Source: an uncultured Bacteroidales bacterium (GTDB taxonomy: Bacteria; Bacteroidota; Bacteroidia; Bacteroidales; UBA932). Taken from it: DNA of 64,000 bases. Of the stretch, positions 1-64,000 are shown one piece after another. Within the stretch, counting starts at the first letter, position 1; each line of letters starts with the position of its first letter. The notes under the pieces were generated by a model. That model searched no databases, was not told the DNA's origin, and saw nothing but the letters and a program-made list of their open reading frames with translations. Both the position numbers and the translations under genes were made by a program. The stretch covers positions 34,964 to 98,963 of the forward strand of contig CAMKSQ010000003.1 of assembly GCA_946415475.1 (NCBI GenBank). The letters are read 5' to 3'.

Positions 1-1567
1 TTTCCTTTGTGGTTACACGGATAGGAGAGTTCCCGAAGTACATCAGTTCTGCAGGATAGCGGTAGTTGGAAATGGGGAAAGTGACTTCGCCCATACCATA
101 GGCCGGAATATTGGTGGAGTATTCGAAGGTGTCCTCTTTCTTGATGTCGGGGAAAACATTGCAAATAAGGGCGGCAGCACCTTTAGGAAGGCCCACGTTA
201 AGCGGAAAGCCCTCGTTGTTCTCCGTATAAAAATACTTTTTACCGCTCTCGTAAGTAGTCGTTTTCTTTTCATCCTGATCCTGGAAGTTAGCCAGCAATA
301 CACTGCTGTTTGCATTCCAGTCGGAGGTAGAAGTACAGGTGGACAGCCTCGCCAAAAGAAGGGCAACATTAATCTGGCCTGTCTCATCCTTGATAAAGTC
401 AGCCTGGCCATCGCTACCGACGGAGAAGAAAAGATGCATACGGGATTCGATCTCTTTCGCCAGAAGTTTGGCAATTTGCTCTTGCCAGGTGGTGGGAACC
501 GCACCGGCACCTCTTTCAACCACAGAATACAAGTCACGCATCGTACGCAAGACAGCCGTCGCAGAACCCGCACGAATCTCATGCAGGCCAGGTGCGGTCT
601 TCACATCGGTGAGTTCCACATAAGCACGGCCCAGCACCTCGCCCAGCGGAGAAAGCGCTACATTTGTTCCGTTTTGCGTCTTGACAATTTCATCGGACTT
701 GGTGGCGTCAGAATCATCATACTCATAACGGTACATTGTGCCTAACTGCTTCCATGACATCTCGCCTGCGTAATACTGATACTCCAGCCCACCTATCACT
801 TTTTTGTTTCCATCAGCAGGGTTAGGGAATTCTGCAGCCAGCTGAGCAGCCACCTCCGTGGAAGGAGTGGGCCACCAGAATTTATAGCTCTTGTCCTTGT
901 CGGCAATGGCGGCGTCTGTCCAGAAAGAGGCCTCATTGACGACACCCGCCGAAAGGAAATAGGTGAGCATACGGGTGAAGAAGTATGCACCCGCGTTAAA
1001 CGCGGCCGTACTGGCGAGACGGGACTTGAGCGAAAAAGTCAGGGTGGTAAGATCGTTGGGATTACCAGCTGCGGTAGCTACACCCTGCAGGTCATCGGAA
1101 TAGGTTTTGAGCGCCTTCCCATACAACACTACGGCATTGGTTCCCAGCGGGAGCGCCAACTCCACGGAACGGGAAGCATTACTCTCAGACACCGATTTGG
1201 CGCTAAACAAGGTACCCAGATTGAAATCCCTGGTAGCAGATACTACCTCCACCTCATCCGTTTCTGCATTCTTATGCCTGGGCTTGAATAAAAAATGGCT
1301 TCCACCTTCGGCTGCGTACGGCAGGTTATAAGACAGGACATGTACGGCGTCCATTCCAAGGAAATCGGAATTGACCTGGGCGAATTCAGCCGTGGTCTTG
1401 GTATCCTTACCGGTGTTGGTGGACACGTTCAGGACAAAATCTGTCTTGACCGTATTTGTCTCGGCGTCAAAATACGGACTGGGAGTAACGGGTTTCTCGA
1501 CTTCCTTGTTGCAAGCCACCAGTGAAGCAAGCGCGAGGGCTCCCAAAATGTAAATACTGCGTTTCAT
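1..1567 (-). CDS. Fimbrillin (FimA/Mfa1)-like lipoprotein, partial (C-terminus off the left edge)
   Basis: Read by eye on minus strand from ATG at 1567: MKRSIYILGALALASLVACNKEVEKPVTPSPYFDAETNTVKTDFVLNVSTNTGKDTKT...; lipobox LVAC; organisation similar to the downstream 702-aa protein. Open to the window edge, so absent from the ORF track. Confidence 0.75.
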   Translation of the reverse strand, partial: MKRSIYILGALALASLVACNKEVEKPVTPSPYFDAETNTVKTDFVLNVSTNTGKDTKTTAEFAQVNSDFLGMDAVHVLSYNLPYAAEGGSHFLFKPRHKNAETDEVEVVSATRDFNLGTLFSAKSVSESNASRSVELALPLGTNAVVLYGKALKTYSDDLQGVATAAGNPNDLTTLTFSLKSRLASTAAFNAGAYFFTRMLTYFLSAGVVNEASFWTDAAIADKDKSYKFWWPTPSTEVAAQLAAEFPNPADGNKKVIGGLEYQYYAGEMSWKQLGTMYRYEYDDSDATKSDEIVKTQNGTNVALSPLGEVLGRAYVELTDVKTAPGLHEIRAGSATAVLRTMRDLYSVVERGAGAVPTTWQEQIAKLLAKEIESRMHLFFSVGSDGQADFIKDETGQINVALLLARLSTCTSTSDWNANSSVLLANFQDQDEKKTTTYESGKKYFYTENNEGFPLNVGLPKGAAALICNVFPDIKKEDTFEYSTNIPAYGMGEVTFPISNYRYPAELMYFGNSPIRVTTKE

Positions 1568-1592
1568 ATACATAGATTTTAATTATTATTCA

Positions 1593-3701
1593 TTATTCGT
1601 TCTCGGGTCCGCCTACAATGACGTTGCTATAAGTAAGGCCCCGTTTCCATTCAATATCTACGGACAGACCAAGGGTCATGGAAGTGGAGCGAAGATCCGG
1701 CACAGTAAGGTAGGCATACTTCAAGGAGTTTTCGCCAATCTTGAATGTGGCCGATGTCATGAGGCTCTGGATAAAAATACGTTTAGTCTCTGTCGTCGAG
1801 GCCTCGCCGGTTTCGGAAACTGTATATGGCGGGATAATACGATCTGCAGGCCATGTAAAGCCAGAGTCGTTATTGGAAGGATTCAATTCACCAATGAGGT
1901 AGAAATAGCCTCCATTCGGAATCAAGTTCTTATAACCATAGAACTCCTTTCCAGAGTTGTTCTGGAATTCAAGAGCAATATGTACTGTTTCCTGGGTACT
2001 GCCTGTGGAATAATTGTCAAAAACCACCGTGTAATTGGGGGTGCTGCCAGTAACCGCAGCATCCGAATAAGGCACATTGATTCCTACGGCCTTGTCGTAA
2101 ATAAACCCGGAAACCATTTTGTCGTAAGTGGGACTTGCAGTATCGGGATCCTTAACAGGCAGGAAATTCCAACCCACGTGCTTGGGTTGTCCGCCGATAA
2201 TAATACCCGTGAGTTTGAAAGTATTGTCCCCCAAAGCAATCGTTATGGGAGTACCTCCTGTAATAGCAGTGGTGTTATCCAATAACTGTGTATCCGTATG
2301 AACCTTGGCCGAATAAGCCACCTTGGTTTCCAACATAGCCACACCATAACGGATATTGTTGGTCATGGCTACAGACTGAGTTTCCTTTTCAATGTCGTGA
2401 CCGGGCCAGTTGGTCCAAGCATAACTCTGCCAGTCGGCAGTAGTAGGATACTGGTTTGCCGTATATTCAACCGTTGCCGTACGAACGGGGCTGTTGCCGA
2501 AATACAGAAGTTCGGCCGGATAATAGAAATCGGAGGCTGTGTAGCCCGTAGAGCCAGTAAAAGGAGTATTGCCACCCATACCGGCAACATTGTAATAATC
2601 AGGGTAGGAAAAAACTCCCTCAGCACTGCAAGTGAGATAGGCTGCGCCTGCCATTAAGTTAAAATTGGAAGGGAATTCGTCGGGCTTGTATCCTTCGAAG
2701 GTGTCTTTAAACTTGAGCGTAGTCCAGTCGGGAGTCTCTCCAGTAGTATTAAAAGAAAAATACTTGTCCAGATTGGCATCAATGTTCTTTGCCAGCATCT
2801 TAGCCACAGCTTCAGCCTTTGTTGTAGCGGTGCTAGACGCTAGGGATTTGATAACCTTCCACATCTCACCAACCATACCCAAAACTGCGGCGCCGGAACC
2901 GGAACGAAGCTCGGTGTCCGCCGAGGTCGGGTTGTAGTTAATTCCCGTCATTTGCTTATATAAATAGGCCAACTTTTCTTCCATGACATACCATACGACG
3001 CCCGTTTCGACAATGCTCTGTTTGTCATTGATAGCGCCATAGGTTGCCCAGGTAATGCCCTCAGGATAATCGTCAGGAGCGACAGCCACATCAACATCTT
3101 CAACGCTTAAACCATCATGGCTGGTCTCCAACGGAGTCCTCATCACTTCGGTAAGGATACCGGCAATGTGGGTTTTCATGTCTTTGAATTTATCAGAGTC
3201 GGTGAGACGGTTTCCCAGTTGGAAATAGGTGGATCCAATTTCATTATTGGGAGAATATTTGGCCAGATGGCCAAAATAGTCCTCGGCAGAATATACCCCC
3301 ACTTTTCCAGTTACGTCCGGGCTTTTCCCGTAAAGTACCATAGTATTGGTCCCCACCGGAAGGTCAATGGACAAAATTCGGCGCGTAGTTTCACCGCCAA
3401 ACAGGCGGTTTAAACCATAGTATGAGTCCGCAGTGGCCGGCGAAGTTAGAATCTTGTCATCTGATCCCAACTTGTAGGTGAGCAAATGCACTTTGTCCAT
3501 ACCCCGGAAATTACCATCGGCCTGAACGGCTTCGGAAACTTGCTTAGTCTGGGCAGTTCCGGTAGCCACATTGAGCACCAAATGGGTGTTTACCGATACG
3601 TGGTCCTGCCCGCCATCCGCGAGTATTGACTCCCTCTGGCAACCGGTGAAACCGGCCGTTACCGCCAGAGCCGTCAACAAAACAATTACTTTTTTCATCA
3701 T
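1593..3701 (-). CDS. Fimbrillin family (Mfa1-like) lipoprotein
   Basis: 702-aa ORF, lipoprotein signal MMKKVIVLLTALAVTAGFTGCQ; shares 'LVLNVATGTAQTKQVSEAVQADGNFRGMDKVHLLTYKL...TNTMVLYGKS' pattern with the neighbouring gene. Confidence 0.75.
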   Translation of the reverse strand: MMKKVIVLLTALAVTAGFTGCQRESILADGGQDHVSVNTHLVLNVATGTAQTKQVSEAVQADGNFRGMDKVHLLTYKLGSDDKILTSPATADSYYGLNRLFGGETTRRILSIDLPVGTNTMVLYGKSPDVTGKVGVYSAEDYFGHLAKYSPNNEIGSTYFQLGNRLTDSDKFKDMKTHIAGILTEVMRTPLETSHDGLSVEDVDVAVAPDDYPEGITWATYGAINDKQSIVETGVVWYVMEEKLAYLYKQMTGINYNPTSADTELRSGSGAAVLGMVGEMWKVIKSLASSTATTKAEAVAKMLAKNIDANLDKYFSFNTTGETPDWTTLKFKDTFEGYKPDEFPSNFNLMAGAAYLTCSAEGVFSYPDYYNVAGMGGNTPFTGSTGYTASDFYYPAELLYFGNSPVRTATVEYTANQYPTTADWQSYAWTNWPGHDIEKETQSVAMTNNIRYGVAMLETKVAYSAKVHTDTQLLDNTTAITGGTPITIALGDNTFKLTGIIIGGQPKHVGWNFLPVKDPDTASPTYDKMVSGFIYDKAVGINVPYSDAAVTGSTPNYTVVFDNYSTGSTQETVHIALEFQNNSGKEFYGYKNLIPNGGYFYLIGELNPSNNDSGFTWPADRIIPPYTVSETGEASTTETKRIFIQSLMTSATFKIGENSLKYAYLTVPDLRSTSMTLGLSVDIEWKRGLTYSNVIVGGPENE

Positions 3702-5380
3702 AATATATCTTCTTTATCTTTCATTACTTCTTTCCAGGCCTCATACTCCTTCCGGGCAGGGCCGTACACGGAAGCGCCGTGCAGGTTTTCCCGGGCGGCA
3801 GAGGAACCCAGCTGCGCAGCGCGGCGCATCAGTTCCAGGGCTCGGATTTCCTGGTCTGTATCTTTCTTGTCCAGCGCAGTGAAATATAGCGCTACGCCGT
3901 ATGCATTCATGGCCTCCGCATCGCTGAGCGTGCAAGCCATGAGTTTGGGATCCGACTCCACCTTGGCAACCACCTCCTGGTAACGCTTGGCCTTGAGGAG
4001 GTCCATCACCTCATGGTTGAAGGTCTCCGTGGCCGGATCCGGTGCCGCACCATAATATACGCGTATGTAACCCGCGTTACGCTGGTCTTCCAGCAGTTTG
4101 TCTGCCACCTTTTGATACAAGGCTTTATCGGCCTTGAGCTTGCGCTCGCGCTCCTCCACATCCGGAAGGGCGGCGATGCCTTGCAGCGTCTCGATTTCAC
4201 TGGCGCTGAAGCCCCTGGGGGCGTCTGCCAACTGGGCACGGAACCAATCCCAGGCTTCTCCCTTGCCGATTACCTCAAAATGCCGGTTATTCAGCCCGGT
4301 GCGCGCTTTCAGGGCATCTACCACGGCCCGTGCACGGCGGATGGACAGGCTGTCGTTGCGCTCCTGGGGGCCTTCGATAGAAGCCAGGCCCACCACCGAG
4401 ATGAGCACTTCATCCGTGCGGGCGTCCTCACGCAGTGCAGTCACTGCAGCGGCAATCTGGTCCATCACGTCGCCGTTTTTCCCCAAGGAAAGGTCCAGGG
4501 CATCGCTGTCCAGCGAATAGCGCACCGTAAGAATGCTGTCACGTCCCTCGCGCGTAATGTGGTCCAAGGGACGATAATTTCCGATAGGAACCACCCAGGC
4601 ATTCTGCTTGCCCAGTTTGTCGCCGGCGGTATCCGGGGCTTTCACATCCTTGAGATGCACCACAAAAGCCACCGGAGCGCTGAGCACCGTCAGGGTGTCC
4701 CGCCCGCTCACAACCACGCCCGGCTTGGGACGTTTGTCCTTGGCAACGGGGTTCCATGCTATATTCACACCCAGCTTGGGCACCACGGCGGGTTTACGAA
4801 CCTCCGCCACCTTGGTACCGCAATGGGCACAGTCGAACTTGTCATAGGCGGCCAGGCCGGCAGCCACACCTGCCTCTGCCTCTATGCGGATGTACTGCCC
4901 CAGCCACCAGCTGTAACCGGCAAATATGCCGCCGCCCCAGAAGGAACCCTGGACGCGGTGATTCTCCACCTCCGGATACATGTGGAAGGGGAAGGTGACA
5001 TTCCCCACATTAAAATGCGTATAGATGGCGTCTCCCCCGACAAAAAAGCCGTCGTACACCTGGTCGAAGTAATACCGAACCTCCGGCACAACGGCATAGT
5101 TGCGCCAGTGACGGGTGTTCTGGACGTTGTCATTGTCCCAGAACAGCCAGCGGGGCCAGGTTTTGATGCCGGCGTTGAGACCCAGGGAAACGTGTTTACC
5201 CACAGGGAATTCAAGGCCGATATTGGGTTCTGCTACGGCATCCCACAGCAGATTGGTACGCAAACTCATCCCCTGCCACCTTTTCACCGTATCGCGCGGT
5301 TCTGAGGCAGCGTAGGCAATGAAATTGAGCGCCAATCCAATTAGGAGAAGTCCCCCTTTTCGAAGCGGCCAGTTCACCAT
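3698..5380 (-). CDS. DUF3575 domain protein with OmpA-like C-terminal region (fimbrial locus accessory)
   Basis: 'MSLRTNLLWDAVAEPNIGLEFPVGKHVSLGLNAGIKTWPRWLFWDNDN' typical of DUF3575; OmpA-like 'VVGLASIEGPQERNDSLSIRRARAVVDAL'; 4-nt overlap with next gene. Confidence 0.75.
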   Translation of the reverse strand: MVNWPLRKGGLLLIGLALNFIAYAASEPRDTVKRWQGMSLRTNLLWDAVAEPNIGLEFPVGKHVSLGLNAGIKTWPRWLFWDNDNVQNTRHWRNYAVVPEVRYYFDQVYDGFFVGGDAIYTHFNVGNVTFPFHMYPEVENHRVQGSFWGGGIFAGYSWWLGQYIRIEAEAGVAAGLAAYDKFDCAHCGTKVAEVRKPAVVPKLGVNIAWNPVAKDKRPKPGVVVSGRDTLTVLSAPVAFVVHLKDVKAPDTAGDKLGKQNAWVVPIGNYRPLDHITREGRDSILTVRYSLDSDALDLSLGKNGDVMDQIAAAVTALREDARTDEVLISVVGLASIEGPQERNDSLSIRRARAVVDALKARTGLNNRHFEVIGKGEAWDWFRAQLADAPRGFSASEIETLQGIAALPDVEERERKLKADKALYQKVADKLLEDQRNAGYIRVYYGAAPDPATETFNHEVMDLLKAKRYQEVVAKVESDPKLMACTLSDAEAMNAYGVALYFTALDKKDTDQEIRALELMRRAAQLGSSAARENLHGASVYGPARKEYEAWKEVMKDKEDIL

Positions 5381-5606
5381 AGTTTAATAATTTTTAGTTT
5401 GTTTATGCTTGACAATTAATAAGAAAATCCTTACCTTCGCCAACCCTAAACAAACTGATAAATCTCTATCTTTTCTATCCGTCTCTTCTCAAGAGATGGT
5501 GTTTTTCACTACAATATTTTCGCAAAAATAATTTTAAAATTTCTAAAAAACAAGCTTTAAACCACTTTTATGGCTTCTTTGGACCATTTTAGTTGCGTTT
5601 TATCCC

Positions 5607-5795
5607 TTTCCACTCATTAAAAATTCCAAAATGGAGGCGTTCGCGGCATCCAATTTTTCCTCCTCCATGGACGCCAGATAAATGCGGGTCGTCTTCTCTG
5701 AATCGTGCCCCAGGGCCTCACTGATGATGGCCACCGGTATCCCCATCTTATACGCGTTACTGGCCCAACTGTGCCGGGCCTGGTACTACTGCTCG
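5607..5795 (-). pseudogene. C-terminal fragment of a tyrosine recombinase/integrase
   Basis: Minus-strand translation YQARHSWASNAYKMGIPVAIISEALGHDSEKTTRIYLASMEEEKLDAANASILEFLMSGKG*; carries the RHxxA...LGH...TxxIY C-terminal motif; N-terminal catalytic part absent. Confidence 0.75.
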
Positions 5796-6544
5796 TCGAC
5801 GCCCGTTGTGTGGATGAAAGAATCGGCAATGAGGTGTTTCTTCATGTGCTTCTGAGCCCATTTTAACATACTGAAGCATAGCAGCAGGATGGCCAGGGCA
5901 ATGACACCGCCCAACTCCGGGTTAACTTGCTGGGACATGGCAATCCAGTCATAAGTCCCGTGGAGCAGTACCGGATACAGCCACATTTTAAGTCCGGCCA
6001 GCGGAGCACGATAGCTGTCGAAGTAGTACAGGGAGAAGAAATAACCCATCACCACCGCAAAACCAAAATGGCCGGGAATAGCCGTCAGGGAACGGCTCAG
6101 ACCTACGGTCACCCATTGGGAGCCAGCTCCTATCACATACTCCAGGTTCTCGAAGGCAGCAAAGCCCATGCCCACACATACTGCGTACACAATGCCGTCC
6201 ATGCGCTCGTCAAAGTCCTTGCATTTGCGGAGGAAGAGCCACAGCAGCACAAGTTTGGCCGTTTCCTCAGGGATGGCAGCGCCAAAGAAAGCAGTTCGAA
6301 AAGCATCGATTGTAGTGTGAATCTCTTGCGGAAACAGCCCCATCTTCATGAACGGAACAGAAATCAGCAACGAAGCGAACACCGACCCGCCCCCATAAAA
6401 GAAGGCTTTTACCAGGTTCTTCGTGGGCTCCCGCTGGAGCTTATCCTGCGTATAAACATAATAAACAAGGATAAGGGCTGGCAGCACGGCCAAGGCAAAC
6501 ACAATAAGCATAAGTCTCAGGTTTAGTTGCGCTAATTTACACAA
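5786..6544 (-). CDS. PrsW family intramembrane metalloprotease
   Basis: 'IPEETAKLVLLWLFLRKCKDFDERMDGIVYAVCVGMGFAAFENLEYVI...GHFGFAVVMGY...LLHGTYDWIA', multi-TM; start may be the internal Met at ~6511. Confidence 0.8.
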   Translation of the reverse strand: MCKLAQLNLRLMLIVFALAVLPALILVYYVYTQDKLQREPTKNLVKAFFYGGGSVFASLLISVPFMKMGLFPQEIHTTIDAFRTAFFGAAIPEETAKLVLLWLFLRKCKDFDERMDGIVYAVCVGMGFAAFENLEYVIGAGSQWVTVGLSRSLTAIPGHFGFAVVMGYFFSLYYFDSYRAPLAGLKMWLYPVLLHGTYDWIAMSQQVNPELGGVIALAILLLCFSMLKWAQKHMKKHLIADSFIHTTGVDEQ

Positions 6545-6548
6545 TTTT

Positions 6549-6578
6549 TTGCAAAATCAATTTTTCTTTGTACCTTTG
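6549..6578 (+). promoter_or_regulatory. Bacteroides-type promoter for tRNA-Val
   Basis: TTG (6549-6551) - N19 - TACCTTTG (6571-6578), 11 nt upstream of tRNA. Confidence 0.6.
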
Positions 6579-6589
6579 CCTTCCCTTTC

Positions 6590-6664
6590 GGGCGGTTAGC
6601 TCAGTTGGTTCAGAGCACCTGCCTTACAAGCAGGGGGTCACTGGTTCGAATCCAGTACCGCCCA
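6590..6664 (+). tRNA. tRNA-Val (anticodon TAC)
   Basis: GGGCGGT acceptor / ACCGCCC, D-arm GCTC..GAGC, anticodon stem-loop CCTGC-CTTACAA-GCAGG, T-arm GGTTCGAATCC. Confidence 0.93.
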
Positions 6665-6673
6665 CACAGTAAA

Positions 6674-6709
6674 AATCAAGCACTTACAGGTTTCTGTAGG
6701 TGCTTGATT
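6674..6709 (+). terminator. Hairpin terminator downstream of tRNA-Val
   Basis: AATCAAGCAC-TTACAG...CTGTAG-GTGCTTGATT inverted repeat. Confidence 0.6.
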
Positions 6710-6762
6710 CCGTTATAAGGTACATTTTTGCTAACTTTGTGCATTGATACTACGCGAAAGAA

Positions 6763-7407
6763 ATGACAAAACTGATCATCTTGGATTTTGACGGAACCCT
6801 GGCCGACACCCGTGAGCTCATCGTCCGTACCAATCAGGAAGTGCAGCGCCAGATGCACTATCCCGTGCTTGCCGAAGCCCAGATTGTCTCCACCATCGGC
6901 CTTCCCCTGAAGGAGGGCATTCTGGCCATGTTCCCGGAGCTGCCGCAGGAGGAAATTCCTGCGTGGGTGGTCACCTATCGGGCCGTGTTTGATCAGTTGA
7001 AGAAGCAAATTATTCCCGGGGTGTTTCCGCACGTACGGGAAACGCTGGCCGCATTGGTGGAAGCGGGCTGCCGCTGCACTGTTGCTTCTTCCCGTGGAAC
7101 GGCATCCCTGACGGATTTCCTTCGCGATATGGGGCTCGCCCCCTGCATCTCCTACGTCCTGGGTGCCGACGATGTGAAACGTGCAAAGCCACATCCTGAA
7201 CCCGTCCTGAAGACCCTGAAGGACTTGTCCATAGATGCGGCCGATGCGCTGGTGGTAGGAGATATGCCGGTGGACATCCAGATGGGCCTGGGTGCCGGCG
7301 CCCACACCTGCGGCGTCACTTACGGCAATTCGAACCGCCCCGCCCTCCTGGCAGCCGGTGCGCACGCTGTGATTGATGACTTCGCAGAACTTCTGCGGAT
7401 TGTGTAA
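6763..7407 (+). CDS. HAD family hydrolase (phosphoglycolate phosphatase-like)
   Basis: LDFDGTLADT motif I, VASSRG motif II, K...VVGDMPVD motif IV. Confidence 0.85.
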   Translation: MTKLIILDFDGTLADTRELIVRTNQEVQRQMHYPVLAEAQIVSTIGLPLKEGILAMFPELPQEEIPAWVVTYRAVFDQLKKQIIPGVFPHVRETLAALVEAGCRCTVASSRGTASLTDFLRDMGLAPCISYVLGADDVKRAKPHPEPVLKTLKDLSIDAADALVVGDMPVDIQMGLGAGAHTCGVTYGNSNRPALLAAGAHAVIDDFAELLRIV

Positions 7408-7420
7408 TCCAGCCTGCCCC

Positions 7421-7620
7421 TTCTCATCCCGGACTTTCCTTCTCATCTCGGACTTGGCCATTCTCATCCCGGACTTGACTCGGGATCTCCTTCCCGTCAT
7501 GTCCAGCCCCGACTCTCCTCATCCCAGACTTGATCCTCCTCATCCCGGGCTTGATCCTCCTCATCCCGGGCTTGACTCGGGATCTCCTTCCCGTCATGTC
7601 CAGCCCCGACCGGGTATCTC
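7421..7620. repeat. 21-bp-period iterons (CTCCTCATCCCGGACTTGATC-type)
   Basis: Repeated TCATCCCGGxCTTGA(T/C)(C/T)C; two copies of ACTCGGGATCTCCTTCCCGTCATGTCCAGCCCCGAC. Confidence 0.8.
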
Positions 7621-7710
7621 TTTGCGCGAAGGTCCACCACATGGACCTTCCGTACACTTTTCCCCTGGATTCTTTGCGCGAAGGTCCACGCCCTGGACCT
7701 TCAGGACAAA

Positions 7711-7862
7711 GGAAGGAATACCCTCCAGGGGGACTCCACTACGCTTCGCTCCGTTCCGGCCCCTCCCATTTCGCAACGCTCCGTCTGACGACGTCGCCGC
7801 TGTGGGCCCCTCCCCCTACCCTTGTGCGGGGGTGCACAAGCCCCCTGGAGGGTATCCCTTCC
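7711..7862. repeat. 152-bp element with 22-nt terminal inverted repeats
   Basis: GGAAGGAATACCCTCCAGGGGG (7711-7732) vs CCCCCTGGAGGGTATCCCTTCC (7841-7862), one mismatch. Confidence 0.7.
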
Positions 7863-7994
7863 GCCGTCCCCGGTTCTCATCCTTATTATCGCCTGTTTTT
7901 AAGGACGAACCCCGGTTTAAGACCCTCTCATCCTTGTTTTGGGCTAATTTTAAGGACGAGACACGGTTCTGCACCGTCTCTCCTCCCATCACCG

Positions 7995-8350
7995 TTAAAG
8001 CACACTCACCCTATCCTGGACTACCTCCAATGCCTCACCCTGTGCTTTAATTACTCTTTCTAACCCCGTTTAAAGCACACCCACTCCGCCCAGATCCACC
8101 TCCAGGGCAGCACCTTGTGCTTTAACTACCCTTTTAACACCCGGCTAAAGCACACCTGCCCTGTCCAGACCTACCTCCAAGACCCCATCCTGTGCTTTAA
8201 CTACCCTTTCTAACCCCGTTTAAAGCACACCCACTCCGTCCAGACCCACCTCCATGGCAGCACCTTGTGCTTTAACTACCCTTTTAACACCCGGCTAAAG
8301 CACACCTACCCCGTCCAGACCTACCTCCAATGCCTCGTGCTGTGCTTTAA
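7995..8350. repeat. Five-copy 75-bp-period palindromic repeat array
   Basis: 56-bp units (T)TAAAGCAC...GTGCTTTAA at 7995, 8070, 8145, 8220, 8295 (exact 75-bp period) with 19-bp spacers of two alternating types. Confidence 0.9.
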
Positions 8351-8374
8351 TGCCGGGATGTTGCCGGAAGGAAA

Positions 8375-8588
8375 GCGGAACCCTCTTGGGCCCTTTCATG
8401 GAGCCCGAGAGGGTTTCCGCTAGCCGCCTTGCCGCGTATTGCAAGGCGGTGGTTCCGTGTCCACTCAGCCGCCGCACCTGGTTGCGTGCGGCGGCCACTC
8501 CCTGGGCTGGTCGGTATCCTGTTGACACTCAGCAACACTCTGAATATCAACCCGTTACCGACCAGCTGGTTGTAAGGTGCCAATTTAC
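8375..8588. other. Multi-hairpin noncoding region
   Basis: Consecutive stems: 8375-8420 (GCGGAACCCTCTTGGGC/GCCCGAGAGGGTTTCCGC), 8424-8449, 8468-8495 (perfect 10 bp), 8509-8563 (GGTCGGTA/TACCGACC), 8570-8588. Confidence 0.6.
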
Positions 8589-8630
8589 AAGACTGGTTGG
8601 TAAGTGCTTGATTCATAGTTAAATACAAAT

Positions 8631-8659
8631 AATCCTCGGCGCAAAAGGAGCCGAGGATT
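8631..8659. terminator. Hairpin, possible terminator of the alpha-2-macroglobulin-like gene
   Basis: AATCCTCGGC/GCCGAGGATT perfect 10-bp stem; no strong T-run. Confidence 0.5.
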
Positions 8660-8687
8660 ATATAGTAACCTATTGATGGCCAACGGG

Positions 8688-11600
8688 TTAGTTGCCAGTG
8701 ACCGTGAGGGCGGGACGGGAGGCGGAGTTGGCGCGGTAGTGGGGGGCGTAGAGGGACTCAATCTCCACCACGGGCGCCTGGAAGCGGCCCGCCTGCTGCA
8801 CGTAGAAGGTCTCGGAGATTTCCGTATTCTCCTCCGGATAGGAGTCAAAGTAATACTCTGTGCAGGCGGCTTTTACATTCCTGTAGCCCTGCGGGACAAA
8901 GCCCCAGACAAAACCGGCGCGGAGCGGGCGGATGAAACCGTAGCCCACATGGCCGGAGAGCTGATGCTCCGGCTGCAGGGCTGCCTCACGGCCGGCCGTC
9001 AACTTCACGAAACTGCGGTTTTCCCCGTTCCAAATCTTATAGGTGACCACAATCTTGTCGCCCACGGCCACCGGGTCGCCGGGCTTGAGTTCCACCTCAC
9101 TCCCCTCCTTGAAGAACTTCCGCTCCAACTTGAAGCCGTTTCCGGCGGCCTTCACGGCCTTGAACGGGGCCCGATACGTTCCGGACAGCGCCAGCACACG
9201 GGTGTTCATGACGGCTTGGGAGCCGTCCAGGATGGAGGTAATGGCGTCGATAAAAGCCGGTTCGGTGTCCCAGTGCTGGGTCTCCTTCTGCAGCATGAGC
9301 CAGAGGCGGATGCCGTCGGCGATGGCGGAAGGAGATACACTCGCTCCGCTCGGTATGACAGAAGAAGAGCCCGGTAGGACAGAAGAAGAGCTCGGTATGA
9401 CAGAAGAAGAGCCCGGTAGGACAGAAGAAGAGAGCAGATCGCACAGGAGGGCGTGGGCGTAGGCTTCGCTCTCCAGGAGGCCGCGCCAAGGCATGACGGC
9501 GTTGGGATAGTAGTAGCCGCCGGAAGGATGCGCTACAGCATATTCCACCAGCGACAGGAGGTCAGCCTGCATGGATTTCTCCAATTTGGCCTTGGTACCC
9601 AGCGAAACGCCCCAATCCTGCGCCAGGGCAATACCACCTTCCCGCTTCAGCAGGTTGCGGAGAGTAAGCAGCCGACGACTCTTGTTCAGGATTTGTCCCT
9701 CCAGGCCACGCCCGTCTTTCTTACCGGGCGTCAGATAGTCCTTGGCCCACTTGGTAAACGTTTTAAAACGTTTTTTATCCGTTTCCGATACGGGTTTTAC
9801 CTCGAAAGGAACGTTGGCGTAAAGGGCGCGCACATGCAGGTACTGGGCATCGGAAATGCCACCGCACCAATACGGACGCTCGGAGCCAAACTGATTGGCA
9901 TCCAGGTATTTCACGGCCGATGTCACCTCCGGCACCTCAAACCCACGGTCGCGGAGCTTGGCGATCCGCTCCAGGAGCACGGCGGTGATAACCGGCGAGG
10001 AATGCATGCCTTCGAACCAGCCGAAGCCACCGTCCGCGTTACGGCAGGCGAGGATCTTCTGAAGGAGGGATTTCTCGACTCCGCCTGCGGCTTCGCTCGA
10101 AATGACAACGCCCAGCCGGGAAGCGAGAAGGGAAACGTACCAGGCCTCGGAGAGGCTGAGAACATCCTTGCCCTGGGGCTCCACATGGGACGGGATGGCG
10201 TCACGGACCATGTCCAGCACGGTGATTTCGCGCAGGGAGGCCTCCGATGCCGGCATGTTCACAAAGCGGGAACGGAGGCCCTGCAGCAGCGCTTCCCGGT
10301 TCATACCGTCCAGCAGCACGGCCGAATGGGCCTCGGTAAGGGTTTGGGCAGCCGGGTACACGGGCACGGTCACCTGCACGGCGTCGGAGAATGCCTCTGC
10401 GCGGAAGATGGCTTTAAGAGATACACTCGCTTCGCTCGGTATGACAGAAGAAGAGCTCGGTATGACAGAAGAAGAGCTCGAAATGACAGAAGAGTCGGAG
10501 CCGGGAATGACGGGGGCGGTAATCCGGAAGCGATGGTTCACGCTGGCGCCGGGCTGCACGGTCACGGGCACCATCTGCGAACTCACGGGCTTACCAGGCT
10601 CGGAGAGCACCAGGACGATGGTTCCGGAAACCGGCTTATCGGTAATGCTGGACACGGTGACCGCCGCATCGTACACATCGCCCTCGTACAGGAACCGCGG
10701 TTCCAGCAGGCTCACTTTCACCGGAATCGACACCACCATCTCGTCCTCCACCGTCGCATTATGCATGGCCGCATCGTGCGCGTACGCCCGTACATAGAAG
10801 GTCGATAACTTATCGGAAGTCTTGAAGCTGAAATGCAGCGTCCCGTCGGCACCCGGCCGCAGATGCGGCTGGAAGGTCAGCGCACTGGCGAAGTCGCTGC
10901 GCACAGGCGCATCGTCCCCTCCACCACGTCCATAAGCCACGACATCGTCGCCATCAACAACAGCCTTGCTCTCGACCGCCTCGTCCATGGCAGCATATTC
11001 ATACTCGGCAGCATCGGCCATAGCCATGGGCGTTGCATTCATCATGTACTTCCCGCCGGTGCGCATCATAATGGGTCTGTGTCGATACGCCTCCCCCACC
11101 ACGCCGCAAACCGGCGTAATCCAAATCTGCGGTACACCATCGTCATAGATGCTCACCTCCGGCCATTCATTCTCCGCCACGGCATCCAGGCTCTTGTCCC
11201 AGGCCGCCACCAGCACCTCCGCATCGGCCGCCGTCTTGAGCGCAAACGTATAACGGGTGCCCGGATAGGCCTTGTCCTGGAAACGCGTAAACTCCAACGG
11301 CATCGTATAACGGTTCTTTTCGCGTCGATACTCCCGGTCGTAACTCACGGACGCACCATGCAGGAAATAGAACACCTGAAGGCGCACCACATCCGGCCAG
11401 TTCTTCTTATAGGCAAACGAAAGATTCTCCAGGGAGCCATCGGCAACTACAACTTCCTTACTCTCAAGGAGTTGCTCACCATTCCCATAGACCATCACCT
11501 GGGCATAAACAGTTCCTTCAGTCGTGCCGATACGGGCACGCACCGCTCCACCCTCAGCCACCGTCGTGGGACCCGGAATAAAGACGCGACGGGCCTGCGG

Positions 11601-13994
11601 CATGAGCACCTGCGACTCGGGAAGAATGCAGAAAACGGCGAAATCTTCCTCGTTCTCTACCTTCTTTCCGCTCTTGCTCTCCCCTTCTACCCGCGCGTGA
11701 ACCTTATAATATCCGCTGCCCGGCAGTTCCACGGAGAAGCTGTTGCCGGACTGCACCTGCCCGGAAGCCAGCGTGCTGCCATCGGCGGTAAATACTTGAA
11801 AACCAACCGGAAGCGGCACCACATTGCCATCCTCATCCAGCGCCTTCAGCGTCATGCGTAGGGTGCTTTGCAGAAGGGTATAAGCGGGAGTGTACCGCCA
11901 GTCATCCTGGTCACGGAAGGCCTCCAGCTCCACAGAAGCGGCATCGGCAACAGAAGCGTCGATTTCCACATCGTCACCCACGTAATATCCCTTGCCGAAA
12001 CTGCGGGTTTCCCCGGTGAAATCTGTCACCGTAACCGTAGCATGGTAGTACCCCGTTTCCTTCGTGGGGAAGCTGAAATGGAAGTCGCTGTCGGCACCGA
12101 CCTCCTGCGTTTCCTCCAGCACGATGTCACCATAGCGCTCTACCTTCACGTTAACGCGTGCACCGGCAAGACTGTGTCCGGAATAGCTTTGCAGACGGCC
12201 GCTCACAGGGATGCTGTCGCCAGGCATATAGAATTCCTCCAACTGATTGAACTCCAGTTCATAGGTGGGCAGGACGAATTCATCGACCGGGAAAGAATCA
12301 TAACCCATTTCATCCACCTCCAGCGCAAAATCGCCGTTGCGAAGGCCCTTGGGCAGCACGAACTGGCCCGATGCCGCGCCCCATGCGTTGGTGGTAAGTT
12401 CTTGACTGGCAAGCCGATTGCCCTCGGAGTCCAGCAGCTTCACCTCAATGGAGCGGCCTTTGCACACGGCAAGGCTCTGCGCCGGGTTCCCTTCGAACAC
12501 CACCGCCTTGTAACGGACCGTATCGCCGGGATGATAAGCGCCCTGATCCTTATAGAGATAGCACTGCGTGGAACTATTATTCGAGCGTTCCACGCGAGGC
12601 TTCCGCATGCTTACCGGACGCGATTTCCGGTCTCCGCTCACCGCGATAAGCTCGTAATAGCTGTCCTTGTCCTTGAGCATGTCCTTAATAAAGGCCTCCG
12701 GCAAAACGGTGAAACCGCTGAGTTTCAGGGAGGTTTTGGCTACCTGGCGGCTGCCTTTCATCAGCAGCAGCGTTGCTTTGGAAAGCGGCTCGCCACTGTT
12801 GTAATCGGCCACATAAACGGCCGGACCGCGGCTGTCCGTGCGCGAGGCAATGGACAGCGTGTACTGAGTGTAGTTGGCCTGGTCGGTCAGTTTTCCGTTT
12901 ACGGCCTCCACCGTGTAGTCCCCGTCCGCCAGTTTGGGCAGGGCCACCACAAGTGTATCCGGCACGTAAAAAGTCTCCTTGGGATTCTTTAACTTCCAGG
13001 TTTTCAGGGACTTTTTGTCCTCCCGGAGCGTAACATTCACCTGCGAAAGATTGCGCAGCAACACCTGAATCTGCCCGTCCTTCACACTCACCTCCACATC
13101 GCTGGCCGTAAGGGTTGCTATAAGGGTCTCCGCCCCGCGAGAAGCATCGGCAATGGTGGCCTCCGAACCGGTATAGGCCTTGCGTTCTTTCTCCAACGTC
13201 CGGGCCGTATTGCAAAGCGAGGCATAAGCGCTGCCCGCTCCCTTCTTCTTATCCAGGTCCTCTTTCCGCATCTGCAGCAAAGCGGCCTTCGGGAACAGGG
13301 AAACGGCTTTCCCCTCGTATTTTTTTGCCACAAGCCCCAGGGCCTGCCGGCGTTCCTCCCGTTGCTCTTCCGGATAATAGTGCGAACTCACGGCGTAATA
13401 CTCCAAGGCCGCCTGCGAGGGATATCGACCCTCCACTTCTTCCAGAAGCGCCTTGTAAATATCATCTTTTTCCGAGACGGAGTGACTGGAAAGCATGCGC
13501 CAAAGGACAAATTCGCGGTCGTTGGCGATAAACAGCGGCAGGGTGCCGCCCAGGTACTCGTCCGCATCCTTGTAAAAGCCGCTTGTCCGGCCTTTGAACC
13601 CGTCCGGGTGGGCTTTTACATACTCCCAAAGCGCATCCGAAGAGGCATATTTCCATCGGCTCATCCATTGGAACGTGACGATGGGCTCGTTAAAGGAGGC
13701 CACCTCCGCTTCCAGGGCCTTGTTCAGGGCATCCCGCTGCTTCCAGTCCCGGCGCTGGACGGTGGTCACATACAGGGTGGCGGCATCGTAGAAATCCAAC
13801 GCCAGATGCTGCTGCAGGGCCTCCTGCTTGATTTGCGAGAGGATTTCCGCTTCCAGTTGCGGGCGATCCGCCTTCCGGGCGGCCTCGTATTTTTTCCAAA
13901 GGGAGGTTAGGCTGTGACCGTCATTCATGGGCTGCGCAATAGCAACGATGCCAGCCAACACGGCCAGCATACAGGTTAACCATATTTTCCTCAT
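8688..13994 (-). CDS. Alpha-2-macroglobulin family protein (large secreted, MG2/A2M domains)
   Basis: 1768 aa, signal peptide MRKIWLTCMLAVLAGIVAIAQ; 'YKDQGAYHPGDTVRYKAVVFEGN...', 'DGGFGWFEGMHSSPVITAVLLERIAKL'; contains in-frame genomic repeats. Confidence 0.85.
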   Translation of the reverse strand: MRKIWLTCMLAVLAGIVAIAQPMNDGHSLTSLWKKYEAARKADRPQLEAEILSQIKQEALQQHLALDFYDAATLYVTTVQRRDWKQRDALNKALEAEVASFNEPIVTFQWMSRWKYASSDALWEYVKAHPDGFKGRTSGFYKDADEYLGGTLPLFIANDREFVLWRMLSSHSVSEKDDIYKALLEEVEGRYPSQAALEYYAVSSHYYPEEQREERRQALGLVAKKYEGKAVSLFPKAALLQMRKEDLDKKKGAGSAYASLCNTARTLEKERKAYTGSEATIADASRGAETLIATLTASDVEVSVKDGQIQVLLRNLSQVNVTLREDKKSLKTWKLKNPKETFYVPDTLVVALPKLADGDYTVEAVNGKLTDQANYTQYTLSIASRTDSRGPAVYVADYNSGEPLSKATLLLMKGSRQVAKTSLKLSGFTVLPEAFIKDMLKDKDSYYELIAVSGDRKSRPVSMRKPRVERSNNSSTQCYLYKDQGAYHPGDTVRYKAVVFEGNPAQSLAVCKGRSIEVKLLDSEGNRLASQELTTNAWGAASGQFVLPKGLRNGDFALEVDEMGYDSFPVDEFVLPTYELEFNQLEEFYMPGDSIPVSGRLQSYSGHSLAGARVNVKVERYGDIVLEETQEVGADSDFHFSFPTKETGYYHATVTVTDFTGETRSFGKGYYVGDDVEIDASVADAASVELEAFRDQDDWRYTPAYTLLQSTLRMTLKALDEDGNVVPLPVGFQVFTADGSTLASGQVQSGNSFSVELPGSGYYKVHARVEGESKSGKKVENEEDFAVFCILPESQVLMPQARRVFIPGPTTVAEGGAVRARIGTTEGTVYAQVMVYGNGEQLLESKEVVVADGSLENLSFAYKKNWPDVVRLQVFYFLHGASVSYDREYRREKNRYTMPLEFTRFQDKAYPGTRYTFALKTAADAEVLVAAWDKSLDAVAENEWPEVSIYDDGVPQIWITPVCGVVGEAYRHRPIMMRTGGKYMMNATPMAMADAAEYEYAAMDEAVESKAVVDGDDVVAYGRGGGDDAPVRSDFASALTFQPHLRPGADGTLHFSFKTSDKLSTFYVRAYAHDAAMHNATVEDEMVVSIPVKVSLLEPRFLYEGDVYDAAVTVSSITDKPVSGTIVLVLSEPGKPVSSQMVPVTVQPGASVNHRFRITAPVIPGSDSSVISSSSSVIPSSSSVIPSEASVSLKAIFRAEAFSDAVQVTVPVYPAAQTLTEAHSAVLLDGMNREALLQGLRSRFVNMPASEASLREITVLDMVRDAIPSHVEPQGKDVLSLSEAWYVSLLASRLGVVISSEAAGGVEKSLLQKILACRNADGGFGWFEGMHSSPVITAVLLERIAKLRDRGFEVPEVTSAVKYLDANQFGSERPYWCGGISDAQYLHVRALYANVPFEVKPVSETDKKRFKTFTKWAKDYLTPGKKDGRGLEGQILNKSRRLLTLRNLLKREGGIALAQDWGVSLGTKAKLEKSMQADLLSLVEYAVAHPSGGYYYPNAVMPWRGLLESEAYAHALLCDLLSSSVLPGSSSVIPSSSSVLPGSSSVIPSGASVSPSAIADGIRLWLMLQKETQHWDTEPAFIDAITSILDGSQAVMNTRVLALSGTYRAPFKAVKAAGNGFKLERKFFKEGSEVELKPGDPVAVGDKIVVTYKIWNGENRSFVKLTAGREAALQPEHQLSGHVGYGFIRPLRAGFVWGFVPQGYRNVKAACTEYYFDSYPEENTEISETFYVQQAGRFQAPVVEIESLYAPHYRANSASRPALTVTGN

Positions 13995-14040
13995 AGTATC
14001 GCATGCTTTGGTTCAGGAGGAACAAGAACAAGTTTTATAC

Positions 14041-15399
14041 CTATTTAAATAAAGGGAGGGCTTCCGCCACTACAAATGTGCTGCCGCCGATATAGATGAG
14101 CGGCGGAGCGGGGTTCTCTGCCGATGCGCTACGGCCCAGCTGCCGGGAGAGGTTATGGGCCAGCTGGACGGCCATTTGCACCGCGTAACGCACGGAAGTA
14201 AAGGCATAGCAACGGTGATTATGCGAAGGACGGTATTCGTTAAACCGGTCCAAAATGACGTCCGCCGGCAGGGCACGGGGCGTATCCGGTGCCGTAAATA
14301 TATAGGTAGCGTTCTCCGGCATGAGCGGGAGGATGGCGTCCAGGTCTTTATCGGCCATGATACCGTACACGATGATGAGCGACGAATAGAAGCCGCTGTC
14401 GATCATGTGCTGCAACTGCTGGAAATTGTGCTGCAGCGCATGGGCGTTGTGGCCGATGTCCGCAATGACGTAAGGCTGCGTGGAGAGGCGTTCCCATCGA
14501 CCATGAAAATGCATGTTGCTGGCCGTATGGAGGATGCCGTCCGTGACAGCGGCGTCGTTGCGAAGAAGCTCAAAGGCGTCCTGCTCCCGAAGGATGTCGA
14601 TGGCGGCAAGGACCGTCCGCAGGTTCTTCTCCTGCACCTGCGCCTGCAGGTCCATCTGCCTGAGCATCTGCGCATGACGGGACCAGAGGGAAGGTTTGAC
14701 CTCATCCGCGTAGGTGAGCGGGCAGAACATCCAGGCTTTCTCGTTGAATACGAATGAAGTTTCCTCCTGGTTCTCCCCAACCAGCGCCGGTACGCCTTCC
14801 TTGAAGATGCCGGCCTTTTCCGCCGCAATTTCCGGCAGCGTATGCCCCAAGAGGTCGCAATGGTCCATGCCGATGGATGTGACGATGGTGAGCTGCGGAT
14901 GCTCCAGGATGTTGGTGGAGTCCAGCCGCCCGCCCAGGCCGGTTTCGATGATGGCGATATCTACCTGTTTAGCAGCGAACCAACTGAAGGCCAGGCCGGT
15001 AGTGATTTCGAAGAAGGAGAGCTCGTGTGCGATAATCCAGCTCATCCACTCCGAAAGGAAGGAAAAGACGTACTCCTTGGGGATGAGTTCCCCGTTTACG
15101 CACATGCGCTCACGGAAGTCGATCAGGTGCGGCGAGGTGAACAGGCCGGTCTTAAGGCCGGAAGAGGTACAGGCCGATGCCAGCATGTTAGCCACCGAGC
15201 CCTTGCCGTTGGTGCCGGCCACATGGACGCTACGGAACTGGCGCGAGGGGTTGCCCAGGGCGTCCTCAAAGGCGCGCATGCGCTCCAGCCCGGGCTTGTA
15301 AGCCCCCGGGGTGAAACCATCTTTTTGCACCGACGGAAATCTGCGGAAAATATCCTGAACTAGCCGCAGATACTCTGCTTCTGAATAATTTACTTCCAT
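14041..15399 (-). CDS. folC: Bifunctional folylpolyglutamate synthase/dihydrofolate synthase
   Basis: 'VAGTNGKGSVANMLAS', 'IIETGLGGRLDSTNI', 'GMDHCDLLGHTLPEIAAEKAGIFKEGVPAL', 'DIGHN'; ATG at 15399 preferred over the track start 15465, which overlaps the divergent gene. Confidence 0.92.
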   Translation of the reverse strand: MEVNYSEAEYLRLVQDIFRRFPSVQKDGFTPGAYKPGLERMRAFEDALGNPSRQFRSVHVAGTNGKGSVANMLASACTSSGLKTGLFTSPHLIDFRERMCVNGELIPKEYVFSFLSEWMSWIIAHELSFFEITTGLAFSWFAAKQVDIAIIETGLGGRLDSTNILEHPQLTIVTSIGMDHCDLLGHTLPEIAAEKAGIFKEGVPALVGENQEETSFVFNEKAWMFCPLTYADEVKPSLWSRHAQMLRQMDLQAQVQEKNLRTVLAAIDILREQDAFELLRNDAAVTDGILHTASNMHFHGRWERLSTQPYVIADIGHNAHALQHNFQQLQHMIDSGFYSSLIIVYGIMADKDLDAILPLMPENATYIFTAPDTPRALPADVILDRFNEYRPSHNHRCYAFTSVRYAVQMAVQLAHNLSRQLGRSASAENPAPPLIYIGGSTFVVAEALPLFK

Positions 15400-15463
15400 T
15401 ACTTCGCAAATATACAAAAAAAGCGCGTTTGTAGTTCTGCCGAAAAATGTGTAATTTTGGACC

Positions 15464-16576
15464 ATGGCAGATTTGCTTCATAGCAACTATATAATAGATG
15501 GTGTGCAAATGGCGCTGTCCCCGGAGCGCATGCTGCGGGAGTGCGTCGTGGAGCCCCCCATCGAACCGGACGGAGACCCGGAAACCCTGGCCGACGAAAC
15601 CCTGGACCTGCGGCCGGACAACTTCCAGTTCAAGGAGAGTTCCATCGCCACTTATGCCAAGTCCATTCCGGAAAAGCGGGCTTTCCCCCTGCCCTTTGCC
15701 ACGTCCTATACCGCCGGAAAGGTGGCGCAGGCACTGCTGGACGCCATCTGGATGGCCGGTCACTTCCGCCTGGGGGACCTCACCCTCAAGGCCGAATGGA
15801 AGTGGACCTGCAAACAGCTGGGAGACGCCGCCGCGTTCTATCACTCCGTAGAAAGCACCTGCAACTATCTGGATGCGCTGGGCGTTAAAATCGACAAGTA
15901 TAGCCTTTGCAGCGGGCAGCCGTCCGTGAATTTCAAGGCGTTTACCGTAGCGGAGGAAGACGCCCCGGAGGAGGAAGAAGTGACGCTTCTGCGGGAACTG
16001 CCGTTCCGTACCGCCAATCCGCGCATCTCGCGGAGGCGCAAGGCATCGGCCACCTTCCTGCCGGAGAAGAGCGACTGGCTGCTGTTTATTCCCTTCGACC
16101 CTTGTGATTTCAGACTGGGTGGCAGTGCTTTAACCCAGGCAGTGGGGGTGCAAGCCGGCACGGCGCCGGACATTTCCGACGCGGATTACTTTATCGACTG
16201 CTATGAAGTGGTGCGTGAACTGGTGGAAGACGGCGTGGTAAAGGCGGGCGCAACGGTGGGCGACGGCGGCCTCATGACCTGCCTCCGCAAGCTTTCCGCC
16301 GGTGGTACGGGCGCAGACGTAAGCATCCGCAACGTGTGCAAAGCATATGGAGAGGACTCCCAGGTGCGGGTTTTGTTCTCCGAGGTGCCGGGCGTGGTGT
16401 TGCAGATTGCCGATATCGACTATGATTATGTGGATGCAGAACTCATTCTGCAAGACGTTGTATACTTCCCGTTGGGCCATCCCGTGCCCGGACGCTCTTC
16501 CGTGCGGCTCACAGAGGCCGTAGAAATTCCACAAATCCTTGAGTCACTGCTAAATACGCTGGAAGGCGAAGACTAA
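15464..16576 (+). CDS. PurL/AIR synthase C-terminal-like domain protein (partial paralogue)
   Basis: 'DADYFIDCYEVVRELVEDGVVKAGATVGDGGLMTCLRKLS' and 'VRVLFSEVPGVVLQIADIDYDYVDAELILQDVVYFPLG' resemble the C-terminal half of FGAM synthase. Confidence 0.55.
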   Translation: MADLLHSNYIIDGVQMALSPERMLRECVVEPPIEPDGDPETLADETLDLRPDNFQFKESSIATYAKSIPEKRAFPLPFATSYTAGKVAQALLDAIWMAGHFRLGDLTLKAEWKWTCKQLGDAAAFYHSVESTCNYLDALGVKIDKYSLCSGQPSVNFKAFTVAEEDAPEEEEVTLLRELPFRTANPRISRRRKASATFLPEKSDWLLFIPFDPCDFRLGGSALTQAVGVQAGTAPDISDADYFIDCYEVVRELVEDGVVKAGATVGDGGLMTCLRKLSAGGTGADVSIRNVCKAYGEDSQVRVLFSEVPGVVLQIADIDYDYVDAELILQDVVYFPLGHPVPGRSSVRLTEAVEIPQILESLLNTLEGED

Positions 16577-17901
16577 TGGCCAAAATCTTTGTTCTCGACA
16601 CCAACATTATCCTGCACGACTACAAAAGCGTGCGGCATTTCCAGGAAAACGACATTGTAATTCCCATTGCCGTCATTGAGGAACTGGATAAGTTTAAAAA
16701 AGGCAACGACGCACTCTCATACAATGCGCGCGCCTTCATGCGAGATATCAACAAACTCACTGATAAACAGGCGTTTGGACCGCGCGGCGTTCCGCTGGGC
16801 GGCAAGTTGGGATATATCAAGATCGAGCCCAACCATCCCTTTGCGCCGGAGTTCCAGGATCTCTTTAGGGACGATATCCAGGATCACCGGATTTTGGCAA
16901 CCGCCATGTGGGTGCGGGACCAGCATCCGGACCAGTTTGTGGCGCTGGTCACCAAGGACATCAATTTGCGCCTGAAGGCCAAAGCCGCCGGTATGGAAGC
17001 GCAGGATTATCTGCGCGGTCGCGTGGATAACGAGGTGATGGAAAACCTTGAGCGTGAGGTGGTTGTGGTGGAAGCCTCGTCAGAGGCTGTTCAGCGGCTG
17101 GCCTATGGTCAGGACAATTGCCTGCCCTGGAAGGAGATTGCCCCCAAGGAGCCCCGGCCCAACCAGTTGTACAAGTTTTCCCTGGGCGGAGAGACGGTTT
17201 GCGGACGGTACGATGCCGGGCGCGGTGTCATCACCCTGGTGCGTGCGCACACGGCCTACGGCATCCGCCCCCGCAACGACGAACAAAAGTTTGCACTGGA
17301 CGCCTGCCTGAACCCGGCTATCCCGCTGGTGTCGCTCACCGGTGGCGCCGGCACGGGCAAGACGCTGCTGGCCCTGGCCGCTGCCCTGGAGCAGGCGGAT
17401 GAATATGACCAGATTATCCTGAGCAGGCCCACCGTGGTGCTGGGCGGCCAGGATATCGGCTTCCTGCCCGGCGACCAAAAGAGCAAGATGGGGCCGTACG
17501 TGCAGCCGCTCATGGACAACCTGGACGTGATCAAACGCTGCTTCAAGCCGGGCAGCAAACAGGCCCTGAAGATTGAAGCCATGCTCAAGGACGAGCGACT
17601 TTTGATTTCCCCCCTGGCTTATATCCGCGGCCGCTCCCTCGGCAAGGTGTATTTCATTGTCGATGAAGCCCAGAACCTCACCCCGCACGAGGTAAAAACC
17701 ATCATCACCCGCGCCGGCGAAGGCACCAAGATGGTCTTCACGGGCGATGTCTTCCAAATCGACCAGCCTTATCTGGACCAATGGTCCAACGGCCTCACCC
17801 ACCTGGGCGAGAAAATGCACGGCCAGCCGCTCTTCGAGCACGTCTTCCTCCGCAAAGGCGAACGCTCTCCCCTCTCCGACATCGCCGCAAAACTGCTGTA
17901 G
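16576..17901 (+). CDS. PhoH family protein with N-terminal PIN domain
   Basis: PIN 'FVLDTNIILHDYKSVRHF'; P-loop 'LTGGAGTGKTLLALAAALEQ'; 'FIVDEAQNLTPHEVKTIITRAGEGTKMVFTGD'. Confidence 0.92.
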   Translation: MAKIFVLDTNIILHDYKSVRHFQENDIVIPIAVIEELDKFKKGNDALSYNARAFMRDINKLTDKQAFGPRGVPLGGKLGYIKIEPNHPFAPEFQDLFRDDIQDHRILATAMWVRDQHPDQFVALVTKDINLRLKAKAAGMEAQDYLRGRVDNEVMENLEREVVVVEASSEAVQRLAYGQDNCLPWKEIAPKEPRPNQLYKFSLGGETVCGRYDAGRGVITLVRAHTAYGIRPRNDEQKFALDACLNPAIPLVSLTGGAGTGKTLLALAAALEQADEYDQIILSRPTVVLGGQDIGFLPGDQKSKMGPYVQPLMDNLDVIKRCFKPGSKQALKIEAMLKDERLLISPLAYIRGRSLGKVYFIVDEAQNLTPHEVKTIITRAGEGTKMVFTGDVFQIDQPYLDQWSNGLTHLGEKMHGQPLFEHVFLRKGERSPLSDIAAKLL

Positions 17902-17971
17902 GCCTTGACAAAAAAAGGTTGTGGCCCGAAAGGGTCACAACCTTTATTTTGCGAAGCAAATAGGGTTGGCC

Positions 17972-20698
17972 CTATTTGCTTTGGCTGATTTCAGCCTGCG
18001 CAGAAGCGAGGCGGGCGATGGGCACGCGGAACGGGCTGCAGGACACGTAGTCGATGCCGATGGTGTTGAAGAAGAAGATGGATTCAGGATCACCACCATG
18101 CTCACCGCAGATACCGCAGGTGAGGCCGGGACGTTTGCTGCGGCCCTTGTCCACACCAATCTTCACCAGCTGGCCGACAGCCTTCTGGTCAATGTGCTGG
18201 AACGGGTCGCCGTCCAGGATCTTGTTGCCAAGATAGTCACCCATGAAGGTGCCGATATCGTCACGGCTGAAGCCGAAGGTCATCTGGGTAAGGTCGTTGG
18301 TACCGAAGCTGAAGAATTCAGCAGCGCGGGCCATACGGTCTGCCGTCAGGGCGGCACGAGGGATTTCGATCATGGTACCGAACTGGTAGTCGATCATCTG
18401 GCCGCTGTGGGCCTCTACCTCTGCCTTGATGCGGTCGCAGATCACCTTCTGGAAGCTGAGCTCGCGGGCGCTGATGGTCACAGGGATCATGATTTCCGGA
18501 TGCGGGTGCAGGCCTTCCTTCTGGAGTTCTGCGGTGGCGGTGAAGATGGCACGATACTGGGTTTCTGCGATGAGCGGGAAGCTCACGTGCAGACGGACAC
18601 CACGGTGACCCATCATCGGGTTCACCTCGTGCAGGCTCTCACCACGCTTCTCGACTTCCTTCACGGAGATACCGAGATCCTTGGCCAGCTCTTTCTTCTT
18701 TTCTTCGCCCTGAGGAACGAACTCGTGGAGCGGCGGATCCAGCAGACGGAACACAACCGGCTTGCCATCCATCACGCGGAGGGTTTCCTTGACGGCGGCC
18801 TTCATGAAGGGCTCCAGTTCTGCAAGGGCGGCCTTGCGTTCCTCGTCCGTGTTGCAGAGAATCATCTTGCGGAGCTTGCTCAGCGGCTGCTCACTGTTGC
18901 GGCCATAGAACATGTGCTCAATACGGAACAGGCCGATACCCTGGGCACCGAACTTGAGGGCGCGGGCGGCATCTTCCGGCGTATCGGCATTGGTGCGGAT
19001 ACCCAGCTTGCGGAATTTGTCGCACATGCTCATGAACTTGGCGAACAGCGGGTTCTCGCTGGCGTCCATGGTTTCGATGGCACCTTCATAGACCAGACCC
19101 TTGGCACCGTTCAGGGACAGCCACTCGCCCTCCTTGAAGGTCTTGTTGACACCGGCGAAGGTGACGGTCTTGTCCTTGAAGTTGATCTTGAGGGCGTCGC
19201 AACCGACGATGCAGCACTTACCCCAACCACGGGCCACGAGGGCGGCGTGAGAGGTCATACCACCACGCTCGGTGAGGATACCCACGGAGGCGTGCATACC
19301 GTCGATGTCTTCCGGAGAGGTTTCCTCACGGACCAGGATGCACTTTTTACCGGCCTTCTGGAAGGCGATGGCATCCTCGGAGGTGAAGACGATCTGACCT
19401 ACGGCACCACCCGGGGAAGCGGGCAGACCCTGTGCCAGGACGGGGGCCTTCTTCTCGGAAGCGGGATCCAGGATGGGGTGCAGGACCTCGTCCAGCTGGG
19501 CGGGAGCAACACGCATCACGGCGGTCTTTTCGTCGATGAGGCCTTCCTCTACCATATCTACTGCCATCTGCAGGGCGGCCAGACCGGTGCGCTTGCCAAT
19601 GCGGCACTGCAGCATCCAGAGCTTGCCTTCCTGGATGGTGAATTCGATGTCCTGCATATCCTGGAAATGATCCTCCAGGTGCTTGCGGATATCGTCAAGT
19701 TCCTTGTAAACCTCCGGCATGGCGGTTTCCAGGGAAGCCAGATTCTTGTTCTTCTCGCTCTTGGTGGCCTCATTCAGCGGGTTGGGGGTACGGATACCGG
19801 CAACCACATCCTCGCCCTGGGCGTTGATGAGCCATTCACCATAGAACTTGTTGTCACCGTTGGCCGGGTTGCGGGAGAATGCCACACCGGTAGCGGAGGT
19901 GTCACCCATGTTACCGAATACCATGGACTGCACGTTTACAGCCGTGCCCCAGTCATCCGGAATATGCTCGATCTGACGATAGCGGATGGCGCGTTTGCCG
20001 TTCCAGCTCTTGAACACGCCGCCGATGGAACCCCACAGCTGAGCCATGGCGTCGTCCGGGAATTCTACGCCCAGCACTTCCTTGATGCGGACCTTGAAGG
20101 CCTCTGCCAGGTCTTTGAGCTGGTCTGCGGTGAGTTCAGTGTCGCTCTTGTAACCGTTGGCCTTCTTGACTTCCTCCATCATGCGGTCCAGCTGCTGGCG
20201 GATGCCCTGACCATCGGCAGGTTCAATGCCTTCTGCCTTTTCCATCACAACGTCGCTGTACATCATGATGAGACGGCGGTATGCATCGTAAACGAAGCGC
20301 GGGTTGCCGGTCTTTTTGATCATGCCGGGGATGGTCTTGGAGCAAAGGCCGATATTCAGGATGGTGTCCATCATGCCAGGCATGGAGCTGCGTGCGCCGG
20401 AGCGGCAGCTGACAAGGAGCGGATCGTTCTCATCACCGAATTTCTTGCCCATGATTTTTTCCGTAGCTTCCAGCGCTGCGGCTACCTCTGCCTTGAGTTC
20501 CGGGGTGTAGCCGCCGCCCAGCCGATAGTACTCGGTGCAGCATTCGGTGGTGATGGTGAAACCTGCCGGAACGGGCATGCCCAGGAGGTTCATCTCTGCC
20601 AGGTTGGCGCCCTTGCCACCCAGCAGCTCTCTCATCTTGCCGTCGCCTTCGGCGTGCTTTCCGCCAAAGCGATAGACTCTTTTCTTGATTTCTGCCAT
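17972..20698 (-). CDS. ppdK: Pyruvate, phosphate dikinase
   Basis: 908 aa; 'RSGARSSMPGMMDTILNIGL', 'GILTERGGMTSHAALVARGWGKCCIVGC', 'GTNDLTQMTFGFSRDDIG', 'CGICGEHGGDP'. Confidence 0.97.
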   Translation of the reverse strand: MAEIKKRVYRFGGKHAEGDGKMRELLGGKGANLAEMNLLGMPVPAGFTITTECCTEYYRLGGGYTPELKAEVAAALEATEKIMGKKFGDENDPLLVSCRSGARSSMPGMMDTILNIGLCSKTIPGMIKKTGNPRFVYDAYRRLIMMYSDVVMEKAEGIEPADGQGIRQQLDRMMEEVKKANGYKSDTELTADQLKDLAEAFKVRIKEVLGVEFPDDAMAQLWGSIGGVFKSWNGKRAIRYRQIEHIPDDWGTAVNVQSMVFGNMGDTSATGVAFSRNPANGDNKFYGEWLINAQGEDVVAGIRTPNPLNEATKSEKNKNLASLETAMPEVYKELDDIRKHLEDHFQDMQDIEFTIQEGKLWMLQCRIGKRTGLAALQMAVDMVEEGLIDEKTAVMRVAPAQLDEVLHPILDPASEKKAPVLAQGLPASPGGAVGQIVFTSEDAIAFQKAGKKCILVREETSPEDIDGMHASVGILTERGGMTSHAALVARGWGKCCIVGCDALKINFKDKTVTFAGVNKTFKEGEWLSLNGAKGLVYEGAIETMDASENPLFAKFMSMCDKFRKLGIRTNADTPEDAARALKFGAQGIGLFRIEHMFYGRNSEQPLSKLRKMILCNTDEERKAALAELEPFMKAAVKETLRVMDGKPVVFRLLDPPLHEFVPQGEEKKKELAKDLGISVKEVEKRGESLHEVNPMMGHRGVRLHVSFPLIAETQYRAIFTATAELQKEGLHPHPEIMIPVTISARELSFQKVICDRIKAEVEAHSGQMIDYQFGTMIEIPRAALTADRMARAAEFFSFGTNDLTQMTFGFSRDDIGTFMGDYLGNKILDGDPFQHIDQKAVGQLVKIGVDKGRSKRPGLTCGICGEHGGDPESIFFFNTIGIDYVSCSPFRVPIARLASAQAEISQSK

Positions 20699-20784
20699 AA
20701 GAAAAAAATATTAAGTATTTTTAAGAATATTTGCACGTAATCATGCAAATATACAATTATTTTGGCAAAAATGGAAAAGAATAT

Positions 20785-21669
20785 TTATTTGACTCTAAGT
20801 TGCTGTTGCGCGCCGGTCCAGCCGGCAATGTCCCAAGGCGTGAAATCGTAGGTCAGCGGTTTGCCGTAACAATGCTCGTAACAAGCTTTTTTTGCTTGAT
20901 AGTCAGCCTCACACATGGCAAAGCTATTCTCCCGCGCGTTTTTGAACGGGTCCGGGAAAATGGGGTCCAGGACATGAAGGGCCAGCTTCACCTGTTTGAA
21001 CTGCGGCGTCTGCTGCTGCGGGAGGTCCTGCATTTCCACAAAAGTAGGGATGATGGGAACGTTGTATTCGGCGGCAAACAGGAAGGCACCCCGCTTCTGC
21101 GGACGGGGTTTGCGGTAGTTGAACCACATCTCCTGCTCGGGGTAGATAAGGATGAAACGGTTCTGTTCCAGATGTTTACGCATGAGTTCACGGAAAGCCC
21201 CGTTCATGTAGGACGGTTCTTGGATCAAGGGAATTACGTCGATGTTGCGGAGCACGAAGCCGTTGAGGCCGGGCATCACAAAATTGGTTCCCTGGCTGAT
21301 GGCGACGAGTCGGCCGTGACCGGTTTGTTTGGCGAGTGTGCGGTGTACGCCGTTGTCAAACGGATTGAAATGGTTGCTTGTGACGAAAGCAGGGCCTTTC
21401 AGGGACGAAAGTTTATCTATTCCGCAGATTTCATTGATGCCTTCGCTATAGCGGCGGACCCAATAATCTACGATGCAGCGGGCAGCCCGGTTTTTGAGTT
21501 TAAACAGCGGACTGTCCAACGTATTGACATAGGCTAGAACGTTGTCTTGTAGCTTTTTAGGGTCCCATACGGGATCGAAGGGCTCGGTTTTGTCGCTGAA
21601 CCGGCCCTCCGCCGCCGCTTGGCGAATGGCAGCAATGGCCTTTTCCCGGCCTGGAGGCACTAGGAGCAT
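20785..21669 (-). CDS. Lysophospholipid (1-acyl-glycerol-3-phosphate) acyltransferase-like
   Basis: 'FVTSNHFNPFDNG' (HxxxxD-like) and 'LIYPEQEMWFNYRKPRPQKRGAFLFAAEYNVPIIPTFVEM'. Confidence 0.7.
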   Translation of the reverse strand: MLLVPPGREKAIAAIRQAAAEGRFSDKTEPFDPVWDPKKLQDNVLAYVNTLDSPLFKLKNRAARCIVDYWVRRYSEGINEICGIDKLSSLKGPAFVTSNHFNPFDNGVHRTLAKQTGHGRLVAISQGTNFVMPGLNGFVLRNIDVIPLIQEPSYMNGAFRELMRKHLEQNRFILIYPEQEMWFNYRKPRPQKRGAFLFAAEYNVPIIPTFVEMQDLPQQQTPQFKQVKLALHVLDPIFPDPFKNARENSFAMCEADYQAKKACYEHCYGKPLTYDFTPWDIAGWTGAQQQLRVK

Positions 21670-22631
21670 AAGCGGAGCGACTGTTGACTGGCCATCAGCG
21701 TGCTGAACGAAACCGGTGCTTCTGCAAGGCGGGCAGCCATGTGAATCAGCTTTTTAATGGCAGCCTTGTAGTTTTTCATGGCGGAAGCGTCTTTCAGGAA
21801 GGCCCAGCGGCGTGAACGGATTTCCTGCTCAAAGCCGGATTGGGCGGCATATTTCCAGAAAAGTTCATCATAGGGGACGCTTTCATTAAGCCAGGGTTTG
21901 GAACCCAGGTTGAAATGAACGATTTGCGGTTCATCCATATGGGGCAAACACTCGGAGGGCATGGCATTCCATTCCGGATCCAGATAATGGATACCATGCT
22001 TGCACAGAGCGTTCAGGTAATCCTGGTCCGGAGCAACCGTTTCCAAACCATATTGAGCCACCATATCCAGGAAGCGACCGGCAAAATCCACCTCGCGAAG
22101 CCGTTTGCTGTTGAGCAGAAGTACACCGGAATTGACATAATTTTGGTGGTCAACGCCTACATATTTGTCAATATAGTGCATAAAAGGGGCTATTCGCTGG
22201 ATGGAGTAATCAGCAACGGCTCCGACCAGCTTTGTGCCCAAATGTTCCTGGTAAAGTTGCGAAATATCGCCCGGAACAACCAGATCTGCGTCCAGATAAA
22301 TGACTTTGTCGTATTGCGGGAATAATTCCGGAATGAAAAGCCGGAAGAAAATGGTAAGGGAAGCAAAGGCACCAAAACAGTGGTTCTGGAGTTGTTTTAC
22401 GCCAGGAAGGTTGGCCATTTGCTCCGTAAGGGGATTGAATTCGATGACAAAACCCTCCTCTGCAAGTGCAGAGAGCCGGTTTCTGTTTTCCGTCGAGATG
22501 TCGTCGGTAAGAATATGTATATGATAGGTATAACACCTGGAGGCGTTTGCCTTGATAGAACAGATAGCAGTTGCCAGGAACGGCGAATAGGCGTCGTTCA
22601 CGGAGAAAAAGATAGGAATGACCGTTTTCAT
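21660..22631 (-). CDS. Glycosyltransferase family 8
   Basis: 'IPIFFSVNDAYSPFLATAICSIKANAS', 'VIYLDADLVVPGDISQLY', 'YVNSGVLLLNSKRLRE'. Confidence 0.88.
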   Translation of the reverse strand: MKTVIPIFFSVNDAYSPFLATAICSIKANASRCYTYHIHILTDDISTENRNRLSALAEEGFVIEFNPLTEQMANLPGVKQLQNHCFGAFASLTIFFRLFIPELFPQYDKVIYLDADLVVPGDISQLYQEHLGTKLVGAVADYSIQRIAPFMHYIDKYVGVDHQNYVNSGVLLLNSKRLREVDFAGRFLDMVAQYGLETVAPDQDYLNALCKHGIHYLDPEWNAMPSECLPHMDEPQIVHFNLGSKPWLNESVPYDELFWKYAAQSGFEQEIRSRRWAFLKDASAMKNYKAAIKKLIHMAARLAEAPVSFSTLMASQQSLRLCS

Positions 22632-22806
22632 TTTGCGCTGTTTTATTTGGTTCGCAGTGCAAAATTACGGCATATGCAAGGGCTTGGAAAATAAATGTTG
22701 TAGGGACGAACGATTTGGGGCGAAAATCTCTATTTAGGGATAAAAGTACAATTTTAGGGACGAAATGAAAAATTTTTGTAACTTTGTCCCTGTAAAATTG
22801 GGACGT

Positions 22807-23619
22807 ATGAAAGCCATTGCAAGAACCTTTTACAAGATGCCGCCCACTGTATTGTTCTTTACGGTGGCACCCCTGTTTTTCTTCCTGTTTGTCCTGGCCT
22901 ATGATCCGTTTCATATCTCGGATTTCCTTGCCGCCGGGCAAGGACGCTACACCTTAAACCTGATCATTAGCACCCTTATCGTGCTGGGCGTCATGGTGTT
23001 TTCCCGCATGTTGCTCTATCTGTTGCGTCGGGTGCTGGATCTCAACTGGTCCCTTTACGTACTCTGGTGTACGGGAGAAGTAGTTCTCATCGGCCTGTTC
23101 ATGTCCATTCCCATGGGAATTGGCTGGGCGGGAGTACAAACCTATTTCACCACCATGAGCCTTTGCGTATTGTACGCGGCGGGAATTCTGGTCTTTCCCC
23201 TCTCCATCCTCACAATGGCTGTCCAACTGCATGTCCTTGGGAAAAAAGCCAGGCTGGCGCCCATGGTGGACGAGCGGACGCTCATCCGCTTCTACGACGA
23301 ACAAAAACGACTCAAGATTGTGCTCAGTTCAGAAGCAATTCTATATATAGAGTCAGAGGACAACTACGTGCATATTATCTATCTGGACAGCGGGCGCGTA
23401 AAAGAGTTCACGCTACGCTCTTCCATGCGCGCACTGGAGGAGGCCGTGGAGCGCCATGGCCTGGTGCGCTGCCATCGTTCCTTCTTCTTAAACCCGGCTC
23501 ACGTGGAAATGCTCAGAAAAGATGCCGTAGGATATGCTCTGGCCCAGCTGGACCGTGAAGAAGTAAAGCAAATCCCCGTTTCCAAGCGCTATTATGAGGC
23601 TCTGACCGCCTTGTTGTAA
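22807..23619 (+). CDS. LytTR family DNA-binding regulator with N-terminal membrane segments
   Basis: 'IVLSSEAILYIESEDNYVHIIYLDSGRVKEFTLRSSMRALEEAVERHGLVRCHRSFFLNPAHVEML'; ATG 22807 preferred because TAACTTTG (-7-like) lies inside the track's upstream extension. Confidence 0.88.
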   Translation: MKAIARTFYKMPPTVLFFTVAPLFFFLFVLAYDPFHISDFLAAGQGRYTLNLIISTLIVLGVMVFSRMLLYLLRRVLDLNWSLYVLWCTGEVVLIGLFMSIPMGIGWAGVQTYFTTMSLCVLYAAGILVFPLSILTMAVQLHVLGKKARLAPMVDERTLIRFYDEQKRLKIVLSSEAILYIESEDNYVHIIYLDSGRVKEFTLRSSMRALEEAVERHGLVRCHRSFFLNPAHVEMLRKDAVGYALAQLDREEVKQIPVSKRYYEALTALL

Positions 23620-23780
23620 ACAACTGAAATTTAATTAATTATCCTTACACTTTTAAAAATAAATTATTTTATTTAACAGAATTTGTAAGAAAAATTTGTT
23701 TTTAGAATAAATGATTGTAACTTTGCTTCGGATATCGAAGTGATTCGAGTCCATTTGTTAAGTTCGTTTTATATACCTGA

Positions 23781-23836
23781 ACGGCACCCTTGGGGAGGGG
23801 TGCCGTTCCCATTTTGGGCAGGGCCCAAAATGGGAA
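23781..23836. terminator. Tandem hairpins between convergent genes
   Basis: ACGGCACCC/GGGTGCCGT (23781-23806) and perfect 14-bp TTCCCATTTTGGGC-agg-GCCCAAAATGGGAA (23806-23836). Confidence 0.7.
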
Positions 23837-23844
23837 GAATTCTT

Positions 23845-23896
23845 GCCGCGTTTACAGCTGAACGACGGTGTAGAGCCGATTTTTTGCAATCGCGGC
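23845..23896. repeat. Solo 52-bp REP-like unit
   Basis: GCCGCGTTTACAGC...TTGCAATCGCGGC; same ends as units at 28599, 30577, 34232. Confidence 0.75.
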
Positions 23897-23899
23897 AAA

Positions 23900-24406
23900 C
23901 TAGAGCCGGGCTGCTACCTTAGAGAAGACAACAGTAGCAAGCTGGATGCGGCCGTCCGGGCCAATGAGGTAAGTGGCGGGAATCCAGCGAATGTTGTAGG
24001 CGGAGCCGATGGCGGAGTCTTTTTTGCCGGAGGCATCGAAGAGTTGCACGCCGCCCAGCGCGTTGTCGCGCACATAGGCCTCAAAAGCCTCAATTTTCCG
24101 GTCAAAGGAGACGGAAACAAACACTACCTTGGAAGGATTCACGGCGGCTTGGGCAGCCTTGATCTCCGGCGTTTCCTCGCGGCAATCCGGGCACCAGGAA
24201 GCCCAGAAATGCAGCACCACCTGCTTGCCACGGAAATCGCTCAGGCTCACGGACTTACCGTCGATATCCTTTAAGGTGAAATCCGGGGCAGCCGTGCCCA
24301 CCTTAAGCAGGTCTTTTCCATACACAACGTCCGGATCCTCGGAGGACTGTGCAAAAGCCGCAACACCTACCAGCAGAGCGGCCACAAAAGCAAAAATTCG
24401 TTTCAT
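23900..24406 (-). CDS. TlpA-like thioredoxin-fold protein
   Basis: Signal peptide; 'APDFTLKDIDGKSVSLSDFRGKQVVLHFWASWCPDCREETPEIKAA'. Confidence 0.9.
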   Translation of the reverse strand: MKRIFAFVAALLVGVAAFAQSSEDPDVVYGKDLLKVGTAAPDFTLKDIDGKSVSLSDFRGKQVVLHFWASWCPDCREETPEIKAAQAAVNPSKVVFVSVSFDRKIEAFEAYVRDNALGGVQLFDASGKKDSAIGSAYNIRWIPATYLIGPDGRIQLATVVFSKVAARL

Positions 24407-24410
24407 ATCC

Positions 24411-25511
24411 TTATTTATACAGGTCTATAACGCCTGTTGACTTTCCGTTGGCAAATGCGCCATAGTCGTACCCATTACGCGCATGCTCCGACTCCGGCTC
24501 CCAATAGAATATGCCCTTGAACCAGTCAAAATCCTTTACCCCATCCAGAAGGAACTGCAGGGCAGCTTTGGCTTTGTCCGGCTCACTGGCAGGCATACCA
24601 AATTCCACCAGCATAACCGGCTTGGAATAATCCGTATGCAACTGTTGGAACGATGTCATAGCCGCGTTACAATAGTTATTCCACTCAGGATAGGCCTTTT
24701 TCTTGTCATCCCAATAAGAAGGATAAAGTGACAAGCCTATCATATCGAACTTGGCCCCGCCATTGACAATGAGCGTGTAGAACCATTTGTTCTTACTCAG
24801 GTCCTGGGCATTACTGTGATGCGAAATAACCAAAGCGTTGGGATATACGGACTTAACGGCATCATACCCGGCATTGGCCAACTTAACGAAGCCGGAAACA
24901 TCTTCCTTGGATACAGCCCCCACAGGCAGGCACATGCCCGTATTGGTTTCATTGCCCACTTGTACCCAAGCCACCTCCACTTTGGCATCCTTCAAGGCTT
25001 GCAGCACATCCTTGGTATGCGTGGCCAAGGCTGATGCCATGGCGTCTGCATCCATGTTTTTCCACGCTGCAGGAGGATTCTGCTTGCTGGGGTCTGCCCA
25101 GCTGTCCGAATAATGGAAGTCTATCATGATGGCCAGCCCCAGGGCCTGGGCACGTTTTGCCTTTACAAGGACATCGGCCTTGTTGCACCAGCCTTCCGAC
25201 GGATTTACCCACACACGATAGCGCACCGCATTGGCTCCCAGTTCTTTCATGAGCGCAGTGCATTCTTTCTCGGTACCTGAAGACGTATAAAACTTGTAGT
25301 TTTTCTTTTCCATCTCGGTTACCCAACTGATATCCACCCCCTTGGCGAATGCGGGAACCGTAACGGAAGGCACCTCCGGTGTAACAGGTGTAACCGGCGT
25401 AGCAGGCGTGGGATCCGGTTTAGTAGGTTCCGGAGTAACGGGATCTGTTTTGGCCGCAGGGCCACAGGCAAAAACGGCGAACAAGGCCGCCAGGAGTGCG
25501 TAGTTCTTCAT
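24411..25511 (-). CDS. Glycoside hydrolase family 53 (arabinogalactan endo-beta-1,4-galactanase) lipoprotein
   Basis: 'FAKGVDISWVTEME', 'GANAVRYRVWVNP', 'LAIMIDFHYSDSWADPSKQNPPAAW', 'WVQVGNETNTGM'; lipobox FACG. Confidence 0.9.
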   Translation of the reverse strand: MKNYALLAALFAVFACGPAAKTDPVTPEPTKPDPTPATPVTPVTPEVPSVTVPAFAKGVDISWVTEMEKKNYKFYTSSGTEKECTALMKELGANAVRYRVWVNPSEGWCNKADVLVKAKRAQALGLAIMIDFHYSDSWADPSKQNPPAAWKNMDADAMASALATHTKDVLQALKDAKVEVAWVQVGNETNTGMCLPVGAVSKEDVSGFVKLANAGYDAVKSVYPNALVISHHSNAQDLSKNKWFYTLIVNGGAKFDMIGLSLYPSYWDDKKKAYPEWNNYCNAAMTSFQQLHTDYSKPVMLVEFGMPASEPDKAKAALQFLLDGVKDFDWFKGIFYWEPESEHARNGYDYGAFANGKSTGVIDLYK

Positions 25512-25551
25512 GGCGGCAAGTTAGCAAATAAAAGGGGAAAAACAAAGCCAA

Positions 25552-26199
25552 TCAGCGGTAAAGTTCCCGCAGCACTGCCAGCGAACGCACCTGTATGGCC
25601 GATTCCGTATGGTAGGACAAGTACTGCAACAAGCTCTCGCAGAGGGCGTTCCGCGAGGTTCCCGTCAAAGGGATGAGCATGCTCTCACTAAAGCTCGCCT
25701 GCAAAAAAGGCTTCAGCTCCTGAAGGTGTTCCCGCGCAAACGGGGCGATGTCGTCGAAGGTGGGCCGAAAGCCCAGCGCTCCCGCCAGTTCCAGCAGGAA
25801 ACGGATGTGGAAGTTGGAAAAATCGGCCTCCAGCGCATTGAGCGTTAGGATGGAGCCGACACACCATTCGTACAGTCCTTCCTCGAAGACGCCCTCCCGG
25901 ACGGTGCGGAACAGCACCTCCGACAGGAACAGCGTCATCGTATTTTTGTGAAGGTTACCCCGAATGCCGGACAAGCCATCCTTAAGCAGGATATTCCGCA
26001 GGCTCCAAAGGGTAGATTTGGGATTCTCCACCACATCGGCCTCTAAAATATTCAGCGGCAGGAAAAGGCTCATGGCCGATTTTTTCCCGGGCCGGACCAT
26101 GAACCCGCGCCGGCCGTACTCACGCGAAAGGGTGTGGACCACAAGCGCGTTCTCCCCCACCTTGGTGGTGGCCAGTACAACCAGTTCTACGGTGTTCAC
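25552..26199 (-). CDS. recO: DNA repair protein RecO
   Basis: 'ELVVLATTKVGENALVVHTLSREYGRRGFMVRPGKK'; RecO N-terminal OB fold layout. Confidence 0.85.
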   Translation of the reverse strand: MNTVELVVLATTKVGENALVVHTLSREYGRRGFMVRPGKKSAMSLFLPLNILEADVVENPKSTLWSLRNILLKDGLSGIRGNLHKNTMTLFLSEVLFRTVREGVFEEGLYEWCVGSILTLNALEADFSNFHIRFLLELAGALGFRPTFDDIAPFAREHLQELKPFLQASFSESMLIPLTGTSRNALCESLLQYLSYHTESAIQVRSLAVLRELYR

Positions 26200-26203
26200 G
26201 CCC

Positions 26204-26824
26204 TTAGTTCCTCAGGAAGTCCGCCATGGCGCGAAGGGCCTTGCTGCGGTGCGAGATGGCGTTTTTCACTTTGTCGCCCAGTTCCGCGTTGGTTTGCGTG
26301 TAGCCCTCCGGAACAAAGATGGGATCATAGCCAAAACCGCCCTTTCCATGCTTTTCCGTGGCGATATGGCCTTCCATCACGCCGTCAAAGAAGTGATGCA
26401 CGCCGCCCACAATCAGGGTCACGGACGTGCGGAAGCGGGCGCTGCGGCCGGCTTTTGCCGTACTGATGCCGTTGGTGCGGGCCATGGCGGCCTCTTTCTC
26501 GCGGCGGGCCATCTCACTCAGGAGTTTGTCCATGTTGGCGTTGGCGTCGCGCTCCGGACCGGCGTAGCGGGCCGTTTCCACGCCCGGAGCACCGCCCAGG
26601 ATATCTACCTCCAGGCCGGAATCGTCGGCAAAACAATCCAGCCCGGTCTTTTTATAAATATAGTCGGCCTTTTGTTGGGAGTTGGCGCGTAACGTGGTTC
26701 CCGTTTCCGGGATTTCTTCTGTGATTCCTACTTCTGCGGGGGTAACGAGCTCAAATCCCTCGCCCAGAATGGCGGCTGCTTCCTGGAGTTTACCAGGGTT
26801 GCCCGTTGCAAATACAATCTTCAT
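26204..26824 (-). CDS. rdgB: XTP/dITP diphosphatase (RdgB/HAM1)
   Basis: 'FATGNPGKLQEAAAIL', 'DCFADDSGLEVDILGGAPGVETARYAG', 'GKGGFGYDPIFVPEGY'. Confidence 0.95.
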   Translation of the reverse strand: MKIVFATGNPGKLQEAAAILGEGFELVTPAEVGITEEIPETGTTLRANSQQKADYIYKKTGLDCFADDSGLEVDILGGAPGVETARYAGPERDANANMDKLLSEMARREKEAAMARTNGISTAKAGRSARFRTSVTLIVGGVHHFFDGVMEGHIATEKHGKGGFGYDPIFVPEGYTQTNAELGDKVKNAISHRSKALRAMADFLRN

Positions 26825-26882
26825 AATACATACTAATTAACCGCCGCAAAGTTAGCACATTTTTTGTTAACTTTGCGCTGTC

Positions 26883-28508
26883 ATGAAACGAATCGTACTG
26901 TTTTTCACCGCCATTGCGGTCTTTTCTGTGGGCGCAAATGCGCAATCTAAGGACTTCTCCCTGGGAAAATGGGTGGAAGTGAACAACGCCATTTTAAAAG
27001 AACTGAACCGTTCCTATGTGGACTCGCTGCAAGTGAGCCGCATCGAGCGCGCCGGCATCAACGCCATGCTGGAGGCGCTGGATCCTTATACCTTATATAT
27101 ACCGGAAGAGGAGCAGGAAGACTTCCAAATGATGCTCAACAGCGCCTACGGCGGCGTTGGGGCCATCATTTACAAGCCGGACCTGCAAGGGAACGTGATC
27201 ATCAACGAGCCCTACGAAGGCTCCCCTGCCGCCCTGGCGGGGCTTCGCTGCGGGGATGAGGTGATGGCGATCGACGGGCAATCCGCCGTCGGGCTCACCA
27301 GTGCCGAATGCAGCGAAAAGATGCGCGGCAAGCCGGGCACTACGGTAGTGCTCACTGTCAAGAAGTTACGCGCTGGAGAAAGTTGGAAGGCCGGCGACGT
27401 GCTGGAGGTTCCGGTGGTGCGGAAGCGCATCGTCCTGCCGTCCATGGAATACGCCGGCATGCTCAACGAGGCCGATGGCTACATCTACCTGAGTAAATTC
27501 ACGGAAGGCGTAGGACAGGACATCCGCGACGCCTACAAAAAGCTGAAAGCCCAAGGGATGCAGCGCCTGGTGCTGGACCTTCGCGGCAACGGCGGCGGCA
27601 TCATGGGCGAGGCCGTGAACATCGTCTCGCTCTTCATTCCCAAAGGCTCGGTGGTGGTGAGCGCCAAAGGCAAAGCCTCCACAGAACAGGTGTACAAGAC
27701 CACCACGGACGCCATCGACACGGAAATTCCCATTGTCGTTTTGGTCGATAATGCCTCGGCTTCGGCCTCGGAGATTGTCTCCGGCGCCCTGCAGGACTAT
27801 GACCGCGCCACCATCATCGGCACGCGTACGTACGGGAAGGGCCTGGTGCAGAGCATCCGTCCCCTGCCCTACGACGGCCAGCTCAAGCTCACTACGGCCA
27901 AATATTATACGCCTTCGGGTCGATGCGTGCAGGCTATCGACTACTCGCACCGCAACGAGGACGGATCCGTGGGCCACATCCCCGACTCGCTCACGCACGC
28001 CTTCACCACCGCCCACGGGCGCACCGTACGCGACGGCGGCGGCATCACCCCGGATTTCATCGTGAAGCCGCACAAATACTCCCGTCTCTCCTATTCCCTG
28101 GTGTATAGTGGCGTCATTGAACAGTATGCGCTGGACTATGTGCGGGCGCACGAGAGCATTCCCGCCCTGGAGGACTTCCATTTCGCTGATTATGAAGAGT
28201 TTATTACCTTTGCCAAGGACAAGGAGTTCGACTACCGTTCCTCGGCCCGGGCCCTGTTTGACGAGATGAAAAAGTCGCTGGCGGAAGATGGCCTCACGGA
28301 AGCTCTTTCCGGCGAACTCGACGCCCTGCAAAAATCCCTGGAAATGGACAAGGAAACCTTCCTGCGCCTGAAGAAGGATGAGATTGTCCCGTTTATCGAA
28401 GAGGAAATTGTCGTGCGCTACTACTTCCAGCAGGCCGGCATCCAGGTCCGCCTCCGTTACGACGACCAGCTGCGCGAGGCCCTGAAACAGCCCGCCATCA
28501 GCTGGTAA
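26883..28508 (+). CDS. S41 family C-terminal processing peptidase
   Basis: PDZ 'VNEPYEGSPAALAGLRCGDEVMAIDG'-like; 'LVLDLRGNGGGIMGEAVNIVSLF'; 'VLVDNASASASEIVSGALQDYDRATIIGTRTYGKGLVQ'. Confidence 0.93.
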   Translation: MKRIVLFFTAIAVFSVGANAQSKDFSLGKWVEVNNAILKELNRSYVDSLQVSRIERAGINAMLEALDPYTLYIPEEEQEDFQMMLNSAYGGVGAIIYKPDLQGNVIINEPYEGSPAALAGLRCGDEVMAIDGQSAVGLTSAECSEKMRGKPGTTVVLTVKKLRAGESWKAGDVLEVPVVRKRIVLPSMEYAGMLNEADGYIYLSKFTEGVGQDIRDAYKKLKAQGMQRLVLDLRGNGGGIMGEAVNIVSLFIPKGSVVVSAKGKASTEQVYKTTTDAIDTEIPIVVLVDNASASASEIVSGALQDYDRATIIGTRTYGKGLVQSIRPLPYDGQLKLTTAKYYTPSGRCVQAIDYSHRNEDGSVGHIPDSLTHAFTTAHGRTVRDGGGITPDFIVKPHKYSRLSYSLVYSGVIEQYALDYVRAHESIPALEDFHFADYEEFITFAKDKEFDYRSSARALFDEMKKSLAEDGLTEALSGELDALQKSLEMDKETFLRLKKDEIVPFIEEEIVVRYYFQQAGIQVRLRYDDQLREALKQPAISW

Positions 28509-28598
28509 GCGCTGCGGCCAGGCTACAGGCTCGGTACCCTTCGCCAAGAGCACACCGGCCAGTGTCTGTGCTCCCGATAGGCGCAGCGCCCCTCCCTG

Positions 28599-28733
28599 GC
28601 CGCAATTACAAAAAATCGCGTTCCTACACCCTTCCAGCTGTAAACGTGGCAACGATTTCGGCCGATAGGGCCCTTCCCCCGGCCGCGATTGCAAAATATG
28701 GGCACTACAGCCCCCTCCAGTTGTAAACGCGGC
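28599..28733 (-). repeat. 135-bp composite REP-like element (two 52-bp units, 31-bp spacer)
   Basis: Units 28599-28650 and 28682-28733, inverted relative to the copies at 30577 and 34232; abuts the RAYT-like stop codon. Confidence 0.85.
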
Positions 28734-29650
28734 TAAGGGATAATCAGACAGCGGCGGATTTGGTGCTCGGGGAGGTGGAATTCATTGGAGAGCTGCCGGG
28801 CAATGCGTTGCTTCTGGGTGGCGGTAAGCTGGTAAACGGACTGCACGCCATAGCCGGGCAGGATATCGTGATCAATGAGGTGACACACATCCAGGTCCTG
28901 CATGCGGCCATGTTTGAAATTGCGCCCGGACTCGTTTTTAAGCAGTTGGGCAATCGTGTTTTCATCGACCTGTTCCACATCCCGCAGGGTAATGGGCGGT
29001 CCGGTCTGGTCCTGCTGTTGCTCTTTGGCCCAACTCTCATCCGTAAGCCGGTTCATCTGGTACAGATAGTTGCGCGGCGTAACATAGTACTGTTCCACCT
29101 TCCTGATTTCCATGAAAGAACGCCGGAGGAATACTCCCTGGGCCGTCATCTGGTACTCGTCGGGGAATTCCGAGAAGCGCGGCAGGAAACTGGCAATCTC
29201 ATCCCGGGTCCAGTTGGCGGCCACTTCATGCTCCATTCCCAAATCATCGGCAAACTGCTCGCGGACAGAGCAATACGGATATCCAAACGACGTAGCGGCC
29301 GCACAATGGTGCAGGCCATTCCGCAAAATGTAATTGAACACTACCAGCTGGTGATAAAACCCGTCCACTTTGGAGATGAAGGTGTATTTTTCTCCAAATC
29401 GACCCCTTCTTCCATATTTCGTATTGAACCATTTGGTATAGGACATCCGGACTTGCCCGGCAAATCGGGAGGGCTGGGCTGTTAGCACGTTCATGTGCAC
29501 GTGGGTGGACATGTCCGCTTCACATTCCACTTCGGTTTCCATTGCGTAACCCCGCAGCGCCAGCAGGTTCACGAACATCCCGTGATCCTCCGCGTCCCTG
29601 AACAGAACCTCGTCGTGTGAGGTAAAGCATAGATGATACGACTCTTTCAT
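28733..29650 (-). mobile_element. REP-associated tyrosine transposase-like (RAYT, Y1/HUH) protein gene
   Basis: HUH motif in 'ADMSTHVHMNVLT'; 'RMSYTKWFNTKYGRRGRFGEKYTFISKVDGFYHQLVVFNYILRNGLHH' matches Y1_Tnp layout; C-terminal HTH-like extension. Confidence 0.75.
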
Positions 29651-29816
29651 GTCGCCAAGATACGTCCGGGAATCGGCAGAACCAAGAATCGGTTGAAAGA
29701 AAGTGTTGTTTCACATGTTTTTTTGCTGTTTCAACCGATTTGCCACCCGCCATTTTGTCAGTTTTTCCCGGAAGGCCCTTATTTTGCTATAAGGCGGAAA
29801 ACAGATTTTTAGAAAA

Positions 29817-30569
29817 ATGGGTGTTACAAAATGGATAACGGGCGTGCTGGGATGGGCCTATTTTGGTCCCCTGGGCGGCCTGATCGGCTTCTTGCTGGGA
29901 AGCGCAATTGAACAATATATAGATGTCTCCCACCAACTGCCTGGCGGAGATGCGCCTGCTGGTGGCCAGCGTGCCTATTCTGCTACAGAGCAACGGAACA
30001 GCTTTTTTGTGAGTCTGCTGGTGCTGTCATCGGCAGTAATTAAGGCCGATGGCAAAATCCACCCGGCAGAACTGAACTGCGTGCGGGACTTCTTCCGCCA
30101 CAATTTCGGGGAAGATGCGGCTGTCCAGGCCATGCAGATGCTGGAGCAGCTAAATGCCAGAGAGGTGAACATCTACCAGGTGGGCGACCAGATTGCCGCC
30201 AATATGAACTATTCCCAACGGCTGCAATTGTTCCACTATCTGGTCCAGATTGCCACGGCCGACGGGACTTTCTCCAAATCGGAGAAAAGCGTTCTGGAGG
30301 CCATTGGAACGGTGATTCGGCTAGGAGGCTCCGATGTGAACTCCGTCATTGCCATGTTCTACAAGGATACGGAATCGGCCTACGCTGTGCTGGGCGTGTC
30401 TCCCACTGCCAGCAATGACGAAGTTCGGGCGGCCTACCGTCGCATGGCAATGAAAAACCATCCGGACAAAGTGGCCACACTGGGACCGGATGTCCAGAAA
30501 GCCGCCGCGGAGAAATTCCGCCAGGTTCAGGAGGCCTACGAGGCCATCAAGAAAGAGCGCGGGCTATAA
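29817..30569 (+). CDS. TerB-like and DnaJ domain protein (DjlA-like)
   Basis: 'VLSSAVIKADGKIHPAELNCVRDFF...' TerB-like; C-terminal 'SAYAVLGVSPTASNDEVRAAYRRMAMKNHPDKV' J domain. Confidence 0.85.
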   Translation: MGVTKWITGVLGWAYFGPLGGLIGFLLGSAIEQYIDVSHQLPGGDAPAGGQRAYSATEQRNSFFVSLLVLSSAVIKADGKIHPAELNCVRDFFRHNFGEDAAVQAMQMLEQLNAREVNIYQVGDQIAANMNYSQRLQLFHYLVQIATADGTFSKSEKSVLEAIGTVIRLGGSDVNSVIAMFYKDTESAYAVLGVSPTASNDEVRAAYRRMAMKNHPDKVATLGPDVQKAAAEKFRQVQEAYEAIKKERGL

Positions 30570-30576
30570 AGGCCCG

Positions 30577-30711
30577 GCCGCGTTTACAGCCAGAAGGGGC
30601 TGTAGGGCCGATATTTTGTAATCGCGGCTGGGAAAACGGCCCTATCGGCCGAAATCGCTGCCACGTTTACAGCTGGAAGGGTGTAGGAGCGCGATTTTTT
30701 GTAATCGCGGC
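30577..30711 (+). repeat. 135-bp composite REP-like element
   Basis: Units 30577-30628 and 30660-30711 with GCCGCGTTTACAGC/TGTAATCGCGGC-type ends. Confidence 0.85.
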
Positions 30712-30719
30712 CGGAAGGG

Positions 30720-31970
30720 CTAGGTCCAGATGTAGACTTTGTCGCCGCGGCGGGGATGGACGGGGCCGGCGGGAACGGCCACGGAGCAGCGCCTGCCCTG
30801 GGGGCAGACCTCCGCGGGCTCCAGGTCCACGCGCAGGTCCTCTGCCACCACTTCCAGCGCGCCGGTGGTGCTGCCAATAAACAGCAGCGTGTCTCCGCGA
30901 TGCAGCGGGGTGGCGTCCACCTGGATTTCCACCACATTGATCTTGGCGAACCAGTTGGTTACTTTGCCAATGTAAATCTTGGTCCTGGTAGCCTGGGAGC
31001 CATATTTTGCGCTCCATTCGCCCATGCGGGCCCCCAGGTAGTAGCCGTCCCAGAAGCCCCGGTTGAAGACCGTGGCCAGGCGCTCCTTCAGACGGGTGCC
31101 CAATTCCGGGGTATAGCTGCCCTCCGCCACGGCATCGGCGGCTTCCCGGTAGCACTGGGCGGTGACTTGCACGTAATCCGCACTCCGGGCACGGCCCTCA
31201 ATCTTGAACACTTTTACGCCCGCTTCCACAAATTTGTCCAGAAAGTCTATAGTACACAGGTCCTTGGGGGACATGAGGTATTTGTTGTCCACGTGGATCT
31301 CGTTTCCGGTCTCGTAGTCGGTGAGGAGATACCCCCTGCGGCACACCTGCAGGCAGGCGCCCCGGTTGGCACTGGCACCATAGGCATCCAGCGACAGGTA
31401 GCACTTCCCGGAAACGGCCATGCAGAAGGCCCCGTGGGCGAACATTTCTATGCGGACGAGCGCTCCGGACGGGCCCGTAATCTCCTCAGCGACAATGGCT
31501 TCATGAATGGCCTTCACCTGCTCCAGGGTGAGTTCCCGCGCCAGCACTACTACATCCGCAAACTGGGCGTAAAAGCGGAGTGCCTCAATGTTGGAGATGC
31601 TCAGCTGGGTGGAAATATGCACCTCCAGGCCAATCCGGCGGCAATACAGAATGGCCGCCATATCCGAGGCGATGATGGCATCCACGCCCACCGCCTTGGC
31701 GGCGTCCAGGGTGTCGTACGCCGCTTGCAAGTCTTCCTCGTACAGGGTGATATTCAGGGTCATATAGGCTTTGACGCCGTTTTCCCGGCAAAGGCGCATG
31801 ATCTCCGGAAGGTCCTCCCGGGTGAAGTTGCCGGCCGAATGCGAGCGCATGTTCAGGTGGCCAATCCCAAAGTACACGGAGTTGGCACCGCCCTGAATGG
31901 CCGCATGCAGGCAGTCGAACCCGCCGGCAGGGGCCATAATTTCCAATTCTTTTTTCTGCATAACGTACAA
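30720..31970 (-). CDS. Peptidase U32 family protein
   Basis: 'ELEIMAPAGGFDCLHAAIQGGANSVYFGIGHLNMRSHSAGNFT', 'EMFAHGAFCMAVSGKCYLSLDAYGASANRGACLQVCRRGY'. Confidence 0.93.
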   Translation of the reverse strand: MYVMQKKELEIMAPAGGFDCLHAAIQGGANSVYFGIGHLNMRSHSAGNFTREDLPEIMRLCRENGVKAYMTLNITLYEEDLQAAYDTLDAAKAVGVDAIIASDMAAILYCRRIGLEVHISTQLSISNIEALRFYAQFADVVVLARELTLEQVKAIHEAIVAEEITGPSGALVRIEMFAHGAFCMAVSGKCYLSLDAYGASANRGACLQVCRRGYLLTDYETGNEIHVDNKYLMSPKDLCTIDFLDKFVEAGVKVFKIEGRARSADYVQVTAQCYREAADAVAEGSYTPELGTRLKERLATVFNRGFWDGYYLGARMGEWSAKYGSQATRTKIYIGKVTNWFAKINVVEIQVDATPLHRGDTLLFIGSTTGALEVVAEDLRVDLEPAEVCPQGRRCSVAVPAGPVHPRRGDKVYIWT

Positions 31971-32016
31971 AGGTACGCATTAAATTGCTATCTTTGCGTT
32001 CGCTAACCACAAAACT

Positions 32017-33024
32017 TTGATGAGAAAAACCTTCCTTATTATAATGTGCCTGCTGATGACAAGCGTGCTTGCATCGGCCCAGGTAGATTATGCTGCTATT
32101 GAGGCCAGGGGCGCGTTTGTCGTGAATCAAGGGAAACCGGGCGTCAGCGCAGATTTCCTGAATGTCCAGGTAATGGGGCACATTGGCCCGTCTCTGCGTT
32201 TCCGTTTCCGCCACAGGCTTACCAAACCCATTTACGACGCCAAAAACCCGCTCAACGGCACGGACATTATTTCCCTCACCTGGGACATTTCGCCCAAATG
32301 GAGCATTTCCGGGGGCAAGCTGCCCATCTTTATTGGCGGGTACGAGTGGGATGACGCCCCTATCGACGTATATTATTACAGCGGCTTCTGCAACGGCATC
32401 CAGCAGGTGTATGGCCTGGGCGGCTCGGTGTTTTTCCGTCCCAAGGAAGGCCAGGAGCTGGAGCTGCAGGTAACGCATTCTCCGCTACATGGCGGCAATC
32501 TGACGCGCTTTAATGTGGGCCTATGCTGGAGCGGTAGCTTCTTCCCCTGGTGGGAAACCAAGTGGAGCGTGAACTGGATTGACGATTATTACCATCACAT
32601 GATGGGCTATCTGGCTTTGGGCAACCGTTTCCAGATGGGCTCGGTGGTGGCCCTGGAGCTGGATTTGATGTACCGCCGCTGCCTTACACAGAAAAAGGCG
32701 CAGTTCGACGGTACCGTCATCGCCAAGATGGACTTCCGGATCAACGACAAATGGAATCTCTTCATCAAGGGATCCTATGACGAGAATGACCAGAATGTGG
32801 ACGATGAAGGCAATCCCTTCGACATGACCCTTCCTCCCGGCGCCTATTATTGGGTTGCCGGCGGAGGTATGGAATTTTTCCCGCTCGGAAACAGCGACCT
32901 CCGCATCCATGCCGTGGCCTGGACGGAGAGCGCCTCCAAGAAGGTGAGCGCATCTGTCGGCCTTACCTATTACTTTGATTTTGTGAAGATTATCAACAAA
33001 TACCATAAGCGCAAAGCGTCATGA
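32017..33024 (+). CDS. Outer-membrane porin-like protein
   Basis: Signal peptide; amphipathic beta-rich sequence 'FRFRHRLTKPIYDAKNPLNGTDIISLTWDISPKWSISGGKLPIFIGGYEWD'. Confidence 0.6.
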   Translation: MMRKTFLIIMCLLMTSVLASAQVDYAAIEARGAFVVNQGKPGVSADFLNVQVMGHIGPSLRFRFRHRLTKPIYDAKNPLNGTDIISLTWDISPKWSISGGKLPIFIGGYEWDDAPIDVYYYSGFCNGIQQVYGLGGSVFFRPKEGQELELQVTHSPLHGGNLTRFNVGLCWSGSFFPWWETKWSVNWIDDYYHHMMGYLALGNRFQMGSVVALELDLMYRRCLTQKKAQFDGTVIAKMDFRINDKWNLFIKGSYDENDQNVDDEGNPFDMTLPPGAYYWVAGGGMEFFPLGNSDLRIHAVAWTESASKKVSASVGLTYYFDFVKIINKYHKRKAS

Positions 33025-34169
33025 AGCAGCAATCCCGTATCCGCCGCTCAACCGTAGAGGCACTCGTTTTTCTGACCGTCCTTATTGCGGTATTCTCCCT
33101 GCTGGGGTGGCGCATGGGGAGCGGCAACATGCTTAAAACCATCATGAACACGGCACACGACCTGCTGCTCAATACCGTGTTCTACCTGATGGGCATTACC
33201 GTACTCACGGGCGCGCTGTCCAAGCTGATGTCGGAATTTGGCGTGGTGACGCTCCTGGAGCGTTTCCTGCGCCCGCTCATGAAGCCGCTCTACAACCTTC
33301 CTGGCGTGGCGGCACTGGGTGCCGTGATGACTTTCCTGTCGGACAACCCTGCCATCATCGCCCTGTCCAAGGACAAGACGTTCAGCGCCTATTTCAAGAA
33401 GTACCAGCTCATTTCCCTCACCAACTTCGGCACGGCCTTCGGCATGGGGTTCGTGGTGATTATCACCATGATAGGCTATGGCCATCTGGCAGGTGCACTT
33501 GTAGGTCTTTTCGGTGCTTTTTGCGGGTCGATTATCTCTACGCGCCTGATGCAGCGCAGCTGCCTGAAGGCCTATCCGGAACTGGATACCCCGGTGCAGA
33601 ACCAAGTGGCCGAAGAAATCGAGGACAAGCATGTAGAGCAGACCAAAAAGGACGGCATCTTCATGCGTTTCCTGAACGCTATCCTGGACGGTGGTAAAAA
33701 TGGTGTGGAACTGGGCCTGCAGATTATTCCGGGCGTCCTTATCATCACTACGGCGGTGATCATGATTACCTTCGGCGCCGGGCCGTCCGGCGTGTACGAT
33801 GGCTCATCGTCACAAGGCGTTCCCATCCTGCCCTGGCTGGCAGAAAAGATTCATTGGGTGTTCGAGTGGCTGTTTGGCTTCCAGCACATGGAACTCATCG
33901 CTTTCCCGATGACCTCCCTGGGTGCCGTGGGTGCCTCGCTGGGCCTGCTGCCCACCTTCAACGCTGCGGGCATCCTGGACGGCAACGCTATTGCCGTGTT
34001 CACCGCCAGCGGCATGTGCTGGAGCGGCTTCCTGTCCACCCACACCGCTATGCTGGACTCCCTGGGCTACCGCAAAGTCATCTCCAAGGCCATTGCCGCC
34101 CACGCCATCGCCGGTCTCTGCGCAGGCATCATTGCCCACTTCGTTTACCTGCTCGTTTCGCTGCTGTAG
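33021..34169 (+). CDS. Nucleoside recognition (Gate) domain membrane protein
   Basis: 382 aa polytopic; repeated gate-like segments 'NTVFYLMGITVLTGALSKLM', 'GLQIIPGVLIITTAVIMITFG'; 4-nt overlap with upstream gene. Confidence 0.65.
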   Translation: MKQQSRIRRSTVEALVFLTVLIAVFSLLGWRMGSGNMLKTIMNTAHDLLLNTVFYLMGITVLTGALSKLMSEFGVVTLLERFLRPLMKPLYNLPGVAALGAVMTFLSDNPAIIALSKDKTFSAYFKKYQLISLTNFGTAFGMGFVVIITMIGYGHLAGALVGLFGAFCGSIISTRLMQRSCLKAYPELDTPVQNQVAEEIEDKHVEQTKKDGIFMRFLNAILDGGKNGVELGLQIIPGVLIITTAVIMITFGAGPSGVYDGSSSQGVPILPWLAEKIHWVFEWLFGFQHMELIAFPMTSLGAVGASLGLLPTFNAAGILDGNAIAVFTASGMCWSGFLSTHTAMLDSLGYRKVISKAIAAHAIAGLCAGIIAHFVYLLVSLL

Positions 34170-34231
34170 CGGGCCGGGCTTGCGGCTCTGCTCTGCCGTG
34201 CGGCCTTCCTGTCGCCTGGCCTTGCCCCTTA

Positions 34232-34366
34232 GCCGCGTTTACAGCCAGAGGGGGCTGTAGGGCCGATTTTTTGTAATCGCGGCTGGGAAAACGGCCCTAT
34301 CGGCCGAAATCGTTGCCGCGTTTACAGCTGGAAGGGTGTAGGAGCGCGATTTTTTGTAATCGCGGC
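34232..34366 (+). repeat. 135-bp composite REP-like element
   Basis: Units 34232-34283 and 34315-34366; nearly identical to 30577-30711. Confidence 0.87.
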
Positions 34367-34474
34367 CGGAAGTGCCAGGCCAGGGCAGGGACCACGGCCA
34401 GGGCACCGAGCCGGAGGGCCCAGGCGGCAATTTGCAGGATTTTGCGTATCTTTGTACTCGATTTATCGAGTAAT

Positions 34475-36454
34475 ATGGGAAAACGCAATAATCGGAGCAA
34501 GAATCGCAGTTCCAGGAAGAAGAAGGCAAGGGTGGTCCCCGAATTCGTGGGGAAGGCCCTGATGTCGCGGGAAGGGTTTGTATTTGTACGCATCGAGGGC
34601 CAGGAGGAGGACGTCTATGTAAAGGCCTCCAAGACCCGCGGGGCATTGCACGGAGACACCGTGCGCGTGGCCGTGACGCAGGAGCGGACCGGCCAGGCCA
34701 AGCGGCGCAGCGGCGAGATCGTCGCCGTGGTGGAACGCTCCGGACGCCCGTTCGTGGGCATTCTGCATACGGTGGGCAAGCAGGCCTGGGTGCTCATGAG
34801 CTCCAAGACCATGCCCTATGACATCGAAGTTCCCGTTCCCAAAGGCGGCAAGCGCGGCATGAAGGTCGCGGCCGTTGTCGATGGCTGGGAGCGCGGCGCC
34901 AACTGCCCCTACGGCCACGTAGTGGATATCCTGGGCATGCCCGGCGAGAACGATACCGAGATGCACGCCATCCTGGCGGAATTCGGCCTCCCGTACAAGT
35001 TCGAGTCGCACGTGGAAAAAGCCGCGGACCAGATCCCGGACGTCATCACGCCCAAGGACCGCAAGGACCGCAAAGACTTCCGCGAAGTGCTCACCTTCAC
35101 CATCGACCCTACAGACGCAAAGGACTTTGACGATGCCCTCAGCTTCCGCAAACTGGACAACGGCAACTTCGAGGTAGGCATCCACATTGCCGATGTCACC
35201 TACTACGTGCAGCCCGGCTCAGCGGTGGACAAGGAAGCCGAGGCCCGCGGCACCTCCGTGTATCTGGTGGACCGCACCGTGCCCATGCTGCCGGAGAAGC
35301 TCTCCAACAAGCTTTGCTCCCTGCGCCCCAACGAGGAAAAACTCACTTTCTCGGCCGTCTTCGAACTCACGCCGCAGGCCAAGGTCTTGAACCCTTGGTT
35401 CGGCCGCACGGAAATCATTTCCGATTATCGCTTCGATTATGAAGGCGCGCAGGCCATCATCGAAGGCGCCAAGCCGGCAGACGTACCTGAACCCATCCAG
35501 GAGGCCATTCTCACCCTCAACGGGCTGGCCGCCAAGCTCCGCGCCAAACGCTTCAAGGCCGGTGCCGTGAACTTCGAGCGCCCGGAAATGAAAGTGGATG
35601 TGGACGCTGACGGCAAACCCATCGGCGTGCACCAGAAGTTCTCCAAGGAAGCCAACTGGCTCATCGAGGAATTCATGCTCCTGGCCAACCGCAGCGTAGC
35701 GGAATATGTTGCCAAAGCCAAGAAAACCTTCGTGTACCGTATCCACGACCTGCCCAACATGGAAAAACTGAGCGGCCTGCGGGACTTCGCGTCCCACTTC
35801 GGCTACAAAGTAGGCCCCATCGAGGACGGAAAGGACGTGGCCAAAACGCTCAACGGCCTCATGAAGGACGCCAAGGACAAGCCGGAGCTGGGCGCCATCC
35901 AAATCCTGGCCCTGCGCTCCATGGCCAAGGCTTGCTACTCCACGGAAAACATCGGCCATTATGGCCTGGCCTTCCCCTACTATACGCACTTCACCTCCCC
36001 TATCCGCCGCTATCCGGACATGATGGTACACCGCCTGCTGGCCCAGTACCTCGCCGGCGGCGCATCGGCCTCCAAGGACTTTTACACGCTGGAATGCAAG
36101 CACGCCTCCGAGCGGGAGAACGTGGCGGCAGAGGCGGAACGCGAGAGCATCAAGTACAAACTGGTGGAATTCATGCAGGACAAAGTGGGCCAGGAGTTCG
36201 ACGGCCACGTTTCCGGTGTCACTGAATGGGGCATTTACGTGGAAATCGAACCGACCAAAATCGAGGGCATGGTCCCCTACCGCACTATCAAGAGCGACTT
36301 TTTCATTTACGACGAAGAGCACTACCGGGCCGTGGGGCGCCGCTCTCACCGTTCCATCCGGCTGGGAGACCCGCTCCGCATCCGCGTAAAAGGCACCTCG
36401 CTGGAGCAAAAGCTCTTGGACTACGAATTGGTGGAAGAACTGCCCGAGAAATAA
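34475..36454 (+). CDS. rnr: Ribonuclease R
   Basis: 'FTIDPTDAKDFDDALSFRKLDNGNFEVGIHIADVTYYV', 'MLPEKLSNKLCSLRPNEEKLTFS', 'HFTSPIRRYPDMMVHRLL'; ATG 34475 preferred (track start 34313 reads through the REP element). Confidence 0.95.
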   Translation: MGKRNNRSKNRSSRKKKARVVPEFVGKALMSREGFVFVRIEGQEEDVYVKASKTRGALHGDTVRVAVTQERTGQAKRRSGEIVAVVERSGRPFVGILHTVGKQAWVLMSSKTMPYDIEVPVPKGGKRGMKVAAVVDGWERGANCPYGHVVDILGMPGENDTEMHAILAEFGLPYKFESHVEKAADQIPDVITPKDRKDRKDFREVLTFTIDPTDAKDFDDALSFRKLDNGNFEVGIHIADVTYYVQPGSAVDKEAEARGTSVYLVDRTVPMLPEKLSNKLCSLRPNEEKLTFSAVFELTPQAKVLNPWFGRTEIISDYRFDYEGAQAIIEGAKPADVPEPIQEAILTLNGLAAKLRAKRFKAGAVNFERPEMKVDVDADGKPIGVHQKFSKEANWLIEEFMLLANRSVAEYVAKAKKTFVYRIHDLPNMEKLSGLRDFASHFGYKVGPIEDGKDVAKTLNGLMKDAKDKPELGAIQILALRSMAKACYSTENIGHYGLAFPYYTHFTSPIRRYPDMMVHRLLAQYLAGGASASKDFYTLECKHASERENVAAEAERESIKYKLVEFMQDKVGQEFDGHVSGVTEWGIYVEIEPTKIEGMVPYRTIKSDFFIYDEEHYRAVGRRSHRSIRLGDPLRIRVKGTSLEQKLLDYELVEELPEK

Positions 36455-37899
36455 TGAAACGCGCCCTCCTTGCTACGCTGCTGTTTGCACTGAGCCTCAC
36501 TGCAGGGGCACAGGAGGGTGATTTTACCTTCCGCACCGTATCCACCCTCACCCCGGACCTCAACACCGGAATATTCCGCATCCACATGGCGGCCACCCGG
36601 CCCACGGAGGTCTTTTACGAGCTCATGGATCCGGACAGCGTCACCGTTGCCGATGCCATCTTCTCCTTCCACGGTGCCATAAGCACCCTCACGGACAGCA
36701 TCCGCGCCGTGCGCCCCTGGACGCCGGAAACGCCGGACATTTACACCCTCCGCTTCACGGTGAACGGGAAAGTGAGCGAGCACCCGGTTAGCTTCTACAG
36801 GCAGGAGAATGCCCTGTTTAACGGCCGGCAGCCGCATTACAAGGGTATCCGGCTGCAAGGGGGCGCCAAGCTTCCCCAAGAGGAATTCGCCCGGATGCGC
36901 AAAGCCAACATCAACGCCCTGCAAGACAGTACCTTAACCCGGGAGCAGTGCCATGCGCTGGGCTTTTACAAAGCAATGGGCCCGGACTTCCCCGCCTGGG
37001 AAACCGTCCGCGCGGACAGCCTCCTTCTTCCTCTCAAACGAACGTACCAAAACGTAAGCATCACGCTGGAAGACCCGGAAAAGGGTCTCTGCACGCTCCA
37101 TAATAAGCACGATTTCATCGACCTAAGCGCCTTCACCCTCCACTACTGGGTGGAGCGAAACGGCAAGCGTCCCTTCTGGTACCGGGAGCGGGAGCTCCGT
37201 TTCCAAACGCCTGCGCAACAGGAGGAAAGCTTCCGCGTAAAACTGCCCCGCATGCGCTGCAAGGGCGAATACCGACTCTGTTTTGAGCTCCGCAAGGGCA
37301 CGGAAGTGGTGGCGCAGGAGGATTTTCTCCTCAAGGACACCACGCCGCAGGAAAAGCGCATCGTCAAAGGAAAACTGCTTTATACGGAAGGCGATACGCA
37401 AATTGTGGTCCGCGGCAGGCGCTGCGAGTGGGTGCTGGACAAGGTGAACGGGGAACTGCGCAGCTGGGTGGTCAAGGGAAACTCCCTTCTTGCGCCCGGC
37501 GCCGGACTCTCCCTGTGCCGGGAAAGGCCGCAGCAGGTGTTCGCCCGAAAAGGGCCCGCCGGCCGCGTGTACGTGTACCTGAAAGGCGCCCGGCAGCAGC
37601 GGCTCACCTTTTACCCGGACGGTGCCCTGAAGGTGGAATCGGCCCAAGGGGAAGTACGGTTTACGCCCACTCAGGGGCCGGTCCGCTACTTTGGCCGCCG
37701 GCCCGGCGGTTGCAAGCACTGCTGGGAAGGCTGCACGGAAGGCCTGCAGAAAGAGACCTCATGGCTGCGCTGCGGCCGCCTTTCGGCCGTTGCCGATGCC
37801 CCTTTTTCCTTCCGGATGAGGAGGGGACAAACTACCATCGTCTTTGACGGAAGCGTGGTCCTTACCCCAAAAAAGACTAAACAAAATTACTATGAATAA
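36454..37899 (+). CDS. LacZ/GH2-like accessory-domain protein apparently lacking a catalytic barrel
   Basis: Signal MKRALLATLLFALSLTAGAQ; 'NVSITLEDPEKGLCTLHNKHDFIDLSAFTLHYWVERNGK' resembles the beta-galactosidase DUF4981 domain; 'LLYTEGDTQIVVRGRRCEWVLDKVNGELRSWVVKGNSLL' resembles Bgal_small_N; 1-nt stop/start overlap with rnr. Confidence 0.55.
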   Translation: MKRALLATLLFALSLTAGAQEGDFTFRTVSTLTPDLNTGIFRIHMAATRPTEVFYELMDPDSVTVADAIFSFHGAISTLTDSIRAVRPWTPETPDIYTLRFTVNGKVSEHPVSFYRQENALFNGRQPHYKGIRLQGGAKLPQEEFARMRKANINALQDSTLTREQCHALGFYKAMGPDFPAWETVRADSLLLPLKRTYQNVSITLEDPEKGLCTLHNKHDFIDLSAFTLHYWVERNGKRPFWYRERELRFQTPAQQEESFRVKLPRMRCKGEYRLCFELRKGTEVVAQEDFLLKDTTPQEKRIVKGKLLYTEGDTQIVVRGRRCEWVLDKVNGELRSWVVKGNSLLAPGAGLSLCRERPQQVFARKGPAGRVYVYLKGARQQRLTFYPDGALKVESAQGEVRFTPTQGPVRYFGRRPGGCKHCWEGCTEGLQKETSWLRCGRLSAVADAPFSFRMRRGQTTIVFDGSVVLTPKKTKQNYYE

Positions 37900-38806
37900 G
37901 AAGGTTGCACTTGCGCTGGCCAGTGGCGGGCCGCGCGGATTCGCTTATATTGGCGCCATCGAAGAACTCCTGGACCGCGGCTATGAGATTTCCTCCGTAG
38001 CCGGGGTAAGCGCCGGTTCGCTGGTGGGCGGCATCTACGCCGCCGGGGGGCTGCAGGCCTTCAAAGAATGGCTCTTTGGCCTGGACCCCGTAAAGGTGGT
38101 GGCCCTTATGGACTTTTCCGTAAGCAAAAACTACCTGGTAAAGGGAGAAAAAGTGATCAGCGCCATCAAGGAACGGGTGCCGGATGTGAACATTGAAGAC
38201 CTCCCCATCCCCTTCACCGCCGTGGCCACAGACCTGTACACCGGCGAAGAAGTGATTTTCCGGAAAGGGCCCCTTTTTGACGCCATCCGCGCCTCCATCT
38301 CCATCCCGTCCATGTTCAAGCCTGCACAGATTGGCGGCCGCACACTGGTGGACGGCGGCATGGTGAACACCTTCCCCCTCAACCGCGTAGAACGCACCCC
38401 CGGGGACATCCTGGTGGGCTTTAACGTGAACCAGATAGACGCCGCAGAGATCCAGGGCTTCCTGGACAGCCGCGCCGCCCTGCAAAAAAGCGCCCAGGAG
38501 AAAAACCTCCTCGGACGCATCGAAACCACCCTCCAGGAGTTCCGCCTGGTGGCCGATGCCGCCGAAGACCACCTCCCGGTAAACGCCAGCGACAACATGG
38601 TGAAAATCCTCCAGCGCAGCTTTGGCATCATGAACTGCACCATTGCCCGCATGGGCATCGCGCTCACCCCGCCGGACATCCTGGTGGACCTTCCCTTCGA
38701 CACCTATCACGGGGTCTATGGCTATTCCCACGCGCAGGAAATCGCCGAGCGCGGCCGGGCGCTCATGGCCCAGGCCCTGGACCAATACGAATCAAACCAT
38801 GCCTAA
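37892..38806 (+). CDS. Patatin-like phospholipase
   Basis: 'LASGGPRGFAYIGAIEELLDRGYEISSVAGVSAGSLVGGIYA' (GxSxG), 'LVDGGMVNTFPL' (DGG). Confidence 0.93.
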   Translation: MNKKVALALASGGPRGFAYIGAIEELLDRGYEISSVAGVSAGSLVGGIYAAGGLQAFKEWLFGLDPVKVVALMDFSVSKNYLVKGEKVISAIKERVPDVNIEDLPIPFTAVATDLYTGEEVIFRKGPLFDAIRASISIPSMFKPAQIGGRTLVDGGMVNTFPLNRVERTPGDILVGFNVNQIDAAEIQGFLDSRAALQKSAQEKNLLGRIETTLQEFRLVADAAEDHLPVNASDNMVKILQRSFGIMNCTIARMGIALTPPDILVDLPFDTYHGVYGYSHAQEIAERGRALMAQALDQYESNHA

Positions 38807-39332
38807 TCCCGTCACGCTCAAGGACATAGCACAAGAAGCCGGCGTCTCCGTGGCGCTAGTCTCCTTTGTGATGAACAGCCGCCTGGACGCCGACGGAAAA
38901 CCCAAATATCGGGTGGGCGCCCAGACGCGGGAGCGCATCCTGGAAACGGCACGGCGCCTGGGGTACAGGCAGGCGGAGCCCACGCAGTCCGTCGTCCCCA
39001 AAAAACGCGTGGTTGGCGTTATTCTGCCGGACCCGGCCGATGCCTACTACGGCAGTCTCTCCGCGGAGCTGGAGCGTCTGGCGCTGCCACAAGGCTGCAC
39101 CCTTCTCTTTGGCTACTCCCGCTGGGACCCCATCCGTTTCCAGCGCCTGGCCGATGTATTCCGCAGCCAGCGCGTAGACGGCATGGTGGTAGCCCCGCCG
39201 GAAGGCGAAAAGGAAGGTCTGGACATGCTCTGGCGGGCCGGTATCCCCTACGTGATTCCGGAAACGGGACGCGACCCGCTGGTATCGGCCCGGGGATGCG
39301 CAGCAAAACTGTTTGAATTAATGAATCAATAG
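38799..39332 (+). CDS. LacI family transcriptional regulator, short (177 aa)
   Basis: 'VTLKDIAQEAGVSVALVSFVMNSR...YRVGAQTRERILETARRLGY'; effector domain ends roughly halfway. Confidence 0.82.
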   Translation: MPNPVTLKDIAQEAGVSVALVSFVMNSRLDADGKPKYRVGAQTRERILETARRLGYRQAEPTQSVVPKKRVVGVILPDPADAYYGSLSAELERLALPQGCTLLFGYSRWDPIRFQRLADVFRSQRVDGMVVAPPEGEKEGLDMLWRAGIPYVIPETGRDPLVSARGCAAKLFELMNQ

Positions 39333-39339
39333 CACTGAT

Positions 39340-40311
39340 ATGACACCCTTGAAATTTAATCCCATCCTGAAGACCCTGGTGTGGGGCGGCGAGAAAATCG
39401 CTCCGTATAAAGGCATTGAGACCGATCAGCAACACATTGGCGAAAGCTGGGAGCTCTCCGGCGTAAAAGGAAGCGAGAGCGTAGTGGCCGATGGCCCCCT
39501 GGCCGGCCGGAGCATTGCCTCGCTGGTGCACGAATACAAGGACCAACTGGTAGGAAAACACGTGTACGAGAACACCGGCGACGAGTTCCCGCTCCTAATC
39601 AAGTTTATCGACGCGCTCACGGACCTGAGCATACAGGTGCACCCGAACGACGAGCTGGCCGCCAGACGGCACAACGGTTCCAAGGGCAAAACGGAAATGT
39701 GGTATGTAGTGGATGCCGAGCCGGGCGCCCACCTGCTTGCCGGACTCACCCAAAGCATCACGCCGGAAGAATATGCCGCCAAGGTGGCCGATGGTACCAT
39801 TACAGAGGTCCTGGCCCGCCACGAGGTGCATCCCGGCGATGTCTTCTTCCTGCCGGCCGGCCGCATCCACGCCATCTGCGGCGGCTGCTTCATTGCAGAA
39901 ATCCAGCAGACTTCGGACATCACCTACCGCATCTATGACTACGGACGGCTGGGCCTGGACGGCAAGCCTCGGGAAGTACACACGGAGTTGGCCAAGGACG
40001 CCATCGACTATAAAGTATACGACAATTACCGCACGGCCTATACACCGGAGGAAAACGAGGAAGTGGAGCTGGTGAGCTGCCCCTATTTCACCACCAGCGT
40101 TTACGATCTCACGCTCCCCTACGCCAAAGACTTGTCGGAGCTGGACTCCTTCCTGGTAGTCATGTGCCTGGAAGGCAGCGGCTCGCTGGAAGTGGACGGT
40201 GAAACAGTGGACATAAAGCAGGGTGAGACCGTCCTTATACCTGCCAGCGCCGACGACATTTGCTTTGTCCCCGACGCTGGCATGAAAGTACTTACCAGTT
40301 ATATTAAATAA
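39340..40311 (+). CDS. manA: Class I mannose-6-phosphate isomerase
   Basis: 'LIKFIDALTDLSIQVHPNDELA', 'KTEMWYVVDAEPGAHLLAGL', 'GDVFFLPAGRIHAICGGCFIAEIQQTSDITYRIYDYGR'. Confidence 0.93.
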   Translation: MTPLKFNPILKTLVWGGEKIAPYKGIETDQQHIGESWELSGVKGSESVVADGPLAGRSIASLVHEYKDQLVGKHVYENTGDEFPLLIKFIDALTDLSIQVHPNDELAARRHNGSKGKTEMWYVVDAEPGAHLLAGLTQSITPEEYAAKVADGTITEVLARHEVHPGDVFFLPAGRIHAICGGCFIAEIQQTSDITYRIYDYGRLGLDGKPREVHTELAKDAIDYKVYDNYRTAYTPEENEEVELVSCPYFTTSVYDLTLPYAKDLSELDSFLVVMCLEGSGSLEVDGETVDIKQGETVLIPASADDICFVPDAGMKVLTSYIK

Positions 40312-40313
40312 GT

Positions 40314-42332
40314 CTATTCCAGTCCCCGTGCACGCATGAGGGCGGCGGGGTCGGGGTTGGCGCCGCGGAACTGCCGGTACAGCACCATGGGTTCCTCGCT
40401 GCCGCCTTTCTCCAGGAAGGTCTTGCGGAAGCTTTCCGCCGTGGCCTTGTTGAAGACACCATCGGCAAGGAATTTCTCCCAGGCATCCACGGCCAGGACC
40501 TCGCTCCACAGATAGCTGTAGTAGCCGGCGCTGTAGCCGCTGTTGAAGATGTGGTTGAAGTAGGTGGTGCGGTAGCGCGGGATAATCTCGTCCACCAGGC
40601 CCATCTCCTTGCACACTTTCTCCTCAAAGGCGCGGATGTCGTCGGGGCCGTTGAAGGCTGCCAGCTCCTCCGCAGAAAGTTCATGCCATTTCATGTCCAG
40701 GATGGAGGCGGCGCAAAGTTCGCCCGTGGTGAAGCCCTGGTTGAATTTCAGGCTCTTGCGGACCTTTTCCACCAGCTCCTGCGGGATGGGCTCGCCGGTG
40801 CGGTAATCGTTGGCATAGGCCTGTAAAATCTCCGGCACAAAGGCGAAATTCTCGTTGAACTGGGAGAACATCTCCACAAAGTCGCGGGCCACGTTGGTGC
40901 CGGAAACGCTCTTGTAGTTGCCCTGGGCCAGGAAGCCGTGCAGGGCATGGCCGAACTCGTGGAAGGCAGTAGTCACATTGTCGATGGTGAGCAGGCTGGG
41001 CCTGGCATCCGTGGGATCGTCACCCGGCGCCGGGAAGTTGCACACATTCACGATGATAGGACGCACGCCGGCCTCTTCCTCACGGAAGTTGTTCATCCAG
41101 GCGCCGCCGCGCTTGGTGGGACGCACATAGTAATCCCGGTAGAATATACCGATAAGGGTGCCGTCCGGTTCCGAAAGCTTGTACGCATTCACCGTCGGGT
41201 TATAGACCTCTACTTCCGGAGCAGGCTCGATGCAAATGCCATAGATGCGCTCGGCGGCCGTGAAAACGCCCTTGAGGACGCTGTCGGCCTGGAAGTAAGG
41301 CTTGGTCTGGGACTCGTCCAGCGCGTACTTCTGCGCACGCACTTTCTCGGCATAATAGCCCCAGTCCCAGGCTTCGATCTTGTGACCGGCCAGCTTTTCC
41401 ATATCGGCCCTCTCTTCCTTGGCCTTGCGCATGGCGGCATCCATGATGGGCTGCAGGAAGGCATCCACCGTGGCGGGGTCGCCGGCCATCTTGTTGGACA
41501 GCTGGAAAGCCGCGAAGGACGGATAGCCCAGCAGCTGCGCCATTTCGGCGCGTAACTTCAGGATTTCCAGGACGATGGCGTTGTTGTCCTGGGCATTCCC
41601 GTTGTTGCAGCGGGCCGAATAGGCTTTGAACACCTGCTCACGCTTTTCACGGTCCGGGCAGGAGCTCATGAAGTCGTAATACTCGCTAACGGTGATGCCC
41701 GTAGCTTCCTTGAAGGCGTTGTTCTCGGCCAGGAGGTTCTGGCCGAACTTCTGGGAAAGGGTACCCAGACGGGTGCTGATTTCCGCGAAGCGCTTCTTGC
41801 CGGCATCGTCAAGTCCTACGCCGTTTCTCTCGAAGCTTTGGTAGAGTTTCTTTACCACCATCTGCTGCTCACGAGAAAGTGCGTCAGAAGCCTCGAAAAC
41901 GGCCTTTACGCGGGCAAAGAAGGCCTCGTTCATGAAGATATCGTTCTCCAGCTCCGTTACCAGGGGAATTACTTCCTCCTCGATGGACTGCATGCCGGGG
42001 GTGGACTCACTCTCCGACAGGTTGAAGAACACGCCCTGCACCTTGTCCAGGATGGGGCTGGCGTTCTCATAAGCCAGAACGGTATTCTCGAAAGTAGGGG
42101 CCTCCGGATTGTCCACGATGGCCTGAACGTTTTTCCGGGCTTCCTCGATACCCGCCTTGAAGGCCGGCAGGTACTGGTCCTCGGTGATTTTGGAGAAGGG
42201 AGCGGTGCCGTACGGGGTGTCCCACTCCTGCAGGAAGATGTTGGTGTTGGATTTACAAGCGCTCATGGTCAAGAGCAAAGCCAGGCCCGCGAGCCTGGCT
42301 ATTGTCATTAATTTATGCATGGAATTATTCAA
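40314..42332 (-). CDS. M3 family metallopeptidase (peptidyl-dipeptidase) lipoprotein
   Basis: HExxH 'VTTAFHEFGHALHGFLAQ'; 'NPLLQEWDTPYGTAPFSKI'-type Dcp N-terminus; lipobox MSAC. Confidence 0.93.
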   Translation of the reverse strand: MNNSMHKLMTIARLAGLALLLTMSACKSNTNIFLQEWDTPYGTAPFSKITEDQYLPAFKAGIEEARKNVQAIVDNPEAPTFENTVLAYENASPILDKVQGVFFNLSESESTPGMQSIEEEVIPLVTELENDIFMNEAFFARVKAVFEASDALSREQQMVVKKLYQSFERNGVGLDDAGKKRFAEISTRLGTLSQKFGQNLLAENNAFKEATGITVSEYYDFMSSCPDREKREQVFKAYSARCNNGNAQDNNAIVLEILKLRAEMAQLLGYPSFAAFQLSNKMAGDPATVDAFLQPIMDAAMRKAKEERADMEKLAGHKIEAWDWGYYAEKVRAQKYALDESQTKPYFQADSVLKGVFTAAERIYGICIEPAPEVEVYNPTVNAYKLSEPDGTLIGIFYRDYYVRPTKRGGAWMNNFREEEAGVRPIIVNVCNFPAPGDDPTDARPSLLTIDNVTTAFHEFGHALHGFLAQGNYKSVSGTNVARDFVEMFSQFNENFAFVPEILQAYANDYRTGEPIPQELVEKVRKSLKFNQGFTTGELCAASILDMKWHELSAEELAAFNGPDDIRAFEEKVCKEMGLVDEIIPRYRTTYFNHIFNSGYSAGYYSYLWSEVLAVDAWEKFLADGVFNKATAESFRKTFLEKGGSEEPMVLYRQFRGANPDPAALMRARGLE

Positions 42333-43464
42333 TTACCACAGAGATGGAAGGGTCATCGACCAGGGTGAACTGGGCGGCGCCGGAATAGAGGGTAATGATA
42401 CCGGTGATATCCACGGGAGCACCCGCAAGGATATCCTCGTCGATTACCTTGTCCGCAAACTTGGCATAACCGCTGGTACGTACCTGTACATCGGTGGAAC
42501 CCAGCTTGAAGTAGTGGGAGATGTAGTTGGCGGAGGCGTACTTGATCATGATTTCCTTGTAAGTGAGGAAGGCGTCGGAGCCGAACTTCTTGGCCACGTC
42601 GTCGCTCAGGTACTGGTTGGGCGTACCCATGATGGTACCATAGCGTGTTGCACCACTACCCACCTGGGCGGCATCCCATACACCCTCATTCAAATAGCCG
42701 ATAAATCCGGCCTTGGTGCAGGCCCAGGTATCGACACCCCAGGTTCCGGCGTCGGAGAGGAACACACGGTTTTCCGGGTTGCCGCTCTTGTGGGCCATGT
42801 TGGGGTTGGGATAGAAGAGGGCGAAAATCTGGTTACCATAGGTAAGACCCTGCACCGTGATGAGCATACCCCAAAGCGGATCCTGGGTGCCTTTGCTGAG
42901 AGCTTTCTTGATTTCGTCCTCGGAAACCACGGCGGGCTTGACGGGCGTATCCTGTTCTCCCTTGAACACATGTTCGTCAATCAAGGCCTGGAGCTGGATA
43001 TAGGAGGTATCGTACTCGTTGGTGGTGGTTTCGTCGGCGGCGAAGCCCAGCTGCGGCATGCCGTTGTAGCTGCCCAGCGTGAGGCCGTCGCACTTCACAT
43101 AGACCCATTGTCCCAGTTTATACTCATTATACAGGGATGAACGGCCCAGCTTAAGGTCGATGGCACCACTGTCGTCCTGGAGGTAAATCTCGTTGTAGAT
43201 GTTACCGCTCTGGTCGCTGGTGGTTACCTGGCCTTTGATCCAGACGTTCCCGCTCACAAGCGTAGGTTTTCCCTGGTACAAAGCTTTGAGGTCGGCAATG
43301 GAAACCCTCCGCATACCCATGTTGGTCATGTCGATATCCGTATAGAAAGTTTCCTTGGCCGGTTTGTTCTTCCCGTTGTCAAATACGGGATCCCACTCAT
43401 TTTTCAGACTCTTGCAGGAAACGAGGGCCGCAAGGGCGGCAAGGGCAAATAATGTCTTTTTCAT
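42325..43464 (-). CDS. DUF5689-type (OB-like) surface lipoprotein
   Basis: 'ISIADLKALYQGKPTLVSGNVWIKGQVTTSDQSGNIYNEIYLQDDSGAIDLKLGRSSLYNEYKLGQWVYVKCDGLTLGSYNGMPQLG'; lipobox LVSC. Confidence 0.72.
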   Translation of the reverse strand: MKKTLFALAALAALVSCKSLKNEWDPVFDNGKNKPAKETFYTDIDMTNMGMRRVSIADLKALYQGKPTLVSGNVWIKGQVTTSDQSGNIYNEIYLQDDSGAIDLKLGRSSLYNEYKLGQWVYVKCDGLTLGSYNGMPQLGFAADETTTNEYDTSYIQLQALIDEHVFKGEQDTPVKPAVVSEDEIKKALSKGTQDPLWGMLITVQGLTYGNQIFALFYPNPNMAHKSGNPENRVFLSDAGTWGVDTWACTKAGFIGYLNEGVWDAAQVGSGATRYGTIMGTPNQYLSDDVAKKFGSDAFLTYKEIMIKYASANYISHYFKLGSTDVQVRTSGYAKFADKVIDEDILAGAPVDITGIITLYSGAAQFTLVDDPSISVVIE

Positions 43465-43469
43465 GGCTC

Positions 43470-46382
43470 TTAGAATCTGAAGTAAATGTTAAGCATGTAG
43501 TTGATACCCGGATTGTAGTAATAACGGGAGTCGAAACGGTAATAGCGCTCCTTGGAGGCGGTGTTGTCCACCATACGGGTTTGCTCATAACCACCGGTCT
43601 TTACGCCACGGTTGTTCAGCAGGTTCTTCACATTCAGGGAGAAGCCCAGCTGGTACTTGCGCTGGATGAACCAGGACTTACCTACGGAAGCATTCACCAG
43701 CCATGCGGTCTTGAACTGCTCCTGGGTGGTCATGTACTGGATTTCCTTGTCGGTAATCTCGTTGTCCAGACCAGCCACGGCGTAGTCCGTACGGTACAGC
43801 GGGTTCATGTCCAGATAGGCACGGTCGAAGCACTCGACATCAGCCTCGACGAACCAGTAGTTGTAGTTGTAGCTCAGGCCCAGGCTGGCAGCCGTCTGCG
43901 GCGTAGAAGGCACATAGTGCTTCTGCGTGATGGTCCCGTCCTGAAGCTGGGTCTTGGTCCAGTAAGGAACCAGGACATCCGACATCACCACGTCTGCACT
44001 GTTATCCACGGTCTGGGTCATGCGCGGCGTAGAGGTGTAGATGTACTCACCGAGGGCCAGCACACCTTGGATGGAGAGGTTGGGTACGATGTAGGTAGGC
44101 ACCTTGAAGCCCAGCTCGATACCCATGTGGCGCTGGTTGATGCCGCTGATAGCAAAGTTGGAGAAGGCGTTCTGGAGGTCATCAAAGGCGCTCATCACCT
44201 TGCTCTGGTCCCAAATCTTGGTCCAGTAGCCCGTGACGCGCACATTGATACCGTTGCCGCTGTACTGCCAGTTGATGTCGGAAGCGAAGGTCTTGATGGT
44301 CTTCAGCTCCGGCACCATGGAGTTGCGGGTACGGGGACTCAGGAACACCTGGTTGAACTTGGGTGCATCGTTGAAGTAGCCCACGTTGCCATAGACACGC
44401 ATGTTGCCGCCGATCACCAGGTTCAGGTTCAGCTTGCCTGCGTAGGTGAAGAATTCGGCCCGCTTGGACTTACCCAGAGAGGTGGTAACGCTACCATCGG
44501 CCTCATAGGTGGGTTCGATAATTTCACCGGTATTCGGGTCGATGAGCTTGTTGCCATTGGCATCCAGGCCCGGGAACAGACCCTTGCGGATAAGACCCTC
44601 ACGCCAGAAGCTCTCATAACCGGCACGACCGGAGAGCTGGGCGCTGAAAGGACCGGCAGTGAACTTGGCGCTGAACCAGCCACCGAAGTTGCGCACCTGG
44701 GCGTAGTAGTCGTAGCCGTATTTGTCTCCCTTGGTAAGCAGGCGGGACTTACCGTTCTGGAGATAGTAGTCAAGGTCGTTCTGGGTACGGTACTGGCTGG
44801 CGGCGAAGTCGCGTTCTGCGAAGTTGTCCACATCCACGAAGTACCAACCGCCCAGGAGGTCTTCAATCACCTTATAATATTCCGTGCGGTTCACGCGGGC
44901 ATCCAGGCCACCGGTGAGGGTGACGAAGTCTGCCGGACGGGCCTTGAGATGGAGATTCAGGTTCAGGTCCCGCTGGTCCGTGCGGCGCTCTTCCTGCACA
45001 TACTTGGAACGATGGTTGTCCGAATTGTAGTTAATCCGGTACAGACGGTCCCAGTCAATCTGGGTGAGTTCCGGGTACATATTGGCGTGACTCCACACAT
45101 TGTAGGCCGTCATGTACTTGTCCGGGTTGTTGCGGTTGAGGTCCGGCTCATATACGCCGTTCACCGTGCCGTAATAATAGCTGGGCAGGTTGCGGTAGTA
45201 ATCCGGACGGGGATCCTGGGCATCGTACCAGTCCAGAGCCGTATAACCGTTGCGACCGAAACGGAACAGGGCGGTCAGGCTTCCTTCCACTTTGTCGGAA
45301 GGAGTGAAAGCCCATTTCACGATGGCCACTGGCTCATGCGTCTTACGCACGCGGGCGTTGCGCACCTTGCCGTTCTGGTAACCCCAGTTGGAGTTGTACA
45401 TGTTGTCACCTACCAGGTCGTACACTTCCTGGGTGGAGGCCATCTGGGCGCCGCGTTCACCGGGAGTGGCGAAGAAAACGAAGCTCAGGGTATGCTGGTC
45501 GTTGATTTTCTTGTCAGCTGCCAGATAGTAAGCCAGGGAGCGATAGAACACGCCCTTGGTCCAGTCGTTACCGCCCAGACGGGCGCTCACGTTGGCGGCG
45601 AAAGACCAGCCGTTATCCATCATGCCGGTGGCATAGGAAGCCATCACGCGCAGACGGTACAAACTGCTGTTGGTGAGCGCACTCACCCGGAAGCCTTTAC
45701 GCATCTCGGAGGCCGTACCAAAGATGTTGGTGGCGCCATTGTAACCGCCAAAGCCGAAGTCTGCGGTCTCGGCACCGTTCACGCTTTCCTTGGAACGCGT
45801 GGCCTCGTTCAGGCCGCTCCACAGGGAGTAGGGGCTGTAACCGGTGATGGCGTCGTTGAGCTTGATGCCGGCCAGATACACGTCCTGGCTCTCGGAGCTG
45901 TAACCGCGGGCGCGGAAACGCACGGAGGAGAAGTTGTAACCGGCAATGCTGTTGAACACGTCGTTGCTGCCGAACAGGATGGTGGGATTGTCGTTGTAAC
46001 CGCTATCCTCCAGGTCCAGCGCAGCAAAGTTGTCTTCATCGGCCTCATTCACACGCTCCACGCCGGTGAGGGACAGGTTGAACATGTTCTTCACATAGCC
46101 ATCCTGTACGGTCACCTGCACCTGGTTCTGCAGGAAGTCGGGGGCATCAATCACCAGGGTGTAATTGCCGTCCGGCAGGCCGGGGATAAGGAAGGTACCG
46201 TCCTGGGCCGATGTAACCGTGGCGATGTCTGCCGCTCCCGATTTCAGGACAAGGCGGGCATTCTCCACCGGAACACGGCCGTTGCGGTTCACCACCGTAC
46301 CCTTCACGCCGCCGGTAGGTTCCTGGGCGAAGAGCATCAGGGATGCACACGCAGCCGTAATTGTCAGAATAAATCGTTTCAT
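43470..46382 (-). CDS. TonB-dependent receptor with N-terminal carboxypeptidase-regulatory-like domain
   Basis: 'GGVKGTVVNRNGRVPVENARLVLKSG...', plug region 'FNSIAGYNFSSVRFRARGYSSESQDVYLAGIKLND', terminal F 'LNIYFRF'. Confidence 0.88.
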   Translation of the reverse strand: MKRFILTITAACASLMLFAQEPTGGVKGTVVNRNGRVPVENARLVLKSGAADIATVTSAQDGTFLIPGLPDGNYTLVIDAPDFLQNQVQVTVQDGYVKNMFNLSLTGVERVNEADEDNFAALDLEDSGYNDNPTILFGSNDVFNSIAGYNFSSVRFRARGYSSESQDVYLAGIKLNDAITGYSPYSLWSGLNEATRSKESVNGAETADFGFGGYNGATNIFGTASEMRKGFRVSALTNSSLYRLRVMASYATGMMDNGWSFAANVSARLGGNDWTKGVFYRSLAYYLAADKKINDQHTLSFVFFATPGERGAQMASTQEVYDLVGDNMYNSNWGYQNGKVRNARVRKTHEPVAIVKWAFTPSDKVEGSLTALFRFGRNGYTALDWYDAQDPRPDYYRNLPSYYYGTVNGVYEPDLNRNNPDKYMTAYNVWSHANMYPELTQIDWDRLYRINYNSDNHRSKYVQEERRTDQRDLNLNLHLKARPADFVTLTGGLDARVNRTEYYKVIEDLLGGWYFVDVDNFAERDFAASQYRTQNDLDYYLQNGKSRLLTKGDKYGYDYYAQVRNFGGWFSAKFTAGPFSAQLSGRAGYESFWREGLIRKGLFPGLDANGNKLIDPNTGEIIEPTYEADGSVTTSLGKSKRAEFFTYAGKLNLNLVIGGNMRVYGNVGYFNDAPKFNQVFLSPRTRNSMVPELKTIKTFASDINWQYSGNGINVRVTGYWTKIWDQSKVMSAFDDLQNAFSNFAISGINQRHMGIELGFKVPTYIVPNLSIQGVLALGEYIYTSTPRMTQTVDNSADVVMSDVLVPYWTKTQLQDGTITQKHYVPSTPQTAASLGLSYNYNYWFVEADVECFDRAYLDMNPLYRTDYAVAGLDNEITDKEIQYMTTQEQFKTAWLVNASVGKSWFIQRKYQLGFSLNVKNLLNNRGVKTGGYEQTRMVDNTASKERYYRFDSRYYYNPGINYMLNIYFRF

Positions 46383-46387
46383 ATGAA

Positions 46388-47473
46388 TTACTTCTTGATT
46401 ACAATGTAAGTGGGATAGTGGTCGGAGAAGCCGCCCACGAAGGCGCCACCGGAGAAGGTGCGGAACGGGGTGCCCTTGTACTGACCGCTCTGGTTGGTCA
46501 TGAAGGGTTTCGAGAATACACGTCCGTAGTATTTCTTCTTCACGATGGGCTGAATCTGGAAGGTACCCTTAGGTGCATGGGCCAGGGCCTTGTTCACCAT
46601 CACGATATCAAAGATGTTGCCCTCGCCCCGGTAGTACAGGGAGCTGTAGCCGTGCTTGATCATGATCAGGAAGGGATCAAAGAACTCATCGTCACCCTTA
46701 ACATCCTCGATGTTGTCCTTGTCTGCATGCAGATACTGGGTCATGGAGATGTCCGTGGGGTTGTCGTTCATATCGCCCATCACCACAATCTTGATGCCCG
46801 GGAACTCCTTCTGCAGCTCCATGGCGCGGTTGTAGGCAATCTCGGCGCCGCGGGGACGGAGGTCTGCGCCCTTACCGCCCAGACGGGAAGGAAGGTGGCA
46901 CACGAAGAAGGCGAACATTTCCCCGTCGATGGTGCCGCGGACCATGAGGATGTCACGGGTGCGGAAGGCATCCTTCTCCTCCTGGGTCCACTGGCTCCAG
47001 TCGATGCTGGTATTGTCGTCAAAGGTGAAAGGAATGGGCTCGGAGGCAATGTATTTGAAGATTTCCGGCCGATAGAACAACGCGCAGTCCACACCGCGGC
47101 GGTCCGGGCTGTCATAGTGCACAATCTGGTAATTGGCATCCGCGATGGCGGGCTCGTTCACCAGATCATCCAGAACGTGGCGGTTCTCTACCTCGGAGAC
47201 ACCCAGCACGGCATGCCAGGCGCCATTATCGTTCTTCATCTCCGCGATCACCTTGGCCATGTTCTGAAGCTTCTTGGTATACTTAGCCTCAGTCCACTCA
47301 TTGCCCCCGTCCGGCAGGTACTCGTAGTCGTTGTGACCCTCGTCATGGTAGGTGTCGAACAGGTTCTCCAGGTTGTAAAAACCTATCACATAGGACTTCC
47401 CGCTTTTCTGCGCCCACAGGGAGGGACTCGCTATGAGAAGCAGGACAGAAAGTGTATATAAGAACTTTTTCAT
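46388..47473 (-). CDS. Secreted endonuclease/exonuclease/phosphatase family protein
   Basis: 'VIGFYNLENLFDT', 'VLGVSEVENRHVLDDLV', 'VDCALFYRPEIF', 'KIVVMGDMNDNPTD'; signal peptide. Confidence 0.88.
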   Translation of the reverse strand: MKKFLYTLSVLLLIASPSLWAQKSGKSYVIGFYNLENLFDTYHDEGHNDYEYLPDGGNEWTEAKYTKKLQNMAKVIAEMKNDNGAWHAVLGVSEVENRHVLDDLVNEPAIADANYQIVHYDSPDRRGVDCALFYRPEIFKYIASEPIPFTFDDNTSIDWSQWTQEEKDAFRTRDILMVRGTIDGEMFAFFVCHLPSRLGGKGADLRPRGAEIAYNRAMELQKEFPGIKIVVMGDMNDNPTDISMTQYLHADKDNIEDVKGDDEFFDPFLIMIKHGYSSLYYRGEGNIFDIVMVNKALAHAPKGTFQIQPIVKKKYYGRVFSKPFMTNQSGQYKGTPFRTFSGGAFVGGFSDHYPTYIVIKK

Positions 47474-47490
47474 ACGTCTCAGTGTTATTG

Positions 47491-48672
47491 TTACTTTTTC
47501 CAGAAATCGTTGGGCTCCTCAGTTTCTATGCGCATGGCTTTCTCCGTGCCCAGCTTTTTGGCCAGGTTGGGGAAAAAGTCAATGCCGGTCTGCTCCTCCA
47601 GCTCGCTGATGGAGCAGATGTAGTCGTTACAAGCGCTACTAGGAATATTTTCGTGAGGGAAAATGAAACCCGCAGCCATATAACCATCTGTTACCGCGGC
47701 ACTATTGCTGCCTTTATACAGGAGGGCCTTGAAGTAGTGGGTAGGGATCTTCACATAGAAGCCGCTGTTGTTTCCGCTTGTCCGCTGGGATTTGTCAAAC
47801 AAACAGCCGGTTACCACGTATAGGGTGTCCGCCTGGGCAGCGAAGTTACGCACACGTCCTTCAAGGGTAAGCCAGACGCCGGAGTTGAAGTCATACGCCT
47901 GCGGAGTCTGATTGGTAGAATAGTAGGTGGAGCGATGGGCCGCCGCATTGGATGAAGCTCTGTCAGCTGCAGGAATTTGGTGACCGCGGGTCCAGCCTCC
48001 GCCATAAGAGCCATTCCCTAAAAAAGGCTGCAAATTAGCAGGTAGGCAAGGATCTATCGCTCCCCAACCATCATTTCTACTACCGTTCCCCTTGAGGGCA
48101 TTGTTGTGAGGATAGGCAACCCACAGGGACAGGTGTTCTTTATAGTCCCAGTAGCAGGACCAGTTGCGGGTGCCGCTCTTGCCCCGGTTGATGTACTTGC
48201 CGCCGGCCATGTCGTGTACCAACAGCTCCCGACCGTCGCCGGCCTTCATGGCGGGCAGTTCCAGCCAGTCCATGGGGGCAACGTCGTAGCCATAGCTGCC
48301 GCTCACGGCTTCTTCCGCCTTGGCGGCCTGCACGAGGGTGACGCGGGCTGCGGCGCCCCGGGCGGGCGTGAGCACCAGCGTTACTTCACGTACGTTCTCG
48401 GAGTCGTTGGCCGAATAGCTTACCAGGACATCGTTCTGGGAGCCGGTGCCCGAAGCGGGATTCACCGAGGCCCAGGCCGCGGCCGAGGAAGTGGAGGGAT
48501 CCTCCAGGGAGAGTGTCCACGCGCCCTGCGCCACAACGCCGACAAACACACTCCCCGCCCCCGCATTGAGCGAAGTGCTGCGCGGGTTAAGAGCCACCGA
48601 GTCCTCCTTCTGGCAGCCCGTAATGGCCACCAGAAGGATACTCAGCGCTATAAGGAGATGTTTTCTGGACAT
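47491..48672 (-). CDS. DNA/RNA non-specific endonuclease (NUC1-type) lipoprotein with N-terminal BACON-like domain
   Basis: 'WTRGHQIPAADRASSNAAAHRSTYYSTNQTPQAYDFNSGVWLTLEGRVR'; lipobox AITGC. Confidence 0.82.
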   Translation of the reverse strand: MSRKHLLIALSILLVAITGCQKEDSVALNPRSTSLNAGAGSVFVGVVAQGAWTLSLEDPSTSSAAAWASVNPASGTGSQNDVLVSYSANDSENVREVTLVLTPARGAAARVTLVQAAKAEEAVSGSYGYDVAPMDWLELPAMKAGDGRELLVHDMAGGKYINRGKSGTRNWSCYWDYKEHLSLWVAYPHNNALKGNGSRNDGWGAIDPCLPANLQPFLGNGSYGGGWTRGHQIPAADRASSNAAAHRSTYYSTNQTPQAYDFNSGVWLTLEGRVRNFAAQADTLYVVTGCLFDKSQRTSGNNSGFYVKIPTHYFKALLYKGSNSAAVTDGYMAAGFIFPHENIPSSACNDYICSISELEEQTGIDFFPNLAKKLGTEKAMRIETEEPNDFWKK

Positions 48673-48682
48673 GGGTTAACGA

Positions 48683-51600
48683 TTATTTGGCAGCGTAAGT
48701 CACTTTAAGGGAGACAATACGTACCTGATTGTCTGTAGCCGTAAAGGCAACTGAGCTGGAAGAACCTTCCCACACACCATCCTTATCATTATAAGAATAA
48801 CCTGCCGGTGCACCAGCGCCCCAGCAACCAGGGCCCTGTTTGGTAGTACCACTGGCCGTGCAGGTGAATTCAATCTTGGTAACCACGTAACCGGAAGCTG
48901 CGCTCACCGTAAAGGTTTGGCTCTTATAAATGCGTAATTCAGTTACCGCAGTACCGTTATAGTTGGAAGAGTTGGTGAAGGAAATCACATCATTCATGGC
49001 TACAGTTGCACCATTGTCGGCAGCAGCAGCTAACTGGCTCTTATCAAAAGAAACATTGTTTCCATCACCGCCACCGGGTTGGTCACCACCACCAGGCTCG
49101 TCACCGCCACCGGGTTCATCGCCACCACTAGAAGCAGTGGTAACACCGTTGAGGCTATATAGGTAGGCCTTGCCGCCTCCCTGGGTTTCGGCCGTGGTAT
49201 TGTACTTGGCCAGAGGTCCATAAAGAACCACCTCGTCTCCAACAGCCACCTCGGCATTGCCTTCCACCCACTTCTTGCCCTCCAGGTATTCGACCTGATA
49301 GGCCTCGAAGCTGGCGTCGCTGGTCGTACCGTCATCCGTGATGAAGAAGACTGCACGGTTGTTATTGGCTATAGCGTAGTTGTAGTTGATCTTCTGGACC
49401 TTACCCTTTACATAATACTTGGTTTCGCCAGTGTTGTTGTTACCCTCAATATTAGCCATTATCCAAGCATGGGCCTCACTGGCAGTAAAAGCAGTCTCAA
49501 GCGTAAGACCATCATTGCCAGCGGGCTCGTCACCGCCACCCTGACCATCCGTGTATTCAAGGATGGCTGCATCTACAACTTCATGCTGGCTCTTGTTTGC
49601 ATAATAGTCATACTTGCCAGCAATAGTGATGGTGCCTCCGTCCTTGATCTTGTTCTTCCACTCATCCGTCTTGTAGGCAGCAAGCACGCTATACACATAG
49701 ATGGTGCCCGATGCGTCCGTAAGGTCGAAGCTGCAATAAGTAGGATTGAACTTAGATACCGTACCGGTGAGCTTGTAGTACGTACTCTTGTCTGCAAGCT
49801 GGATGAATTCCGCAACAGTCTTAGACGCAGCGGTGCTATAGTCATCTCCGCCGCCTTCTCCATCCGTGTACTCAAGGATAGCGGCATCTACAACTTCATG
49901 CTGGCTCTTGTTTGCATAATATTCATACTTACCAGCAATAGTGATGGTGCCTCCGTCCTTGATCTTGTTCTTCCACTCATCCGTCTTGTAGGCAGCAAGC
50001 ACGCTATACACATAGATGGTGCCCGATGCGTCCGTAAGGTCGAAGCTGCAATAAGTAGGATTGAACTTAGATACCGTACCGGTGAGCTTGTAGTACGTAC
50101 TCTTGTCTGCAAGCTGGATGAATTCCGCAACAGTCTTAGACGCAGCGGTGCTATAGTCATCTCCGCCGCCTTCTCCATCCGTGTACTCAAGGATAGCGGC
50201 ATCTACAACTTCATGCTGGCTCTTGTTTGCATAATATTCATACTTACCAGCAATAGTGATGGTGCCTCCGTCCTTGATCTTGTTCTTCCACTCATCCGTC
50301 TTGTAGGCAGCAAGCACGCTATACACATAGATGGTGCCCGATGCGTCCGTAAGGTCGAAGCTGCAATAAGTAGGATTGAACTTAGATACCGTACCGGTGA
50401 GCTTGTAGTACGTACTCTTGTCTGCAAGCTGGATGAATTCCGCAACAGTCTTAGACGCAGCGGTGCTATAGTCATCTCCGCCGCCTTCTCCATCCGTGTA
50501 CTCAAGGATAGCGGCATCTACAACTTCATGCTGGCTCTTGTTTGCATAATATTCATACTTACCAGCAATAGTGATGGTGCCTCCGTCCTTGATCTTGTTC
50601 TTCCACTCATCCGTCTTGTAGGCAGCAAGCACGCTATACACATAGATGGTGCCCGATGCGTCCGTAAGGTCGAAGCTGCAATAAGTAGGATTGAACTTAG
50701 ATACCGTACCGGTGAGCTTGTAGTACGTACTCTTGTCTGCAAGCTGGATGAATTCCGCAACGGTCTTTGCCTCAGCTTTGCTGTAGTCTTCGTCGCCACC
50801 TTCACCATCCGAATATTCAAGGATGGCGGCGTTTACAACCTCATGTTGACTCTTGGCAGAATAATATTCGTACTTACCGGCAATGGTGATGGTGCCACCA
50901 TTCTTAATCTTGTTCTTCCATTCATCCGTCTTATATTCATCAAGTACGCTATAAACATAGATGGTACCGGATGCGTCCGTAAGATCGAAGCTGAAATAGT
51001 TAGAACTGAACTTGGAGACCTTACCGGTGAGTTTATAGTACGTACTCTCGTCTGCAAGCTCAATGAATTCCGCAACGGTCTTTGCCTCCGCTTTGGTATA
51101 GTCATCGTCGCCGGGCGCGCCGCCTTCGCTCTTTCCATTGAGACTATAGATGAAGCTGCCGCCCTTGCTCACGGTTTCAGGCGTGTTGCCCTTGAAGTTA
51201 ACCACCTTACCGCAGATAATCACTTCGTCGCCTTGTTTAACTTCGGTGTCGCCGCTCTTCCACTTACGGTTGCCCAGATAGTAAGTCTGGTATACATAGA
51301 AGCTTTCGCCGCCGTCTTCATCGACCACATAGAATGTTGCATTGCCATAGGTGCCGCTAGCCTCGAAGGTGGTGGACACCTCGGAGATCTTGCCCTCGAA
51401 GAAGATATTCTTCTCGCTGGCTTGATCGGCGGGGAGGGAACGGGTATACTCCAAGACTCCCGCTACGTTGAACGGATTCTCCAGGGTACCGTCGCCATTG
51501 TCGATCTCGCCTTCCGGACCTGCCTGCTCGATGGTGAGGGAGGCACGGGCAAAGCCGATGGTAAACACGATGGTGGCAGAACGGTTGTACTCGGTGTTCT

Positions 51601-51862
51601 GCGCGACAGTAATTTTAACAGGCTGGGCCTCTACTGCGGCCTTGCCGGAGGTTGCGCTGAGGGCGACCCATTCCGGGACACCGCTTACAGCCCAGTCACG
51701 GGTGGCCGTGACATTTAAGGTCTGGGAGCCACCGGCGGCCTCAAACGCAAGCGTTGTTTGGTCCAAAGCCAGTTTGGCAGGGCCCAGGTCCACTTCTTTG
51801 TTACAGCCGACGAGCATTGCTGCGCCAGCCACAACTGCCATAAAGAGGTTTCTGAGTTTCAT
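48683..51862 (-). CDS. Surface lipoprotein: BACON-like domain plus tandem OB-fold-like repeats
   Basis: 1059 aa; lipobox LVGC; five tandem ~105-aa repeats 'AKTVAEFIQLADKSTYYKLTGTVSKFNPTYCSFDLTDASGTIYVYSVLAAYKTDEWKNKIKDGGTITIAGKYEYY'. Confidence 0.8.
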   Translation of the reverse strand: MKLRNLFMAVVAGAAMLVGCNKEVDLGPAKLALDQTTLAFEAAGGSQTLNVTATRDWAVSGVPEWVALSATSGKAAVEAQPVKITVAQNTEYNRSATIVFTIGFARASLTIEQAGPEGEIDNGDGTLENPFNVAGVLEYTRSLPADQASEKNIFFEGKISEVSTTFEASGTYGNATFYVVDEDGGESFYVYQTYYLGNRKWKSGDTEVKQGDEVIICGKVVNFKGNTPETVSKGGSFIYSLNGKSEGGAPGDDDYTKAEAKTVAEFIELADESTYYKLTGKVSKFSSNYFSFDLTDASGTIYVYSVLDEYKTDEWKNKIKNGGTITIAGKYEYYSAKSQHEVVNAAILEYSDGEGGDEDYSKAEAKTVAEFIQLADKSTYYKLTGTVSKFNPTYCSFDLTDASGTIYVYSVLAAYKTDEWKNKIKDGGTITIAGKYEYYANKSQHEVVDAAILEYTDGEGGGDDYSTAASKTVAEFIQLADKSTYYKLTGTVSKFNPTYCSFDLTDASGTIYVYSVLAAYKTDEWKNKIKDGGTITIAGKYEYYANKSQHEVVDAAILEYTDGEGGGDDYSTAASKTVAEFIQLADKSTYYKLTGTVSKFNPTYCSFDLTDASGTIYVYSVLAAYKTDEWKNKIKDGGTITIAGKYEYYANKSQHEVVDAAILEYTDGEGGGDDYSTAASKTVAEFIQLADKSTYYKLTGTVSKFNPTYCSFDLTDASGTIYVYSVLAAYKTDEWKNKIKDGGTITIAGKYDYYANKSQHEVVDAAILEYTDGQGGGDEPAGNDGLTLETAFTASEAHAWIMANIEGNNNTGETKYYVKGKVQKINYNYAIANNNRAVFFITDDGTTSDASFEAYQVEYLEGKKWVEGNAEVAVGDEVVLYGPLAKYNTTAETQGGGKAYLYSLNGVTTASSGGDEPGGGDEPGGGDQPGGGDGNNVSFDKSQLAAAADNGATVAMNDVISFTNSSNYNGTAVTELRIYKSQTFTVSAASGYVVTKIEFTCTASGTTKQGPGCWGAGAPAGYSYNDKDGVWEGSSSSVAFTATDNQVRIVSLKVTYAAK
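49573..51147 (-). repeat. 315-bp tandem coding repeat array (~5 copies)
   Basis: Units at 49573-49887, 49888-50202, 50203-50517, 50518-50832 near-identical (two give identical 104-aa off-frame ORFs); fifth, 50833-51147, diverged. Confidence 0.92.
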
Positions 51863-51907
51863 ACGGTTATTATTAAAAATAGTTATTAATGCTTATGTGC
51901 TGAAATA

Positions 51908-51940
51908 CAAATATACAACAATTTTCTTTCTATACAACAA
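51908..51940 (-). promoter_or_regulatory. Bacteroides-type promoter for the OB-repeat/nuclease genes
   Basis: Minus strand TTGTTG (51935-51940) - N19 - TATATTTG (51908-51915). Confidence 0.6.
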
Positions 51941-51980
51941 AAAAGCCCGGGACTCTCAAGGAGCCTCGGGCTTTTATTTA
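51940..51980. terminator. Rho-independent terminator, probably bidirectional
   Basis: AAAAAAGCCCGGGACTCTCAAGGAGCCTCGGGCTTTTATTT. Confidence 0.75.
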
Positions 51981-51996
51981 AAGAAGGGAGAACCTG

Positions 51997-54372
51997 TTAG
52001 TTGGCAGGAATGTGCTCTGCAACCCAGGCCTTCTTGTTGGCAGTCTCGTAGGTGGTGTTGTATTTGGTCAGCTGACCCTTGACAATCACTTTGTCACCCA
52101 CAGCCGGCTGAGGATTGCCCTCGACCCACTTATTCTCAAAGCCACCCCAATACACACCGTAGCACTCAAAGTCCTTGGTGGGCTCGGTGGTGCTCTTCTT
52201 GTCGGCGGACACACCATGGGCCACACCGTCATCTGAAATCCAGAAGGTACCGGTGCCATAATTGGCGCTAAACTCGTAAAGGATAGCGGAAACGACACCG
52301 CCTACGCAAACGTCCGGGAAATCAGGAGCGGCAGTACCAGCCTCAGCAGCTGCAGCCTTGACGGCCTCGACGGCGTCGATATAGGCCTCAGCACCGGCCA
52401 CGTTGAACGGAGCGTTCATGTTGCCCAGACCATTCGTGAAGGAGTCCAGGCCATTGACACCGGCCACCCAAGCATTCTTGCTGGAAGTCTCGGCGACGCC
52501 GTTGTACACGGTGGTCTTACCACAGACAAGGACGTAATCGCCAACCTCAAGCTGGCCATAGCCTTCTGCCCATTGCATCCCGGGGCCGAACCAGTACACG
52601 CTGTAGCACTCAAAGTCCTTGGTGGGCTCGGTTGTGCTCTTCTTATCCTCGGAGACGCCATAGGCAACGCCGTCGTCGGAAATCCAGAAGGTACCGGTGC
52701 CATAGCTGGCGCTGAAGTCGTAAAGGATGGCGGACACACGTCCGGCGATATATACGTTCTCGTCCAGCGTAGTGCCTCCCAGCAGGAGAGCGGCAATCTC
52801 AGAAGGAGTGTAAGGATTGGTCATCGTACCCTTCGGGTTATCCACATACTCCACAATCTTGGTGGCGATGATGTTCACGAACTTACCACCGCTGGACAGG
52901 CCGTTGAAGAAACCGGTAACGGTGATCTTCTTGCCGTCGAAGGAAGCGGCGTTAAGCGCCTCCACAGGATACACGATGGAACCCTGCTTGGTGGCGGTGT
53001 CCACACCGTCGAAGGCGATGTTCAGGTAGTTGCCGGAAACGGTGAGCGTGCCGGTGAACTTGATGTAGTCGGCCTCGGCGGCGGTATATTCGGCAATGAT
53101 GGGCGTGATGTCGGCGGCTTCCGGATAAGTTACCGGATTGCCTTCGCTGTCCACGAAGATGTCGGTCAGGTCCTTGAGTTCCGGAACACCGTTGTAGGTG
53201 GTCTTCGTGGCACCAAGGCTTACGCCGTCGCCGAGCTTGAGGGCAGCGGCAGCGTCACCGTAAGCGTAGATGGCGCTTTCGCCATCGGAGAGCACGGCAC
53301 CCTTGGTGGTAAGTGCGACAACCACGGTGCTGGGCAGGAGTTTCACCATAGAACCATCCTCCATGGCGATAACCTCGCTCACGGTGGAACCGGTAGCCTC
53401 AATGCCCTTCTGGGTGATGGCCACGGTCTTGAGGGCGGTAGGGCCCTGGATCAGGATGGTAGCGGTGCGCTCGGCGGTCTTGAAGTTTTCGTCGGCGTGC
53501 AGGATGTAACTGCCGTCGGTTTCAACGCCGGCAATCTGCAGCCATTCGGAATCGCAATTGAGCAGCAGCGGGCTTTCCTTGGCGGTTACCGTCATGTGGA
53601 AAGTGGTGTCGATAGCAGGGAGCTTCTCAAAGTCGAAGGGCGCTACGTCAATGAGGGACTTGGTGATGGAAACCACATAAGCGGTCTTTTCCTTGGTCTC
53701 CGGAGTGCCCTTGTAGTCCATAATCTGACCTTCGATGACAAGTTCATCACCGATGCCGAATTCATCGCCCTTGGTGAACTGCTGATTGTCCAGCCAGTAG
53801 CCACGGTAAACCTGAAGCCAGTTGTAGTCAGCCTTGGAAGAGCCGCTCATGGAACCGTCATCGGACAGATAATAGGTAGCATTACCGTACTGGGTGCTGA
53901 TCTCAGTGATTTTACAGACGATACCCTTGATACGGAAGGTACCGGGGGCTACCTCGCCATCACCGAGCGGACGGATAATATCCAAAGCTTCGGCCACGGA
54001 CATCACCACGGGCTCCGGCTTTTCGCCAGCTTCCTGAGTAACCTTGATGATCTGTTTCTGGCCATTGCAGATTACATAAATCTCAGTCTCGTTACCTTCC
54101 TCATCGGGCAGGGTTGCGAGCATGACTTCAGACGTTCCGGCAGCACCGGATTCAGGGGAAACGGCCAGCCACTCTTCATCGTCCTCGGAGATTTCGATGG
54201 TCCAGTTGGCAGTAGTAGTGAGCTTGATGGTCTGGGTACCGCCTTCCTTGGGGAACGTCACGAAGGACTTGTCCACCTTGATCTCGCTCAGGTAGTGATC
54301 GGCTTCTTTCTCGCAGGCGCTGAAAAGTGTGACGCCGGCAAGCAGGGATGCAATGATATATTTGAGTTTCAT
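51997..54372 (-). CDS. BACON-like and OB-fold-domain surface lipoprotein
   Basis: Lipobox LFSAC; two similar domains 'VSAILYDFSASYGTGTFWISDDGVAYGVSEDKKSTTEPTKDFECYSVYW' and 'VSAILYEFSANYGTGTFWISDDGVAHGVSADKKSTTEPTKDFECYGVYW'. Confidence 0.75.
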   Translation of the reverse strand: MKLKYIIASLLAGVTLFSACEKEADHYLSEIKVDKSFVTFPKEGGTQTIKLTTTANWTIEISEDDEEWLAVSPESGAAGTSEVMLATLPDEEGNETEIYVICNGQKQIIKVTQEAGEKPEPVVMSVAEALDIIRPLGDGEVAPGTFRIKGIVCKITEISTQYGNATYYLSDDGSMSGSSKADYNWLQVYRGYWLDNQQFTKGDEFGIGDELVIEGQIMDYKGTPETKEKTAYVVSITKSLIDVAPFDFEKLPAIDTTFHMTVTAKESPLLLNCDSEWLQIAGVETDGSYILHADENFKTAERTATILIQGPTALKTVAITQKGIEATGSTVSEVIAMEDGSMVKLLPSTVVVALTTKGAVLSDGESAIYAYGDAAAALKLGDGVSLGATKTTYNGVPELKDLTDIFVDSEGNPVTYPEAADITPIIAEYTAAEADYIKFTGTLTVSGNYLNIAFDGVDTATKQGSIVYPVEALNAASFDGKKITVTGFFNGLSSGGKFVNIIATKIVEYVDNPKGTMTNPYTPSEIAALLLGGTTLDENVYIAGRVSAILYDFSASYGTGTFWISDDGVAYGVSEDKKSTTEPTKDFECYSVYWFGPGMQWAEGYGQLEVGDYVLVCGKTTVYNGVAETSSKNAWVAGVNGLDSFTNGLGNMNAPFNVAGAEAYIDAVEAVKAAAAEAGTAAPDFPDVCVGGVVSAILYEFSANYGTGTFWISDDGVAHGVSADKKSTTEPTKDFECYGVYWGGFENKWVEGNPQPAVGDKVIVKGQLTKYNTTYETANKKAWVAEHIPAN

Positions 54373-54390
54373 AAGATTGCCGATAGAAGA

Positions 54391-57300
54391 TTAGTTAAAC
54401 ATGTACTTGATACCGATAGAAGCATACCAGCACTGGCCCAGGCTGTGGTAAGGGACGAAGGTCTGGGTGCTGCCGTTGATGACAGAAGGAGTGGAGAAGG
54501 TGGCATAACCATCGGCGTCGTATCCTTCGTATTTGAGGATTCTGGCCTCGGAACCGATCTTAGGATTCAGGTATTTGGCCACGCCCCAGCTGCTGTTGAA
54601 CAGGTTCAGGAGGTTCTTCACATCCAGGCTGAGCTGCAGGGTGTTCTTGTTCTGGCCACACTTAATCACGAAGTCGTGCTTGTAGCTGAAGTCCAGGCGA
54701 TGCAGCCAAGGGGAATACACGCTGTAAGCCTCGGCATACTGGCCCTGGTGGGAGCTCAGGTAAGGATCGTTGTGAACATAATCCATGAAGCGGTCGCGGT
54801 CGTCGTTGGAGGCGAAGCGGAACTCGTTGGCGGCAACCTGCTTGTCCGTAGGAATGTAAACAGCGTCATAGTTGTAACCGTCACCATTCATGTCGTTGGT
54901 GGTCATGAAGGAGTAGTTGTAACCGCCTCTGGAGGCCTCATAGATGAGGGAATAGTGGTTACCACCCTTGTCATGAGCCGTAGCGGAAGCCACGATACGG
55001 TCCGGAGTCACATACTGGGAGTTGTGCAGCGGAATGTAGTTGGGGCCTTCGGAAGTGGGCACATAGGTGAAAGCGGATTCAGCGGCGGAACCGGGCATAC
55101 CGGTTACTTCCTTGCTCACGGTGTGGGTGTAAGCGGCCATGAGGCTGATCCACTCCGCGGGCTGCATGTTCATGGTTACGTTGGCGCTCCAGCCATAGCC
55201 CTTGCTGGTGTTCTCCAGCATGAAGGCAGAGATCTGCTTGGCCTTACCATCTACCTCGTTGCTTACACGGTAAGCACCGGCAGGATACATCGGGCGGTTG
55301 TCGGCGCCGTTGAAGCGGGTGAAACCACCTACGTTCACCATGCTCCAGTCGGAGATGGACACAGCGTTGACAGTCTTGTTGAAGATACCTTCAGCCGTGA
55401 TGCTGAACGGGAAGGAAGTCGGGAAGCTATAGTCGATAGCCAGGGAGGTCTTCCAGACCTGCGGCATCTTGAAGGCAGGGTCTACTGCGGAGATGGAGGA
55501 AGGAACGGTGCCGTCCTCAGGCTTTACGGTAGTGGGATAACCCATGCTCGCGAGTTTGCTCAGGAGGGCATCCACCGTGGGCTTGCCGTCACCATTGGTG
55601 ATGAGGCCGGCGAACTGGGCCATATCCACACCCTTGCCAGCGTTAAGCTGGGCCTGATACTGCACCAGACCACCGTTGGTGGGCATGTTGGTGAAGAACA
55701 CCAGCGGCAGACGGCCGCTGAACAGACCGGTACCACCACGTACTTTCAGGCTCTTGTTGCCCAGCACGTCCCAGGTGAAACCGATACGAGGGGAAACGGT
55801 AATGCTGGAGTTGGGCCATCTACCGGTGTCGATATGGGTTTCCTGATAGTTCTTGGCCTTAGGATAGAAGGTGAGTTCCTTGATGGCAGCGTTGGTGAGC
55901 AGGTCCTTGTTGTCGAAGAACAGGCCGTCCAGACGCAGGCCATAGGTGAGTTTGAAACGGTCGGTGGCGTTCCACTCGTCCTGGGCGTAGATACCGGCCC
56001 TATGGAACTGCACACGGGCTGCAGGAGCCTTTTCGCCGTCGTAACCATAGGTAAGGCACACGACCTCGGGGGTGGAGTTGAACAGTGCAGCGGCATTCAG
56101 GGAACCGTTGGCATTGTACATGTCGTCCGTGAGGTTGAAGCGATAGTAACCGGAACCGTTACGCATGTACTGGTTGTCGGCCATCTGATACTCATAGCTG
56201 AGACCAGCGGTGAGTTTGTGGTTACCAAGGTACCAGGTGAGGTCATCCTTCACGTTGGCGATGGTGTTGTGCACGGCGTTGTTCCAGGTGAAGAGTTCAT
56301 AACCCAGGGCCATGTAGTTGTCATCGTCCTTGGTGATGTCGATGAAGGGGAACTCGGCGGAGTTGGTGCCGCGGACATCGTCCAGCTTGGAGAAGGTGAA
56401 CAGGAACTGGTTGGACATGTTGTCCGTCAGACGGCTGTTCAGATCCAGAGACCAGGTGCTCACCAGGTTCTTCATGGAGTACATGGAGTTGGCGAAGGAC
56501 ATGGAGTAGTCCGACATACGGGCGTGGCTCATACGGGTACCGCCGTCCATGGAGGTGGCGTTAGGAGACTGCCAGTACTTGTTCTGCGTATAGTTGTAAC
56601 GCAGGGCCAGGTGATGGTTGTTGGTGATGTTCCAGTCCAGACGGGCCAGGACCTTGATGTTATTCTCGTTGGCAGGGAAATCGGTGTAGGAACCGGTGTC
56701 ATAGCCATATGTGTCAGCCACATAGTCCTTCACAGCCTGCAGGTCTGCCAGCTTGGTGCGGGACAGATACTTGTTGGCATCGCCGACGCCATCCTCGGAG
56801 CCTTTCCAACGGTTCACGATGGAAGGGATCTGGATGTACTCGAAGTTGACGAAGAAGAAGAGCTTGTTCTTGATGATGGGGCCGCCGAACGTCATACCAT
56901 AAGTAGTGCTGCGGTTCTTGTCGCGGGCACCGGGGATTTGCTCGCCGTCAACGGCGTCACCCTGCATGTTCTCGTTCTTATGATAAACATAAGCGGAACC
57001 CTTGAATTTGTTGGTACCGGACTTGGTGATAGCGTTGACACCACCGCCGATGAAGTTGGTCTGGCGGACATCGAAGGGGCTGATCACCACCTGCATTTCC
57101 TCAATGGCGTCGATAGAGATAGGGTTACCGCCACCAGGAAGGCTGGAGCTAAGACCGAAGTTGTTGTTGAAGTTGGCACCGTCAACGGTGAAGTTGGCAG
57201 TACGGCCGTCGGAACCGGCGAAGCTCATGCCGTTACCACCGTACGGGGACAGGCGGGTAACGTCGGTAATGCTACGGCTGACCGTAGGGAGGGAGGTGAT

Positions 57301-57738
57301 CTGATCGCTGGCAATGTTGGTCACAGCACCGGTACGCTCCTGCGAGTTGAACTTGGAGGCGGCGTCTGCGATAACCACAGTACCCTGCAGCATTTCAGAG
57401 CTTTCTGCGATCTTGGCATCCAGGGAGAAGGTTTCGGCCAGCTGGAGGGTGACACCGGTGTAGGTGGCATCCTGATAACCCAGGCAGGTGAAATCTACCT
57501 TGTAAGGACCGCCGGTACGCATACCTTGAATGGTATAACGACCGTCTGCATTAGTCACGGCGCCGTAGATAGTACCGGAGGGCTCGTGCTGAGCCACAAC
57601 AGCAGCGCCAATAACAGGCTCGCCGTTCTGGTCTACCACGCGACCGGAAAGGGAAGACGTGGTCACCTGAGCATAGGCGACAGTGCCCGCAATCAACGTA
57701 GTGAATGCGAGCAATAAGCTTTTAAAAGCGTTTCTCAT
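54391..57738 (-). CDS. TonB-dependent receptor with N-terminal carboxypeptidase-regulatory-like domain
   Basis: 'SLSGRVVDQNGEPVIGAAVVAQHEPSGTIYGAVTNADGRYTIQGMRTGGPYKVDFTCLGYQ'; ATG 57738 (MRNAFKSLLLAF signal peptide) preferred over the track start 57864. Confidence 0.88.
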   Translation of the reverse strand: MRNAFKSLLLAFTTLIAGTVAYAQVTTSSLSGRVVDQNGEPVIGAAVVAQHEPSGTIYGAVTNADGRYTIQGMRTGGPYKVDFTCLGYQDATYTGVTLQLAETFSLDAKIAESSEMLQGTVVIADAASKFNSQERTGAVTNIASDQITSLPTVSRSITDVTRLSPYGGNGMSFAGSDGRTANFTVDGANFNNNFGLSSSLPGGGNPISIDAIEEMQVVISPFDVRQTNFIGGGVNAITKSGTNKFKGSAYVYHKNENMQGDAVDGEQIPGARDKNRSTTYGMTFGGPIIKNKLFFFVNFEYIQIPSIVNRWKGSEDGVGDANKYLSRTKLADLQAVKDYVADTYGYDTGSYTDFPANENNIKVLARLDWNITNNHHLALRYNYTQNKYWQSPNATSMDGGTRMSHARMSDYSMSFANSMYSMKNLVSTWSLDLNSRLTDNMSNQFLFTFSKLDDVRGTNSAEFPFIDITKDDDNYMALGYELFTWNNAVHNTIANVKDDLTWYLGNHKLTAGLSYEYQMADNQYMRNGSGYYRFNLTDDMYNANGSLNAAALFNSTPEVVCLTYGYDGEKAPAARVQFHRAGIYAQDEWNATDRFKLTYGLRLDGLFFDNKDLLTNAAIKELTFYPKAKNYQETHIDTGRWPNSSITVSPRIGFTWDVLGNKSLKVRGGTGLFSGRLPLVFFTNMPTNGGLVQYQAQLNAGKGVDMAQFAGLITNGDGKPTVDALLSKLASMGYPTTVKPEDGTVPSSISAVDPAFKMPQVWKTSLAIDYSFPTSFPFSITAEGIFNKTVNAVSISDWSMVNVGGFTRFNGADNRPMYPAGAYRVSNEVDGKAKQISAFMLENTSKGYGWSANVTMNMQPAEWISLMAAYTHTVSKEVTGMPGSAAESAFTYVPTSEGPNYIPLHNSQYVTPDRIVASATAHDKGGNHYSLIYEASRGGYNYSFMTTNDMNGDGYNYDAVYIPTDKQVAANEFRFASNDDRDRFMDYVHNDPYLSSHQGQYAEAYSVYSPWLHRLDFSYKHDFVIKCGQNKNTLQLSLDVKNLLNLFNSSWGVAKYLNPKIGSEARILKYEGYDADGYATFSTPSVINGSTQTFVPYHSLGQCWYASIGIKYMFN

Positions 57739-57876
57739 AAAAGGTTGAATAGAAATAAATATTGATAGGTAGAATAATCTTTCTGCTAACCGGATGCAAA
57801 GGTAGGACTTTTTTTCAATATAAAAAACGGAACCCGCCAGGATTCCGTCTTTTTTTATCAACAACCTATGGTTAAC

Positions 57877-59181
57877 TTATAGATTGAAAGCTTTTTTAAT
57901 GGCAGGAACACTATCTAGAAGTTCCCAGCCAAAGAATTGAACAATTTTTTCTTTTCCCTGCACTTTTACCGTCTTTTTGTAAGGTTTCCGCCCCATATGG
58001 CCGTAGGCGGCGGTTGGAGCATAGATCGGGTTCTTGAGCTGGAACTTTTTGATGATGCCGGCCGGGGTAAGGTTGAACAGCTGCTGGACTTTCCGGGCGA
58101 TCTCGCCGTCGGAAAGGTTCGCCTTGGCGGTTCCGTACGTATCGACAAAGACGCTCACCGGCTGGGCCACGCCAATGGCATAGGCCAGCTGCACCAGGCA
58201 TTCGTCGGCCACGCCGGCTGCCACCAGGTTCTTGGCGATGTAGCGGGCGGCATACGCCGCGCTGCGGTCCACCTTGGACGGGTCCTTGCCGGAGAAGGCG
58301 CCGCCGCCGTGGGCACCCTTGCCGCCGTAGGTATCGACAATGATCTTACGTCCGGTGAGGCCGGTGTCTCCGTGGGGACCGCCGATTACGAACTTGCCGG
58401 TGGGGTTCACGTGCAGGATGAAGTCGTGGATGAGCGCAGCCGTTTCCGGAGCCAGGGATTCCTTCAGGCGGGGAATCAGGATGGTTTCCACGTCCTGGCG
58501 GATTTTCTGCTGCATGGCCAAATCGACCTTGGCCTGTCCGAACTGCTTCACGGCATTCTCGTAGGACATCTTGCCCAGGGTCCTGGGGACGAACTCGTCG
58601 TGCTGGGTACTCAGGACGATGGTGTGCACTTTGACTGGCGCATGGGTTTCTCCATCGTACTCGATGGTAAACTGGCTCTTGGCGTCCGGCCGCAGATAGG
58701 GCATGAGCGAGAGCTCGTTGTGGCGGATATCGGCCAGGATTTCCAGCAACTTGTGGCTCAGGTACAGCGGGAGGGGCATGTAGTCTTCCGTGTCGCGGCA
58801 GGCATAACCGAACATCATGCCCTGGTCGCCGGCGCCCTGCTCTTCCTCCTTGGCGCGCTCTACGCCGCGGTTGATGTCCGCACTCTGCTCATGCAGGGCG
58901 CTGAGGACGCCGCAGCTGGAGGCATCGAACATATAATCCGCATTGGTGTAGCCGATTTTACGGATGGTGTTGCGGACAGTGTTCTGGATGTCCACGTAGG
59001 CTTCCGCCTTCACCTCCCCCATCACCACCACCATGCCGGTGGAGCAAAAGCTTTCGCAGGCCACCTTGGCCTCCGGGTCCTGCATGAGGAACTGGTCCAG
59101 GATGGCGTCGCTGATCTGGTCCGCCACCTTGTCCGGATGGCCTTCACTTACGGATTCGCTGGTAAATAAGTAGTTTTGCAT
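57877..59181 (-). CDS. metK: S-adenosylmethionine synthase
   Basis: '[25 protein letters not shown]', '[12 protein letters not shown]', '[24 protein letters not shown]', '[20 protein letters not shown]'; ATG 59181 preferred. Confidence 0.97.
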
Positions 59182-59380
59182 ATATAAAAAAATTAGCCCC
59201 GGGCTATATGCGGAGGCTAAAAACACAAAACACTGATATGAAATGTTATTTTAGCATTTTTTAACGTGGTTGCAAGCAATCCAAATCTATCCACATATAT
59301 TTTGGGACCGCAAAGGTAATGCTTTATTTTGAATTTGCAAAAAGAATCTTCAATATGGGCCACTGCCCTCCCCCACTCCC

Positions 59381-59543
59381 CGTCATGCCCGGCTCTGCTC
59401 CTCCTCATCCCGGACTTGATTCCCCTCATCCCGGCCCTGCTCCTCCTCATCCCGGACTTGATCCTCCTCATCCCGGCTCTGCTCCTCCTCATCCCGGACT
59501 TGATCCGGGATCTCCTCCCCGTCACGCCCGGCTCCGACCGGGC
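59381..59543. repeat. 21-bp-period iterons (CTCCTCATCCCGGACTTGATC-type)
   Basis: About six 21-bp units alternating TCATCCCGGACTTGATC / TCATCCCGGCTCTGCTC. Confidence 0.85.
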
Positions 59544-59674
59544 TTAAAGCACACCTTCCATGCCCAGAGGCCCCTCTATGGCCTTGCCTTGTGCTTTAAC
59601 CACTCTTCCCGACCCCGCTTAAAGCACACCTTCCATGCCCAGAGGCCTCTCTATGGCCTTGCCTTGTGCTTTAA
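59544..59674. repeat. Two-copy 75-bp-period palindromic repeat
   Basis: TTAAAGCAC...GTGCTTTAA units 59544-59599 and 59619-59674; same 56+19 bp geometry as 7995-8350. Confidence 0.9.
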
Positions 59675-59734
59675 CCACCATGCCGGGTAAAACGGGTTGG
59701 TCGGTAAGTACTTATGAGTGAGCACTTTATAGGA

Positions 59735-59763
59735 AATCCTCGGCGCAAACAGAGCCGAGGATT
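59735..59763. terminator. Hairpin matching the one at 8631-8659
   Basis: AATCCTCGGC-gcaaacaga-GCCGAGGATT. Confidence 0.55.
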
Positions 59764-59816
59764 ATAAGCAAAGTGTTGATTATCAGATAGATGGCGGCCA
59801 TCCGGAAAATATTGGA

Positions 59817-60272
59817 TTAATACCCATTCCGGTCCATTTCCCTCCGGAGGTCCTTGGCTTTGATGGATTCCCGCTTGTCGTACTCCTTCTTACCCTTGGC
59901 CAGGGCAATTACCAGCTTGGCAAAACCGTTCTCCGCGATAAAGAGCTTCACGGCCACGATGGTGAGGCCTTTCTGTTTATCGGCCTGCTGTAAATGCCTG
60001 AGCTCCTTTTTGTTGAGCAGGAGGCGGCGGTCCCGGACGGGCTCATGCTGGCCCCAGCTGCCCCAGTGATAAGTGGCGATGTTCATGCCACGCACAAAGA
60101 GTTCTCCGCCCACAAAGAAGCAGTAAGCGTCCTGCAGGGACACTTTGCCCGCACGGATGCTCTTGATTTCCGTACCCACCAGCTGGATGCCGGCAGTATA
60201 GGTCTCCAGGAACTCGTAATCGAACGAGGCCCGGCGGTTTTTAATCTGTATGCTGCTCTTTGCTTTTGGCAT
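59817..60272 (-). CDS. smpB: SsrA-binding protein
   Basis: '[47 protein letters not shown]', '[12 protein letters not shown]', '[25 protein letters not shown]'. Confidence 0.97.
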
Positions 60273-60376
60273 AATTGTAATCCTGAGCTTTGCCGAAGGA
60301 TCTGTTTTGGGACTGCAAAGTTAATAAAAAGATTCTTCACTTCTTTCGGAATGACAAAATGTGTATTTTTGTACCA

Positions 60377-61186
60377 ATGAATAAGCTTAACAGAACCCAA
60401 TTGTTGCCGGACCGCCCCGGCATTCCGCCCATGGCTCCCATGCCTGAGCCGGAGGTGGTGGATCCCGCCGCCCTGGCCGCAGCGTATCGGCAGGGAGACA
60501 TCGACCTTATCTGTGTCCTGGGTCCTACGGCTTCCGGGAAAACCCGCTACGCCGTGCAGCTGGCCCGTCAGATGGGGCATGCGGAGATTCTGTCGGCGGA
60601 CAGCAGGCAGGTTTATGTGGGGATGGATATCGGCACGGGAAAGGACTTGCGGGAATATGGCGAGGTGCCATACCACCTGATCGACCTGGTTCCGGCGGGC
60701 ACCAAATACAACATTTACCAGTACCAGAAGGCTTTTGCCGATGCCTATGCCGCCGTCCGCGCCTCGGAAGCCATTCCCATCCTATGCGGCGGTTCCGGCC
60801 TTTATATCGAGGCCGTTACCCGTGCGTACAAGTTTGAGAAGGAGAACGGGCTGCCGGCCTCGGCTCTTCCGGGGAACGTATATTATATAGGTACGCTGGT
60901 TTCGCGGGAGGAACGGGTGGCGCGCATCGACCGGCGGCTGGAAGAGCGCCTGCAGGAGGGGCTGGTGGAGGAGGTCCGCGGCCTCATGGAGACGGTATCG
61001 GCCCAAGACCTTATCTATTATGGCCTTGAGTATAAGTTTGTTACGCAGTACCTGTTGGGCGAGTTGAGTTATGACGATATGGTGATAGCGCTGGGCAATG
61101 CCATCCACCAGTTTGCCAAACGCCAGATGACCTGGTTCCGCGGTATGGAACGTGACGGCATCCGCATCCACTGGCTTCGCCCGTAA
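60377..61186 (+). CDS. miaA: tRNA dimethylallyltransferase (short form)
   Basis: 'VLGPTASGKTRYAVQLARQMGHAEILSADSRQVYVGMDIGTGK', 'PILCGGSGLYIEAV', 'FAKRQMTWFRG'; ATG 60377 preferred. Confidence 0.85.
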   Translation: MNKLNRTQLLPDRPGIPPMAPMPEPEVVDPAALAAAYRQGDIDLICVLGPTASGKTRYAVQLARQMGHAEILSADSRQVYVGMDIGTGKDLREYGEVPYHLIDLVPAGTKYNIYQYQKAFADAYAAVRASEAIPILCGGSGLYIEAVTRAYKFEKENGLPASALPGNVYYIGTLVSREERVARIDRRLEERLQEGLVEEVRGLMETVSAQDLIYYGLEYKFVTQYLLGELSYDDMVIALGNAIHQFAKRQMTWFRGMERDGIRIHWLRP

Positions 61187-61229
61187 ATCCAGTCTAGTCT
61201 CTATCTGTTTGATACTCAGCGAGATGCTG

Positions 61230-61264
61230 AAAATCCTCGTTCAATTTTGCGACGAGGATTTTTC
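61230..61264 (+). terminator. Rho-independent terminator downstream of miaA
   Basis: AATCCTCGT-tcaattttgcg-ACGAGGATTTTT. Confidence 0.75.
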
Positions 61265-61307
61265 GGGAAGTGACTGATATACAGCATGTTACCGATCACC
61301 CTGCGAG

Positions 61308-61361
61308 GAGATCCCGGATCAAGTCCGGGATGAGGAGGATCAAGTCCGGGATGAGGAGGGC
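61308..61361. repeat. Palindromic ATCCCGGATCAAGTCCGGGAT repeats, inverted orientation
   Basis: Reverse complement of the TCATCCCGGACTTGATCC units at 7421-7620 and 59381-59543. Confidence 0.8.
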
Positions 61362-61390
61362 CGGGACCGGGAAATGGACCGTAGCGGGAA

Positions 61391-62305
61391 TTAATCCAGG
61401 GACTGGGAGGTGGCGGTGGCCATGTAGACCATGCGGGCGTATTCTTCCGGGGTCAGGGAGGCAAAAAGGTAATGCACCGGGTCCCGGGGGGTGCCCTTGA
61501 AAAGGACCTCGAAGTGCAGGTGGGCGGCGGCGATGGTGCTGGAAATACCCACAGTGCCAATCTTCTGGCCGCGCCGGACATGCGTTCCACGGGTCACATT
61601 CATATCAGCCAATAAACAATAGCGGGTAGTGTACCCGTTTCCATGGTCGATTTCGAGGATATTGCCCAATCCCCTACGCGAACGTACCACATGCGACACC
61701 GTGCCGCTGGCGGCGGCGTACACCGGAGCGCCCTGCGGGGCAATCAGGTCCAGGCCGTCGTGCTGCATCGGCCTTTTGAACAGCGGATGCTGCTTCATGC
61801 CCATGGACGCGCCCATCTGTACGTAGGACATATCCTTCAGCGGCAGCGTGAGCGGCGGGATGCTGTCCCGGCGAGCTTCCAGGAGACGGAAAATAAGGTC
61901 GAAATTCTTGTCCACCTGCTGGGCCATGAGCATGGTCCGGCCCGATGCCGAGGCCGCCGCCCGCTGGTAGAAGCTCTCGGACAGGGAGTCGCTCTCAGCG
62001 ATAAAGTCCACCGCCGTAAGCGCATCCAGCGAAGGGGCCTCTGTATCAAAGAGTTCCCGGTAGATGGCATCGTCCTTGTCCTGCAGGCCTTCCACCACAT
62101 CGCCGATGAGCCTCTCCTTGTTCTGCATTTCCTTGTAACGGCTCCGGTAGAGGATGTTCTCCTTGATGAGCCGACGCTCCTCTTCCGTGGAGAACAACAG
62201 CGCAAACACGATGTAGCAGACAATGGACACGGACAGCGTGGCCACCAGGAACCGCAGGATTCCCAGTGTCACAATCTGTGCGCGAGAGTATCTTGTCTTC
62301 ATCAC
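61391..62305 (-). CDS. M23 family metallopeptidase (membrane-anchored)
   Basis: 'MKQHPLFKRPMQHDGLDLIAPQGAPVYAAASGTVSHV...GLGNILEIDHGNGYTTRYCLL...AAHLHFEV'. Confidence 0.92.
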   Translation of the reverse strand: MMKTRYSRAQIVTLGILRFLVATLSVSIVCYIVFALLFSTEEERRLIKENILYRSRYKEMQNKERLIGDVVEGLQDKDDAIYRELFDTEAPSLDALTAVDFIAESDSLSESFYQRAAASASGRTMLMAQQVDKNFDLIFRLLEARRDSIPPLTLPLKDMSYVQMGASMGMKQHPLFKRPMQHDGLDLIAPQGAPVYAAASGTVSHVVRSRRGLGNILEIDHGNGYTTRYCLLADMNVTRGTHVRRGQKIGTVGISSTIAAAHLHFEVLFKGTPRDPVHYLFASLTPEEYARMVYMATATSQSLD

Positions 62306-63237
62306 TTTGCAGGTTTACGGACCATTTCCATATAGTCTTTGGACGGCATATCCAAATCCATGTACCAGGCGGGATTGACGTAATTGTTACGATAAATCAC
62401 CTCATAGTGCAGGTGCGGGCCGGTAATACGGCCGCTGCGGCCACTCAGGCCGAGGCAGTCTCCGCGCTTGACCACCTGACCCACCTCCACGTCCAGCCGG
62501 GACATGTGCGCATAACGCGTCACGTAACCGAATCCGTGGTCCACCTCCACATGCCGGCCATAGCCGCTGCGGTCATAGACTGCCAGAATGACCACGCCGT
62601 CACCGGTAGCATAGATGGGATTGCCGGGCGGGCAGGCGAAGTCCATGCCGGTGTGCCGTTTGGTATGCCCCAGCAACGGGTCTGACCGGTAGCCAAAGGG
62701 GCTGCTCATCCGGTACGTGGTGGGATCTGTGTTCATGGGCGAAATGGCAGGAATGTGGGAGGCCATGTCACCGGCGGTCTGCTGCACCACGGCCACATCG
62801 TCAAAGGATTTGGACTGGATGTATGCCCGTTTTTCCAGCACGTCCAGGCGGCGGGTAATATCCAGCAGTGCTGTTTCCTCCAGCGCCGCATAGCGGTACT
62901 CCCCTCCCAGGCCGGAGCCACGCACAGCTTCCGGGATTTCATCCAGGCCATAGACGGAACGGTAGATGCGGTTGTCCCGCATTTCCATGAGCGAGAGCAG
63001 CTCGTCGTACCGGTCCAATTGCTTGGACATCTGGTCCACACGGGTGCTCCAAATGGCGTTCTGGAGTTTGAGAATGGCGGTTTTGGGAAGATCGCGCCCC
63101 AAAACGAAAACATAGAGCCACATGTAGAAAAGGAACAGCACGACTCCCATAATGAAGGACATGAGCAGTTGTATGCTGCCGAAATGCTTTAATCTGCCGT
63201 TTTTTTCTACTGGAGCCATATTCTGCAAAGATAACAA
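62302..63237 (-). CDS. M23 family metallopeptidase (membrane-anchored)
   Basis: 'RMSSPFGYRSDPLLGHTKRHTGMDFACPPGNPIYATGDGVVI...GPHLHYEVIYR'; 4-nt overlap with the downstream M23 gene. Confidence 0.93.
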   Translation of the reverse strand: MLSLQNMAPVEKNGRLKHFGSIQLLMSFIMGVVLFLFYMWLYVFVLGRDLPKTAILKLQNAIWSTRVDQMSKQLDRYDELLSLMEMRDNRIYRSVYGLDEIPEAVRGSGLGGEYRYAALEETALLDITRRLDVLEKRAYIQSKSFDDVAVVQQTAGDMASHIPAISPMNTDPTTYRMSSPFGYRSDPLLGHTKRHTGMDFACPPGNPIYATGDGVVILAVYDRSGYGRHVEVDHGFGYVTRYAHMSRLDVEVGQVVKRGDCLGLSGRSGRITGPHLHYEVIYRNNYVNPAWYMDLDMPSKDYMEMVRKPAK

Positions 63238-63322
63238 AAATCCTGCCCAAATGCCAAAATAGGATATTTACAGGAAAAAATGTACCTTTGCAGGTTAAAC
63301 CGAAATGAATTAAGAACGATAT

Positions 63323-64000
63323 ATGACATCTAAAGAAATCCGCCAGAAATATCTGGACTTCTTCGCCTCCAAAGGGCACACGGTAGTGCCCTCGGCGCCC
63401 ATGGTCATCAAGAATGACCCCACCCTCATGTTCACCAATGCGGGCATGAACCAGTTCAAGGACATTTTCCTGGGCAACAGCGCCCCTAAGTTCCCCCGTG
63501 CAACGGACTCCCAGAAGTGCCTTCGCGTGAGCGGCAAGCACAACGACCTGGAAGCCGTGGGCCACGACGGCCGGCACCACACCATGTTCGAGATGCTGGG
63601 CAACTGGAGCTTTGGCGACTACTTCAAGGAAGAGGCCATCGACTGGGCCTGGGAACTGCTCACGGAAGTATACAAGATCGACAAGACCAAGCTGTACGCC
63701 ACCGTATTCGAGGGCAGCGAGGAAGACGGCACCGCCCTGGACACCGAGGCCAAGAAGGCCTGGCTCAAGCACCTGCCGGAAGACCATGTGCTCACCGGCA
63801 ACAAGCACGACAACTTCTGGGAGATGGGCGACACCGGCCCCTGCGGCCCCTGCTCGGAGATTCATATCGACCTGCGTTCGGACGAGGAAATCGCCAAAAT
63901 CCCCGGCCGCGAGCTGGTGAACATGGACAACGACGAGGTCATCGAAATCTGGAACCTGGTGTTCATGCAGTATGAGCGCAAGGCCGACGGTCACCTGGAG
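63323..64000 (+). CDS. alaS: Alanyl-tRNA synthetase, partial (C-terminus off the right edge)
   Basis: [52 protein letters not shown]...[20 protein letters not shown]; open to the window edge, absent from the ORF track. Confidence 0.97.

What the first reader, a model, noticed from the sequence alone, without database searches (positions are those of the whole stretch)
9331..9433. Genomic 21-bp iterons inserted in frame inside an alpha-2-macroglobulin-like gene (site 1)
Seen: GATACACTCGCTCCGCTCGGTATGACAG followed by four 21-bp units (cggtaKgacagaagaagagcY) encoding SSSVLPG-SSSVIPS-SSSVLPG-SSSVIPS-GASVS. The reverse-complement unit TCATACCGAGCTCTTCTTCTG aligns with the intergenic 21-bp units TCATCCCGGCTCTGCTCCTCC at 59381 and 7421 after one gap. 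Period 21 is a multiple of 3 and keeps the frame. Inference: a dispersed repeat has colonised a coding sequence, comparable to in-frame Rickettsia palindromic elements.
Basis: partly seen in the sequence, partly recalled or inferred. Interest (0 to 1): 0.72.

Follow-up and report, generated by a model that had tools for sequence, protein, structure and literature searches.

The report
Palindromic DNA repeats inside protein loops
A short mobile-type DNA repeat sits in frame in a floppy loop of a protease-trap-like protein of a ruminant-gut bacterium; related species carry different repeats of the same class in the same three loops, showing that such repeats repeatedly add short peptides to working proteins.

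Summary
Window 9332-9431 is an in-frame segment of a 1768-aa alpha-2-macroglobulin-like gene. It is one copy of a dispersed 29-bp element (TGTCATACCGAGCGRAGCGAGTGTATCTC on the coding strand) plus head-to-tail copies of its first half with a TCTTCTTCT spacer (21-bp unit; a 42-bp pair duplicated exactly). The core has 34 genomic matches against 0 for a control pattern; the 21-bp unit itself occurs only in this gene, at two loops. Two close congeners (79-85% identical) have an empty site 1. Across 63 orthologues, hairpins of the form GTCAT-stem-loop-stem-ATC are enriched about ten-fold and cluster at three variable loops. Different species carry different arm sequences there, so colonisation was recurrent. 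AlphaFold2 places the inserts at sites 1 and 2 in low-confidence loops. In the same genome about half of 54 element copies lie inside recognisable genes (PolA, IF-2, MetRS, MutL, DnaX, A2M), nearly always in the VIPSEASVS-type frame when co-oriented. "Iteron" is wrong: the 21-bp unit is a local expansion of a half element. How the element moves is unknown. Known phenomenon, new lineage, unusually strong recurrence.

The parts
8688..13994 (-). Alpha-2-macroglobulin-like protein, 1768 aa (MG2, bait-region domain, A2M, bMG10; no CxEQ thioester motif)
   Evidence: ORF; Pfam; CxEQ search; best PDB fold matches are bacterial A2M
9332..9360 (-). Site 1: full element TGTCATACCGAGCGGAGCGAGTGTATCTC (reads VIPSGASVS)
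9348..9431 (-). Site 1: four 21-bp half-element units with TCTTCTTCT spacer (42-bp pair duplicated exactly), encoding SSSVLPG-SSSVIPS x2
10067..10107 (-). Site 3: element of the TTTCGAG family (TGTCATTTCGAGCGAAGCCGCAGGCGGAGTCGAGAAATCCC), reads VVISSEAAGGVEKS
10418..10446 (-). Site 2: full element TGTCATACCGAGCGAAGCGAGTGTATCTC (VIPSEASVS)
10434..10493 (-). Site 2: three 21-bp half-element units (SSVIS-SSSVIPS-SSSVIPS); overlaps the full element at 10418-10446
10494..10511 (-). Site 2: truncated element of another family (GTCATTCCCGGCTCCGAC, reads VIPGSD), complete in orthologue L073
7419..7610 (+). Intergenic sister-family array: TCATCCCGGACTTGA half-units ending in full hairpins
59377..59514 (+). 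Intergenic sister-family array ending in TCATCCCGGACTTGATCCGGGATCTC
61308..61372 (-). Third intergenic array of the sister family

Best explanation
Site 1 is a genomically dispersed CGTC-REP-like palindromic element that came to lie in frame in a surface loop between two helices of the helical (TED-like) domain of a bacterial alpha-2-macroglobulin-like protein. It then grew locally by frame-preserving (21/42-bp) tandem duplication of its first half plus a spacer. Such elements keep arriving in three permissive loops of this gene, and in loops and linkers of many other proteins in these genomes. They persist because the loop tolerates extra residues and because the element is open in most frames; the reading kept is usually a small, polar peptide (VIPSEASVS, VIPGSDRES, CHSERSEES). 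Shown: dispersed nature, in-frame location, empty site in relatives, recurrence with different families at the same loops, predicted disorder, frame bias. Inferred: insertion as a mobile element, slippage as the cause of the tandem units, near-neutrality maintained by purifying selection against bad frames and sites. Unknown: the enzyme that moves it.
For: 34 genomic matches vs 0 control; a more general hairpin pattern gives 51 vs 0. Three loops hold TACC-, TTCCCGG-, TTCT-, TGTT-, TGCC-, CCCC- and TTGCC-armed elements in different species: 30 sense and 10 antisense detector hits in 63 orthologues vs a codon-shuffle mean of 2.7 sense hits. Site occupancy is 15-29% vs 1.9% in random windows, with 7-17 parsimony changes of family per site. 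AlphaFold2: pLDDT below 50 at model residues 143-155 (site 2) and 502-519 (site 1), between strands or helices. 27 of 54 element places in this genome lie in Pfam-supported genes, and 18 of 19 co-oriented copies use one frame, P about 3e-8. In PolA the linker holds the element in this genome and G005, none in G037 (89% identical), and a different hairpin in G050.
Against: No target-site duplication or clean single-step insertion boundary could be defined, because the loop itself diverges between relatives. The four RAYT transposases in the genome are flanked by other palindromes, not by this element. The TACC-family copy does not fold as a hairpin in the DNA model used. No strains of the same species were available, so unit-number change is seen only between species. 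Expression of the decorated proteins is not shown.
Confidence: 0.85

Rival explanations
1. The Ser/Val/Pro segment is an ordinary low-complexity linker that arose by simple tandem duplication within the gene and only resembles the genomic repeat.
For: The 21-bp unit with its spacer is private to this gene; the loops are among the most length-variable in the alignment.
Against: The 29-bp cap is identical or one base away from copies in unrelated genes and intergenic sites; other species have full hairpins of other families at the same point.
Confidence: 0.05
2. Elements spread within the gene: one loop is seeded from the genome and the other loops are filled by short-range copying (template switching or gene conversion), so the gene is a local amplifier of REPs.
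For: 3 of 5 genomic copies of the TGTTGAG type in G063 are in this gene; in G061 both exact TTCCCGG copies are in it; in G000 the TCTTCTTCT-spaced unit is shared by sites 1 and 2 and found nowhere else.
Against: Sharing of arms between loops of one gene is not significant in a label permutation (4 observed vs 2.1 expected, P=0.13); each genome's preferred family could explain it; cases were picked after seeing them.
Confidence: 0.25
3. Adaptive loop diversification: the inserts are favoured because they change exposed loops of a protease-trap protein.
For: Three loops of the same protein are hit again and again, mostly in sense orientation and hydrophilic frames.
Against: The same happens in linkers of housekeeping proteins (PolA, IF-2, MetRS, MutL, DnaX), which points to tolerance rather than benefit; most distant orthologues have none.
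Confidence: 0.1

Closest known systems
CGTC-tagged REPs (Di Nocera, De Gregorio and Rocco 2013, PMC3733652)
   Same: Unpaired C/TGTC tag, stem that begins with AT, three-base unpaired tail, several families per genome, reported in Bacteroidetes, some copies inside genes including DNA polymerase I; no dedicated transposase
   Different: Tail here is mostly CTC rather than CCA; loops of 6 or more bases; the TACC family has only a short imperfect stem; same-direction half-element tandem arrays rather than head-to-head dimers; recurrent hits at three loops of one gene across many species
Rickettsia palindromic elements (RPE-4, RPE-6 as CGTC REPs; RPE-1)
   Same: Palindromic repeats inserted in frame in many unrelated proteins, at tolerated positions; RPE-bearing guanylate kinase is still active (reviewed in PMC2229807)
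   Different: RPEs are 105-146 bp in that review; here one element adds about 10 residues and longer inserts come from local tandem growth; host is a gut Bacteroidales, not an intracellular alphaproteobacterium
dRS3 of Neisseria
   Same: Named in PMC3733652 as a CGTC-1 REP, so the same general plan
   Different: Not compared by sequence here; no in-frame A2M decoration known to me

Membership tests
CGTC-tagged REP superfamily | Unpaired CGTC (or TGTC) tag at one end | tested here: met
   18 of 20 distinct arms tabulated have T or C before GTC, two have G; the detector itself requires GTC, so only the first base is a free test
CGTC-tagged REP superfamily | Stem of 8-9 bp starting with complementary AT | tested here: inconclusive
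   TTCCCGG and CCCGGAC families fold with 8-bp stems starting AT; the TACC family at site 1 has a short imperfect stem
CGTC-tagged REP superfamily | Loop of 4-5 bases, short tail mostly CCA | tested here: not met
   Loop of 6 in the TTCCCGG family (5 in CCCGGAC), tail mostly CTC/CTG/CCC; the paper calls CCA a majority consensus and notes other loop lengths
CGTC-tagged REP superfamily | No association with a RAYT gene | tested here: met
   Four Y1_Tnp genes near other palindromes
Rickettsia palindromic elements | In-frame insertion in many unrelated conserved proteins | tested here: met
   27 places in Pfam-supported ORFs
Rickettsia palindromic elements | Sequence relationship to RPE families | not tested
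   No RPE sequence was compared; the link to RPE-4/RPE-6 rests on the shared tag reported in PMC3733652
REPs mobilised by RAYT (GTAG REPs) | GTAG tag and REPtron association | tested here: not met
   Tag is GTC, no REPtron with this element

The most novel reading that the evidence does not exclude
The A2M gene of these Bacteroidales acts as a landing pad and local amplifier: REP-like elements seed one loop, are copied into the other two loops and expanded in frame, giving fast, repeat-driven diversification of exposed loops of a protease-trap protein.
Probability: 0.15. Interest if true: 0.8.

Novelty: new variant of a known kind. Interest (0 to 1): 0.55.

Why it matters
In-frame palindromic elements are best known from Rickettsia. 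Here the same process is caught in gut Bacteroidales with many sequenced relatives, with empty sites, different families at the same loops, and housekeeping enzymes decorated. That makes it a natural series for asking how repeats enter working proteins, which loops and reading frames tolerate them, and whether CGTC-type REPs, which have no known transposase, still move.

Tried and rejected
RAYT as the mobiliser: four RAYT genes found, but each lies near unrelated palindromes, so no link. Strong hairpin for the site-1 element: not supported by DNA folding, although other families fold well. Within-gene homogenisation: suggestive cases, but permutation P=0.13, so not claimed. Exact target site or duplication: could not be defined from the available relatives. 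The idea that the 7421 and 59381 arrays are the same repeat with a gap was rejected in favour of a sister family with the same architecture. Literature searches for such inserts in Bacteroidales found no paper; the library holds open-access papers only.

Full report
What is there. The gene at 8688-13994 (minus strand) encodes a 1768-residue alpha-2-macroglobulin-like protein with MG2, bait-region, A2M and bMG10 domains and no CxEQ thioester motif. Residues 1521-1552 are SSSVLPG-SSSVIPS-SSSVLPG-SSSVIPSGASVS. On the coding strand the DNA is four 21-bp units, TCTTCTTCTGTC[C/A]TACCG[G/A]GC, followed by GGAGCGAGTGTATCTC. The last unit plus this tail forms a full 29-bp element, TGTCATACCGAGCGGAGCGAGTGTATCTC (9332-9360). 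A 42-bp pair of units is duplicated without any difference, so growth by 42 bp was probably recent and kept the frame.

The element is dispersed; the 21-bp unit is not. The core CTCCGCTCGGTATGAC has 34 matches with up to two mismatches in the 2.25-Mb genome, against none for the reversed pattern. A general hairpin pattern, GTCATNCCNRGC..GNATCTC, has 51 against 0. Copies laid side by side show a sharp consensus GAGATACACTCGCTTCGCTCGGTATGACA with unrelated flanks. The 21-bp unit with its TCTTCTTCT spacer is confined to this gene, at site 1 and site 2. Several other loci show the same plan with other spacers: one or more half elements, then a full one. The intergenic arrays at 7419-7610, 59377-59514 and 61308-61372 show this plan for a sister family, TCATCCCGGACTTGATCCGGGATCTC.

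Three sites in one gene. Site 2 (10418-10511) holds a truncated TTCCCGG-family element followed by three half-units, the last of which is part of a full TACC element. Site 3 (10067-10107) holds a TTTCGAG-family element.

Orthologues. The A2M gene was found in 49 of 61 genomes searched in the genus and in 37 loci of ruminant-gut and other Bacteroidales, in part the same genomes. At site 1 the close relatives L048 and L074 (0.85 and 0.79 identity) read LLAKAGESAIADG, so the insert is absent. L073 (0.82) has one complete element of another family there (SVIPGSDRES). Site 2 has a single full TACC element in L048 and L074. A structural detector (GTCAT, at least three complementary pairs, ATC) finds 30 sense and 10 antisense hits in 63 distinct genes; codon-shuffled genes give a mean of 2.7 sense hits. 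Nearly all real hits fall at the three loops, which are among the six most length-variable segments. Occupancy is 10/61, 18/62 and 9/62 at sites 2, 3 and 1, against 1.9% for random windows of similar length. Parsimony needs 8, 17 and 7 changes of family; a few of these will be detector noise. Arms differ between species while pairing is kept: T-A, C-G, G-C and A-T all occur at the first free pair. Inner pairs not imposed by the detector are mostly either Watson-Crick or tandem G.A.

Structure. AlphaFold2 on residues 1030-1768 with 56 sequences gives mean pLDDT 83.8. The stretches below 50 are model residues 143-155 (site 2, between two strands), 502-519 (site 1, between helices 481-494 and 526-544) and 658-668. 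Site 3 lies in a short loop between helices 249-265 and 274-287. The best fold matches are bacterial alpha-2-macroglobulins.

Not only this gene. Of 54 distinct element places in this genome, I could put 27 inside Pfam-supported ORFs: DNA polymerase I, a GH3 glycosidase, a nucleotidyltransferase-phosphatase, IF-2 (two), ATP synthase subunit a (N-terminal), MetRS, a SpoU methylase, SufD, a GT2 glycosyltransferase, a TatD DNase, an LTD protein, a MacB/FtsX permease, an FGGY kinase, YfhO (two), an ABC-F ATPase, a GH88 enzyme, an MFS transporter, a ketoacyl synthase, DnaX, a hybrid kinase, a DsbD protein, MutL, EPSP synthase (C-terminal) and A2M (two). Counting A2M site 3, 18 of 19 co-oriented copies are read in the same frame (VIPSEASVS, VIPGSDRES), although other frames are open; one frame of three by chance gives P about 3e-8. 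Copies within one gene are not independent, so this is a guide only. In PolA the 5'-nuclease/exonuclease linker carries the element in this genome and in G005, has none in G037 (89% identical), and has a different hairpin in G050.

Mechanism. Shown: in-frame occupation of tolerant loops, empty sites, recurrence, frame bias. Inferred: arrival as a mobile palindrome, tandem growth by slippage at the hairpin, filtering by selection for small polar readings. The mover is unknown. The genome has four RAYT-type transposases, each near its own palindromes, none of this type. This agrees with the report that CGTC REPs lack a dedicated transposase (PMC3733652). Some genomes hold a striking share of a subfamily in this one gene (3 of 5 in G063, both exact copies in G061), but a label permutation for shared arms was not significant (P=0.13), so local copying is left as a hypothesis.

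Relation to known systems. CGTC-tagged REPs have the same tag, AT-first stem and short tail, occur in Bacteroidetes, include R. conorii RPE-4 and RPE-6, and are known inside genes such as those for DNA polymerase I and the excinucleases. Different REPs at about the same site of Xanthomonas recB are a precedent for recurrence (PMC3733652). The families here differ in tail and loop, and the TACC family has a weak stem, so I file this as a variant of that kind. RPE-bearing guanylate kinase is reported active (PMC2229807), in line with near-neutral insertion.

Noticed in passing
L068, L069, L070, L071: Four RAYT-like Y1 transposase genes (about 320 aa), each near its own palindromic repeats (AAGGTCCA..TGGACCTT; AATCCTCGTTC..GAACGAGGATT; AGGGGC..GCCCCT; L071 hairpins with AAAATCACC and AAAAATCGTC).
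   Followed up: partly
window 7626-7704 and 8629-8661: Copies of palindromes that resemble those near the RAYT genes of L068 (GGTCCA) and L069 (ATAATCCTCG); the second lies just 3' of the A2M gene.
   Followed up: partly
L040, L043 (site 3), L075 (site 1): A second, longer inverted-repeat element (core GCGTCGCTTCGCGACCCTGTACGGGCAAATG, arms differ but stay largely complementary) sits in frame in the same A2M loops.
   Followed up: no
window 7996-8350 and 59534-59678: 75/150-bp tandem arrays containing TTAAAGCACACC.
   Followed up: no
window 49545-51082: 315-bp unit repeated 4.9 times at 95% matches.
   Followed up: no
L073 genome (G061) and L103 genome (G063): A large share of one REP subfamily's genomic copies lies in the A2M gene (both exact TTCCCGG copies in G061; 3 of 5 TGTTGAG copies in G063).
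   Followed up: partly

Follow-up and report, generated by a model that had tools for sequence, protein, structure and literature searches.

Proteobacteria are the best-known source of REP/RAYT systems. The TnpA_REP/RAYT proteins that accompany REPs and REPINs in E. coli, Pseudomonas and Stenotrophomonas are Y1 HUH enzymes with the fold of the PDB structure 4er8 (PMC2817692; PMC6006769). In these systems there is one gene per repeat family, with several families per genome and palindromes flanking the gene; enzyme and repeat coevolve, and the protein diverges fast. In E. coli, TnpA_REP cuts REPs in single-stranded form at CT dinucleotides and joins the strands again (PMC8266576). TnpA_REP subclass 2.6, found in Bacteroidetes, has proteins of about 179 aa with the motifs NH[LIV]H, WQ and YIH[QN]NP, and atypical structures that flank the gene and have copies elsewhere in the genome; GTAG is missing from the structures that flank genes of subclass 2.6 and class 3 (PMC6006769). 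TIRYTs, which probably correspond to subclass 2.1 of PMC6006769, are longer proteins with a C-terminal helical domain. Their TIRtrons carry non-REP repeats without GTAG, which can form families and clusters, and many TIRYTs, not all, have GGGGWSAS in the flanking repeat (PMC3733652).

The locus described here lies in a stretch of 64,000 nucleotides from an uncultured Bacteroidales bacterium, hereafter the window. It very probably represents a REPtron-like system from a divergent branch of TnpA_REP/RAYT in a rumen Bacteroidales genus, and it resembles the characterized systems in all the features listed for TnpA_REP/RAYT, from the enzyme type and fold to the coevolution with the repeat. The lack of a GTAG foot and the signature Y---NG in place of Y---NP are real departures from the family. 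The missing GTAG foot is not diagnostic alone, since the repeats of subclass 2.6 and class 3 lack it too (PMC6006769). Other differences are the length of the protein (305 aa), the two long direct self-palindromic units in place of one short REP or a pair in inverted orientation, the few and local copies of this repeat family, and the bracketing of gene blocks with a restriction system.

The host phylum, the atypical flanking structures and the copies elsewhere in the genome recall subclass 2.6, but the window protein is longer, has THVH and YILRNG, and lacks W at the corresponding place. The longer protein, the C-terminal helical domain and the families of non-GTAG repeats recall TIRYTs and TIRtrons. 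Unlike in those, the adjoining element is a composite doublet, arrays have a period of 82-83 bp, and GGGGWSAS is absent, as read by eye on both strands of 28599-28733. The catalytic fold and residues are those of IS200/IS605; in contrast to multicopy IS200/IS605 elements, the gene here is single-copy and diverging, with arrays and solo elements. A search of a limited literature collection returned no paper joining REP elements, restriction-modification, inversion, transposase and Bacteroid- names.

The HUH protein and its adjoining element

The initial annotation reported an ORF with the motifs THVHMNVL and FNYILRNGLHH, and the ORF is as described there (Table 1). In an alignment of 27 family members with identity down to 17%, including four paralogs from the window's genome at 17-21% identity, H50, H52 and Y107 are invariant, and G172, Q297 and R300 likewise. 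Several relatives carry Y---NP. The window protein itself has no match in Pfam, NCBIfam models or PDB sequences, and the anticipated Y1_Tnp hit failed in this respect. Y1_Tnp of Pfam is, however, matched by 11 of the 27 members, and these matches overrule the missing one. NCBIfam NF047646, the REP-associated tyrosine transposase, is matched by 12 of the 27 (best E value 3e-12). The AlphaFold model has a pLDDT of 94.8. Among 350,542 PDB chains, its top fold match is 4er8, in which E. coli TnpA_REP is bound to a REP hairpin (E value 7e-5); Y1 transposases also fill the following 28 places. The invariant HUH and Tyr residues, the Y1_Tnp and NCBIfam matches in relatives and the TnpA_REP fold of the model establish the predicted product as a Y1-type HUH protein. 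A C-terminal HTH-like domain had also been proposed. The model has three C-terminal helices in residues 252-302, compatible with HTH, and no HTH model matched the window protein. The gene is present in one copy in the window's genome, where the next best match is 23% identical.

Table 1. Positions of the gene, its elements, the bracketed blocks and the parallel systems (window positions unless a locus is named)
Feature	Position	Strand	Remark
RAYT-like Y1 HUH endonuclease gene	28733-29650	-	305 aa; HVH residues 50-52, predicted catalytic Tyr107 in YILRNGLHH
Element E1	28599-28733	+	135 bp; two direct 52-bp units, 31 bp apart
E1, first 52-bp hairpin unit	28599-28650	+	predicted fold weak
E1, inter-unit spacer, 31 bp	28651-28681	+	contains GGCCGATAGGGCC
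E1, second 52-bp hairpin unit	28682-28733	+	1-nt overlap with stop codon of HUH gene
Element E2, double unit	30577-30711	-	inverted relative to E1; 8 nt past stop of TerB-DnaJ gene
Element E3, double unit	34232-34366	-	inverted relative to E1; 5' side of RNase R-like (RNB-domain) gene
Single 52-bp unit	23845-23896	-	one unit, not a doublet
Block A: HUH gene, TerB-DnaJ gene	28734-30576		between inverted elements E1 and E2
Block B: peptidase U32, unnamed gene, Gate-domain gene	30724-34231		between E2 and E3
Paralog C57	L027:3165-4028		own palindrome family, 52-bp period
Paralog C7	L028:8889-9797		own palindrome family, 51-bp period
Paralog C18	L029:9080-10000		own palindrome family, 52-bp period
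Paralog C38	L030:9076-10008		own palindrome family, 75-bp period
Two AAGGTCCA..TGGACCTT palindromes	7629-7701		52-bp period; C57-paralog family, parallel system
Two units	7875-7976		51-bp period; resemble C7-paralog family, parallel system
Array of TAAAGCAC..GTGCTTTA palindromes	7996-8349		75-bp period; C38-paralog family, not that of the window gene
Two further TAAAGCAC..GTGCTTTA palindromes	59545-59673		parallel system

The reported 1-nt overlap with a 135-bp element of two direct units was confirmed: base 28733 is common to the TAG stop (28733-28735, minus) and the end of the second unit. Each 52-bp unit is an imperfect palindrome with 12-bp arms (e.g., GCCGCGATTACA and TGTAAACGCGGC), with one mismatch in most units of the window. 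The units start with GCCGC and end with GCGGC, and have no GTAG or GTGG foot tetranucleotide. The two-REP inverted hairpin of the REPIN type is not seen, as the units are direct and each is palindromic by itself. Folding of both units as single-stranded DNA was borne out for the second only, which is predicted to fold at -11.9 kcal/mol (z -3.6), whereas the first folds poorly; the whole 135-mer is also predicted to be able to pair end to end. A scan of 28300-35000 against Rfam gave no match, and so no described RNA family is found there. A CRISPR was considered and dismissed, because the whole unit represents a related hairpin family, not constant repeats with unrelated spacers.

Beyond E1, three further copies of the element (two doublets and one single unit) are located within 11 kb. 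In the window, the 5' arm pattern has 8 sites against 2.0 expected and the 3' arm pattern 9 against 0.6, with 0/100 shuffles in both cases. Genome-wide, as counted by pattern and BLAST searches only, the strict unit pattern occurs 7 times, all inside one 10.5-kb stretch, and four divergent doublets with 71-82% identity are present on other contigs. The supposed occurrence of the 52-bp unit elsewhere in the genome was borne out in part: its copies are few and mostly local.

Eight named orthologs with 61-87% identity come from assemblies of uncultured, largely rumen, Bacteroidales. In each of the eight, a distinct version of the element lies at the stop codon or within about 50 nt of it. Where at least two units are present, the period is 82-83 bp, and up to 22 units are observed. 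The arm sequences vary by species (ATTACA, ATTGCA, AATCCA, TCGACA, TTTGCA and TTGACA), and complementarity is kept. Arm pairing was scored in 192/204 cells against 167 after arm shuffling (P 5e-5, a guide only, as the score is based on 17 hand-picked units from related sequences), and at the species level in 92/96 against 77. Protein and arm similarity are correlated (Mantel r 0.50, P 0.015). One repeat brackets 20 of 30 HUH genes but 17 of 260 other ORFs (P 7e-14). Distribution of the HUH gene is patchy, with presence in 93 of 250 family genomes. The GmrSD proteins encoded beside it in some relatives are 84-93% alike where the HUH proteins are 65-74% alike, indicating faster change in the enzyme gene than in the gene next to it. 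At the sequence level, the co-varying elements at all eight closer orthologs support a cognate relation between enzyme and element. Together with the residues, the family models and the TnpA_REP fold, they support the original proposal of a REP/RAYT system in a Bacteroidota lineage.

Some related loci have additional genes nearby. Similar membrane-like proteins of 158-159 aa are encoded between the element and the HUH gene at L077:8449-8928 and L080:10124-10600; that of L080 belongs to no Pfam family. A Fic-family gene with a winged-helix domain (PADLOC SoFic-like) is located just upstream of the HUH gene and element array at L067:5946-6953. L068 (CAMHDS010000084.1) is a contig binned to Fibrobacter that is near-identical to the window's genome, probably due to mis-binning.

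Parallel enzyme-repeat pairs in the same genome

The window's genome contains four distant RAYT-like paralogs on contigs C57, C7, C18 and C38, each flanked by a palindrome family of its own (Table 1). The initial annotation mentioned neither these paralogous systems nor the bracketed and inverted gene blocks described below. For the C18 and C38 paralogs, the arrays on the two sides are oppositely oriented. Across the 2.25 Mb of the genome, 81 copies of one palindrome family and 37 of another were counted, against 0 for the reversed control pattern, and the C7 family has 17 strand hits by the strict pattern (control 0). These copy numbers are minima, since several contigs start or end inside arrays. 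The window itself contains units from three paralog families at 7.6-8.35 kb and from one near 59.6 kb.

Other repeats were observed in the window. Short CTCATCCCGGACTTGATC-type repeats in both orientations are found at 7406-7614, 59388-59542 and 61305-61372, and two of these three places adjoin palindrome arrays. Five tandem copies with a 315-bp period, 83-96% identical, are located at 49527-51086.

Gene blocks bracketed by the element

Compared with the related loci L060 and L061, block A is inverted and so is block B, and elements are present at their boundaries. At L060, the junction of the S41 gene and the TerB-DnaJ gene carries no element. The genomes are drafts, mostly metagenome assemblies, which fail at repeats, and some inversions could be assembly errors; for the window blocks this is argued against by the single arrangement shared by L060 and L061. 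Outgroups gave no polarity: in 27 more distant relatives, the TerB-DnaJ gene has no HUH, S41 or U32 gene within 1.5 kb.

The flanks of the HUH gene are inverted in the window (E1 and E2) and direct at L062-L066. At these five loci, a distance of about 3.7-3.9 kb separates two direct copies of the element, and between them lies a module of three genes, for a GmrSD-N/HNH nuclease, an EcoRI-type methylase and the HUH protein (domains tested in L062). The module's terminal stop codons are some 1-15 nt away from the elements, and in four of the five genomes the two copies are 87-100% alike over 133-145 bp. The module is found at three loci. One adjoins fadD, and uvrA follows after a carboxylesterase gene; another is the interval from secDF to dnaE; the third adjoins a GH92 gene.

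The comparison with empty forms covered secDF|dnaE and uvrA|fadD. The secDF|dnaE site holds nothing but a terminator in two close species; in one further species a solo doublet is present and dnaE is inverted. The uvrA|fadD site is empty in two species and has a solo doublet in one, which is a 92% match to the right copy of L062 plus flank; uvrA is inverted in several species. Presence and absence at orthologous sites, a comparison that the initial annotation suggested for sister strains, are seen in sister species as occupied, solo and empty states.

Related loci vary in further ways. In the secDF|dnaE intergenic site of L132-L161, the palindrome family differs by species; of the loci in which dnaE is visible, 7 have it inverted with respect to secDF. 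The orientation of the uvrA next to fadD in L164, L166, L168, L181 and L190 is opposite to that in L167, L171 and L172. The restriction pair has no flanking repeats in L118, L119, L122-L126, L128 and L129, some of which are on short contigs. At L127:8345-12667, a restriction pair of the same type, with a split methylase frame, is located next to a RAYT-like gene similar to the C18 paralog; pair and gene are flanked by 238-bp direct repeats of another palindrome family. In L120 and L121 the restriction pair lies between other repeats, and no HUH gene was found.

Dispersal of the element and movement of the blocks

By analogy with the characterized enzymes, the most likely substrates of the Y1 HUH enzyme are units of its own element family, recognised in folded single-stranded form. 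Tyr107 would cut next to the folded units, and the enzyme would then rejoin the strands. Such cutting and rejoining would allow the elements to disperse, to stay alike within a genome and to change together with the enzyme. Bracketed blocks may relocate or invert either by strand transfer by the enzyme or by homologous recombination between near-identical copies.

It is about an even chance that the enzyme disperses only the small elements, and that RecA-type recombination between near-identical 135-bp copies relocates and inverts the blocks, namely the restriction module, the TerB-DnaJ block, dnaE and uvrA. The similarity of the module-flanking copies in four of five genomes fits this explanation, as does the inverted block flanked by the inverted copies E1 and E2. 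Solo elements at sites that hold the module elsewhere are what recombination between direct copies would leave. However, block B is inverted with respect to L060 and L061 although E2 and E3 are now direct, and some junctions with an inverted dnaE, such as that of L135, carry no element. RecA-type recombination competes with movement of blocks by the enzyme more than with the assignment of the system to the TnpA_REP/RAYT family.

A tentative proposal, which would be the less expected outcome, is that the hairpin doublets serve the enzyme as portable attachment sites, and that blocks of several kilobases, the type II restriction-modification module included, are cut out, inserted and flipped by the enzyme itself. 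It is unlikely that the unit from element through GmrSD, methylase and HUH genes to element is an autonomous IS200/IS605-type single-strand transposon, moving as a whole with the restriction system as a passenger. The same gene order with elements near both ends at three unrelated loci, and sister species that are empty at two of the three, would be expected of such a transposon. Five orthologs are, however, too few to show transposition; the element stands alone at other sites, homologous restriction pairs exist without the HUH gene or flanking repeats, and the window's genome has one copy of the gene, which shows the fast divergence typical of RAYTs.

The single copy, the conserved catalytic residues and the C-terminal helical domain are also consistent with a domesticated host factor, such as a replication or repair protein, with the elements as its binding sites and the apparent mobility incidental. 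This is quite improbable given the patchy presence of the gene, its fast divergence, its changing loci and the co-varying arrays. An IS200-like relic placed by chance beside an unrelated tandem or MITE-like repeat, as the few elements and the lack of a direct family match for the window protein might suggest, is hardly credible. It is contradicted by all eight closer orthologs, in which gene and element are adjacent and co-vary, and by the bracketing of HUH genes.

The REPtron-like assignment to a divergent TnpA_REP/RAYT branch places five parallel enzyme-repeat pairs in one genome of this lineage. The restriction module in the element-bracketed blocks represents an anti-phage system at changing genome places in related species. 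The question at stake is whether RAYTs move anything larger than a REP. If true, a cargo-moving RAYT would run against the view that a REPtron does not transpose as one unit. If the enzyme does move the blocks, domesticated Y1 transposases would be tied to the shuffling of defence genes and to local inversion of gene order in rumen Bacteroidales.
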